Below, piece after piece: positions 1 through 41,120 of a DNA stretch of 41,120 bases (position 1 is its first letter; the number at the start of each line of letters is the position of its first letter). Position numbers and translations under genes: made by a program. The notes under the pieces are model-generated. The model saw nothing but the letters and a program-made list of their open reading frames with translations, did no database searches and was not told where the DNA came from. Source of the DNA: Verrucomicrobiota bacterium (lineage in GTDB: Bacteria > Verrucomicrobiota > Verrucomicrobiia > Chthoniobacterales > Terrimicrobiaceae); contig VFJO01000165.1 of assembly GCA_009886045.1 (NCBI GenBank), forward strand, positions 1 through 41,120. The letters run 5' to 3'.

Positions 1-723
1 TTCCGTGACTGGGGCCGCGACTGCTGGTGCCCGAGCGGAAAAGACAACACGTGTAACAAGCGGTTCGGCTGGCAGCTTGGCGATCTCCCGAAGGGCTACG
101 ACCACAAATACATCTACAGCCACCTCGGCTACAACCTTAAGCCGCTCGACCCCCAAGCCGCCATCGGCCGTCAACAGCTCAAAAAACTCCCCGCCTTCAT
201 CGAGGCCCGCAAGCGCAACTGGGAAATCCTCCGCGCGGGCCTAGCTGACCTCGAAGATGTCTTCGAATTCAGCCTACCCACCCACGCGACAGCATGGCAA
301 CCGCCAGCCACTCGCCACTCGTTACCCGTTACTTCCTCCTTCTCTTGGGACTCCACCGGCTGCCGCACCGACTGCTCGTGGTTCGGTTTCATGATCCGTG
401 TCAAGCCCTCCGCATCCTTCACTCATAGTGCCTTGGCGCACCATTTGAATGAAAAAAAGATCGGCAACCGCATGTTCTTCGGCGGCAACCTGCTCAGGCA
501 ACCCGTTTTCGTCCAGATGCGCAAAGACCGCCCCGAGTGCATCCGCTTGGTAGGTTCCCACGGCGCAACCTTGCCGGAAATCAACGACTCTAGCATCGCC
601 GCCGCATTCCCTGGAGCTGATGCCATCATGAACACCGCGATCTTCCTCGGCACCTACCCCGGCCTGACCCAAGAAATGCTCGACTACGAGATTCAAGTGA
701 TTCGTGAATTTGTGAAATCTTAA
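1..723 (+). CDS. rfbH: RfbH-type CDP-4-keto-6-deoxyglucose 3-dehydrase, C-terminal part
   Basis: The gene is open from the first base, so the N-terminus, including the cofactor-site residues, lies outside the window; 240 codons remain. The family is a PLP- and iron-sulfur-dependent DegT/DnrJ/EryC1-fold enzyme that removes the 3-hydroxyl of CDP-4-keto-6-deoxyglucose on the route to 3,6-dideoxyhexoses. Recognition rests on the block WGRDCWCPSGKDNTCNKRFG, then GYDHKYIYSHLGYNLKPLD, and the following QAAIGRQQL and FIEARKRNW, which are RfbH-specific. Residues around 100-115 hold a Ser/Thr/His-rich stretch that coincides with heptamer repeats and looks like an insert. The last residues are REFVKS; a second, diverged copy of this tail lies at 1768-1819. 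It heads an operon with the SDR gene at 1825. Confidence 0.9.
   Translation, partial: FRDWGRDCWCPSGKDNTCNKRFGWQLGDLPKGYDHKYIYSHLGYNLKPLDPQAAIGRQQLKKLPAFIEARKRNWEILRAGLADLEDVFEFSLPTHATAWQPPATRHSLPVTSSFSWDSTGCRTDCSWFGFMIRVKPSASFTHSALAHHLNEKKIGNRMFFGGNLLRQPVFVQMRKDRPECIRLVGSHGATLPEINDSSIAAAFPGADAIMNTAIFLGTYPGLTQEMLDYEIQVIREFVKS
307..334 (+). repeat. Heptamer tandem repeat inside rfbH
   Basis: Four consecutive 7-bp units, GCCACTC GCCACTC GTTACCC GTTACTT, lie within the rfbH reading frame. The first three fit the degenerate unit GYYAYYC, which is also seen on the minus strand at 12369-12396. The encoded residues fall just before the conserved SWFGF segment, where family members are normally shorter. 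Confidence 0.55.
681..717 (+). repeat. Left copy of 37-bp cassette-flanking duplication
   Basis: This copy forms the functional 3' end of rfbH. It matches 1768-1804 at 35 of 37 positions by direct comparison. The two copies bracket about 1.05 kb that holds the ORF6N gene and two small reading frames. Confidence 0.85.
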
Positions 724-786
724 CAAAATGCAGCACTCCAAAAACAGTCCTTGCATGAAGCAATTAATCCGAAATATTTAAAAAGC

Positions 787-1113
787 ATGAGCCCCGCAGA
801 ATATTCAGAGCTCACAAAAGCCAAGGAGCGCGCTGCCGACGCGCACAGGCTGAGCAAGTTGCGTTTCCGGGAGCGTATTGCAGATGCCATCCAAGCCAAT
901 CCCGAATGGGCGTATGCCAAAGCTCAAGAAACATTGAACAAGGAAACCGCTGTTTGGCAGCAATGGAGCAGGGCAGCTTGGAAAACGCTATTAGCTTCGA
1001 AGAATCCCAAAGAAATTGCCCTTATTTTGACCAACCCTGATCCCGAGTTGGAAGCCCTTTCGGATTCGCATCCCTTTGCAGCCTGCCTGACTTTGGAATC
1101 AAATGGCCGTTGA
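787..1113 (+). CDS. Hypothetical protein in the rfbH cassette
   Basis: A 108-codon frame begins MSPAEYSELTKAKERAADAH. An in-frame TTG at 751 would add 12 residues, but the ATG at 787 is the first ATG; neither has a strong ribosome-binding site. The product is predicted to be soluble, rich in Ala/Glu/Lys and largely helical, with a Trp-containing middle (WQQWSRAAW). No signal peptide or membrane segment is seen. I do not recognise the family. The gene lies wholly inside the duplicated-end cassette, and its stop overlaps the start of the short frame at 1103, an overlap typical of compact phage or cassette gene runs. It could equally be a remnant of a mobile element. Confidence 0.5.
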   Translation: MSPAEYSELTKAKERAADAHRLSKLRFRERIADAIQANPEWAYAKAQETLNKETAVWQQWSRAAWKTLLASKNPKEIALILTNPDPELEALSDSHPFAACLTLESNGR

Positions 1114-1195
1114 TATTAAACTGGACCGCCTCAAAGCGGCGGTTATCAAGCTGGCCGAACTTACCGGAGGAATATGGAGAAACCCGTCTTTTTAG
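1103..1195 (+). pseudogene. Short frame, probable truncated gene start
   Basis: A 30-codon frame begins MAVDIKLDRLKAAVIKLAEL. Its ATG overlaps the end of the preceding frame by 11 bp, and it ends inside the ORF6N gene, whose ATG is at 1174. The first 20 or so codons read like a genuine amphipathic protein start. The last codons are simply the ORF6N start region in another frame. This suggests a gene cut off when the ORF6N gene was joined on. A functional leader peptide is the alternative. Confidence 0.35.
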
Positions 1196-1701
1196 CGCCT
1201 GATATTCATCCTGTCATTAGGACTTTTAGAGCTCTTAAAGTCATTCTCGATTCGGATTTGGCAGCTATCTATGGTGTGCCAACTTTCCGTTTCAACGAAG
1301 CAGTTCGTCGAAACATCGAGAAGTTTCCGGGCGATTTTCTTTTTCAGCTTACCAAGCAAGAATATCAAACTTTGACATCGCAATTTGCGATATCAAAGAC
1401 CGGTCGAGGTGGCCGCAGGACCCTGCCATGGGCCTTTACTGAGCATGGTACATTACAAGCAGCCAATATACTTAACAGTCCAGCGGCTTCCGCTATGAGC
1501 GTCTATGTGATTAGAGCTTTTATTCGATTGCGGGATGAATTTGCGGTCAATGCAACACTGGAAAAACGGCTCGCCATTATTGAAAAGACATTGATTTCAC
1601 ACGATACAAAACTGCGTGATGTGATTCAGAAAATTCGGCCCTTGTTATTACCGCCAAATGAAGTTCCCAAGCGAAGAATTGGATTCCATGCCGATGATTA
1701 A
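1174..1701 (+). CDS. ORF6N domain-containing protein
   Basis: A 175-residue protein has an N-terminal ORF6N domain (about residues 10-100), a DNA-binding module related to KilA-N and known from phage antirepressors and bacterial mobile cassettes. The diagnostic text is the VILDSDLAAIYGVPTFRFNE stretch, then FPGDFLFQLT, and GRGGRRTLPWAFTEHG. A helical, coiled-coil-like tail (about residues 125-160, with LEKRLAIIEKTL) may mediate oligomers. GGAGG lies 4 bases before the ATG at 1174, a good ribosome-binding site. It is the main cargo of the segment bracketed by the rfbH-tail duplication and has no obvious role in sugar synthesis. Its function as a regulator is inferred from the family only. No integrase or transposase accompanies it. 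Confidence 0.88.
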   Translation: MEKPVFLAPDIHPVIRTFRALKVILDSDLAAIYGVPTFRFNEAVRRNIEKFPGDFLFQLTKQEYQTLTSQFAISKTGRGGRRTLPWAFTEHGTLQAANILNSPAASAMSVYVIRAFIRLRDEFAVNATLEKRLAIIEKTLISHDTKLRDVIQKIRPLLLPPNEVPKRRIGFHADD

Positions 1702-1767
1702 AAGCGCCAAATGACTTTTTCTCTGGCTCCAACTGATGCCTATCCAGACTTTAAAATTTTGACCTCC

Positions 1768-1819
1768 CGACTAGGAGATTCAAGTGATTCGTGAGTTTGT
1801 GAAAGCAAGGTCTCTCTAA
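1768..1819 (+). pseudogene. Second copy of the rfbH 3' end
   Basis: Positions 1768-1804 repeat the rfbH tail with two differences. One turns the tyrosine codon TAC into TAG at 1772-1774. The frame then continues as EIQVIREFVKARSL to a TAA at 1817-1819, only 5 bp before the SDR start. This looks like the original end of rfbH, displaced when the ORF6N cassette inserted and supplied a replacement tail (inference). Confidence 0.75.
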
Positions 1820-1824
1820 TTCGA

Positions 1825-2880
1825 ATGCTTCAACCCGTTAAACCACTTCCACCCGAAGACCTCGAGCATGTGCTTGAGCACACGCGTGAACTCTGGTCCG
1901 AAGCCAGCGGAAAATCGTTTTTTATCACGGGCGGCACGGGCTTTTTCGGCATGTGGTTGCTCGAAAGTTTTGCCCACATCAACGATCAGCTAGCGCTTGG
2001 CATGCGGGCCACGATTCTGACGCGCGATCCCGCCGCTTTTGCCCGCAAAGCTCCGCATCTGGCTAGTCGCGCTGATGTTCGATTTATCCAAGGCGATATC
2101 TGCTCATTCCCATTTCCAGAAGGCCAGTTTGATTACATTATACATGCCGCTAGCGACTTAAGCGGAACTCAATTGCAAAATCCAGTTAGCCTCATTGAAA
2201 GCACTCTCAATGGTTGTCGACGGGTTGTAAAACTGGCTTGCGATCGGGGTGCCACGAGATTTCTTTTTGCAAGCTCTGGAGCAGTCTATGGTCCAATGAC
2301 AAAGGGTCGAAAGTATTTACAGGAAAATGCCGCCGTCAGCGCAATGCCACTCGAATCTCGAAGCGCCTACATGGAAGCCAAACGCTTGGGCGAGTTAATC
2401 TGCTCCATGGAGTGCGGAAGTCACGGAGTCACAGCAACCATAGCTCGAGGGTTTGCATTTATGGGACCATATTTGCCGCTGGATTCGCATCTTGCGGCGC
2501 CGGCGCTTCTACACGCGGCGCTATGCGGCAAGGAACTCGTGATTCAAGGCCATGGCCAAACAGTTCGCTCCTATCTGTATGGTGCGGATTTAGCCATTTG
2601 GCTTTTTACCATTCTTCTCCGGGGTGAGCATGCCAGACCTTATAATCTCGGTTCGGATATTCCCATCACGATCGCACAACTGGCGGAATCCACGGCGAAA
2701 GCTTGTGGCTCGCGCGCCGGCATCCGTATTCTCGGGCACTTGCAACCGGACGAAACCGCGGAAGTTTATTTGCCGGATATCAACCGAGCACGCACCGAAC
2801 TTGGGCTGGATGTTTTCACGCCTTTCGAAGAATCCTTGAAGCGCACAGTTCTTTACTACTCCCCAATAAGCATCCCATGA
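1825..2880 (+). CDS. NAD-dependent epimerase/dehydratase (extended SDR) of sugar-nucleotide pathway
   Basis: A 351-residue extended short-chain dehydrogenase. The Rossmann glycine motif ITGGTGFFG is at about residues 33-41, the SSGAVYG strand carries the catalytic serine region at about 149-155, and YMEAK (YxxxK) is at about 178-182. The family oxidises, reduces or epimerises nucleotide-linked hexoses. Beside rfbH, the likely substrate is a CDP-linked 3,6-dideoxy-4-ketohexose, which it might reduce at C4 as paratose/abequose synthases do, or epimerise. The exact reaction cannot be read from the sequence. The start ATG lies 5 bp after the displaced rfbH end, and its stop overlaps the next gene by 4 bp (ATGA), so translation is probably coupled. 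Confidence 0.88.
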   Translation: MLQPVKPLPPEDLEHVLEHTRELWSEASGKSFFITGGTGFFGMWLLESFAHINDQLALGMRATILTRDPAAFARKAPHLASRADVRFIQGDICSFPFPEGQFDYIIHAASDLSGTQLQNPVSLIESTLNGCRRVVKLACDRGATRFLFASSGAVYGPMTKGRKYLQENAAVSAMPLESRSAYMEAKRLGELICSMECGSHGVTATIARGFAFMGPYLPLDSHLAAPALLHAALCGKELVIQGHGQTVRSYLYGADLAIWLFTILLRGEHARPYNLGSDIPITIAQLAESTAKACGSRAGIRILGHLQPDETAEVYLPDINRARTELGLDVFTPFEESLKRTVLYYSPISIP

Positions 2881-3659
2881 AAAAGAAAAACCATATTATT
2901 AAGTCAATGGGCCACCATGAGGCCAAACATACTCTTAAGGAAAAAGACGGTGTTCAGGCTTTCTGTGAGGCTTTTGAGTCCTCTGTTGTTCCGTTGCCAC
3001 AGCGATTGCAAAATTTCCCGCTCCACGTCCGCCGACAAGACATCACTCGCTTTCTGACAAAATACGAACTTTTCCAACTCGCCCTCCCAGTTCACGGAAA
3101 CATCGTAGAATGCGGCGTATTTGCCGGCGGTGGTCTGGCAAGCTGGCTTCATTTTTCAAGCATCATAGAGCCATATAACCACACCCGACGTATCATAGGG
3201 TTTGATACCTTCGAAGGCTTTCCAAGCGTACATGCAAAGGACACCACCTCGGGCTCCTCGGAGCACTTGCACAAATCAGCCTTCAATATCAACCAAGGCA
3301 TCAAAGAGGAAATTGCCGGCTTGGTGCAGTTGCACGATCTGAACCGCCCTCTCGGACACATCCCAAAAGTAGAGCTCGTCCAAGGAGATGCCTGCAAAAC
3401 GATCTCACGCTATGTTGATGAACATCCCAGCACGCTGATTAGCCTTCTCTATCTAGATTTCGATATCTATGCGCCCACCAAAGCCGCTTTGGAACATTTA
3501 CTGCCGCGCGTGGTCAAAGGCGGGGTCGTTGCATTTGACGAGTTGAATTGCCCCGAGTTCCCCGGCGAAACGACGGCCTTGCTAGAGAGCTTCGACCTGA
3601 GCAATATTGTACTTCGCCGGACCAACCTTGATCCGCATATTTCTTATTTTGTGAAGTGA
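2877..3659 (+). CDS. TylF/MycF-type sugar O-methyltransferase
   Basis: A 260-residue protein of the macrocin O-methyltransferase (TylF) family, SAM- and metal-dependent enzymes that methylate sugar hydroxyls. Visible family features are NIVECGVFAGGG (the SAM-binding first motif, about residues 78-89), IGFDTFEGFP, and the metal/catalytic region YLDFDIYAPTKAALE followed by GGVVAFDELN. The long reading frame begins upstream inside the SDR gene, but the ATG at 2877 is preferred. It overlaps the SDR stop as ATGA and gives the usual family length. The stop in turn overlaps the next gene as GTGA. The context suggests methylation of the dideoxy or branched sugar made by this operon. Confidence 0.87.
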   Translation: MKKKNHIIKSMGHHEAKHTLKEKDGVQAFCEAFESSVVPLPQRLQNFPLHVRRQDITRFLTKYELFQLALPVHGNIVECGVFAGGGLASWLHFSSIIEPYNHTRRIIGFDTFEGFPSVHAKDTTSGSSEHLHKSAFNINQGIKEEIAGLVQLHDLNRPLGHIPKVELVQGDACKTISRYVDEHPSTLISLLYLDFDIYAPTKAALEHLLPRVVKGGVVAFDELNCPEFPGETTALLESFDLSNIVLRRTNLDPHISYFVK

Positions 3660-4471
3660 ACGGCTCTACCAGAAATCTGGCTAAACAAATACGCTCCGAG
3701 GCGCTTAAAATGGTCGCTCGAGCGAATGCTTCGCATATTGGCGGGGCACTCTCCATGGCAGATTTACTGGCTGTATTATATTCCGGAGTTTTGAATATCC
3801 GCCCAGAAGATCCTGTATGGGATTCACGGGATAGGTTCATTCTCAGCAAAGGTCATAGTTGCACGTCCCTTTATGCAACGCTCGCACTGAAGAAATTTTT
3901 CCAGATCGAGGAACTGGAAAGCTATGGGAAAGATGGTTCACGACTCATGTCTCACATCAGCCACCATGTCCCAGGCGTGGAGTTTTCAACTGGCTCACTG
4001 GGGCATGGTTTGCCATTCGGATGTGGTAAAGCACTCGCAGCAAAGAGGAGCGGAAAAAATTGGCGCACTTTTGTCATGTTGAGCGACGGCGAACTCGATG
4101 AAGGCTCTAATTGGGAGGCCATCCTGTTCGCCCCCCAACACAAACTCGACAACCTTGTCGCTATCGTGGACTACAATAAAATTCAAAGCCTTGGCTCGGT
4201 AGCCGATGTTATGGAACTGGATCCGCTGGCTGATAAATTTCGAGCCTTTCGCTGGGGTGTTAAGGAAATCGATGGTCACGACCACAGTGCCATCCACGAA
4301 GCGCTATCAACTTTACCATTCGAGCCAGGAAAACCATCCTGCTTGATTGCTCACACTCTTAAAGGCAAAGGCGTTGATTTCATGGAAAACAACCTCCAAT
4401 GGCATTACTCATCCCCGAAGCCAGATCAACTCGCAGAGGCCCTGCGTCAACTTGAGACGGAGGCGAACTGA
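3656..4471 (+). CDS. Transketolase, N-terminal (thiamine diphosphate-binding) subunit
   Basis: 271 residues with a GTG start that overlaps the previous stop (GTGA). This is the N-terminal half of a transketolase split into two genes. Seen are SKGHSCTSLYATLA (the His of the GHxxxxLY motif), TGSLGHGLPFGCGKALA, and the metal/diphosphate signature SDGELDEGSNWEA with the later Asn in DYNKIQSLG. The family moves a two-carbon ketol unit using thiamine diphosphate. Split transketolases inside polysaccharide or antibiotic sugar clusters usually act on a sugar nucleotide rather than in the pentose phosphate pathway (established for some clusters, inferred here). The partner starts immediately downstream with a 1-base overlap. 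Confidence 0.92.
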   Translation: MNGSTRNLAKQIRSEALKMVARANASHIGGALSMADLLAVLYSGVLNIRPEDPVWDSRDRFILSKGHSCTSLYATLALKKFFQIEELESYGKDGSRLMSHISHHVPGVEFSTGSLGHGLPFGCGKALAAKRSGKNWRTFVMLSDGELDEGSNWEAILFAPQHKLDNLVAIVDYNKIQSLGSVADVMELDPLADKFRAFRWGVKEIDGHDHSAIHEALSTLPFEPGKPSCLIAHTLKGKGVDFMENNLQWHYSSPKPDQLAEALRQLETEAN

Positions 4472-5349
4472 TGCGCACGGCATTCATTCAGGAACTGATT
4501 CTGCAAGCCAGAAAAAATCCAACAATCTTTCTTGTTGTGGGAGACCTCGGATTTTCTGTGGTAGAGCCTTTCGCTCAGGAGTTTCCCGACCGTTTTCTTA
4601 ATGCTGGTGTAGCTGAGCAAAACATGACCGGTGTTGCTGCAGGCTTGGCCTCCGAAGGCTACCATGTTTTCACCTACTCGATCGCAAATTTCCCTACGCT
4701 CCGTTGTTTAGAGCAAATCCGTAATGATGTCTGCTATCACAGCTTGCCAGTTACTGTAGTCTCCGTAGGAGCAGGCATGGCGTATGGCAATCTCGGCTAT
4801 TCTCACCACGCCGTCCAAGATTTGGCTATTATGAGAACTCTGCCCAACATCACCGTATTCTCACCAGCTGATCCAGGGGAAACACGCGAATGTGTCCAAT
4901 GGTTAAGTTTGAACCCACGGCCATCCTATCTGCGAATTGGAAAAGCGGGGGAGCCTGACTTGCATAGCGTAAGGGGAATTTTTGATGGACCACTGCGGGT
5001 ATGCGAAGGGCGGCCCGATCTAGCTATTGTTGCCACTGGATCTGTTTTAAAATTGGCGTTGGATTTTGCGTCGGAGCAGGCACCAGAAAAACGCCCAACT
5101 GTTTTTTCTATACCATTGATTAAACCTCTTTCTTTGGAGTTCCTTGAAAAACTTCAAAGTTTCAAGAAAATAATTGCACTCGAGGAACATGTCCGAGAAG
5201 GCGGTCTTTTTGCGGCTCTCTGTGAGGTTCTTTCTCCAACACCTCATATCAAATCGATTTCCATTTCAGAGGAAATGAAAAACGTGGTTGGCAGTCAGGA
5301 TTATTTACGAAACCAAGCCGAATTAAAAGAAATGTTGAATAGAGCTTAA
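4471..5349 (+). CDS. Transketolase, C-terminal subunit
   Basis: 292 residues that complete the split transketolase. The pyrimidine-binding domain carries FLNAGVAEQNMTGVAAGLA (the catalytic Glu that activates thiamine diphosphate). SYSIANFPTLRCLEQIRND-like family text and YSHHAVQDLAIMRTLPN follow. The C-terminal transketolase domain runs from about residue 170, including LAIVATGS and an ALEEH segment. Start and stop codons of the two subunit genes overlap (TGATG), which should keep the subunits stoichiometric. The stop codon overlaps the stop of the convergent GT61-like gene by 4 bp, leaving no room for a terminator between the two operons. Confidence 0.92.
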   Translation: MRTAFIQELILQARKNPTIFLVVGDLGFSVVEPFAQEFPDRFLNAGVAEQNMTGVAAGLASEGYHVFTYSIANFPTLRCLEQIRNDVCYHSLPVTVVSVGAGMAYGNLGYSHHAVQDLAIMRTLPNITVFSPADPGETRECVQWLSLNPRPSYLRIGKAGEPDLHSVRGIFDGPLRVCEGRPDLAIVATGSVLKLALDFASEQAPEKRPTVFSIPLIKPLSLEFLEKLQSFKKIIALEEHVREGGLFAALCEVLSPTPHIKSISISEEMKNVVGSQDYLRNQAELKEMLNRA

Positions 5350-6512
5350 AAGCCTAATTCTGTAATTATCTTTTTGAGATCAGAGAGATCGTAAACACAT
5401 GAAGAAAGGGGAGACCCAGCTAACTGCTTAGAATCTTTCCCTACTAAAAAGCACATTTTAGAACTCGAAAAATGATAATAGGGCCATCCTCCGCGTATAA
5501 AAGAAGGCTCTAAAAGACTGGCCGAATCAAGCAGGCATATCTGACGACTGTATTCTGAAGAAAAAACAGAAAAATTCGTTGTCCCACTTCCTTCGGCGAT
5601 GAAAATTCCGGGCAGATTAAACAATTGGAGTTTTTGTTGAGAATTTAGTCTGGAAGGGTCGACCGTAAATCCGCCAAAATGTGCAACGAGCCCTTGAATT
5701 TCTTTTGAGTTTCTCACGCGAGCTGCACGATGATCGTTACGAGTTAAATAAATCGGGAATCGATCAACCCTACGGATTGTTTCAGGATTGCCCCAGCGAC
5801 CTCTTACAAACTCCCTTACAGCCAGCGTGCGGCTCAGTGTGCTTGTTATCACAGGCAGCATGAGCGATTTTGGTCTAAAAACGACGAATGCAGATTTGCC
5901 AAGTGCATTCTCTGGGGGTAGATAAAACCGTTTTTCTCCAAAAACCTGCATATACTCATCTTGCCAGCTGGGCGTGCGAGAAAATTGAGGGATCGGTAGA
6001 TTTTTTAAATCTGGAAACCTTTGGGAGAAAAAGGCCAATGGAGCCAAAGCATCTACAAGAAAATGACTGAAATTTGCCGTATCATAGCACCAAACAAAAT
6101 CTTCCTCAGATGAAATGATATCATTTTTGTTGATCGATACATTCAAGCGATATTCATTGCTATGCTTTGCAATAAACGAAAAATACTTAAGCCAATAATC
6201 ATCTTTTTCCAAGAGAACCCCAGATTCTGAAATAACAAAGTGCCGTGTTTCGCCGTGCGGAAAAGTGAATACAAAAACGGTTGGCCTGTTAAGTCGGTAA
6301 AGCGTTCTGTGGTCATCTTGAAGCAAGTCTTGCTCCACTTGAGTCCGAAAAGCTAGTGAAAGTGGGATGTTATCCAACCCAGATAAAGCATTTTGGAACT
6401 CAGGACCACGCAACACTGCTTCACTTGACACAATCTCCACAGAAGAATCCCCCTGAAAGGTGAGAGGATCCTGTGAAACTTGAGAAAAAAAGAGCCCGTT
6501 ATTCGCGTTCAA
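5346..6512 (-). CDS. GT61-like (DUF563) glycosyltransferase
   Basis: A 388-residue soluble protein and the last gene of the minus-strand glycan operon. The middle holds FVWCYDTANFSHFLVDALAP, the counterpart of the NYYHWLLD-type signature of family GT61/DUF563. Towards the C-terminus are IYLTRNDHRAARVRNSKEI and IFIAEGSGTTNFSVFS, matching the family pattern of an Arg-rich loop followed by a G-x-G-x-TN segment. These enzymes transfer a sugar from a nucleotide donor to a glycan; donor and acceptor are unknown here. The N-terminal 100 residues are not recognised. Base composition is clearly more A+T-rich than in the plus-strand operon, as in the two upstream genes. Confidence in the family is fair because the motifs are diverged. 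Confidence 0.7.
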   Translation of the reverse strand: MNANNGLFFSQVSQDPLTFQGDSSVEIVSSEAVLRGPEFQNALSGLDNIPLSLAFRTQVEQDLLQDDHRTLYRLNRPTVFVFTFPHGETRHFVISESGVLLEKDDYWLKYFSFIAKHSNEYRLNVSINKNDIISSEEDFVWCYDTANFSHFLVDALAPLAFFSQRFPDLKNLPIPQFSRTPSWQDEYMQVFGEKRFYLPPENALGKSAFVVFRPKSLMLPVITSTLSRTLAVREFVRGRWGNPETIRRVDRFPIYLTRNDHRAARVRNSKEIQGLVAHFGGFTVDPSRLNSQQKLQLFNLPGIFIAEGSGTTNFSVFSSEYSRQICLLDSASLLEPSFIRGGWPYYHFSSSKMCFLVGKDSKQLAGSPLSSCVYDLSDLKKIITELGF

Positions 6513-6513
6513 T

Positions 6514-7233
6514 TTATAAATCTGGGTCTTTTTTCCAAAATAACAAAGTTGGACCTAAGTAAGCGCCAAGCACGTATCCATGCGATATCACCTTTTGGCA
6601 AATAACATTAGTTTCTGGTTCTAGTGGATCAAATCCATTGGCTTCAACAGCTAGAATAAGAGGATTGTATTTCCCAATGTCAAAACTTTCAATGATCTCT
6701 GCGTCCAGCCCTTCGCAATCGATATCTAAAAAACCAATCCCATATTTTTTAACATCATCTGGCAAATATGCATCAAGGAGTTCATTAATTGGCATTAGAG
6801 ACACTTTACGAGGTCCAAGAAATGCCCATCCTTGACGAACTAAAGCCCCTGCAGATTCTTTATCAAAAGTATTTACCGCTCCTTCTTGAAAGCAATAAAG
6901 ATTAGCATCCCCACTTTTAGAAGATATTCCCATATTCAAGTTAATATCTTCTGGACGCGCTTCTTGAAAAAGCTTAATGGAATCTGGATTAGGATCGACA
7001 TTAATTCCCCTCCAACCCAGAAGACGCAGCATTTTTGTATTGGAAAATCGCGACGGATGATAGGCCCCAATATCCACATAAAATTTTGGCCGATTAACCA
7101 AGGCATTTGCTGACAGAAATTCCGCAATTAATGTGTCTTCTCCAAACTGCGAATAAGAAATAGCGAGAAACGGATCACTAATAATTTGAAGCAAAGATTC
7201 TTTGCCAAGAGGATATAATTGTTGAGCGATCAT
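6514..7233 (-). CDS. FkbM family methyltransferase
   Basis: 239 residues. The SAM-binding core starts at KFYVDIGAYHPSRFSNT (about residue 50), preceded by SQFGEDTLIAEFL, a lead-in common to polysaccharide-cluster FkbM proteins. WRGINVDPNPDSIKLFQEARP, then GFLDIDCEGLDAEIIESFD, complete the FkbM (Methyltransf_21) pattern. The family O-methylates sugars or polyketides; here a glycan hydroxyl is the likely target. It lies 1 bp from the GT61-like gene and 11 bp from the upstream FkbM-like gene, so all are co-transcribed. No signal peptide or membrane segment is seen. Confidence 0.87.
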   Translation of the reverse strand: MIAQQLYPLGKESLLQIISDPFLAISYSQFGEDTLIAEFLSANALVNRPKFYVDIGAYHPSRFSNTKMLRLLGWRGINVDPNPDSIKLFQEARPEDINLNMGISSKSGDANLYCFQEGAVNTFDKESAGALVRQGWAFLGPRKVSLMPINELLDAYLPDDVKKYGIGFLDIDCEGLDAEIIESFDIGKYNPLILAVEANGFDPLEPETNVICQKVISHGYVLGAYLGPTLLFWKKDPDL

Positions 7234-7244
7234 AACGGTTCTAT

Positions 7245-8051
7245 TTATATTTGGCTTAGCATTGCCTTTAAAATATTCAGGTCGGGCATCTCCACATCCT
7301 TTTTTTCGGGCATATTAGGAGCATCCAGTTTATGGCGAGGGTAAATGAATGGCTCTATGTTCTCCTCGTGATGAGAGGTTTCACTCATTACAGAGAGAAC
7401 TTTATTGGATAATGTTAGTTCCAAGCAACTGGTTAAGCTTATACCGGCAAATTCAGCAAAAACAGTGTGATTGTTAGGATGAATGTGAATGATATCGAAC
7501 GACTCTTTGACTTTTTTAATAAATGGGAGCAATCGCGTTTCAAAATAACCCGGCCCCAGCATTTGATGCAAATAATGCACCTCCATAATAACATAGCGAA
7601 ATTTTTTGAGAAAAGCTGCTTTCTCAAAGAGGAAAAAGTCGTATTCTGCACCTTCTATATCCATTTGAAGAAGAAGCTGTGCATTAGATTCGACTCCAGA
7701 CTTATAAACCCACTGCGACATCGGTTCTAATAAACCTCCGGAGCTTGCTCCATACCCAATACCTTTTTTTTCAAAATGAAAAAGCGGGTGTTCGAGAGGA
7801 GATGCGTCAACCGTATGGTCACACATATAAACTGGAATGCCATATATTCGCGCGCAGTCCATTTCAAAGTCCGCAGTCTCTGCCACTCCAGGAGAAAAAC
7901 AATATTGAACCTCAGATAGATCCTCCGGCACAAGGTAGCCTCCATCATTTGCCGACCCCAATCGGATGAGCGGCCTAGGGGGTGGAGCAATGCCCCTGTA
8001 GAGCTCTGTATAAAAAGTTACTGAATTTGAAAGAAATGTTTTCGGGTCCAT
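7245..8051 (-). CDS. FkbM-like methyltransferase, second of the pair
   Basis: 268 residues. LIRLGSANDGGYLVPEDL, then YCFSPGVAETADFEMDCA, form the nucleotide-binding start. QMDIEGAEYDFFLFEKAAFL is the typical acidic DIEGAE motif of FkbM-type methyltransferases, and the YVIMEVHYLHQM strand follows. It shares the fold but not close sequence with the neighbour at 6514, so the two are probably distinct specificities rather than a recent duplication. The substrate is unknown; a glycan hydroxyl is inferred from the context. It sits 17 bp downstream of the giant glycosyltransferase gene and belongs to the same operon. Confidence 0.78.
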   Translation of the reverse strand: MDPKTFLSNSVTFYTELYRGIAPPPRPLIRLGSANDGGYLVPEDLSEVQYCFSPGVAETADFEMDCARIYGIPVYMCDHTVDASPLEHPLFHFEKKGIGYGASSGGLLEPMSQWVYKSGVESNAQLLLQMDIEGAEYDFFLFEKAAFLKKFRYVIMEVHYLHQMLGPGYFETRLLPFIKKVKESFDIIHIHPNNHTVFAEFAGISLTSCLELTLSNKVLSVMSETSHHEENIEPFIYPRHKLDAPNMPEKKDVEMPDLNILKAMLSQI

Positions 8052-8068
8052 AAAATTTTACAAGATGT

Positions 8069-11000
8069 CTATTTTGAATTAAATTCGTTATATTTTTTAA
8101 GCAAAAATTCTTTAGCTCCGTCTAAAGAAGGTTTTCTTGTGAAAATATCTGAATCAATTTTTTGCCGGATAAGTTCAGGTCTTAAAAGAAGAAATCTAAC
8201 ATATTCGACAAACTCCGATTGCGATGAAAAATTATAAAGATTTACTAATGCGTCCGAGTTAAAATCTAACGAAAGATATGAATCCGAGTAAACCAAAGGA
8301 AGACAACCCATCGCTCTTGAGTGAATCGGCTTTTCGGTGTAATACCCAGGATAAATTGCGTTTTCAAAGCAAAGATTCACCAGATATTTTGATATTAATT
8401 CACACTTTCCTCGGTAAAAACCACCAGCCCAATTCTGTTCATTTCCAAAAGGTCTGCCTACACCTTCTGCAACACCTAGCTTTGAAAAAGCTTTAAAAAT
8501 TTCAACCCTGTAATGCTCGAGCGTGTTAAAAACCGCAACAACCTTTCTCTGACGAGATTCATAATTATCTAAGTATTTTTGAAGGGGGCGATTTTTATTT
8601 AAAATCCATTCCGTTTCCTCAGGGGTAAAAGTCGAGGGTAAACCATCAAACCATGATAACTCATACATCCATCCAGGCAGTCTAAAGTTTCGCCCCTCAT
8701 TTTCAAATCGATCAAAAGTTAAAGAACAATCAGAAAATTTATAATCTGGCCTGTTGTTCTCACCTGTCATAAAGACACGCCAAGCTTTAGTTTGTCCTTC
8801 AGCATATCGAATTTTATCGTTTCCATATGGTCCAATGACAAGGATATCTGCAGAACTATAGTCTGCGCAGTAATCGATATTAACATCAAGTGCGCTTGAC
8901 AGTAATCTATTATAAAACGAATCGCCGTTAACTACTGTGCCGAAATCAACGAGTGAGTATTTTAATTTTGATTTCATTTTTTTAACCTGAGATGTCTCTT
9001 GTTCCGATTGACTTGTAACAGTTTTTAAATTTCGGCTTATTGTCGGCTCGGACTCCAACATTTCCCCAGCAATTTTTTCAATACGCACAACCGACTCCGT
9101 TACCGAAAACTGCATCGCTCGTTTTTGTGAGTTGATTTGGAGTTTGTTGCGCAAATCTGGGTTTACCGTCAAAGTGGTGAGATTTTGAGCAAGGGAAACA
9201 GCGTTTCCCATTTCGAAGACCAGACCATCAATACCATGCCTGATGACCTCTTGGGTTCCGCCCGTGCCAGATGTGATCACAATCAAGCCAGAAGCCATGG
9301 CTTCGACCTGACTAATTCCAAATGCCTCGGGAACCTGTGTGGGGAATACAAGGACATTGCATCGAGCAAATAAGGCGGCAAGGCCTTCGCGGTCTAGAAA
9401 CCCATTGAAACGAACTTGGGCCGCCATGCCATTATTTTGAACAAATTCCTTCAAGGTCCGTATGTAAACTTCATCTGTCGAGTCGCCAGCAAAATCAGCC
9501 TCAAATTCAATGCCCGATTTTTTTAAAATGCTTAGGGCATCTATCAAAACATGGGCCCCCTTGTATGGCATGACGAGCCCAGCAAATGCGATTCTCAATC
9601 GACGAATATCGGGGAGGAATTGCTTGAAGAATCGATCCACGCGTGCCCCCGGATAGACAGTGCTGAGATTGGAAACTTTATAGCCTTGATCCAGAAGATT
9701 TTTACCCAGCCAATCGCTTGCTGGAGCGATAGTGTAAAGCGGCGATTGAATACTTTCCTGTGGATGGTAGCTTGGCGTTTGGTTTCCGAGCGAATGAAGA
9801 ACGGGAATTTTCTCCGTGATCAAGGCCTTAAGGATATCAATTCCCAGAAAATCGAAGTTCCCCAATAAAACAAAATCCGGCTTGAATGAGGTAACGGCCG
9901 CAAGAACTTTTTCCTTGTTGGATCGAGATGTACGACTGATAAAAGACAAGTCACCAAGCTGGAGAGTTTGACCGTTCTTCCATTCCCCTTGGAGCACAAG
10001 ACTCCTTTCAACTAACGGCTCCAAATCTGGCTCTCCGGCATCCGGGGCTTTTTGAAGGTATGAGGCATCGCCGGTGAGGATTTTTAGTCGATGACCACGC
10101 TTAATTAAACCGTTGGAAAATTCCCAGATCTTTCGTCCGTAGCCGCCCATTTCTTGGGGAGGAAAAAGGTTTGTAACAACCAGAATGGAATATGTAGTGG
10201 TTGGCGGCGGTGGTGTGCCTCCAGAGATGGCTTCCTTGTATTGAGCAAAGTGACTGGATGCTGCAAATTCGCGCTCCAACTCTTCCCTCAAAGTGTTAAC
10301 TTCTACAGGTAAGGATTGGATGCGATGTGCCTCGTGCAAAAGAATAGCAGCATCCTCTTCAGCGCCGCCTTGAAGACACGTATCTGCGAGCTGGAATAGA
10401 GCGGATAGACAGTTGCGATCCAGAAACAAAGCTCGCTTGAGGGCATTTTGATAGACTTCTGGAATCTCTAGAGCCAATGCCCTGTCGGCGACGAGCAGTG
10501 CCTGAAAAGCCTGTGTGCAGGCATCCAAAATTTCCGGCAGGTCTGCTTTGATTTTTTCGGCATTGGCTGTTTCTAGAAGTTTTAAAGAGCGCAACGCGGA
10601 GTAAGCAAACTCATAAACGCCGTTGGTAATCTCGACGAATCCCCATTCTTTAAGGCGCTCGGAGAGACCCTTGGGTGCAATCACCCACATCCCCTCAAAG
10701 GAGGTCAGCATTTCATCCGGTTTTGTTTCGGCGCCAGAAAGAAACAGGATAGCGCCCCCTGCAGAGTTCACCAAGACACGGGGCAGATCTCCCAAAAATG
10801 CTTGGGCAGCATCGAGCGATTCTTCGGCCGCCCAAACCACCAGCAGCGGCATCGTACGATGCATCTCTTGGAAGAACTCGTAGGCCTCCACGCCAACCTC
10901 TAAATCCACTCCCTGGACGCTTGAGCGAGACTTCACTGCTTCCTCCTCCAAAGAATACAAGGGATTTTCCTTACCCTCGAAAACCAGCTCAAAAAATTCG

Positions 11001-11914
11001 CGAATTTTGACATCTGGATGGTGAAACTTGAGGAGTTTCTGCTGTCCGCTGCGGCGGATGCGATCCGCTTGAGCGGGATTGTCCAAATAGTATCGCGCTT
11101 TTTCGATCAATTCATCCACGCTGCTCCAAACCTCAATATCCTCACCCGGTTTAAAAAGGAGTTCTAAACCCGAGGACGGCGAAAGCTTGTCCGTAAGCAA
11201 AAATCCACCTGCGGCGAGGGCCTCAAAAACGCGCAGATTTAAATCCCCGTTGAGAGAGACATTAAGCGTTACATTCGAATCTGCATAGATATCCGCCGCC
11301 TCCGCTGGCGTTCCTCGAAGCATCTCCAGCGGGAGACCCGCTTTTTGTAGACTCTCAAGGACCCGACATCGGTAGGGATGGAATTTCCCCGCCTGACCTA
11401 CAAACGAAAATTGGTGTTTAGGATTTGGCGATGGGGTTCTTGGATGAAAAGTAAAATCCAGCGCTGGTATCCAATGCACATTTTTCAGACCGGCCTCGAA
11501 AAACCACCGTGCGTGATGCCGAGTGTGGTCAAAAATGATGCGATCGAATTCCTCCTGCTTCGCATAAGCCAAGAGTTTCTGAATCGGCGTGCCCATATGG
11601 TGCGTATCGCCAACAAGAAGAACCCGAGGGCATTTAAAAGTCTTGAGATTTGACGGGAGATTTCGCGCACTAGCATCGGCTTTGACAAGGACAATCTCGG
11701 GTTGCTGAGTGAGCTTGTTTTTGGAAAAAAATTCCGCGACATCGTAACCGCCTATTGGCGTTTGAATCGCCCTGCTGGAGGAAGCCAGATTGGTTTGAGC
11801 ATCAGGACTGCAGAAGAGCTCCTTTGAAGACAAAAGCTTTTCCCTGTAGAGGGGGCGACTGCCTAAAAAAAAGAGGAAAGCTCTACAGTCATCCATTCGG
11901 GAAATCTTGCTCAT
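8069..11914 (-). CDS. Three-domain glycosyltransferase (CgeB-like, GT4, GT10-like)
   Basis: A 1281-residue cytosolic protein and first gene of the minus operon. Residues about 1-330 form a CgeB-like transferase (FSFVGQAGKFHPYRCRVLES, LNLRVFEALAAGGFLLTD). About 330-565 is a helical, partly TPR-like linker ending in a PPPP stretch near 568. About 570-955 is a GT4 domain: FPPQEMGGYGRKIWEFSNGL, AGLVMPYKGAHVLIDAL, and PEAFGISQVEAMASGL with the donor-binding Glu. About 985-1281 resembles GT10 alpha-1,3-fucosyltransferases, with FENAIYPGYYTEKPIHSRAM near 1185-1204 followed by GCLPLVYSD. Three catalytic modules in one chain suggest processive building of an oligosaccharide or protein-glycan stub. The C-terminal third is A+T-rich like the downstream genes, whereas the first third is not. 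Confidence 0.82.
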   Translation of the reverse strand: MSKISRMDDCRAFLFFLGSRPLYREKLLSSKELFCSPDAQTNLASSSRAIQTPIGGYDVAEFFSKNKLTQQPEIVLVKADASARNLPSNLKTFKCPRVLLVGDTHHMGTPIQKLLAYAKQEEFDRIIFDHTRHHARWFFEAGLKNVHWIPALDFTFHPRTPSPNPKHQFSFVGQAGKFHPYRCRVLESLQKAGLPLEMLRGTPAEAADIYADSNVTLNVSLNGDLNLRVFEALAAGGFLLTDKLSPSSGLELLFKPGEDIEVWSSVDELIEKARYYLDNPAQADRIRRSGQQKLLKFHHPDVKIREFFELVFEGKENPLYSLEEEAVKSRSSVQGVDLEVGVEAYEFFQEMHRTMPLLVVWAAEESLDAAQAFLGDLPRVLVNSAGGAILFLSGAETKPDEMLTSFEGMWVIAPKGLSERLKEWGFVEITNGVYEFAYSALRSLKLLETANAEKIKADLPEILDACTQAFQALLVADRALALEIPEVYQNALKRALFLDRNCLSALFQLADTCLQGGAEEDAAILLHEAHRIQSLPVEVNTLREELEREFAASSHFAQYKEAISGGTPPPPTTTYSILVVTNLFPPQEMGGYGRKIWEFSNGLIKRGHRLKILTGDASYLQKAPDAGEPDLEPLVERSLVLQGEWKNGQTLQLGDLSFISRTSRSNKEKVLAAVTSFKPDFVLLGNFDFLGIDILKALITEKIPVLHSLGNQTPSYHPQESIQSPLYTIAPASDWLGKNLLDQGYKVSNLSTVYPGARVDRFFKQFLPDIRRLRIAFAGLVMPYKGAHVLIDALSILKKSGIEFEADFAGDSTDEVYIRTLKEFVQNNGMAAQVRFNGFLDREGLAALFARCNVLVFPTQVPEAFGISQVEAMASGLIVITSGTGGTQEVIRHGIDGLVFEMGNAVSLAQNLTTLTVNPDLRNKLQINSQKRAMQFSVTESVVRIEKIAGEMLESEPTISRNLKTVTSQSEQETSQVKKMKSKLKYSLVDFGTVVNGDSFYNRLLSSALDVNIDYCADYSSADILVIGPYGNDKIRYAEGQTKAWRVFMTGENNRPDYKFSDCSLTFDRFENEGRNFRLPGWMYELSWFDGLPSTFTPEETEWILNKNRPLQKYLDNYESRQRKVVAVFNTLEHYRVEIFKAFSKLGVAEGVGRPFGNEQNWAGGFYRGKCELISKYLVNLCFENAIYPGYYTEKPIHSRAMGCLPLVYSDSYLSLDFNSDALVNLYNFSSQSEFVEYVRFLLLRPELIRQKIDSDIFTRKPSLDGAKEFLLKKYNEFNSK

Positions 11915-12197
11915 TATTTAACAGCCTAAGTGAAATTAAGAAACACAGAAATAGATTATTGATTGTTCATCAAGCAGCAAATGCAACGCCAGAAAAGAGA
12001 TTTTTCCGACTCCACGCCTCAAGGGTCCAAAGTAGCCTTCATTCATTTTAGTACCCCTGAAAAATGGCTTGGCAAGCCTCGATGGCCATTTCGATTATCC
12101 GGTCACAAAGCGGAGTGAAAATCCCTAAATGCCAATGTTTCTTGAAAACCGGATTTTCGCTTGCCAGATAATGGGTTGCCTTGGCGGGGGAGACCTT

Positions 12198-12213
12198 ACG
12201 CATTTCAATGCGT
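12198..12213. repeat. Perfect 7-bp inverted repeat
   Basis: ACGCATT TC AATGCGT forms a perfect stem with a 2-base loop, or a palindromic protein-binding site. No T-run follows on either strand, so it is not called a terminator. Confidence 0.5.
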
Positions 12214-12368
12214 CGAGCCTATTTCTGGTCACAATTGCTTCAACTTGAAATTTTATTCTACGTCATTTCTTCTCTTAAGTAGACACGGGTGAAGCAAAAT
12301 TTCTAAAGTTTGCAGTGGTTCGATACTTGCAAAGGTATTGAAGGGGAAACTGTATGGTAAGTGCACCG

Positions 12369-12396
12369 CTATAGCGAATAGCGAATAGCGATTCGG
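12369..12396 (-). repeat. Heptamer tandem repeat, GCTATTC type
   Basis: On the minus strand the units read CCGAATC, GCTATTC, GCTATTC, GCTATAG. The two perfect units fit the same GYYAYYC pattern as the array inside rfbH at 307-334, so they may be one dispersed short-tandem-repeat family. It lies just downstream of the rhomboid gene's stop. Confidence 0.55.
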
Positions 12397-12419
12397 TTCC
12401 GGAACACACTTAGAAAACA

Positions 12420-13070
12420 TCAGCGAACCACGCGGAAGTGGCGTTGTCGGTATTTTACCCAGCAAAAGCCGGCTAGTGCGCCTCCGATGTGTGCGGCGTT
12501 TCCGATGTTTCCGAAAAGACCGGTAAGCAGAAAAAAGAGCGAGAGACCGACGAGTATGATACCGAGCCACATGGCTTGCATGCGAACGGGGATCACAAAA
12601 AACAACAGTGCGGTGATGGGCATTCTTGGATAGAGGGTGGAGAAAGCGGCGACCAGTCCCGAAACCGCTCCAGAGGCTCCAATGAGGGTAGGACCGGAAC
12701 TAAATATCAGCTGCAACGCGCCACCTGCCACGCCACAAAGGAGGTACAGCAAGACAAAACTTCGAGCTCCCATAACCCGCTCGAGGATGTTTCCGGTAAA
12801 CCACAATCCCATCATGTTTACGGCGAGATGAAGGATGCCTTCATGGAGAAACTGGTAGGTGACAAATTGCCAAAGCATACCACGACCCACCCCTGCCCCA
12901 CTCAAACCGAAGATATCATCAACAAACGCCTGTTGCCGTAGCGGCAGGATTTCAACGAAAACAAAAGCGAGAATATTTAGGCCAATGAGGGCCTTTACCG
13001 GTGTGACTTGGAAGTTTCGGTAGTTTTTAAACACGGGCGCAAGGTAATCAATGCCCGTTGGAATGTCCAT
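12420..13070 (-). CDS. Rhomboid family intramembrane serine protease
   Basis: 216 residues with about six predicted membrane helices. The rhomboid signature is complete. HLAVNMMGLWFTG (HxxxN-type loop and helix 2) comes first, then GASGAVSGLVAAF with the nucleophilic Ser at about residue 132, and AAHIGGALAG with the catalytic His at about 192. Rhomboids cleave substrate helices inside the inner membrane; the substrate is unknown. The gene lies only 22 bp downstream of the ABC binding protein-permease gene on the same strand, so it is probably the last gene of that operon. Whether that reflects a functional link is unclear. No terminator with a T-run is seen after its stop. Confidence 0.93.
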   Translation of the reverse strand: MDIPTGIDYLAPVFKNYRNFQVTPVKALIGLNILAFVFVEILPLRQQAFVDDIFGLSGAGVGRGMLWQFVTYQFLHEGILHLAVNMMGLWFTGNILERVMGARSFVLLYLLCGVAGGALQLIFSSGPTLIGASGAVSGLVAAFSTLYPRMPITALLFFVIPVRMQAMWLGIILVGLSLFFLLTGLFGNIGNAAHIGGALAGFCWVKYRQRHFRVVR

Positions 13071-13092
13071 ACGGGGGAGTTATGAACTAGAG

Positions 13093-14628
13093 TCAGGATT
13101 TTCCTAGCTGCTTTTGAAAGCGTGCCGGCTTCGCGCTTGAGTGACCAGCGGGATTCAAGCAATGCTCGGTGTAACGGGCGAGGCGGACGAAGGGCAGACC
13201 GATGAGAAGATAAAATGCGGCTACAAGCAGGCCGGCTCCAAAGTAATCGAACGTCTGTGTGGCAATTTGCTTATAAGCACCAGTGAGGTCAACGAGCGTA
13301 ACCATGGAAACAAGCGATGAATCTTTGAGAAGTGAGATAAAATCATTGGTCACTGGCGGAAGAACAAGACGGAAGGACTGGGGGATGACAACGTGGATGA
13401 GACCCTGCTGCTGGGTCATGCCAAGCGCTCGGGCTGCTTCCATCTGGCCTTTGGGAATGGCGAGAAGACCAGCGCGGTAGTTTTCCGCCTCGTAAGCGGC
13501 ATAATTCAGGGCAAGGCCAAGAACGCCGGCAACAAATGGCTCGAGTTTGATTCCAATATTCGGCAGCCCATAAAACAGAATCAGGAGCTGGATGAGCAGA
13601 GGCGTGCCTCGGACGAGTTCGATGTAAAAAGCGGCTAGAATTCGCACGGGGAATGGCCCGTAAACTCTCATGATGGCCAAGGTGAATCCTAACAAAACGG
13701 CTCCAACCATGCCGAGTATGCTGACCTCGATCGTAAGCAAAGACGCATTGAGCAAAAGCGGCCAGAAGCGGGCGTAGCCAATGATGCGGTTCACGAGCGA
13801 CGGCTGCTCAGCCGTGGCAGCAACAAAGGCTCGATACTCGGTGTCTGGCAGCGAGGGGTCTTTGGGTTGACCAAAAGTGTCAGCCATCATGTCCGTCCAA
13901 AGCCCCCAACGGGAGAGGATGTCCCGCATTTCACCGCTGGCAATGACCTGAGCCAGAGCGGCATTGATTTCGGCCGCAAGCTCTGCATTGCCACGGGAGG
14001 TGGCAATGCCGTAGGAAATCTGCCCGAAGGGAGGGCCATTGAAGCTCAGGTTCGGATTCGCAAAAGCGTAGTATTTTGCAATAGGAAAATCGAGGAGTAC
14101 GCCAAAGAGCCTTCCGTGCACAATGTCCGCGTAGGCATTGACCTCCTCGTCATAGGTTTTAACGATCACTCCACGTGTGTCGGAGAGCATGTTAAAGGAA
14201 GCAGTCTGACTGAGGGTGCCGACCTGTTTGCCTTGGAGTTGGTCGAGGGCATTTACCTGCGAAGCTCCTTTTGCCGTAACAAGCTGCTCATATGTCACAT
14301 AGTAGGGATTTGTGAAAAGCACCTCCTGAGACTTCTCCGGGGTAATCTCGATGCCGCAGATGACACAGTCATAGAGGTCCCGAGAGAGGCCGGGAACCAG
14401 GCCATCCCAGTCGTTGGGAACGAAAACCGTCTCCCTTCCCATCTCGCGTGCGACGGCCGTGATGACCTCGTACTCGAAGCCCGTGAGTTTGTTGCCTGGG
14501 CCATAAAATGCAAAGGGCGCATTGCTATCTGTCGCGGCCGCCCAGCGGAGGGGCTTGCCCTCGGCGTGCGATGAGTGGGGCAGGATGAATGTGAGAGCTA
14601 AAAAAAGAAGCAAGTTGAATTTTTTCAT
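13093..14628 (-). CDS. Polar amino-acid ABC importer, fused substrate-binding protein and permease
   Basis: 511 residues. A signal peptide (about 1-22, ending HSSHA) leads a family-3 solute-binding domain (about 25-260: GFEYEVITAVAREMG, VICGIEITPEKSQEVLFTNP). It is fused to a HisM/GlnP-type permease domain (about 275-490: ELVRGTPLLIQLLILFYGLP, and the EAA loop in GQMEAARALGMTQQQGLIHV). Such SBP-permease fusions are known in glutamine/arginine-type systems. The fusion ties the binding protein to the membrane and sets its stoichiometry. The ATPase gene overlaps by one base upstream (TGATG). The substrate is probably a polar amino acid; which one cannot be read from the sequence. Confidence 0.93.
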   Translation of the reverse strand: MKKFNLLLFLALTFILPHSSHAEGKPLRWAAATDSNAPFAFYGPGNKLTGFEYEVITAVAREMGRETVFVPNDWDGLVPGLSRDLYDCVICGIEITPEKSQEVLFTNPYYVTYEQLVTAKGASQVNALDQLQGKQVGTLSQTASFNMLSDTRGVIVKTYDEEVNAYADIVHGRLFGVLLDFPIAKYYAFANPNLSFNGPPFGQISYGIATSRGNAELAAEINAALAQVIASGEMRDILSRWGLWTDMMADTFGQPKDPSLPDTEYRAFVAATAEQPSLVNRIIGYARFWPLLLNASLLTIEVSILGMVGAVLLGFTLAIMRVYGPFPVRILAAFYIELVRGTPLLIQLLILFYGLPNIGIKLEPFVAGVLGLALNYAAYEAENYRAGLLAIPKGQMEAARALGMTQQQGLIHVVIPQSFRLVLPPVTNDFISLLKDSSLVSMVTLVDLTGAYKQIATQTFDYFGAGLLVAAFYLLIGLPFVRLARYTEHCLNPAGHSSAKPARFQKQLGKS

Positions 14629-15395
14629 CAGATGTACCTCCGGAGAAATCGGCGCGTGCGCTCGTCTTTCGGGTTTTCGAAGATTTCATCCTCGTCGGAG
14701 ATTTCCACGATATGACCGCCTTCCATGTAAATGATGTAGTCGCTGGCATCGCGAGCGAAGCGCATCTCGTGAGTGACCACAATCTGCGTCATGCCCTCGG
14801 CATCCAAGGCCTTCATCACGTGCAAGACCTCGTCAACCAACTCGGGGTCAAGAGCGCTGGTCGGCTCGTCGTAGAGCATGACTTTGGGCTGCATGGCAAG
14901 AGCTCGGGCAATAGCGGCACGCTGTTGTTGGCCACCGGAGAGGTTCGCCGGATATCGCCCGGCGTACTCGGCAAGTCCGACCTTCTCAAGCAAGGCCCGT
15001 CCCGCTTTTTTTGCATCCTCGCGAGCCATCCCTCGAACAGTCATTGGGGCCAGCATGGTGTTCTCAAGAAGTGTGCGGTGGGGAAAAAGATTGAACTGCT
15101 GAAAAACCATACCCACGCACTGGCGGAGGTCGTGGGCACGTCGTTCAAAAGCAGCATCCAGCGGAGCGCCGGGCTCTCTCGAAATGCTCGCTCCGGCAGC
15201 GCTGATGACTCCCGAATCGAGTATTTCCAGCCCGTTGATGCAGCGGAGCATCGTGCTCTTACCACAACCCGAGGGCCCAATGATCGAAACCAAATCTCCC
15301 TCCTCGATGGCAAAACTCACACCTTTGAGAATGGGCGTTTCATCGAAGCTTTTGCGGAGGTCCTGAATCGAGACTATCGGCGTATTGGAGTCCAT
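14628..15395 (-). CDS. Polar amino-acid ABC transporter ATP-binding protein (GlnQ/HisP type)
   Basis: 255 residues with the full set of ABC motifs: Walker A GPSGCGKST (about 38-46), Q-loop VFQQFNLFPH, signature LSGGQQQR (about 150-157), Walker B with MLYDEPTSALDPE (about 172) and the H-loop VVTHEMRFA. NLFPH and the ETPILKGVSF start are typical of the polar amino-acid importers. It energises the fused binding protein-permease encoded immediately downstream. It is the first gene of a minus-strand operon that also includes the rhomboid gene. The 146-bp divergent space up to proC (15396-15541) must hold promoters for both directions, but none is clear by eye. Confidence 0.95.
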   Translation of the reverse strand: MDSNTPIVSIQDLRKSFDETPILKGVSFAIEEGDLVSIIGPSGCGKSTMLRCINGLEILDSGVISAAGASISREPGAPLDAAFERRAHDLRQCVGMVFQQFNLFPHRTLLENTMLAPMTVRGMAREDAKKAGRALLEKVGLAEYAGRYPANLSGGQQQRAAIARALAMQPKVMLYDEPTSALDPELVDEVLHVMKALDAEGMTQIVVTHEMRFARDASDYIIYMEGGHIVEISDEDEIFENPKDERTRRFLRRYI

Positions 15396-15541
15396 GAGGG
15401 GCCTGTGCTACGAGGGTCGGGGATTCAAGACAAGAGCGAAAATGTGACTTGTTTGTCTCCATGCCCCGATCAGCGCGCGAACTTGCAAATGGCATCAATA
15501 GAGCCTTTGCATTCCGCGAGGTACTCCTTTAGCGTTTGCTC

Positions 15542-16339
15542 ATGAAATACGCATTTCTCGGTGCTGGAAAAATGGCGTCAGCCATCATTCAAGGAATGTT
15601 GCGCGCAAAGCTGTGCGATGCGGAAGACATCATTGCTGCATGCCCGGAAGCCGAGATTTTGCAGAGTCTCCATGGTGCGACGTCGGTGCGAATCAGCATT
15701 TCGAATCCGGAGGCCGTCGCAGCAGCTCCTGTGGTGATTCTTTGCGTTAAACCCCAGGAGGCAGCCATAGCCCTCGAACAAGCGGGGTCCTCATTAGAAG
15801 GAAAACTCCTCATCTCGATTGCAGCAGGCCTGAGCCTTTCCACTCTTGCAAAAATGGCACCCAAAAGCCGGATCATCCGCGCCATGCCAAATACACCCGC
15901 CCTCATCGGCCGTGCAGCCACAGCATTCAGCGGTGCGGCGAATATGACCCAAGCTGACAAGGCCTGTGCTGATGCGATTTTTGCGAGCGTGGGAGTCGTT
16001 TCCTGTGTTGCAGAAAAGCTCCTCGATGCCGTCACAGCCCTCAGCGGAAGTGGACCGGCTTACATTTTTTTGGTTATCGAAGCGCTCACAGATGGAGGAG
16101 TCTCCTGCGGCCTGCCAACAGATATGGCCCGCCAACTCGCCATCCAAACCGTTCTCGGAGCAGCGGAACTTGCCAAGGAAACTGCTGAGCATCCAGCGGT
16201 CCTGCGGGAAATGGTGACCAGCCCGGGTGGAACAACGGCAGCTGCTCTGTGTGAGCTGGAGAGTTGCGGAGTCCGTTCGGCATTTATCGAGGCAGTTCGT
16301 GCGGCATGCAGGCGATCAAAGGAACTCTCCGGAGAATGA
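15542..16339 (+). CDS. proC: Pyrroline-5-carboxylate reductase
   Basis: 265 residues. It reduces pyrroline-5-carboxylate to proline with NAD(P)H in the cytosol. It shows FLGAGKMASAIIQGML at the N-terminus (dinucleotide-binding), VILCVKPQ, RAMPNTPALIG, ALSGSGPAY and the C-terminal MVTSPGGTTAAAL signature, all in the expected order and at normal family length. An in-frame TTG at 15536 would add two residues; the ATG at 15542 matches the usual MKYAFLGAGKM start. The stop overlaps the start of the TPR gene (ATGA). It is divergent from the amino-acid ABC operon. Confidence 0.96.
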   Translation: MKYAFLGAGKMASAIIQGMLRAKLCDAEDIIAACPEAEILQSLHGATSVRISISNPEAVAAAPVVILCVKPQEAAIALEQAGSSLEGKLLISIAAGLSLSTLAKMAPKSRIIRAMPNTPALIGRAATAFSGAANMTQADKACADAIFASVGVVSCVAEKLLDAVTALSGSGPAYIFLVIEALTDGGVSCGLPTDMARQLAIQTVLGAAELAKETAEHPAVLREMVTSPGGTTAAALCELESCGVRSAFIEAVRAACRRSKELSGE

Positions 16340-17004
16340 TCTGCCGAGCCACCGCTCACGGGCTCCTAGCCGCAGGCGTTCTTGGACTCACGCATCTCGT
16401 CCAAGCTGCCGAAAAAGAAAAGCAAATCGTTCCCGCAGTACTTACCGAAGCCATTGCCGAAGGGAATGTCGCCTTTGAACGCAAGGAATATCAAACAGCG
16501 AGAAACGCGTACAACCGCGTATTGAAATTAGAGCCAGAGAACCTAATGGGACTCGTCAATCTCGGCATGGTGGAGTTCTACTTAGGCCATCCGGATAAAG
16601 GCGAGGAACTTCTGAAAAAGGCGGTACGCCTGCGACTGGAGCTGGCCCCCGCCTGGCTGACACTCGGGATGATTTACATGGACCGAAATGAGCCGGACGC
16701 CGCCCTTGCCGCCTTGTCGCAAGCCATGTTTCAGGATCCTCTGAATGCAAGAACTCGGAATTTTCTTGGTGTGGTCATGGGCCGCCGAGGATGGATCGAT
16801 GCGGCTCAAAACGAGCTCCGCCGCGCTGTGGAACTCAACCCCTCGTATGCCGATGCCCACTACAATCTCGCCGTTTTTTACCTTGAGGAAAAACCACCCG
16901 CCATCGAGCTTGCCCGTCGGCACTATCAAAAGGCCGTAGAACTCGGAGTTGAAAAAGATTCCCGCATAGAAAATTTATTAAGCACACCATCTAAAAAACC
17001 TTAA
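16336..17004 (+). CDS. Exported tetratricopeptide-repeat protein
   Basis: 222 residues with a signal-peptide-like start (MICRATAHGLLAAGVLGLTH, then a VQAAEK cleavage region). About four TPR units follow: AFERKEYQTARNAYNRVLKL, then NLMGLVNLGMVEFYLGHPDK, the PAWLTLGMIYMDRNEPDAAL unit, and SYADAHYNLAVFYLEE. TPR proteins of this kind act as periplasmic scaffolds, so the partner is unknown. The ATG at 16336 overlaps the proC stop (ATGA), with GGAG just upstream; longer in-frame starts inside proC (TTG at 16264) are less likely. It is followed after 9 bp by the D,D-carboxypeptidase gene, which may hint at a cell-wall role (weak inference). Confidence 0.85.
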   Translation: MICRATAHGLLAAGVLGLTHLVQAAEKEKQIVPAVLTEAIAEGNVAFERKEYQTARNAYNRVLKLEPENLMGLVNLGMVEFYLGHPDKGEELLKKAVRLRLELAPAWLTLGMIYMDRNEPDAALAALSQAMFQDPLNARTRNFLGVVMGRRGWIDAAQNELRRAVELNPSYADAHYNLAVFYLEEKPPAIELARRHYQKAVELGVEKDSRIENLLSTPSKKP

Positions 17005-17013
17005 CATACCGAT

Positions 17014-17847
17014 ATGATATCCCGCCTAGTTCCCGCATTCTTCTGTTTCCTAGCCGTCCTGCCGCTGCAATCCGCACTGGTTCCCGAGATTACAGCCAAG
17101 TCCGCCATTCTGGTGGATGCCAATACCGGCAAAGTCCTCTACACAAAAAACGACACAGCCCAGCGGCCAGTAGCCAGCACACAAAAACTCATCACAGCAC
17201 TCATCGTTGCAGAATCGGGGAACCTCGAAGAGAAAGTGCAAATTGAAGCTGCCGACACGAACTGCGAGCCAACAAATATCAATGTCAAACCCGGCCAAAG
17301 CTACTCGAGGCTCCAATTACTCAACGCGCTTCTCGTGAAAAGCGGCAACGATGTCGCGCGCGCCCTCGCCCGGGACAATGCCGGAAACCTGAGCGCCTTT
17401 GCTGATAAAATGACGCAGCGCGTGCGCAACCTCGGTGGAACGGATTCGAATTTTGAAAATCCGAATGGTCTCCCGGCAAAAGGCCAGTACTCGACCGCGC
17501 GCGACATGGCCCGTGTCGCCCGCATGGCATACCGCAATCCAACCCTCCGCGAAATCATGAGGACCCGGTATTACAACTTCCGGTTCAGCTCGGGAACTGT
17601 CGTGCCACTGAGGAATACCAACCGCGTTCTCCGCACCTATTCGTTCTGCAATGGAATGAAAACAGGCTACACCGAACTCGCCGGGCATTGCCTGATCTCG
17701 AGCGGGTCCTACAACGGACGCGATGTCATTGCCGTCATGCTCGGCTGCACCAAGGTGCGCATCGCCGATGAGTCCGCCAAGCTCCTTGCATATGGGCTCA
17801 ATATTCCGCAATCCAAACTGAGCGCGCTGCGCATTTCGCAAGAATAA
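17014..17847 (+). CDS. D-alanyl-D-alanine carboxypeptidase (peptidase S11)
   Basis: 277 residues. It trims the terminal D-Ala from peptidoglycan pentapeptides in the periplasm. A signal peptide covers about residues 1-21. The penicillin-binding triad is complete: STQK at 55-58 (nucleophile Ser55), SGN at 110-112 and KTG at 216-218. The C-terminal domain and amphipathic anchor of longer DacA proteins are absent, so this is the short single-domain form. It lies 9 bp downstream of the TPR gene and 8 bp upstream of the helicase gene, in one plus-strand run. Confidence 0.94.
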   Translation: MISRLVPAFFCFLAVLPLQSALVPEITAKSAILVDANTGKVLYTKNDTAQRPVASTQKLITALIVAESGNLEEKVQIEAADTNCEPTNINVKPGQSYSRLQLLNALLVKSGNDVARALARDNAGNLSAFADKMTQRVRNLGGTDSNFENPNGLPAKGQYSTARDMARVARMAYRNPTLREIMRTRYYNFRFSSGTVVPLRNTNRVLRTYSFCNGMKTGYTELAGHCLISSGSYNGRDVIAVMLGCTKVRIADESAKLLAYGLNIPQSKLSALRISQE

Positions 17848-17855
17848 ATCCCCGC

Positions 17856-19889
17856 GTGTCTCGTTCTTACACACTGCAACCCGAACCCGCCTCTGTCAGC
17901 GGCATTAATTATGCGGCTGAATTAAACGACCAGCAACTGGCTGCGGTGACATATCCCGGCGGGCCTGCCTTGGTCATTGCGGGAGCAGGCAGCGGGAAAA
18001 CCCGCACTCTCACGTACCGCGTGGCATGGATTCTCGAGCAAGGCATTCCCGCCCGATCCATTCTCCTCCTCACATTCACAAACAAGGCAGCCCGCGAAAT
18101 GACCGAGCGTGTGCACAATCTGATCCCCGGGGCGGCCGATGGACTCTGGGGAGGCACGTTCCATTCGATCGGAAACCGCATCCTGCGTCGCCATGCTGAG
18201 GCGGTTGGTTTTCGCCAAGGTTTCTCGATTATGGACCGCGAGGATTCCGAGGACATGATCTCCTCCGTAGTCGATCGCGAGGGCATTGTTTCAACCGACA
18301 AGCGATTCCCCAAGGCCGGTGTGCTCTCAGATATCTTTAGCTTTTCGATCAATACAGGCACGCCGATCTCCAAGGTACTGACAGAAAAATACCGCTACTT
18401 CATTCCTCTGGCACAGGACATCGAACGCGTCCAGACGGCTTATGAGTCACGAAAAAAAGAGGCGAACTCGATGGATTTCGACGACCTCTTGGCCAAGACG
18501 CTCGAGTTATTGCTGACCTGTCCTGACGTGACCGCTCAATACCAGCGCCAATTCCAGCACATCCTAGTTGATGAGTATCAGGACACCAACCGGCTGCAAT
18601 CCGAGCTCATCGACCTCCTCGCCGCCACCCATCGGAACGTGATGGTCGTGGGCGATGATGCCCAGAGCATCTACTCTTGGCGCGGAGCGAATTTTGAAAA
18701 CATCCTCCGATTTCCCGAGATGCATCCGGGCGCTCAGGTTTTCAAGATTGAAACAAACTACCGCAGCGTGCCTGGCGTGCTCGACATCGCCAACGCCGCC
18801 ATTCTGACGAACGAAAAGCAATTTCCAAAAAACCTCGAGCCGGTCCGCAAGCCTCATTCCATCAAGCCGGCGCTTGTGGCACTCCAAACCAACACCCAGC
18901 AAGCAGCCTTCGTTGCGCAGCGCATCATGGAACTCTCCGCCGAGGGCGTGCCACTCGAGCATATCGCTGTTCTTTACCGAGCCCACTACCACTCGATGGA
19001 GATGCAACTCGAGTTCACCCGACGCGGCATTCCCTTCAGCATCACGAGTGGGCTCCGTTTTTTTGAGCAGGCGCACGTGAAGGATGTCGCCGCATTTCTG
19101 AAATTCACGATCAACCCGCGCGATGAAACGGCCTTCAAACGCATGATCCGCATGCTGCCAGGCATTGGCAATAAAACCGCCGAGACGCTCTGGCAAAAGT
19201 CCTCCGCGATTCTCGCAGGAAAAACCCAGTTCGCGGATCTCGCCCCACTCAAGGTTCCTGCCAAAGCCCAAAAGTCGTGGGATCAATTTGTGCACACACT
19301 CAGCGACCTAGCTCCTGCTACGGGACCAATGAAACCCGCCGACATGATTTCCTGCGTCCTCTTCGCCATTTACGAGGACTACATGAAGGAGAAGTTTCCG
19401 AATTACGATGCCCGCCACGAGGATCTCATAACCCTACAGGAATTCGCAGGACAATTTGAAAGCACGTCCGACTTCCTTTCCCAGCTTGCCTTGCTGGGTG
19501 GATTGGAGACGGCTGATGCCTTCGCCAATGCTGCCGAGACGGACAAAGTCACCCTCTCCACACTCCATCAGGCCAAGGGCCTGGAGTGGCGCGTTGTCTT
19601 CCTCATCTGGCTTGCCGATGGGATGTTTCCCAGCACCCGGAGCATCGAAGACCCACGCGGCTTGGAGGAGGAGCGCCGCCTCTTCTATGTCGGCATTACC
19701 CGATGCATGGATGAACTCTACCTCACCTACCCAGAAGCCCGCATCGGCACTGGCTATGGAGAGACATTCTTCTCGGCGTCTCGATTCCTTCGCGAAGTCC
19801 CAGAGTCCCTTTTTGAGGCATGGGATGTCAATCTTCCGACGCGCGGCTTGAGCACTCCGACTCCTCAAGATAATGACGACCCGTTCTGA
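17856..19889 (+). CDS. UvrD/PcrA/Rep superfamily 1 DNA helicase
   Basis: 677 residues with a GTG start (SRSYTLQ), although the helicase core begins only at LNDQQLAAVTYP near residue 24. Motif I is IAGAGSGKTRTL (GAGSGKT at 43-49), motif II is the VDEYQDTN block near 237, motif III is VVGDDAQSIYSWRGA, motif V is TLSTLHQAKGLEW, and motif VI is EEERRLFYVGITR near 603. This is a 3'-5' DNA translocase used in repair and replication restart; whether it is the UvrD, PcrA or Rep equivalent cannot be decided here. It has a normal length apart from a short C-terminus without the extended PcrA tail. Confidence 0.94.
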   Translation: MSRSYTLQPEPASVSGINYAAELNDQQLAAVTYPGGPALVIAGAGSGKTRTLTYRVAWILEQGIPARSILLLTFTNKAAREMTERVHNLIPGAADGLWGGTFHSIGNRILRRHAEAVGFRQGFSIMDREDSEDMISSVVDREGIVSTDKRFPKAGVLSDIFSFSINTGTPISKVLTEKYRYFIPLAQDIERVQTAYESRKKEANSMDFDDLLAKTLELLLTCPDVTAQYQRQFQHILVDEYQDTNRLQSELIDLLAATHRNVMVVGDDAQSIYSWRGANFENILRFPEMHPGAQVFKIETNYRSVPGVLDIANAAILTNEKQFPKNLEPVRKPHSIKPALVALQTNTQQAAFVAQRIMELSAEGVPLEHIAVLYRAHYHSMEMQLEFTRRGIPFSITSGLRFFEQAHVKDVAAFLKFTINPRDETAFKRMIRMLPGIGNKTAETLWQKSSAILAGKTQFADLAPLKVPAKAQKSWDQFVHTLSDLAPATGPMKPADMISCVLFAIYEDYMKEKFPNYDARHEDLITLQEFAGQFESTSDFLSQLALLGGLETADAFANAAETDKVTLSTLHQAKGLEWRVVFLIWLADGMFPSTRSIEDPRGLEEERRLFYVGITRCMDELYLTYPEARIGTGYGETFFSASRFLREVPESLFEAWDVNLPTRGLSTPTPQDNDDPF

Positions 19890-19905
19890 GGGATTCAGGC
19901 ATGCA

Positions 19906-19928
19906 AGACAAAGCCTCCGCTTTTGTTG
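19906..19928 (+). terminator. Weak candidate terminator after the helicase gene
   Basis: AAAGC, a 4-base loop CTCC, then GCTTTT lead into a T-rich TTTTGTTGTT. The stem is only 5 bp, so this is a low-confidence call. Confidence 0.3.
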
Positions 19929-20008
19929 TTGACGGGACACCCGACGAATGCCAATTTTTCTGGGCACTCCGAGCTTATCGGATCGTTCTTTTTTACATTT
20001 CAACCAAT

Positions 20009-20117
20009 CCGCCGGCCTAGGAAAGCAAGGGTGAAAGTCCCTCACTGTCGCGCAAAGGTCAAAGTCCGGGTTCGAACCGGCGGAGAAAACCGCACAGCAC
20101 CTGAAATCGGTGCGCGG
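20009..20117 (+). promoter_or_regulatory. Cobalamin (B12) riboswitch, short variant
   Basis: The segment at 20031-20053 (GTGAAAGTCC, then CTGTCGCGCAA) matches the cobalamin-riboswitch core GUGnAAnUCC...CUGnCnCGCnA, preceded by GGAAA at 20020-20024 and followed by AGTCCG at 20063-20068. CCGCCGG at 20009-20015 pairs perfectly with CCGGCGG at 20077-20083 and closes the core. The core is only about 75 nt because the usual P7-P11 arm is missing, as in the class II/AdoCbl-variant types. A second stem, CCGC-CACC/GGTG-GCGG (20090-20117, loop TGAAATC), follows and may supply the kissing-loop partner. A terminator stem then precedes the start of the PEP-CTERM gene. The usual logic is that B12 binding switches expression off. 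Confidence 0.82.
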
Positions 20118-20159
20118 GCAGCGCATGACTGCACGTGACGGGGGTAGTCCTTTCAAAAA

Positions 20160-20199
20160 ACGGGGGAAGGGATTGTCCTTTGACATCCCCGTGTTTTTT
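20160..20199 (+). terminator. Riboswitch expression-platform terminator
   Basis: ACGGGG pairs with CCCCGT (20187-20192) across a loop of about 20 bases, followed by GTTTTTT. It ends 15 bases before the PEP-CTERM start codon, so it would act as a ligand-controlled attenuator rather than end an upstream gene. Confidence 0.72.
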
Positions 20200-20213
20200 A
20201 GAAGGACAATAAA

Positions 20214-20915
20214 ATGAAGAAAATCAAATTGGCAGCATTGCTGCTCGTAGTTGGCGCCCTCGGGGCGAAGGCGCAGTTGGTGCAGAGTTTTAGTGACATA
20301 CAGTTCTGGACGGGGAGCGGGGAAAATCGATCGGCGCTGGTGCTGCAATGGAATGATGGTGGCACGCCTGCCTCGCTGGCGTGGGGGTATCGGTGGAGTG
20401 GGAATGCGACGGGTATCGGCATGCTGAAAGCGATTGCGGGCCAGACGACCGTGGTGCCAGATGGCGACCCCAGCGCGGTTTTAGAGACTTCCAGCGGTGC
20501 GGATAGTCGCATGACGCTTTCGATTGTGCGGTATGGTTTCGGAGATGCAATTTATGCGATGAGCTTTCAGGATGGTATCACCACTCGCAGCCAAGCGGAT
20601 TGGTCGTCCGGGTATTGGACATATAGCATTTTCGGAGGGAATTTCGATTATACCAATTGGGCAGATCCAACGGTCCTCACCTACAATACTTCAGGGTCGG
20701 CGACCTATTCTTCTGTCAGTTGGTTTAGTTCGCCGATTGGCGCTTCGGATCGTAAATTGGTGGATGGGTCGTGGGACGCATTTCACTTTGCTCCGGGTTC
20801 TGCTACAAGCGCGATCCTGCAGCCGGACGCGGTTTCGGTTCCCGAGCCATCGGTGGTGGTTCTTGTGGCAATAGCGCTGGGCTTGCTCGTGTTGAAACGG
20901 CGAGGCAATGCGTAG
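20214..20915 (+). CDS. PEP-CTERM sorting-domain protein under the B12 leader
   Basis: 233 residues. A signal peptide (1-20, ending GAKA) opens the protein. The C-terminus (about 209-233) is a PEP-CTERM tail: VPEPS, a hydrophobic helix, and KRR. Such proteins are exported and processed by an exosortase; no exosortase gene is in this window. The mature part is Trp/Ser/Gly-rich with a distinctive block, DIQFWTGSG (28-36), ALVLQW (41-46) and SLAWGYRW (54-61). No enzymatic motif is seen and I cannot name the domain. The ribosome-binding site GAAGGA lies 9 bases before the ATG at 20214, right after the attenuator. The link to a cobalamin riboswitch suggests expression under B12 shortage and perhaps a role in capturing corrinoids at the surface (inference). 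Confidence 0.87.
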   Translation: MKKIKLAALLLVVGALGAKAQLVQSFSDIQFWTGSGENRSALVLQWNDGGTPASLAWGYRWSGNATGIGMLKAIAGQTTVVPDGDPSAVLETSSGADSRMTLSIVRYGFGDAIYAMSFQDGITTRSQADWSSGYWTYSIFGGNFDYTNWADPTVLTYNTSGSATYSSVSWFSSPIGASDRKLVDGSWDAFHFAPGSATSAILQPDAVSVPEPSVVVLVAIALGLLVLKRRGNA

Positions 20916-21276
20916 GAGGTTGCACGGCTATTTTTTTGATCTGGTCTGCGGGGCCGACCTGGAAAACCGGAGTAACAACATTTTCTCAAAGAGTTGGGGT
21001 TTTGATGAAGGGTTCTGTGCGTTTTTTCTCGGGGTGTGCACCCGCCCGGGGTGCAGTCGGGTGCGCCCCGACCCGGACATGGATTGCTGCCACCGGCCTT
21101 CGAACGCCTTTGTTACAGCTGCACCACGAGGGCTCGTGGCGATGCGCTCGGAGTCGGGCTTGCTCCCCGAGACCTTTCAATCATCGCATGCAGCGAGAGA
21201 GGGTGAGGTTGGCGCGGTTGTCAAAAAGAGATCCGGCGTTGCAAAGGTATCCGTTGCTTGCACGGCCGGGACGGGC
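20916..21276 (+). other. 361-bp G+C-rich spacer with hairpins between PEP-CTERM and pseudopilin genes
   Basis: An open frame runs through the segment from an ATG at 20908 into the pseudopilin. Its Cys/Arg/Pro-rich composition and lack of any signal or pilin feature argue that it is not coding. Strong potential stems are GGGTGTGCACCC (21032-21043) and GTCGGG-TGCGC-CCCGAC (21056-21072). A long untranslated or structured region is the better reading. Confidence 0.5.
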
Positions 21277-22065
21277 ATGCCCCCTTCTTGGGGGCGTGGT
21301 GGTGCCTTGCAGAAACGGGGTGCTGCTTTCTCGCTGGTGGAGCTCATGGTGTCGATGGCGATAGTGACCATTTTGGGAGCGATTGTTTTTGTGGCAGCGA
21401 AGCAAGCTTACGCGAGTTCGTCGCTGGCAGTGTCAGCAAACAATATTCGCCAACTGGCAGCGGGCGGCATGGCCTATCTCGGTGACAACAACTATACCTT
21501 CTGGCCCTGGCGGAAGAGCGATGCTGCAGATGGTGCCGGGACGACATGGTGGTGGGGTTTTGAAACATCAACTAGCGTGAGCAGTCCCGAAGGCCAGAGG
21601 GATTTTGATCCGACAAAGGGCCCGCTGGCAAACTATGTACCGAAGGGATTCCGGCCTGATCCGAGCTTTGCGCTGGGTGGGAATGCATTCAAACCGAAAT
21701 ACCGGAATGGGTATATCGGACTAGGCTATAACACGCTTCTCGGTGGAGGCTTCATGGGCACTGGAGCACTTATGAGGCAAACGGCGCTCTCCGACCCCTC
21801 ACAGGTGGTGGTGTTCTTCACCTCGGCGCAGGTTAATACTTTTCAGAGACCGGCCTCAGCTCGCAATCCCATGATTGAGGAGTTTTACGGCATCAACGAG
21901 CGCGAGGTCACTGCGCACTTTCGGCATCGCGGGATGGCCATGGTTTCCTTCGCTTCGGGAAATGCAGGGTTCTTGCCGATGGATGAGTCGACCCGTGACA
22001 GGCGAAGCCCAAAAGCAAATATCGGCCGCTTTGCCCCGCACGGGAGTAAAAAGTTTTTGGATTGA
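21277..22065 (+). CDS. Pseudopilin-like protein with type IV N-terminal methylation motif
   Basis: 262 residues if started at the ATG 21277. A positively charged leader (MPPSWGRGGALQKRGAA) precedes FSLVELMVSMAIV, the prepilin-peptidase motif with Glu at +5; the usual Gly at -1 is Ala. A single hydrophobic helix is followed by NIRQLAAGGMAYLGDNN, typical of the large verrucomicrobial/planctomycetal pseudopilin families. The C-terminal HFRHRGMAMVSFASGNAGFL resembles their H-X9-DG tail, with Ser replacing Asp. Such proteins form type II secretion-like pseudopili or surface fibres; the rest of the machinery is not in the window. It is the second gene after the B12 leader and may share its transcript, although a 361-bp spacer intervenes. 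A weak stem (TCCCG/CGGGA, 22066-22089) follows the stop. Confidence 0.85.
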   Translation: MPPSWGRGGALQKRGAAFSLVELMVSMAIVTILGAIVFVAAKQAYASSSLAVSANNIRQLAAGGMAYLGDNNYTFWPWRKSDAADGAGTTWWWGFETSTSVSSPEGQRDFDPTKGPLANYVPKGFRPDPSFALGGNAFKPKYRNGYIGLGYNTLLGGGFMGTGALMRQTALSDPSQVVVFFTSAQVNTFQRPASARNPMIEEFYGINEREVTAHFRHRGMAMVSFASGNAGFLPMDESTRDRRSPKANIGRFAPHGSKKFLD

Positions 22066-22099
22066 TCCCGAATCCCTGCGATGCCGGGAGGATCTTATT

Positions 22100-22131
22100 T
22101 TACCACGGAGAACACGGAGGACACAGAGGGA
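22100..22131. repeat. CACGGAG-type dispersed repeat
   Basis: The segment consists of near-identical units ACCACGGAG, AACACGGAGG and ACACAGAGGG. Arrays of this ACACGGAG type recur in intergenic DNA of many environmental bacteria (general knowledge). Here it lies between the pseudopilin and csrA, which converge. Confidence 0.7.
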
Positions 22132-22201
22132 GAAAATGAAAAAAACGCCATTCACATCGGCAGAACATTTCCTCTCAATCTGGTTGATGCTGCATTGTCC
22201 C

Positions 22202-22248
22202 ACGGAGATGCAATTCCGTAGGCGGACCATCCTGTCTGAAACGTCCGC
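22202..22248. other. Two adjacent inverted repeats downstream of csrA
   Basis: GCGGAC (22222-22227) pairs with GTCCGC (22243-22248), and ACGGA (22202-22206) pairs with TCCGT (22215-22219). They lie directly after the csrA stop on the minus strand. There is no T-run, so a factor-independent terminator is not supported. They may stabilise the 3' end of the flagellar transcript. Confidence 0.4.
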
Positions 22249-22249
22249 G

Positions 22250-22540
22250 CTACTCGGTTGGGGGCGTTCCGCTGACCTTGCGGGCGGCGGCTTCGCGGGC
22301 AGCTTGGGCGGCGAGGCGAAGTTTGCCGAGATTATGCTTTGTGAGCGAAGTCTGGGGATTACGGATGGCCTCGAGGTTTTGAGCTTTGATTTCCTCGTAG
22401 ATTTCGCCTCGGTAGATGGGAATGGTCTTGGGAGCTTCAATTCCGATCCGCACATTGTCACCATCGATACGCTTAACGATGAGAACAATATTGTCTCCAA
22501 TCTGAATCGTTTCGTTAATTTTTCTGGAAAGAGTAAGCAT
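22250..22540 (-). CDS. csrA: Carbon storage regulator CsrA
   Basis: 96 residues. [18 protein letters not shown] followed by [21 protein letters not shown]-type text is the CsrA/RsmA RNA-binding fold, which binds GGA motifs in mRNA leaders and blocks or stabilises translation. The protein is longer than the roughly 61-residue E. coli form. The extra about 35 residues form an Ala/Arg-rich helix and a Pro/Thr tail, as in many FliW-associated CsrA proteins. It is the last gene of the flagellar operon, 23 bp after fliW. FliW should bind and antagonise it in step with flagellin secretion (established for this pair elsewhere). Confidence 0.96.
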
Positions 22541-22563
22541 CGGTGAGGTCTTTCTTTTGATGC

Positions 22564-23013
22564 CTAGGCCGTTTCGTCAATCAGGACGTGAGTCGTCGAG
22601 TAGCTTTGGTAATTGAGCAAAACAACTTGCTTGCCGACCCGTGTGCGACGGTTTACGAGGATGGGAGCCGCCAGATTGAGAGTTACCTTCTGTGGTTCGT
22701 AGGATTTGATCGTTGCCACGTTGAGAATGAGCGGATTCGCATCATCGCCCACGAGTCCGAGGAATTCGGCATCCGCATCTCCAATATCAAGCCGATAGTT
22801 CTCAACAAGACCGACTGGCTCGACAGCCGGAATCTGGATTTCATCGCCTTCGACCGCGCAGAGCACAACGAAAGGGAGACTTTCGGGGTCAACTATGAGT
22901 TGGAATTTTTTGAAATCCGGAAGGCCGATGAGGCCTTCGGGCATGTAAAATTGGTTATTCGTTGCATCAGGAACAAATTCCTGCTGACCCGAAATCGAGG
23001 CTTCTACGAGCAT
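22564..23013 (-). CDS. fliW: Flagellar assembly factor FliW
   Basis: 149 residues. [20 protein letters not shown], then the [20 protein letters not shown] region, and a C-terminal LILNVATI...[12 protein letters not shown] match the FliW family throughout its usual length. FliW binds flagellin and CsrA in turn, so that CsrA is released from FliW and represses flagellin translation while flagellin accumulates. It sits 21 bp after flgL and 23 bp before csrA, the classical flgL-fliW-csrA order. No flagellin gene is in the window. Confidence 0.95.
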
Positions 23014-23034
23014 GATGGAGATTAGCTAAAGAAA

Positions 23035-23946
23035 TCAGCGCAGATAGTCGAGCAGAGAATTATTCTGAATCATCGCGCCGCTCTGGATCGCCGCTTGATA
23101 GGCCATCTGAGCACGGTTCAAGCGAACAGTGGCTTCAGCAAAATCGACGTCAGCATCGGTGGAAATAAGCTTCTCTGTGCCTTCGTAGCGGACTTCCAAA
23201 TCTTTCATCGCAGTCTCGAGGCGATACTGAGTGGTTCCAGCTCGGGAAAGCGAGGAGAGGATCAAATCTTCTTGCGCAGCGAGATCATCCCGGAGAGCGA
23301 TGACACTGGCAGAATCTTTTGAATTCATCGCGTCTCGGAGAGCAATCATGTTATTCAAAAGGTCACGAACTTGCCTGTTCTCGGTTGGAACAGCGTAGGC
23401 GGAAATCGTGGTATCTTCACCAATATGCATCTCTGGAGTGTCGGTGGCATCTGTTTGAGCAGTTGGCGTATCCGGCGTGTAGATAGCTTTACCGGAAGCA
23501 TCCAAGGCAAAGGGATCCACTCCGGTCCCAGCAGCGTTTCCCGCAAGCAGGTAGTTATTACGAAGTTTTGTATTCGCAACATTCAGCCCTTGTTTCACGA
23601 GCTGATCGATCTCGGTGGCTTTGGCAGTGAACTCCTGCCCGGAGGATGCTCCACTCACATTTGCGGCAAGCTCGGAGGCGCGAACGAGGAGATCTTTGAT
23701 TTGTTCGAGAGAAGCAAAAGTAACCTTGCTGACTTCCATCCCGTCCGTGGCATTGCGATAGTACTGCTGGTTTTGTTTTTTTTCCACGCGCAGGTTGAGA
23801 ATGCGCTGCATGGCGGGGGCGTCATCACTCGGAGCGGCGATGCGTTGGCCGGTGCTGAGTTGGGTGAGGGCTTTATTCTGCTCTCCACCCAAGGACTGAA
23901 GGCGTCCGAGCAGAGTATCTGGGAAGGTATTAAATGTGACTCTCAT
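23035..23946 (-). CDS. flgL: Flagellar hook-filament junction protein FlgL
   Basis: 303 residues. The N-terminal coiled-coil domain of the flagellin fold is present (RVTFNTFPDTLLGRLQSL, then LSTGQRIAAPSDDAPAM, the family's conserved turn). The C-terminal partner helix is FAEATVRLNRAQMAYQAAIQ. The middle (about 140-200) is a variable exposed domain. The protein links the hook to the filament and is secreted through the flagellar export gate, so it has no signal peptide. It lies 14 bp after flgK and before fliW in the flagellar operon. Confidence 0.94.
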   Translation of the reverse strand: MRVTFNTFPDTLLGRLQSLGGEQNKALTQLSTGQRIAAPSDDAPAMQRILNLRVEKKQNQQYYRNATDGMEVSKVTFASLEQIKDLLVRASELAANVSGASSGQEFTAKATEIDQLVKQGLNVANTKLRNNYLLAGNAAGTGVDPFALDASGKAIYTPDTPTAQTDATDTPEMHIGEDTTISAYAVPTENRQVRDLLNNMIALRDAMNSKDSASVIALRDDLAAQEDLILSSLSRAGTTQYRLETAMKDLEVRYEGTEKLISTDADVDFAEATVRLNRAQMAYQAAIQSGAMIQNNSLLDYLR

Positions 23947-23960
23947 GGCTTTTTACTTTC

Positions 23961-25400
23961 TTAGCCTACTCCGAGGCGATTGACAACTTGTTCGAGAAGA
24001 GTGTCGATGACATTGATGTGGCGTGCCGAAGCTTGGAAACTCCTTTGGAATCTCATCATGTCCGTCATTTCCTCGTCTTGCGATACACCGCTGTATTGGT
24101 CGCGGCTATTCAAAGCCATTTCTTGACTGAGTTTCTGGTCTTCCAGACGAATGTTCGTCGTGTTGAGTTCTTGAGCGAGAGTCGTGACGGTTTTGTTAAA
24201 GTGGGCTACAAACGTAACATTCGTTCCAAGACCAGCGATCGGCTTGCTTCCGAGCCCTGCAATTTGCAATGCGATGTCATTAGCTCCCACTCGGGCTGAT
24301 CCCTTGAGAGTATTCGCATTGATGTCGGTCGAGTTGAATGCAATCAATGAACCGCTTGTAGGGGTCAGAAAAAACTTGGGCTGAGGCTGAGAAGAAGTGA
24401 CCCCTTTGTAAATGTCATTCACCGAGCTGATGAGATTGGTGACGAGTGTCTCGGTTTCATCCCTCGCCTTTTGAACGTCGCCTGTGGAGGCGAGAATTTG
24501 AGCGGCAAGTTTACCATTCGGAAGCGTCGCGTCGGTAAATTCCGTACTAGTCGTGGCTCCTGTAAGTTTGAAGCTCAACTTGCGTGTCGAATCGTTGTAT
24601 TCGTAGTTCCCTAGCACGGACTTGCCATTGATGAGATCAACACCGTTGGAAGTTACGGTGATTTGTCCAAGACCGTCGGGAGTAATTGGCGCAAATTGAA
24701 CGTCGATATACTGGGAGAGCTCCTCAAGCTTGGCTTGACGTTGATCGCGGAGGTCAACAGCGGAGAATGGTTTTACTAGTTCCGCTTTGGCGATGTATTC
24801 GTTCGTTTTAGCTATCTCCGCGAGCAAATCGTTGACGACGCCGATATCGGTCTCCAACTGCGCGTCAGCATCCGATTGAACCTGAGCAAGGTGCGTGTCT
24901 GTAGCGTTGATTTTATCGGCTAAGATTTGAGCCTTAGCGATGAGAAGCTGTTTTTCTCCGGAATCATTGGGTTTGACGGAAAAACTTTCCCAGGCGTTGA
25001 AGAAATCTGTGAGGGCATCGCTGATGCCACCACCACTGGCGCCGGAGGCATTTTGAATGGAGGTCGAGTCTTTGGTGCGGTCGAGGAACTGGCCGAGGGC
25101 AATCTCGGCGCTTTCGAGGACACTTTTGGCAGCCTCAAGCGAGCTGGTGGAAGTGATTTCCCGCATCACGCTCTTATCGAGGAGCGCATCGCGGTTTTGG
25201 CGGAGGCCCATGGCTTCGACGCCCATACTTTCAAAAGCGACACCGGTTTCGATGGAGCCGCGATCACCGATTTCTACGCGTTCCTTGGAGTATCCCCGGT
25301 TGTTGATGTTCGCGAGGTTCTTTCCTGCGACTTCAAGACCTTTAGAATGGACGCGGAGGGCGCCGCTGCTGTTTTGGAGTGATCCGATGAGGCCTGACAT
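23961..25400 (-). CDS. flgK: Flagellar hook-associated protein FlgK
   Basis: 479 residues. The N-terminal rod-type helix with GKNLANINNRGYSKERVE (the ANxNTxGY-type motif) and the C-terminal helix with QDEEMTDMMRFQRSFQASAR followed by INVIDTLLEQVV are diagnostic. The central domain is variable and shorter than in enterobacteria. It forms the first hook-filament junction layer and is exported by the flagellar apparatus with the chaperone FlgN, whose gene is 48 bp upstream. Confidence 0.95.
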   Translation of the reverse strand: MSGLIGSLQNSSGALRVHSKGLEVAGKNLANINNRGYSKERVEIGDRGSIETGVAFESMGVEAMGLRQNRDALLDKSVMREITSTSSLEAAKSVLESAEIALGQFLDRTKDSTSIQNASGASGGGISDALTDFFNAWESFSVKPNDSGEKQLLIAKAQILADKINATDTHLAQVQSDADAQLETDIGVVNDLLAEIAKTNEYIAKAELVKPFSAVDLRDQRQAKLEELSQYIDVQFAPITPDGLGQITVTSNGVDLINGKSVLGNYEYNDSTRKLSFKLTGATTSTEFTDATLPNGKLAAQILASTGDVQKARDETETLVTNLISSVNDIYKGVTSSQPQPKFFLTPTSGSLIAFNSTDINANTLKGSARVGANDIALQIAGLGSKPIAGLGTNVTFVAHFNKTVTTLAQELNTTNIRLEDQKLSQEMALNSRDQYSGVSQDEEMTDMMRFQRSFQASARHINVIDTLLEQVVNRLGVG

Positions 25401-25448
25401 AATTTTAACTTCCTTGTTAAGTTTTCAAGGCGACTTGACCTGATCTCG

Positions 25449-25949
25449 TCAGGCGACAGCCGCGGTGTATTTATCCTGAGTGTATGTTGTTCTTACCTGT
25501 CCGTGGGCCCCGTATGTTCCTGGCATAGCTCCGGGGTTTCTTACTGCCAGCAATTGTCGTGCCGACTCCACGCACTGGGCCAGAAGCATCCGGTTTTGGC
25601 GGGTGCGGCGCTGGGTGCGGGTGATTAGGTCATTGATTTCGTCAATGAGGGCCTTGAGGAGCGGTTGATGCTCGGGTTGGAAGCTATGAGTGAGTGCGGA
25701 GAGGGTAATATCCTCAGGTTTTCCAGCTACAACAGCCGACTGGCGAACGAGTTCCTCACGATTGTAGCGGATTTGTGTGAGCTTCGCTATTTGCTCGTCC
25801 ACATCCATATTTATGTCCAAAAATCCTGTGGGATCTTGGTGAACGATGCACTGCTGCTGGCGATCAAAGAGGTGGAGAAGCCCGCCGTACTCTTGAAGTT
25901 CGTTTTGAAGTGCGGAGACGATCTCTTTAAAATTCACTTGTATGTTCAT
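25449..25949 (-). CDS. flgN: Flagellar export chaperone FlgN
   Basis: 166 residues, predicted all-helical. The call rests on an FlgN-like pattern (LQNELQEYGGLLHLFDRQQQ, later LIDEINDLITRTQRRTRQNR) and on the position directly before flgK, where the FlgK/FlgL chaperone belongs. The last about 30 residues (GAMPGTYGAHGQ...) are Gly/Thr-rich and probably disordered, which fits the client-binding tails of this family. It lies 4 bp after flgJ. Confidence 0.85.
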   Translation of the reverse strand: MNIQVNFKEIVSALQNELQEYGGLLHLFDRQQQCIVHQDPTGFLDINMDVDEQIAKLTQIRYNREELVRQSAVVAGKPEDITLSALTHSFQPEHQPLLKALIDEINDLITRTQRRTRQNRMLLAQCVESARQLLAVRNPGAMPGTYGAHGQVRTTYTQDKYTAAVA

Positions 25950-25953
25950 AATT

Positions 25954-26280
25954 TTAAACGGATTGAGGTTTTTTTAAAAGTTGGGCTTGGAGGAGCGAGG
26001 ATATGCCATTTGCCCCTCCACTGACGGACTCGGAGATGGCATTTGTGAGGAAGTAGTTGTAAGTGCCAGTTTTATCTGCTCCAGCTTGGTCATTATTCAT
26101 CATGGGTTGGAGCGCTTTTTCAAGCATGCTGCGCCAGAGGATCGCCTCGAAATGTTTGCAGGAGTCGGCAATTTTTGCATCATCAGGTGAGGAAATTTTG
26201 CCGTTTGCCGCCGTTTGAAAGTTGGGAGTCAGAGGTGTGGGACTTGGCAGTGTTTTGGGAGTGAGGGCTGAGATGTCCAT
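25954..26280 (-). CDS. flgJ: FlgJ rod-binding protein, single-domain form
   Basis: 108 residues. The rod-binding domain (about 30-108) shows CKHFEAILWRSMLEKALQP and the C-terminal TYNYFLTNAISESVS segment. The C-terminal muramidase domain of enterobacterial FlgJ is absent, so another enzyme must open the peptidoglycan for the rod. The N-terminal 25 residues are Pro/Thr-rich. It lies 2 bp after flgI and 4 bp before flgN. Confidence 0.88.
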   Translation of the reverse strand: MDISALTPKTLPSPTPLTPNFQTAANGKISSPDDAKIADSCKHFEAILWRSMLEKALQPMMNNDQAGADKTGTYNYFLTNAISESVSGGANGISSLLQAQLLKKPQSV

Positions 26281-26282
26281 AA

Positions 26283-27434
26283 TTAGTTTAAGACGAGTTC
26301 GGCTTGGAGCGCTCCAGCGCGTTTCATGGTTTGAAAGATCGACATCATGTCGCGGGTGGAAACACCAAGGGCGTTGAGGGCAGTGGCGACCTTTTCAATG
26401 GTCGGGGCTTCCTCGACGACTTTGAAAGAGCCTTTTTGCTCATCGATACCAGTAGTCGTACTGGGCAAAACGACAGTCTGGCCGGCACCACTGCCTATGA
26501 GCGGGGCATTCGGCTGGCTGGCTGTGAGTGTGGAAGCGATGGAAATCGTAAGCGATCCGTGGCTGATGGCTACTTTCGAGACGCGGACATTGGATGTGGC
26601 CACGATCACGCCGGTGCGTTCATTGATCACAACTCGTGCGACGGAATCCGGCTCGAGTTCGATACCTCCGAGACTGGCGAGGAAATTGACCTCATAGGAA
26701 CTGTACTCAGGCGGCACATTGACGTTCACTGTACGTCCATCGCGGGCCACAGCGGTGTTAGGAAAAACGCGGTTGATGGCCTCCGCCATGCGCGCGGCGG
26801 AAATGTAATCCGCTTCGCGCAGGTTGAGATTCATGGAACCATTCTGAACGATCTGGGCGGGCACTTCACGTTCCACAATGGCACCGTTGGGGATCGTGCC
26901 AACGGTCGGAAAGTTTTTTTGCACCGTGGCACCACCAGGACCTCCTTGGCCCCCAAGGAAGCCGCCAACAGCGATCGGACCTTGAGCCACAGCATAAACC
27001 GTCTTGTCAGCTCCCTGGAGTGGCACTTGAAGAAGAACACCGCCTTGGAGGGTCTTGGAATCGCCCATCGAGGAAACTGTGACATCAAGGCGGGAGCCCG
27101 GTTTCGCAAATGCCCCGATATCGGCCGTCACCATCACGGCTGCGACATTGCCTGACTTGATGGCGTCGCGAGGCACATTGATTCCGTAGGATTTCAAAGC
27201 ATTCGCAATGCTCTGAAGGGTGGAATCGATTTTACTATCGCCCGTGCCGGCAAGGCCGACGACAAGGCCATAGCCATTCAATTGGTTATCCCGCGCCCCT
27301 TCGACATCAATGAGGTCCTTGATGCGGGAACCGCCGGAGTAGTTCAGCGTGATGGGCGAGGAGTCTCCAACCTGCGCTGGGAGTTGGTTGGACAAGAGGG
27401 CTGAAAATAAGGAAATGAAAGCGAGCTTTTTCAC
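26283..27434 (-). CDS. flgI: Flagellar P-ring protein FlgI
   Basis: 383 residues. A signal peptide (about 1-20, ending LPAQ) precedes SRIKDLIDVEGARDNQLNGY, the conserved start of FlgI, then GLVVGLAGTGDS and GINVP. The C-terminus has the IDEQKGSFKVVEEAPTIEKV stretch followed by VATALNALGVSTRDMMSIFQ. It forms the periplasmic P-ring around the rod in the peptidoglycan layer, with FlgA as its chaperone. A Gly/Pro-rich loop (GGFLGGQGGPGGATV) is longer than usual. The gene lies between flgH and flgJ. Confidence 0.96.
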   Translation of the reverse strand: MKKLAFISLFSALLSNQLPAQVGDSSPITLNYSGGSRIKDLIDVEGARDNQLNGYGLVVGLAGTGDSKIDSTLQSIANALKSYGINVPRDAIKSGNVAAVMVTADIGAFAKPGSRLDVTVSSMGDSKTLQGGVLLQVPLQGADKTVYAVAQGPIAVGGFLGGQGGPGGATVQKNFPTVGTIPNGAIVEREVPAQIVQNGSMNLNLREADYISAARMAEAINRVFPNTAVARDGRTVNVNVPPEYSSYEVNFLASLGGIELEPDSVARVVINERTGVIVATSNVRVSKVAISHGSLTISIASTLTASQPNAPLIGSGAGQTVVLPSTTTGIDEQKGSFKVVEEAPTIEKVATALNALGVSTRDMMSIFQTMKRAGALQAELVLN

Positions 27435-27448
27435 GGTATTTTAAAAAA

Positions 27449-28132
27449 TTAAGGCATCGGCCTGATTTTATCCCAGATACGGACGAGCCAACCCTTCTTC
27501 TGGGCGTCAGATAACTCACCTTCGGGAATGAACTCGATCTGGGCATCGGCAATTTTAGTCGAAGGAATGGTATTATCGGATGCGATGTCGATAGGACGAA
27601 CGATGCCACGCATGTAGGCGTACTGGGACTCTTGACCGGCGCGAATAATCTTCGCGCCTTCCACAACAAGGTTACCGTTTGGCAGGACATCGACCACTGT
27701 CACAGCCGTGCGGTTCGTGATCGTGAGGGTATTTTGCGTATCGCCACCGCCGTTCCATTCGCTTTTGGCCGCGATGTCGAGGGTTGGAATGGTCACGTCG
27801 TTCTCGTCTACGCTGCCACTCGTTGACTTGCTCAGCCAGCTTGGGAGGGCTTGTACGAAGCCGTTCAATGTCGCGTTGAGTGCAGGGAAAATGCCCGTTC
27901 CTCCTTGAGTATTCTCGTAGGTCTTGATTCGGCCGGTCTGCTGCGCAGAGGTATCTTCCGAAACGACAATCGTGAGGATATCACCGATATTGCGCGCGAT
28001 TTTGTCGGCAAACATGCTCTGCTCGTTGGACCCATCTTTGAGCCACAGCGAGCCGGCGCGCGCCATGTTTCCCGTGAGAGCAAGGGCGGAAAAAGAGGAG
28101 ATAAAGAGCAGGGATACGGAAGAAAATTTCAT
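27449..28132 (-). CDS. flgH: Flagellar L-ring protein FlgH, without a lipobox
   Basis: 227 residues if started at the ATG 28132, preferred over a TTG at 28144 because a normal signal peptide follows (MKFSSVSLLFISSFSALALT). The family core is GSLWLKDGSNEQSMFADKIA, GDILTIVVSEDTSAQQ, and the C-terminal IEFIPEGELSDAQKKGWLVR. FlgH forms the outer-membrane ring of the basal body. In enterobacteria it is a lipoprotein with an LTGC-type lipobox. Here LTGN stands at that place and the exported part has no lipobox cysteine, so cleavage is probably at ARA/GS by signal peptidase I. The gene follows flgA after 8 bp. Confidence 0.93.
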   Translation of the reverse strand: MKFSSVSLLFISSFSALALTGNMARAGSLWLKDGSNEQSMFADKIARNIGDILTIVVSEDTSAQQTGRIKTYENTQGGTGIFPALNATLNGFVQALPSWLSKSTSGSVDENDVTIPTLDIAAKSEWNGGGDTQNTLTITNRTAVTVVDVLPNGNLVVEGAKIIRAGQESQYAYMRGIVRPIDIASDNTIPSTKIADAQIEFIPEGELSDAQKKGWLVRIWDKIRPMP

Positions 28133-28140
28133 AGTTGAAC

Positions 28141-28950
28141 TCAAAATTTGACTTGGACGGTATTGGCTCCGACGACTTTTGCTTGAAAATCCTTGCGACT
28201 ATCAACATTTCGGATGGCTACCATTTCCCCAGCACCAGCCGTGCCAAGTGCGAGACCCTTCATAGAGATATTCAATGACCCCTCAGACACGATCACATCC
28301 ACGAGTTGGTTTTTCCTCACAAGGGGCCTGAGCACGAGATCGCGCGAGGTGAGCGGGCGGTCTTGCCCTACGCCTTGAGCCATTTCGTAGATCGAGAGGT
28401 CGGTATCTGCAGGAAGGAAGGAAAGATTTTCCGCCAATGTGTCTATATTTTTCAAAGCGCAGGATGCGGAATCCGGGATGGCTCCACGGTCAAGGCGGCG
28501 GGTGGCAATCCAGACCGGACGCCAGAGAGAGGCGCGTAGGCTTTCTTGCCAGGAACCGATTTGTTTGTCGCCGGCTTCGATGTGAAAGCGAACTTGGGAT
28601 CTTGAGGAAAGGCCACCTTGGGGAGCTTGGTCGATGAGGAGTTTCCAATCGCGACCATGACGAATTTCGATCGGCTTCCACTCTTGGGTGAGGGATAGTT
28701 TGAGATCACCTTCCAGCGAATATCGGGCGATGAGTTCACGCTGCAGGGCGGCGAGAATTTCACGCTCGCCGATAGTGACCGTGCCGACCGAGGTGACCAC
28801 GGCGGGAGCGGCTTGGTCGGGCTTTTGAAAAGTCGCCGTAATCGGATTCACCGGGGCGTTGGCGAGCGGTGAAGTAATCCCCCCGAGATCGGCAGCCTGC
28901 ACGGAGGCGGCAACCACTGTCAGGAATAGAATTACGGAAAGAAAATTCAT
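28141..28950 (-). CDS. flgA: Flagellar P-ring chaperone FlgA
   Basis: 269 residues, starting at ATG 28950, which overlaps the flgG stop as TGATG. A signal peptide (about 1-19, ending VQA) is followed by an N-terminal domain of about 130 residues. The C-terminal SAF domain (about 140-269) has RRLDRGAIPDSASC, LTSRDLVLRPLVRKNQLVDV and NVDSRKDFQAKVVGANTVQV, the FlgA hallmark. It helps FlgI assemble in the periplasm. It lies immediately after flgG and before flgH and flgI, the order seen in many non-enteric bacteria. Confidence 0.92.
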   Translation of the reverse strand: MNFLSVILFLTVVAASVQAADLGGITSPLANAPVNPITATFQKPDQAAPAVVTSVGTVTIGEREILAALQRELIARYSLEGDLKLSLTQEWKPIEIRHGRDWKLLIDQAPQGGLSSRSQVRFHIEAGDKQIGSWQESLRASLWRPVWIATRRLDRGAIPDSASCALKNIDTLAENLSFLPADTDLSIYEMAQGVGQDRPLTSRDLVLRPLVRKNQLVDVIVSEGSLNISMKGLALGTAGAGEMVAIRNVDSRKDFQAKVVGANTVQVKF

Positions 28951-29735
28951 CAACGCTTGAGGTTATTTGCCTGCTCCATCATCTGATCTGCGGACTGGAT
29001 CGCCTTCGCATTCACCTCATATGCGCGTTGGGCGGTAATCATATTCACCATTTCCTCGGCTACGTTCACGTTGGAGGTCTCGAGGTGGTTTTGCAAGAGG
29101 GAACCGAATCCCGCCTCGCTCGGATTACCGAGGTTTGGAGCGCCACTTGCGGGTGTCTCATCGAATAAATTGCCGCCCGCGCTGCGCAGCCCGGCAGGAT
29201 TGTTGAAACGAACAAGCTGAAGCTGGAAATTCTGCTGACCGCCGGGGGTATCGACAGTCACCTGACCGGTGGATGAAATCGTGACATTTTGAGCGTCCAC
29301 CGGAATCGGCTGGAAGCCACCCAGAACGGGCAATCCATCGTTGGTCACCACACGACCATCGGATCCGAGTTTGAAACCGCCATCGCGGGTGTAAGCGGTG
29401 GTGCCGTCGGGTCGTTGAATCTCGAAAAATCCATCACCTTGAATCGCAACGTCCATTTTTTCACCGGTCTGACTGAGTTGGCCCTGGGTGTAAATTTTTG
29501 CCGTCGAGACGACGCGTGTTCCGTTACCGACTTCGACGGATGTCGGAGTGAGGTTTCCCGCTCCCTGCTCTGAGCCGACTTCGCGCTTTTTTTGATAGAG
29601 CATGTCTTGGAACTCGATTTTGTTCTTTTTGAAACCGGTCGTGTTCACGTTTGCGAGGTTATTCGCAATCGTATTCAGGTTCATCTGTTGGGCTTCCATT
29701 CCTGTGGAAGCGGCTCGAAGGGCTAGAGTGGACAT
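28950..29735 (-). CDS. flgG: Flagellar distal rod protein FlgG
   Basis: 261 residues. The start with MNLNTIANNLANVNTTGFKK (ANNLANxNTxGFK motif), the middle GDGFFEIQRPDGTTAYTRDG, and the end EEMVNMITAQRAYEVNAKAI are the textbook FlgG pattern at the textbook length. It builds the distal rod and is exported through the flagellar gate. It sits 12 bp after flgF and overlaps flgA by one base at the stop. Confidence 0.97.
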   Translation of the reverse strand: MSTLALRAASTGMEAQQMNLNTIANNLANVNTTGFKKNKIEFQDMLYQKKREVGSEQGAGNLTPTSVEVGNGTRVVSTAKIYTQGQLSQTGEKMDVAIQGDGFFEIQRPDGTTAYTRDGGFKLGSDGRVVTNDGLPVLGGFQPIPVDAQNVTISSTGQVTVDTPGGQQNFQLQLVRFNNPAGLRSAGGNLFDETPASGAPNLGNPSEAGFGSLLQNHLETSNVNVAEEMVNMITAQRAYEVNAKAIQSADQMMEQANNLKR

Positions 29736-29747
29736 GGTCTTTTAGGG

Positions 29748-30500
29748 TTAGGCGGTTGCGCCAAGTGAATTGATGGCTTTGGAAATGAGATCGTCGTGCG
29801 AGGTGACAGAACGTTGAGAAGCCTCGTAGGCACGCGAAACGGCGATGAGGTTCACAAGCTCGGCCATTGGCATGACGTTGCTGGATTCGATGGAACCCTG
29901 GGTGATGGAGACCTGCTCCAGCGCCTGTGGGTTGCCCACACTTTCTGGGGGTTCAAAAAAACCTCCCTCGACGCGGGTGAGTTGGTCCGGATCGTCAAAA
30001 TCATAGAGGTTTAGGCGACCCAGAAGGTTGTCGCCTTGCGAAATGGAACCATCTCTTGCAACCACAAGAGCGCCTTTTTCGGGGTCAACCGTGATCGGAC
30101 CACCATCGCCGAGAACAGGGAGACCCTCTTTAGTTACCAGTGTATTATCCTGATTGATATGAAATTCCCCATCGCGCGTGTAGAGGTTTTTTCCGTTAGA
30201 ATTCTGAACTTGAAAAAAACCGGGGCCTTCAATCGCAAAATCGGTATTTTTTCCGGTCGCCTTCATGTCGCCAGCGGAGAAATTGACGCTCGTCGTTTGG
30301 GAGGGAATGCCTCCCGAGTGGCGGGCTGCGGTCAAGCCGTCTGGGGCGTATTCCGTGTTCTTTTTCTCATCGCTTTCGATGGCGAAATTGGCTTTTTTGA
30401 ATCCAGCCACATTTGCTGACGCAAGGTTCTGTGAGATAGTTTGTTGCCAGCGCTCCAGAGCCGAAAGCGAAGCGGCGTTAGTATAAATTCCTTCGACCAT
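29748..30500 (-). CDS. flgF: Flagellar proximal rod protein FlgF
   Basis: 250 residues. MVEGIYTNAASLSALERWQQ with SQNLASANVAGFKKANF (the rod/hook N-terminal motif), the GPGFFQVQNSNGKNLYTRDG middle and the VMPMAELVNLIAVSRAYEAS end place it among rod proteins. The diverged N-terminal motif and the position before flgG favour FlgF. It heads the flagellar operon. No Shine-Dalgarno sequence precedes the ATG. The predicted sigma-54 start point lies only a few bases upstream, so the mRNA may be nearly leaderless. Confidence 0.92.
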   Translation of the reverse strand: MVEGIYTNAASLSALERWQQTISQNLASANVAGFKKANFAIESDEKKNTEYAPDGLTAARHSGGIPSQTTSVNFSAGDMKATGKNTDFAIEGPGFFQVQNSNGKNLYTRDGEFHINQDNTLVTKEGLPVLGDGGPITVDPEKGALVVARDGSISQGDNLLGRLNLYDFDDPDQLTRVEGGFFEPPESVGNPQALEQVSITQGSIESSNVMPMAELVNLIAVSRAYEASQRSVTSHDDLISKAINSLGATA

Positions 30501-30515
30501 AGTACTACAATACGT

Positions 30516-30531
30516 AGCATCCGCTGTGCCA
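30516..30531 (-). promoter_or_regulatory. Sigma-54-type promoter of the flagellar operon
   Basis: On the minus strand the segment reads TGGCACAGCGGATGCT. This agrees with TGGCAC-N5-TTGCW at all but one position and keeps the required GG-N10-GC spacing of the -24/-12 elements. It points toward flgF, whose ATG is about 16 bases beyond the -12 element. Confidence 0.6.
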
Positions 30532-30566
30532 GCCTGATTTTGTGAGAAGCAGACTGCCTTAGGAGC

Positions 30567-30588
30567 AATAAAGGGGCAAGTTTTGCCC
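30567..30588 (-). terminator. Rho-independent terminator of the serA-recO-rlpA-CDGSH operon
   Basis: On the minus strand GGGCAA-AAC-TTGCCC is followed by CTTTATT. It lies about 35 bases after the CDGSH stop and just before the flagellar promoter, so it insulates the two transcripts. Confidence 0.72.
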
Positions 30589-30622
30589 AGTTGCTCTGGA
30601 GAAAAGTGAATCCTGCTTGATC

Positions 30623-30865
30623 TTAGGATAGCGCTTTATGTGAGCCATCGCAGAGCACACCGTTGGAGCTTTGCTTGCAGGCGCAAAAATAAACGATTCC
30701 GTCTTTTTCCCCAGTGTAGGGAACTGGACTAAAGCCGCTGCCTTTGTGCGAGCCATCACAGAAAGGCTGAGACTTACTTTCTCCGCAGGAGCACCAGTAG
30801 TAGGTCTTGCCAGCGACGACCTGGACGGGAGCAGGGGATTTTTGGGCGATTTTGGGTTTTGTCAT
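30623..30865 (-). CDS. Dual CDGSH iron-sulfur domain protein
   Basis: 80 residues with two complete CDGSH [2Fe-2S] sites: C25, C27, C36, H40 (CSCGESKSQPFCDGSH) and C61, C63, C72, H76 (CACKQSSNGVLCDGSH). Each is the three-Cys, one-His ligand set of the mitoNEET/MiNT family. No membrane helix is present, so it is a small soluble protein that carries electrons or moves clusters; the partner is unknown. It is the last gene of the serA-recO-rlpA operon, about 20 bp after rlpA, and is followed by a terminator. Confidence 0.94.
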   Translation of the reverse strand: MTKPKIAQKSPAPVQVVAGKTYYWCSCGESKSQPFCDGSHKGSGFSPVPYTGEKDGIVYFCACKQSSNGVLCDGSHKALS

Positions 30866-30885
30866 GGTTTGATTGATGGTGTGGG

Positions 30886-31371
30886 TTACCTGATTCGATA
30901 CGAACGGTCCCCGACGCTGAGGACTTGGATTTTTACGTTCGTGAGGCCTTGTTTCGTAAAACCGAGATCATCGGCGACGGGTTTGGTCACATCCAGCATG
31001 CGGCCGGCGATGAATGGCCCCCGATCGTTGACACGGACTTTGGTGCTCCGCCCGTTTTTGAGATTGGTTACGCGGATGACACATGGTATGGGGAGTGTCT
31101 TGTGAGCTGCGACACGGGTCCATGGCCAGAGATTCTCACCGGTGGATGTCTTGCCGGGAAAGATCAGAAAATGTTCGGAATAATGGGATGCCACGCCGGT
31201 TTCCAAATGGCCGAGTGCCTCGCGAGGCTGCATCGGATGATAACGGATACCGCGGATCGTGTAAGCCTTGGTTTTATAGCCTCGGATATTCGGGCCAAGG
31301 CAGCCGGTGAGCGGCAGGCAGAATGAGGCGATAAAAGCAAGGAGCAGGGTTTGCTGAAAAATTCTATTCAC
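30886..31371 (-). CDS. rlpA: RlpA-like septal ring lytic transglycosylase, lipoprotein
   Basis: 161 residues. The GTG at 31371 is chosen because it overlaps the recO stop as GTGA and yields a clean lipoprotein signal peptide (LTGC, Cys24). A longer frame from 31434 would bury the signal. The double-psi beta-barrel domain has GVASHYSE, KTSTGENLWPWTRVAAHKTL, and RSTKVRVNDRGPF, including the Glu and Asp equivalents used by RlpA to cut naked glycan strands. The C-terminal SPOR domain that sends RlpA to the septum is absent, so septal targeting is uncertain. Confidence 0.88.
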   Translation of the reverse strand: MNRIFQQTLLLAFIASFCLPLTGCLGPNIRGYKTKAYTIRGIRYHPMQPREALGHLETGVASHYSEHFLIFPGKTSTGENLWPWTRVAAHKTLPIPCVIRVTNLKNGRSTKVRVNDRGPFIAGRMLDVTKPVADDLGFTKQGLTNVKIQVLSVGDRSYRIR

Positions 31372-31907
31372 GGCATGGTGCGAGAGTTCAACAATTGCAC
31401 TGCAGCAATACGCGAGGAAGGGATGCGGCCGCAATAGGTTTCAATCGCCGCCTTCGCACAAGTCGTGCCATCGTGAATACCCAGAAGACGACAGAGTTCG
31501 CTCTCAAAAAACTCCAGAGCGCGTGACGTGGCAGGCGACTTACTGAGGTGCGCCGTGGCTCGCGCGAAGAGATCATAGATTTCAGGAAATGGTTCACCCG
31601 GTTCGGTCGCAAGATCGATGAGCTCGGCAAAATAACCACACAGGAAAAGATTCGCCGCAGAGGTGGTAGCGAAAACCTCGATGAGCCGCACCTCGCAGAG
31701 CGTTTGCAGCGATCCCCGCTTGGGATGTGAGTAGCCGATCTCGGCCTTATGAAAAAAATCCAAGCGCCCGGCAAAGGCGCTTCCCGGACGCCGAGCCGAG
31801 CGGGCCATGGCGGTAATTTTGCCATGGCTGCTCGTAAGCCAAGTGGTGATGAGGCTGGTGTCGCTCCATACTTGCTTACGGATGAGGATGGCCTCGGTTT
31901 GTTCCAT
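31368..31907 (-). CDS. recO: DNA repair protein RecO
   Basis: 179 residues. Its start MEQTEAILIRKQVWSDTSLI has the typical RecO OB-fold opening, followed by SSHGKITAMARSARRPGSAF and the helical domain with LFLCGYFAELIDLATEPGEP. RecO loads RecA onto SSB-coated gaps with RecR; recF lies in this window at 35400. It is shorter than the roughly 240-residue E. coli protein, missing most of the C-terminal region. An in-frame upstream start at 31943 exists; ATG 31907 matches the family start. It is 25 bp downstream of serA and overlaps rlpA by 4 bp. Confidence 0.87.
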   Translation of the reverse strand: MEQTEAILIRKQVWSDTSLITTWLTSSHGKITAMARSARRPGSAFAGRLDFFHKAEIGYSHPKRGSLQTLCEVRLIEVFATTSAANLFLCGYFAELIDLATEPGEPFPEIYDLFARATAHLSKSPATSRALEFFESELCRLLGIHDGTTCAKAAIETYCGRIPSSRIAAVQLLNSRTMP

Positions 31908-31932
31908 GGCGGCCTGGCCCGCTTTTGCAAAA

Positions 31933-33537
31933 TCAGAGAGCAATCACGCGGGCACTGTAGATGTCCGCGTCCGACGAGAGTTTGGCGAGCACATCCGCTC
32001 CCGGCATGCTGTCCAGGTTTAACAGCGTGAGGGCTCGCCCACCCTGCTCTGTGCGGGAGAGACTCATACTGGCGATATTGATTTTCTCGGTTCCAAGCAG
32101 CGTGCCAATATGGCCAACGATGCCGGGGCGGTCGCAGTTTTCGAGCATCAGGACAACACCAGAAGGCGTGACTTCCACAGGATTGCCATTAACCCGCACG
32201 ATACGCGGGTCATTTTTTGCCCCGAAGAATGTGCCACCAAGCGAGACCTTGGTGTCTCCACTGAAGACAGCCACGTGAAGCCACTCATTGAAATCGGTCT
32301 GCTCGCTGGAGCGGACCTCTTGTACATCGAGGCCGATGGTGGATGCCATGCTGCGAACATTGACACTATTCACCTCCTCGCCGCCGGCGTGCTTGAGGAA
32401 TCCAGTGAGGATAGCTCGGCTGATCGCGTCCGTGGGCATCTCGATCGCCTTGCCACCGTAAGTGATCACAACGCGGTCATTGCGCTTTGGAGCGAGTTGC
32501 GCCACGAAGCGTCCCAATTTATCACCGAGAGTAAGGTAAGGCTTCACAACGAGTGCGGTCTTGGCGTCAATACTTGGCATGTTCACAGCATTGCGAATTT
32601 CGCCATCGAGCAGAGCGGCGCGAATCGCTTGAGCAATCTCGATCCCGACATTTTCCTGAGCCTCGGCGGTGCTGGCGCCAAGGTGCGGGGTGAAGACAAT
32701 GTTTGAAAGTTCTCGCAACGGAAACTCGGCAGGCGGCGGCTCGACTTCAAAAACATCGAGGGCAGCAGCTCCGACATGGCCGGACTTGAGGGCATCGTAA
32801 AGGGCTGCTTCGGCAACGAGGCCACCACGAGCACAGTTCACAATACGAACGCCTTTTTTGCAGAGTGCCAAGCGGCGTGCATCCAGCATGTGACGCGTCT
32901 CATCGGTGAGCGGCATGTGCATGCTGATGAAATCAACTTGGGGAAGAAGCGTGTCGATGTCCTCGACCAGCTCGACTTGGAGACTCCGGGCCCGGCTCAC
33001 CGCGAGGTACGGATCATAAGCGAGCACCCGCATGCCGAAAGCCATGGCGCGGCGCGCGAGTTCGGTGCCAATGCGGCCCATGCCAAGGATGCCGAGGGTC
33101 TTGTTGTAAAGTTCGACACCTTCAAATTTTTTCCGATCCCAGCGACCAGCCTTCATGCTGGCATCAGCCTGTGGGATGTTGCGCGCGATGCTGACAAGCA
33201 GCGAAAACGCATGCTCAGCGGTAGAAATGGTATTCCCGCCAGGCGTGTTCATGACGATGACGCCTCGGCGCGTCGCGGCGTCCACATCCACATTATCAAC
33301 CCCCACCCCAGCCCGACCGACTACCTTGAGATTGGTTGCAGCTTCGAGCACGGCGGCCGTGACTTTGGTCTGACTGCGGACGACGAGTGCAGAAAACTCA
33401 GGGATAATTTTGATGATCTCGGCTTCAGGCAGACCGGTCTTGACGACGACCTCGAGCGTGCCGCCAGCGGAGAGTTCGTCAACCCCGCTTTGGGAGACCG
33501 GATCAGCCACGAGAACTTTGGGAGTGGAAAGGGACAT
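31933..33537 (-). CDS. serA: D-3-phosphoglycerate dehydrogenase
   Basis: 534 residues, long form. It catalyses the first step of serine synthesis. Features are the LKVVGRAGVGVDNVDVDAAT strand, the NAD-binding TLGILGMGRIGTELARRAMA segment, DFISMHMPLTDETRHML, NCARGGLVAEAAL with the substrate Arg, and the catalytic His in FTPHLGASTAEAQENV. An intervening ASB domain (about 320-450) and a C-terminal ACT domain (LENCDRPGIVGHIGTLLG) follow, so feedback by serine is possible. The frame stays open upstream to 33696, but ATG 33537 gives the family start MSLSTPKVLVADPVS. It heads the serA-recO-rlpA-CDGSH operon. Confidence 0.96.
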   Translation of the reverse strand: MSLSTPKVLVADPVSQSGVDELSAGGTLEVVVKTGLPEAEIIKIIPEFSALVVRSQTKVTAAVLEAATNLKVVGRAGVGVDNVDVDAATRRGVIVMNTPGGNTISTAEHAFSLLVSIARNIPQADASMKAGRWDRKKFEGVELYNKTLGILGMGRIGTELARRAMAFGMRVLAYDPYLAVSRARSLQVELVEDIDTLLPQVDFISMHMPLTDETRHMLDARRLALCKKGVRIVNCARGGLVAEAALYDALKSGHVGAAALDVFEVEPPPAEFPLRELSNIVFTPHLGASTAEAQENVGIEIAQAIRAALLDGEIRNAVNMPSIDAKTALVVKPYLTLGDKLGRFVAQLAPKRNDRVVITYGGKAIEMPTDAISRAILTGFLKHAGGEEVNSVNVRSMASTIGLDVQEVRSSEQTDFNEWLHVAVFSGDTKVSLGGTFFGAKNDPRIVRVNGNPVEVTPSGVVLMLENCDRPGIVGHIGTLLGTEKINIASMSLSRTEQGGRALTLLNLDSMPGADVLAKLSSDADIYSARVIAL

Positions 33538-33642
33538 TTTCTTTTCTTTCGATATGGTGAATTGTGATTGTGGAATGCCGGCGCGATAAAACGCGTCTGA
33601 GTCGATTTTATGAGATTCCAAGCATCCGCAAATCAATTTTTT

Positions 33643-34374
33643 ATGAAATGGTCTTATCGCATAGCCAGAATTTCCGGAATTGATGTGAGAATTCACGTCA
33701 CTTTTTTGCTTCTCCCAGCGCTTTTTGGATACTCTGGTTGGAGGGATGCTGGGTGGCCGGGAGCAGTTGGCGAGGTTTCCTTTATCGCAGCGCTTTTTGT
33801 GTGTGTGCTACTTCATGAGTTTGGACACGCACTGGCTGGAAGACGATATGGTATTCGCACGCCGGATATCACCTTGCTGCCAATCGGCGGCGTGGCACGC
33901 ATGGAAAGCATCCCAGACAAACCCTCGACCGAACTCGTGATTGCGGTGGCAGGACCCGCTGTGAATGTGGCGATCGCGCTCATATTGACAGCTATCTTGG
34001 CGCTCACGGGGGGGGTTCTAGCAGGCCCAGATAGCACGGGGCGGATCATGCTTCACAATCTGCTTGTCGTGAATTGTGGATTAATTATTTTCAATATGCT
34101 TCCCGCATTCCCGATGGATGGTGGGCGTGTCCTCAGAGCGCTCTTGGCAATGAAACTCAGCCATCTCACTGCTACGCAAATTGCCGGAAGGATCGGCCAA
34201 GTCTTGGCATGCGCCTTGGCGGTGCTGGGATTTTTTGGGAATCCGATGCTCATATTGATCGCACTATTTGTATTCAATGGAGCGCAGCAGGAATTGGAAT
34301 ATGCGATCCAACGCCAAGAGTACAAAAAAATGCTGAAGGATCTCGAGATCAAACACAGGCCATTCGCACAGTGA
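33643..34374 (+). CDS. M50 family (site-2 type) membrane metalloprotease
   Basis: 243 residues from ATG 33643 (MKWSYRIARISGIDVRIHVT, the family start); an ATG at 33610 would add 11 residues. About five or six membrane helices are predicted. The zinc motif HEFGH is at about residues 57-61 and the third ligand is in NMLPAFPMDGGR near 157-163. No CBS domain is attached, unlike many close relatives. These enzymes cut transmembrane segments in the inner membrane, often to release anti-sigma factors; the substrate is unknown. It is divergent from serA with 105 bp between the starts. Confidence 0.93.
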   Translation: MKWSYRIARISGIDVRIHVTFLLLPALFGYSGWRDAGWPGAVGEVSFIAALFVCVLLHEFGHALAGRRYGIRTPDITLLPIGGVARMESIPDKPSTELVIAVAGPAVNVAIALILTAILALTGGVLAGPDSTGRIMLHNLLVVNCGLIIFNMLPAFPMDGGRVLRALLAMKLSHLTATQIAGRIGQVLACALAVLGFFGNPMLILIALFVFNGAQQELEYAIQRQEYKKMLKDLEIKHRPFAQ

Positions 34375-34470
34375 TGGATCGGGCTTCGTTTTCCGATCTC
34401 CTTGCGTTGGGAGTTCGATGCGGCCAAAGTGAGCGCAGCCTCATTTGAATCGTTCGGAGAGGCAACAAGC

Positions 34471-35403
34471 ATGCCACTTCACTTTCTCGTCACACCTGAA
34501 CAAGCCGGACAACGTTTAGACAAATTCCTCGGAACAGAAGCGTCCGATTTTTCACGGGCCCGCCTCCAAGGCTTCATTCGCAATGGCCATGCCCTCGTCA
34601 ACCAATTGGCAGCCAAGCCCTCCTACCCCCTTCGTGCCGGAGATAACATTGTCTTTGAAATTCCTCAGGAAACGATTCCATCACCGTTGGCCGCTCAGCA
34701 CATTCCGATCGATATCCTTTTTGAGGATGAGACGCTGATCGTACTGAACAAACCGGCCGGTCTCGTGGTGCACCCCGGAGCAGGAAACCGCGAGGGCACA
34801 CTTGCAAATGGCCTGCTCTACCATTGTGGCGGATTGGAAATTGTCGGAGGCGAAGGCCGGCCGGGAATTGTACACCGATTGGACAGGGAAACGTCTGGGT
34901 GCCTAGTGGTGGCCAAAACCGAAGCTGCACACAATTCGCTTTCGGCTCAGTTTGCAGCACGGGAGGTGGAGAAATCCTACCTCGCACTTGTCGATGGAAT
35001 CCCTCGCATGCCTCACGGAAAAATCGATGCTGCGATCGGCCGCCACCCCGTGCATCGTCAAAAGATGGCCACTGTCGATCGCGGCCGCGATTCTCTTACC
35101 CACTACCGTGTGCTTGCAAGCCATGAGGGCAAGGCGCTCATCGAGTGCCGCCCACGCACGGGAAGGACGCACCAGATTCGCGTTCATTTAAAACACCTCG
35201 GCCACCCGGTAACCGGCGATCCTCAGTACGGACGGAGGGGGTCTCACGAGCGGCATTTCCTACATGCTTGGAAGCTTGCGTTTAAACACCCACTCACAGG
35301 AAAGCGCGTGCATTATGCCGCCACGCTCTCGCCGGATTTTCCTGTCTGGGCTCTCGATGCCGCGCGAGCCCGCGAGGCCGATCGCATGGAGAAGATTGCG
35401 TGA
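34471..35403 (+). CDS. rluD: RluD-like 23S rRNA pseudouridine synthase
   Basis: 310 residues. An N-terminal S4 RNA-binding domain (GQRLDKFLGTE, LQGFIRNGHALVN) is followed by the RluA-type catalytic domain. IVLNKPAGLVVHPGAGN, then GIVHRLDRETSGCLVVAKTE with the catalytic Asp, and the later RPRTGRTHQIRVHLKHLGHP show this. RluD modifies helix 69 of 23S rRNA; the RluC/RluA relatives cannot be fully excluded. ATG 34471 is chosen because GGAGAGG lies just upstream and the family start follows. The stop overlaps recF as GTGA. Confidence 0.93.
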   Translation: MPLHFLVTPEQAGQRLDKFLGTEASDFSRARLQGFIRNGHALVNQLAAKPSYPLRAGDNIVFEIPQETIPSPLAAQHIPIDILFEDETLIVLNKPAGLVVHPGAGNREGTLANGLLYHCGGLEIVGGEGRPGIVHRLDRETSGCLVVAKTEAAHNSLSAQFAAREVEKSYLALVDGIPRMPHGKIDAAIGRHPVHRQKMATVDRGRDSLTHYRVLASHEGKALIECRPRTGRTHQIRVHLKHLGHPVTGDPQYGRRGSHERHFLHAWKLAFKHPLTGKRVHYAATLSPDFPVWALDAARAREADRMEKIA

Positions 35404-36455
35404 TCAGGGAAGTCCGAATCCACCAGTTCCGCTGTTTCGAAAATCTGGATTTTTTTCCAGCCCCACACCGCACGTGTATCGTGGGACAAAATGCCGAAGG
35501 TAAAACCTCGATTCTGGAGGCCGTATGCGTGCTTCTCCGCCTTCAATCCCCGCGCAGCTCAGCGGCCGCAGATTTGATCCGAAGCGGAGCGGAGGGGTTT
35601 TCTATCGAGGGATGTTTTGCAGATACCCGCCTCCAATACCGCCAGACAGTCGATGGCAGGACCATTTCGATGGATTCAAAAGTCCAAAGCAGATCCGACG
35701 ACTATCTTTCCACAGCTTGCGTCACATGGTTCTCCAATGCCGATCTGGATTTGGTAAAAGGATCGGCCTCCGGGCGAAGGCGGTACCTGGATTTTCTTGG
35801 AACACAATCCGTAACGGGTTACCGCAAGGCTCTGCGCGACTATGACCGCGCCCTACGATCTCGCAATTCCCTACTCAAAGAGGGACGCCCTCGACGCGAG
35901 ATCGCCGCTTTTGATCTGCCTCTCCTCGATGCCGGAAATGTGCTGCTCACAGCGCGTGCGGAGCTCACCGCTGCACTCGCCCCCTTGGCGAGAGCATCAT
36001 GTTTGGAGATCAGCTCGACATCCGATGTCCTTGAAATGAACTACCGACCGGGCTGCAACGGATCTTTTCCAGAAGCACTTGCCGCCTCGCGTCCTGAGGA
36101 GGAGCGTCTCAGGCAAACAGTCTGTGGGCCTCACAGGGATGATTTGGAGCTGCATCTCAACTCTCTCAAAGCGGCACCCTTTGCCTCGGAGGGACAGCAG
36201 AGAACCATCGCCCTCGCGCTCAAGATCGCCCAAGCGCGCCGGATCAAGGATACGCACAACAAATCGCCGGTGCTGCTTTTGGACGATGTGTTTGGAGAAC
36301 TCGACACAACGCGCCGTAATCAATTCCTACACGCTCTGCCGAGCGATGCTCAAACTCTCATAACCACGACATTCCTCGACTGGGCGACGGATGGAGTAGA
36401 GATGGCCGTTTTAAATCTCGCCGGAAAAAAACTCACCCCGGCCATTCCAAAGTGA
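35400..36455 (+). CDS. recF: DNA replication and repair protein RecF
   Basis: 351 residues with a GTG start overlapping the rluD stop. IREVRIHQFRCFENLDF, then the Walker A GQNAEGKTS (about 29-37), the SASGRRRYLDFLGTQSVTGY region, and the C-terminal signature and Walker B in GPHRDDLEL, ASEGQQRTIALALKIAQARR and LLLDDVFGELD identify RecF. It binds single/double-strand DNA junctions and directs RecO/RecR. It is not next to dnaN or gyrB as in many genomes, but between rluD and a flavoprotein gene with 4-bp overlaps at both ends. Confidence 0.94.
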   Translation: MIREVRIHQFRCFENLDFFPAPHRTCIVGQNAEGKTSILEAVCVLLRLQSPRSSAAADLIRSGAEGFSIEGCFADTRLQYRQTVDGRTISMDSKVQSRSDDYLSTACVTWFSNADLDLVKGSASGRRRYLDFLGTQSVTGYRKALRDYDRALRSRNSLLKEGRPRREIAAFDLPLLDAGNVLLTARAELTAALAPLARASCLEISSTSDVLEMNYRPGCNGSFPEALAASRPEEERLRQTVCGPHRDDLELHLNSLKAAPFASEGQQRTIALALKIAQARRIKDTHNKSPVLLLDDVFGELDTTRRNQFLHALPSDAQTLITTTFLDWATDGVEMAVLNLAGKKLTPAIPK

Positions 36456-37648
36456 AGCGGATCGCTGTCATCGGAGGTGGCCCTGCTGGCCTCCGCGCCG
36501 CCGAGGTCGCTGCGCAGGAAAATACCGAGGTCGCGCTCTTCGATGCGAAGCCATCCGTGGGTCGTAAGTTCCTTGTGGCGGGAAAGGGCGGCATGAATAT
36601 TACCCACTCAGAGCCGGTGGAAACCTTCGCCAAGAGGTATTCAGGACCGGAACAGAGCCCAGATTTCTGGGCTTCGGCGCTGTCGGGCTTTTCCCCGCTC
36701 GCACTTCGCGAATGGGCACTAGGCCTAGGAGCGGAGACGTTCGTGGCGGGCAGCAGCAGGGTTTATCTGCACGACCTCAAGGCCGCCACACTCCTTCGCG
36801 CATGGGTCGCAAGGTTGCGCTCGGTGGGGGTTCGCTTTGAGGTGAAACACCGCCTCGTCTCAATTCGGCAGGGCGATGCTCTCGAGCTTGTTTTCTCCAA
36901 TGGATCCATGCACCAAGCGGATGCCGTTATTCTCGCCCTAGGAGGCGGTTCTTGGCCTAGGACGGGCTCCGACGGCCAATGGGCTGAGTTGGTGCAGAGT
37001 TTTGACATCTCCACACGCCCACTTGTGCCAGCCAACTGTGGATGGGAAACATCATGGACCCCCAAGTTTCTCGCCCTCGCTGAGGGAAAGCCCGTGAAAA
37101 ATGTGACCGTAAGCGCTGGCAATTCCACCTTCCAAGGAGAGCTCGTGATCACCCGCTACGGCATCGAGGGCGGACCAATTTATGCTCTGGGAAAAACCCT
37201 CCGCGAGATGTCCCAGCCGATGATATCTATCGATCTGAAACCGGCGCACACCCACGCCCAGCTTGTGGCAAAAATGGAATCTGTTCGGCGAAATTTCACA
37301 ACCGAAGCACGCCATCGATGGAAACTCGGCGACGCGGCATTCGCATTGCTTTCGCGACAAGATTGCACAGATGCGGATGCTCTAGCCCGTGAGGCGAAAA
37401 ACTGCGCGTTGACCTTGAAGGGACCTCGCCCATTGGAGGAAGCCATTTCCAGCGCGGGCGGGATTTGCTGGAGCGAAATTGACTCCGACCTCATGGCTAA
37501 AAAGCTACCGGGCCTTTTTTTTGCCGGAGAAATGATTGATTGGGAGGCCCCCACAGGCGGCTATCTCTTACAGGGATGCTTTGCCACGGGCACGCTTGCA
37601 GCCAAGTCGGCGCTAGCTTGGGTCAAACAACCTCGCGACCAACAATGA
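36452..37648 (+). CDS. BaiN/HI0933-like flavoprotein (NAD(P)/FAD-dependent oxidoreductase)
   Basis: 398 residues with a GTG start overlapping the recF stop. The FAD-binding dinucleotide motif GGGPAGLRAAE is at about 8-18. KFLVAGKGGMNITHSEP, SSRVYLHDLKAATLLRAW, ALGGGSWPRTGSDG, and at the end GLFFAGEMIDWEAPTGGYLL and GCFATGTLAAK are typical of the HI0933/YhiN family, probably the PP_4765-like subgroup. The physiological reaction of most members is unknown. The last 26 bp overlap the 3' end of the convergent NfeD-type gene. Confidence 0.9.
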   Translation: MKRIAVIGGGPAGLRAAEVAAQENTEVALFDAKPSVGRKFLVAGKGGMNITHSEPVETFAKRYSGPEQSPDFWASALSGFSPLALREWALGLGAETFVAGSSRVYLHDLKAATLLRAWVARLRSVGVRFEVKHRLVSIRQGDALELVFSNGSMHQADAVILALGGGSWPRTGSDGQWAELVQSFDISTRPLVPANCGWETSWTPKFLALAEGKPVKNVTVSAGNSTFQGELVITRYGIEGGPIYALGKTLREMSQPMISIDLKPAHTHAQLVAKMESVRRNFTTEARHRWKLGDAAFALLSRQDCTDADALAREAKNCALTLKGPRPLEEAISSAGGICWSEIDSDLMAKKLPGLFFAGEMIDWEAPTGGYLLQGCFATGTLAAKSALAWVKQPRDQQ

Positions 37649-39017
37649 CATTTTGGCCGTTCACCGCCAGAACTTGAATTTTTGTTCCAGCTTCAAGAAA
37701 TTCGCCATTCGTCAGGACGTCGAAAACACAGTCGCCAATTTCAGCACGCCCAGAGGGCCGCAGAATCGAAAGCGCCTTTCCAGTCTCGCCGACCCCGACC
37801 CGTGCCGCTGCACCGAGCTCGGTCATAATCGGTGCGATGGATGGTCCCGCTGGGGAACTCGATGATAAAAACAAACCTCGGAAAAGTGGAATACTAGGAA
37901 GAAATCGTGCCAGAAAACCAATCCCAACCACGCTGGCAACCACTGTGAGCATCATGTTCAGCATAGGAGTCCGAAGCACTTCAAAAGACAACTGAAGCGG
38001 TTGGGCCGGGTACAAATCCGCCATGGAGAAAAACACTGCTGCAATCACCATGAGAACCCCGCCCAGTGCCAAAAAAAAGACACCGGGAAAGAAGATGACC
38101 TCTATCAAAATGCATAGAGCACCCATAAAAAATAGGGCAACCATTTCCAATCCCGTGAGGCCAGCGATGTAATGACCGCCGAAGAAAAGAAGGAAGCAGA
38201 CACCCGAAAGAACGCCTGCGACCCCAAAGCCAGGGGCCTTAAATTCCAGATAAGCCCCCATGATGCCTCCAAGCAAAAACAAAGGTGCGAGCATGGTGAT
38301 CCATTGAGCGACACTCTCGAATCCCGAGGGCTCAATCCTAGTGATGCGGTCAATCGAGAGACCACAAGCTGTGACCATGGAAGCGAGATCGGGAGCGATG
38401 CCAGTGGCCAGAAGTGGCTTGCCTCCAACATCACGAATTGCTTCCTGTGCGCTCAGCGTGAGCAGAGCCCCTTTGGAATTGATAACCTCATCCCCAATCT
38501 TCACCTCCTTATCAAGATTCATAAAACCGTCCACCAGCTCTGGATAGTAGCCGTTTTTCTGGGCCACGCTCCGAAAGTAGCCGGAGTAATAGGACACAAT
38601 CTTTGCATTCATCGTTTCAGAAATCTCCTGCCCGCTTCCAGCAACCGGTGCTGCAGCGCCAATAGCACTCACAGGCGCCATAAAAATTTTTTTGGTTCCA
38701 AGGGCAATGAGCGCACCTGCGGAACCCGCATTCGCATTCACGTAGGTGTAGGCGGGGATGGGACTACCGGAGAACATTTGTACGATTTTTTCAGTCGCCT
38801 TGAGATCGCCTCCTGGAGTGTCCATATCCAAAACAACAGCGGCCGCCGCAACAGCCTCAGCATTTTTCAAGGCCCGGCGCAAAAAGAAAAACTGGGCTTC
38901 ACTCACCACTCCCTTCAATGGCAGGACCACCACCGCACCGGTGGACATCGATTTTTCAGCCGCCTGCAGAGGCAGCAAAGAAGCGATACAAACGAGGCCC
39001 AAAAGATAACATTTCAT
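37623..39017 (-). CDS. NfeD-type membrane-bound ClpP-like serine protease
   Basis: 464 residues from ATG 39017 (a signal peptide ending LQAAEK). The frame is open upstream to 39167, but that would overrun the divergent dnaG start. The N-terminal ClpP-like domain has VVLDMDTPGGDLKATEKIVQ and AGSAGALIALG with the nucleophilic Ser near residue 98. About five membrane helices follow (about 265-400). The C-terminal NfeD OB-fold domain (about 400-464) has GKALSILRPSGRAEIG. This is the long NfeD1b form, thought to act in membrane quality control with stomatin-like partners; no stomatin gene is adjacent here. It ends convergently, overlapping the flavoprotein gene by 26 bp. Confidence 0.92.
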   Translation of the reverse strand: MKCYLLGLVCIASLLPLQAAEKSMSTGAVVVLPLKGVVSEAQFFFLRRALKNAEAVAAAAVVLDMDTPGGDLKATEKIVQMFSGSPIPAYTYVNANAGSAGALIALGTKKIFMAPVSAIGAAAPVAGSGQEISETMNAKIVSYYSGYFRSVAQKNGYYPELVDGFMNLDKEVKIGDEVINSKGALLTLSAQEAIRDVGGKPLLATGIAPDLASMVTACGLSIDRITRIEPSGFESVAQWITMLAPLFLLGGIMGAYLEFKAPGFGVAGVLSGVCFLLFFGGHYIAGLTGLEMVALFFMGALCILIEVIFFPGVFFLALGGVLMVIAAVFFSMADLYPAQPLQLSFEVLRTPMLNMMLTVVASVVGIGFLARFLPSIPLFRGLFLSSSSPAGPSIAPIMTELGAAARVGVGETGKALSILRPSGRAEIGDCVFDVLTNGEFLEAGTKIQVLAVNGQNVIVGREVV

Positions 39018-39069
39018 AATGTAAGAAATCTCCCTCGCTCCCCAGTGCGCCGCAAGGTATTTTAAACAT

Positions 39070-40857
39070 GTGGGACTGATCTCAGAGGAAACAATCCAGC
39101 GAGTCAGCGATGCCAATGACATCGTTGACCTGATCGGCTCGTATTTTCCGCTCAAGCGTGCGGGCACGAGCTTCCGCGCCCTTTGTCCATTCCACCGCGA
39201 AAAGTCACCTTCCTTTCACGTGAACCCCGCCCGGCAGAATTACCACTGCTTCGGATGCGGAGCCGGAGGAGGAGCCCTCCGATTCGTCATGGAGTATGAG
39301 CACTTAGATTTCCCCTCCGCCGTGCGTCGCCTCGCCCAGCGTGTCGGAATTCCGATCATCGAGGACACATCAACGGGAGATGACCACCAGAAACACAACC
39401 TTCGCCAACGCCTTCTGGCCCTGCACGCGGAGACAGCCACATGGTTTCATGATCAGCTCCTAAAATCTCAGGATGCCGCTCCAGCGCGCGATTACCTGAA
39501 GTCGAGGGGCATCACTTCGCAAATTGCCAAATCTTGGCAACTTGGCTTTGCCCCGTCGTCGTGGGATGCCCTACTGACTCATCTTCGCCAACGCAAATTT
39601 TCCTCCGAGGAAATCACTCAAAGCGGGATCGCCTCCTCCAAGGACGAAGCCCCAAGTTCGAAAAGTACGATCTACAGCCGATTTCGAAATCGCATCATGT
39701 TTCCGATCCATAACGACTATGGCGAGGTCATCGCATTCAGCGGACGCATTCTTGAAGCGGATGCCAAGGCCGCCAAATACGTCAATTCCCCTGAAACTCC
39801 CATCTTCAGCAAGGGACGCGTGCTGTACGGACTCGATAAAACCAAGCGCGAACTCATCGAAAAAAAATCTGCTATCGTTTGCGAGGGCCAACTGGATCTC
39901 ATCTCCGCATTTGAAGCGGGGGTAAAAAACGTCATCGCCCCGCAGGGCACAGCTTTTACCGGCGACCAAGCCCGTCTTTTAAAACGCTATGTCGAAACTG
40001 TCCTGCTCTGCTTCGATTCGGATGCCGCAGGTAAAAAAGCTGCCGCGCGCTCCCTGCCCGCACTGCTCTCCCAAGGGTTGCTTGTGAAAATTGTAACTCT
40101 TCCCCAAGGCGAAGATCCCGACTCACTCATCCGGCGCTCTGGACCAGAGGCATTTTTAGAGGTTGTAAATCGGGCTGAAGACTTTTTCGACCACAGCCTC
40201 AGCGAGGCCTTCGCGTCCGGCGAACTCAACGAAAATTCGGGAAAATCACGCCTCATACAGCGTATCGCCCCGCCGCTTGCACTCATTCAAGATGACGTCT
40301 TGCGAGAGACCATTCTTGGGCGCATCGCGTCTCGACTCGGCCTTCCCCAGCCATCAATCCGCGTTGCCATGAAGGCTCCGGCTATCGAACAAGAGGAAAC
40401 GCTGAGGCCCCGAAGTACGGAAAATCTCGTCCTCTCCGCCGGCATGGAAATGCTCTGCCGCCTTGCACTCAGTAGCTGCGAGGTGAGGACATGGCTACGC
40501 ACTCAACCTCCGCTGGCAGATTTCGAGACAGGAGGCGCTTTGATTAACAAACTTTCCCAAGCCGCCTACGAAGATGCGGCCCCTCCCCCACCCACTCTCT
40601 TGGCTCAACTCACAGAGCCCGAAGAACGCCTAATCTCTGGGATGGACATCCACCGATCAACGCCCGACCCACTCGATCGAACTCAACAATTGCTCCAAGG
40701 CCTCCAAGTGCAGCAACTCACCCGCGAAATTGAGGGCCTCAAGAGCCGGATCGCAGATCCAGACGTCCCATCCCACGAGCGACAAAAAATTCAAAAACAA
40801 ATCCTTGACCTCACGATCCGTGTGGCGGATGTTCGTCGGCCTTTTCTCCAAGCCTAA
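39070..40857 (+). CDS. dnaG: DNA primase DnaG
   Basis: 595 residues with a GTG start. An N-terminal CHC2 zinc finger (C39, H42, C60, C63) sits in ALCPFHREKSPSFHV and YHCFGCGAGGG. The catalytic core follows with YVNSPETPIFSKGRVLYGLD. The TOPRIM domain shows IVCEGQLDLISAFEAG and the acidic CFDSDAAGKKA. A C-terminal helicase-binding-like region from about 430 is less conserved. It makes the RNA primers for replication. It is divergent from the NfeD-type gene with 52 bp between, and it is followed after 11 bp by a Lys/Ala/Pro-rich gene. Confidence 0.97.
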   Translation: MGLISEETIQRVSDANDIVDLIGSYFPLKRAGTSFRALCPFHREKSPSFHVNPARQNYHCFGCGAGGGALRFVMEYEHLDFPSAVRRLAQRVGIPIIEDTSTGDDHQKHNLRQRLLALHAETATWFHDQLLKSQDAAPARDYLKSRGITSQIAKSWQLGFAPSSWDALLTHLRQRKFSSEEITQSGIASSKDEAPSSKSTIYSRFRNRIMFPIHNDYGEVIAFSGRILEADAKAAKYVNSPETPIFSKGRVLYGLDKTKRELIEKKSAIVCEGQLDLISAFEAGVKNVIAPQGTAFTGDQARLLKRYVETVLLCFDSDAAGKKAAARSLPALLSQGLLVKIVTLPQGEDPDSLIRRSGPEAFLEVVNRAEDFFDHSLSEAFASGELNENSGKSRLIQRIAPPLALIQDDVLRETILGRIASRLGLPQPSIRVAMKAPAIEQEETLRPRSTENLVLSAGMEMLCRLALSSCEVRTWLRTQPPLADFETGGALINKLSQAAYEDAAPPPPTLLAQLTEPEERLISGMDIHRSTPDPLDRTQQLLQGLQVQQLTREIEGLKSRIADPDVPSHERQKIQKQILDLTIRVADVRRPFLQA

Positions 40858-40868
40858 CGGAAAGCAGA

Positions 40869-41120
40869 TTGAAAACAAAAACTACCTCTTCAAAAAGCCC
40901 GTCCCGTCCGGCGGCTAAAACTGCAGCAACAAAGAAGCCAACGAAGGTTTCCAAGCCAGCTGCCAAGCTCCACTCTAAGCTCGCCAAGGCGCTGCCGCGG
41001 AAAGCCGCCAAGCCAAGCGCTAAAAAGCCTGCCTCTCCCAAGGTGCTCAGCAGGCCGCCAAAACCTTTGGCTAAGAAAAGCGTCGCCAAAAAAACCGCCG
41101 CCAAAAAGCCCGCCCCTAAA
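40869..41120 (+). CDS. Lys/Ala/Pro-rich N-terminus of the gene after dnaG, partial
   Basis: 84 codons run to the window edge from a TTG at 40869 with GGAAAG 8 bases before it; no stop is reached. The text is almost only Lys, Ala, Pro, Ser and Thr, with repeated AAKKPA/KPSAKKPA-like units, as in histone H1-like tails. The position directly after dnaG is the classical place of rpoD, and sigma-70 proteins of some Verrucomicrobiota carry such basic N-terminal extensions (recollection). A histone-like DNA-binding protein is the alternative. The visible part has no domain that would decide. Confidence 0.6.
   Translation, partial: MKTKTTSSKSPSRPAAKTAATKKPTKVSKPAAKLHSKLAKALPRKAAKPSAKKPASPKVLSRPPKPLAKKSVAKKTAAKKPAPK

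Follow-up and report, generated by a model that had tools for sequence, protein, structure and literature searches.

The locus described here very probably represents a B12-repressed corrinoid-capture module with predicted ligand binding, in which a cobalamin-type leader RNA stands before the genes of an exosortase-anchored surface protein and a pseudopilin. The window, that is, the whole stretch of 41,120 nucleotides analysed, belongs to the genome of a flagellated member of the Verrucomicrobiota (3.5 Mb, 340 contigs, 98.6% complete, flagellin and FliW genes present), whose nearest named relative, judged by the PEP-CTERM gene, is Spartobacteria bacterium AMD-G4 (91% identical). The known targets of cobalamin riboswitches are genes of B12 synthesis, TonB/ABC uptake, and isoenzymes, and the literature search found no work that connects either PEP-CTERM proteins or this pseudopilin family with these riboswitches, although other reports may exist. 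The original prediction saw here a different kind of target; the surface protein and the pseudopilin do stand as targets, most plausibly as an unfamiliar type of B12-uptake gene. The features of the locus are as follows.

20009..20083 (+): AdoCbl-II-like aptamer core, with parts P3, P4, P5, and P6 with L5 (RF01689 match and P3/P4 covariation)
20009-20015/20077-20083 (+): helix P3
20028-20031/20039-20042 (+): helix P4
20092..20138 (+): P12/P13-like domain, with its closing stem at 20092-20095/20135-20138 and P13 at 20117-20121/20129-20133
20147..20207 (+): expression-platform hairpin, in which the Shine-Dalgarno sequence is paired with the invariant GUCCUUU
20200..20206 (+): Shine-Dalgarno AGAAGGA, 7 nt before the ATG, with the hairpin pairing extending to 20207 (from the sequence)
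20214..20915 (+): PEP-CTERM surface protein of 233 aa, of a predicted transcobalamin beta-domain-like family (translation, AlphaFold2, and VIA-align)
20316..20798 (+): predicted transcobalamin-like domain, residues 35-195 (model range of the VIA-align matches)
20835..20903 (+): PEP-CTERM sorting signal, residues 208-230 (TIGR02595 and PF07589 matches)
20908..22065 (+): pseudopilin frame, with the likely product from the ATG at 21277 and the N-methylation motif at ~21322-21390 (PF07963 and translation)
21439..22062 (+): pseudopilin ectodomain of family A5, usually single-copy and linked to cobalamin riboswitches

The covariance-model search (cmscan of 19880-20330) was positive, though sub-threshold, with the RF01689 (AdoCbl-II) model matching the core at 29.8 bits (E 4.8e-5), below the gathering score of 36.5 bits, and the RNA is thus named AdoCbl-II-like. 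At gathering, Rfam gives no match in the entire window. Given that RF00174 reaches only 9.9 bits and was rejected as the class of this RNA, AdoCbl-II is the better assignment. Genome-wide, RF01689 scores best at this very site (E 9.1e-5), the sole one near significance, and four homologous leaders (L006, L086, L088, and L089) exceed the gathering score, with 37.3-40.6 bits. Together with the helices that covary in 17 relatives, this match bears out the claim of a cobalamin-riboswitch-like RNA, and the reading of the leader as a cobalamin-type aptamer, with ligand binding predicted from the sequence, holds. The core helices, the conserved junction letters, and the L5/L13 complementarity are shared with the RF01689 and RF00174 riboswitches, whereas the score of the window copy below gathering and target genes outside those usually listed set it apart.

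The 17 aligned leaders come from 14 of the 26 genomes of the family and from another family of the order, the three leaders of the latter exceeding the Rfam cut-off. Across a structure of 29 pairs, 95.3% of the cells are paired, and two-sided changes occur at nine pairs, against a shuffled mean of 4.2 (none of 500 shuffles get there), with a covariation score of 0.204 compared with 0.113 in the shuffles. In slid registers, the pairing falls to 27-45% in every case. Helices P3 and P4 of the core covary, and P13 has three pairs with two-sided changes and 97.6% of its cells paired. The GCG of L5 (20050-20052) and the CGC of L13 (20122-20124) are invariant in all 17 leaders and may form a kissing contact, an invariance that leaves no covariation signal.

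The hairpin downstream folds at -28 kcal/mol (z -3.1). The GTCCTTT at 20147-20153 is invariant in the 17 leaders, and the AGAAGGAC-GUCCUUU pairing in the 3' hairpin is found in all six of the leaders that were folded. The stem that had been described as an attenuator is real, but its conserved part is the pairing of the Shine-Dalgarno sequence with GUCCUUU, and not the U-run, which lacks conservation among the relatives. The leader most likely acts by the sequestration of the Shine-Dalgarno sequence, at the level of translation, rather than as an attenuator, and translation would probably be turned off by B12. When B12 is plentiful, the leader would bind it, the L5/L13 contact and the P13 domain would be stabilized, and the 20147-20207 hairpin would hold the ribosome site closed; when it is scarce, the site would open and both proteins would be made. 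The first of these would be a secreted, exosortase-anchored protein with a transcobalamin beta-domain-like ectodomain that binds corrinoid, and the second a dedicated pseudopilin, whose conserved ectodomain would cooperate with the binder at the surface, replacing the BtuB/BtuG-type machinery.

In sequence comparison, the B12 link also stands apart from the single RNA of the window, given the RF00174, btuB, and DUF4465 contexts found in related genomes. Both genes lie behind an RF00174 riboswitch of 47-51 bits, directly after metH, in three genomes of a sister genus (G008, G009, and G010), and in four genomes of the window's own genus (G016, G018, G019, and G020) the window-type RNA is followed by btuB, with the receptor of G016 having E. 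coli BtuB as its best solved match (E 9.8e-25). The genomes G014 and G016 share the flanking genes downstream, with the gene pair in the former and btuB in the latter as alternatives, one each. In another genome (G005), the same RNA and the pseudopilin are retained, while the PEP-CTERM slot is taken by a DUF4465 protein (E 3.7e-50), with 9HMU as its best solved match (E 1.3e-35). Proteins of DUF4465, including ones from Coraliomargarita and Haloferula, have been shown experimentally to bind B12 (PMC13398666). The window's genome itself has MetH.

The possibility that another ligand is sensed, by a leader related to the cobalamin aptamers, draws on the sub-threshold score and on the shortened P5 loop of the window copy; the same RNA precedes btuB, however, the same genes stand behind full RF00174 riboswitches elsewhere, and close relatives exceed gathering. 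This alternative is very improbable, and was rejected on the genomic context.

The product of the 20214 gene has a signal-like N-terminus and the C-terminus of an exosortase substrate (PEP, a hydrophobic stretch, and a basic end), which matches TIGR02595 at 20.4 bits (cut-off 16), in agreement with its prediction as a PEP-CTERM protein, and Pfam PF07589 at 17.3, below the cut-off of 20.7. The predicted Trp-rich block exists as well, with W32 and W61 invariant in the binder family and W46 and W57 conserved to 90% or more; few residues of the N-terminal strands are conserved as strongly as these four. The identity of DUF4465 was rejected for this protein, given that PF14717 matches neither it nor its family; no PF14717 match over the cut-off was found in the window's genome.

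The ectodomain of the binder is predicted, by modelling, to adopt the C-terminal beta-grasp fold of transcobalamin. With 41 sequences, AlphaFold2 gave a model with a pLDDT of 90.3 and a pTM of 0.84, for which the best VIA-align matches, among the 1000 best Foldseek candidates, were intrinsic factor, transcobalamin, and 3u7z, which we take to be a DUF4430 protein (Z 10.2-11.5, rmsd 1.8-2.5 A over 95-107 beta-domain residues). Within the same candidates, the next chain after this transcobalamin-type set reached a Z of 3.9. The matches of an earlier model, built with 11 sequences, were the same, with haptocorrin in addition. The Foldseek E-values are weak and non-significant (best 0.9 for the 41-sequence model and 0.1 for the first), so the fold claim depends on the structural realignment, and the wider case on this and the genomic context. 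Where transcobalamin-like SLBB/DUF4430 domains carry a beta-hairpin insert, behind the helix, the model has a helix at 67-74 and then strands at 75-82, 97-107, and 110-119. No sequence match to the DUF4430 Pfam family or to solved chains was obtained for the binder family, whether for the 41 members (E 0.1) or for the profiles A2 and A4 (E 10). The structures of BtuJ, BtuG, and BtuH are absent from the fold matches, an absence that does not exclude them.

B12 and related ligands have been proposed for the transcobalamin-like clade of the SLBB superfamily (PMC1796856), with whose SLBB/DUF4430 proteins the window binder shares its predicted fold. It differs from them in the lack of a sequence-level Pfam match, in its PEP-CTERM architecture, and in its distribution across the Verrucomicrobiota, Bacteroidota, Planctomycetota, and Armatimonadota. 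The earlier idea of a corrinoid-capturing surface protein is supported, at the level of the model, by the transcobalamin beta-domain fold and by the exchange with DUF4465, and the PEP-CTERM protein may well bind corrinoids.

A search profile built from 11 relatives recovered the binder family in 43 of the 385 genomes of the class, in 24 genera. A cobalamin riboswitch (Rfam at gathering) lies directly upstream, on the same strand, in 26 of 33 binder neighbourhoods; two of the seven others have little or no upstream sequence. No riboswitch was found in the upstream stretches of six binder homologues, even at E 0.5. Across 32 genomes, 27 RF00174 sites exceed the cut-off, and 25 of them precede the binder family, mostly as the sole site in the genome. 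This recurrence of B12 elements contradicts the contingency, raised with the original prediction, that the homologues never occur with them. In a collection of 85,000 species, the family was also found in the Planctomycetota, Armatimonadota, Bacteroidota, and others, with RF00174 in 15 of the 20 loci sampled. The binder domain is fused to a DUF5074 propeller in Chryseobacterium and Flavobacterium, where the fusion is preceded by a second DUF5074 (BtuG-type) gene and by a TonB-receptor-like frame cut at the locus edge. Two loci (L135:2875-5151 and L137:2863-5136) encode a transcobalamin-like domain fused to a DUF5074 propeller and a type IX secretion tail, and in both loci a PKD_3 (BtuH-like) gene and a further, unfused DUF5074 gene are present as well.

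These observations also bear on the reading of B12 as a mere cue for an adhesion or biofilm programme, whose proteins would make no contact with corrinoids. PEP-CTERM proteins are often tied to matrix formation, and several PEP-CTERM genes of a methylotroph adjoin c-di-GMP riboswitches (PMC12530212), but the fold match to B12 carriers, the swap with the B12-binding DUF4465, and the fusion to and neighbourhood with BtuG-type propellers make this reading improbable.

The capture proteins BtuG, BtuH, BtuJ (DUF4465), and BtuK of Bacteroides are likewise surface-anchored accessory proteins under cobalamin riboswitches (PMC12751083, PMC8941943, PMC13398666). The relatives of the window binder in the DUF5074 (BtuG-type) operons of the Flavobacteriaceae, and the ability of a DUF4465 protein, as in BtuJ, to fill the binder's slot, extend this likeness. 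In contrast with those systems, the window cassette has a binder with a predicted transcobalamin-like fold and a PEP-CTERM rather than a lipoprotein anchor, includes a dedicated pseudopilin, and lacks BtuB at its locus.

The second gene carries the N-methylation motif (PF07963, 26.7 bits against 21.2), as expected of the pseudopilin-like gene first proposed. The start proposed at 21277 is a plausible internal ATG, but the frame is open already from 20908, overlapping the stop of the first gene. Some 138 residues thus lie ahead of the pilin motif (20908-21321), from an ATG that overlaps this stop; similar long extensions are seen in G011, G017, and G025, whereas G014 begins right at the motif, which may reflect the growth of an in-frame insert between the two genes. 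No further copies of the insert were found within the window.

The A5 family is present in 99 of the 385 genomes of the class, and only one of these has more than a single copy. Of the 73 pseudopilins in 72 further genomes, almost none of which has a detected binder (G161, whose upstream region is truncated, is the exception), 56 have an RF00174 site upstream, at a distance of 1.1-4.6 kb (median 2.0 kb) and on their own strand, a count made under stricter filters, which may miss weak riboswitches. Conversely, these genomes have 64 riboswitches, of which 56 stand ahead of pseudopilins, and the probability of a random site being so placed is ~7e-4 per genome. The interval holds one or two assorted secreted proteins, many ending in PEP-CTERM without any other Pfam domain, so the pseudopilin is the most constant partner. 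It is retained where the binder changes, and its mean column identity is 63% in A5, against 45% in the binder family (A1), for row sets that differ. A pseudopilin without a detectable riboswitch beside it, possibly with a diverged aptamer, occurs in L105 and L109 (genus g12), which also keep the binder, and in G104, G159, G208, and G277.

The TonB-dependent receptor BtuB holds the same riboswitch-controlled position in the sister genomes, and is absent from the pseudopilin loci examined. Fifty loci were picked, by the binder or the RNA; the pseudopilin is present in 31 of them and BtuB in nine, with none holding both and ten holding neither, a count made per locus that includes related, and hence non-independent, genomes. 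As most of the genomes were assembled from metagenomes, neighbours may be missing at the contig ends. A BtuB of the G016 type, the type of the genus, was searched for across 26 genomes and was not found in that of the window (98.6% complete), where the one TonB-plug gene is closest to a colicin I receptor and is not behind the riboswitch.

Competence pseudopili take up DNA, and the pseudopilin may by analogy be an uptake device, in which a retracting pseudopilus would take over from BtuB the passage of corrinoids through the outer membrane, baited by the surface protein in its corrinoid-loaded state or by the pseudopilin's own ectodomain. The mutual exclusion at the 50 loci, the swap of the gene pair and btuB at one syntenic locus, the lone TonB-plug gene of the window's genome, and a pseudopilin better conserved than the binder and constant when the latter changes all favour this device. 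The exclusion of BtuB was examined per locus, however, and genome-wide solely for the G016 type in 26 genomes, and other divergent TonB receptors could serve; the device is a rather unlikely option. Its broader form, in which a B12-repressed pseudopilin and exchangeable PEP-CTERM binders would replace BtuB in a large part of the Verrucomicrobiia through import by the pseudopilus, is similarly doubtful.

Capture alone, which is given a chance only a little short of even, would have the binder concentrate corrinoids at the surface or matrix, with the pseudopilin as a display partner and import left to an unrecognized outer-membrane receptor. In other families, three loci (L101, L108, and L111) have BtuB and another surface protein behind this binder, whose presence thus fits with ordinary import; the lipoproteins BtuH and BtuJ of Bacteroides capture B12 for BtuB/BtuG (PMC12751083, PMC8941943). 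This account, on the other hand, leaves the constancy of the pseudopilin and the exclusion of BtuB unexplained. For the corrinoid-capture module as a whole, the pseudopilin would probably work with the binder at the surface.

The class Verrucomicrobiia appears to place its main, and often only, cobalamin riboswitch before exchangeable surface binders and a constant pseudopilin. This provides a likely function for an unnamed protein family resembling the B12 carriers of animals, an initial hint at what one of the numerous orphan pseudopilins of the Verrucomicrobiota may do, and a possible route by which B12-using (MetH-bearing) bacteria may obtain the vitamin without BtuB.

A number of other arrangements were observed around the binder family. 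In Desulfosarcina cetonica (L184:4398-4814), tandem c-di-GMP-I and cobalamin riboswitches precede a PEP-CTERM-like gene and a second binder-like gene. A surface protein starting with GPYxPAAGQ, without a Pfam match, adjoins the binder and BtuB in L101:3952-4869, L098:7475-8482, L108, L111, and L112. Binder fusions of 700-775 aa to an unnamed region of 500 aa occur in L091:5861-8185, L102:7126-9297, L106:5240-7507, and L097:7848-9944, and this region stands alone in L092, L093, and L095. The L102 locus also contains three Acido-Lenti-1 RNAs (RF01687), at 1041-1086, 6204-6249, and 11815-11860, within 11 kb of a single contig around the riboswitch.
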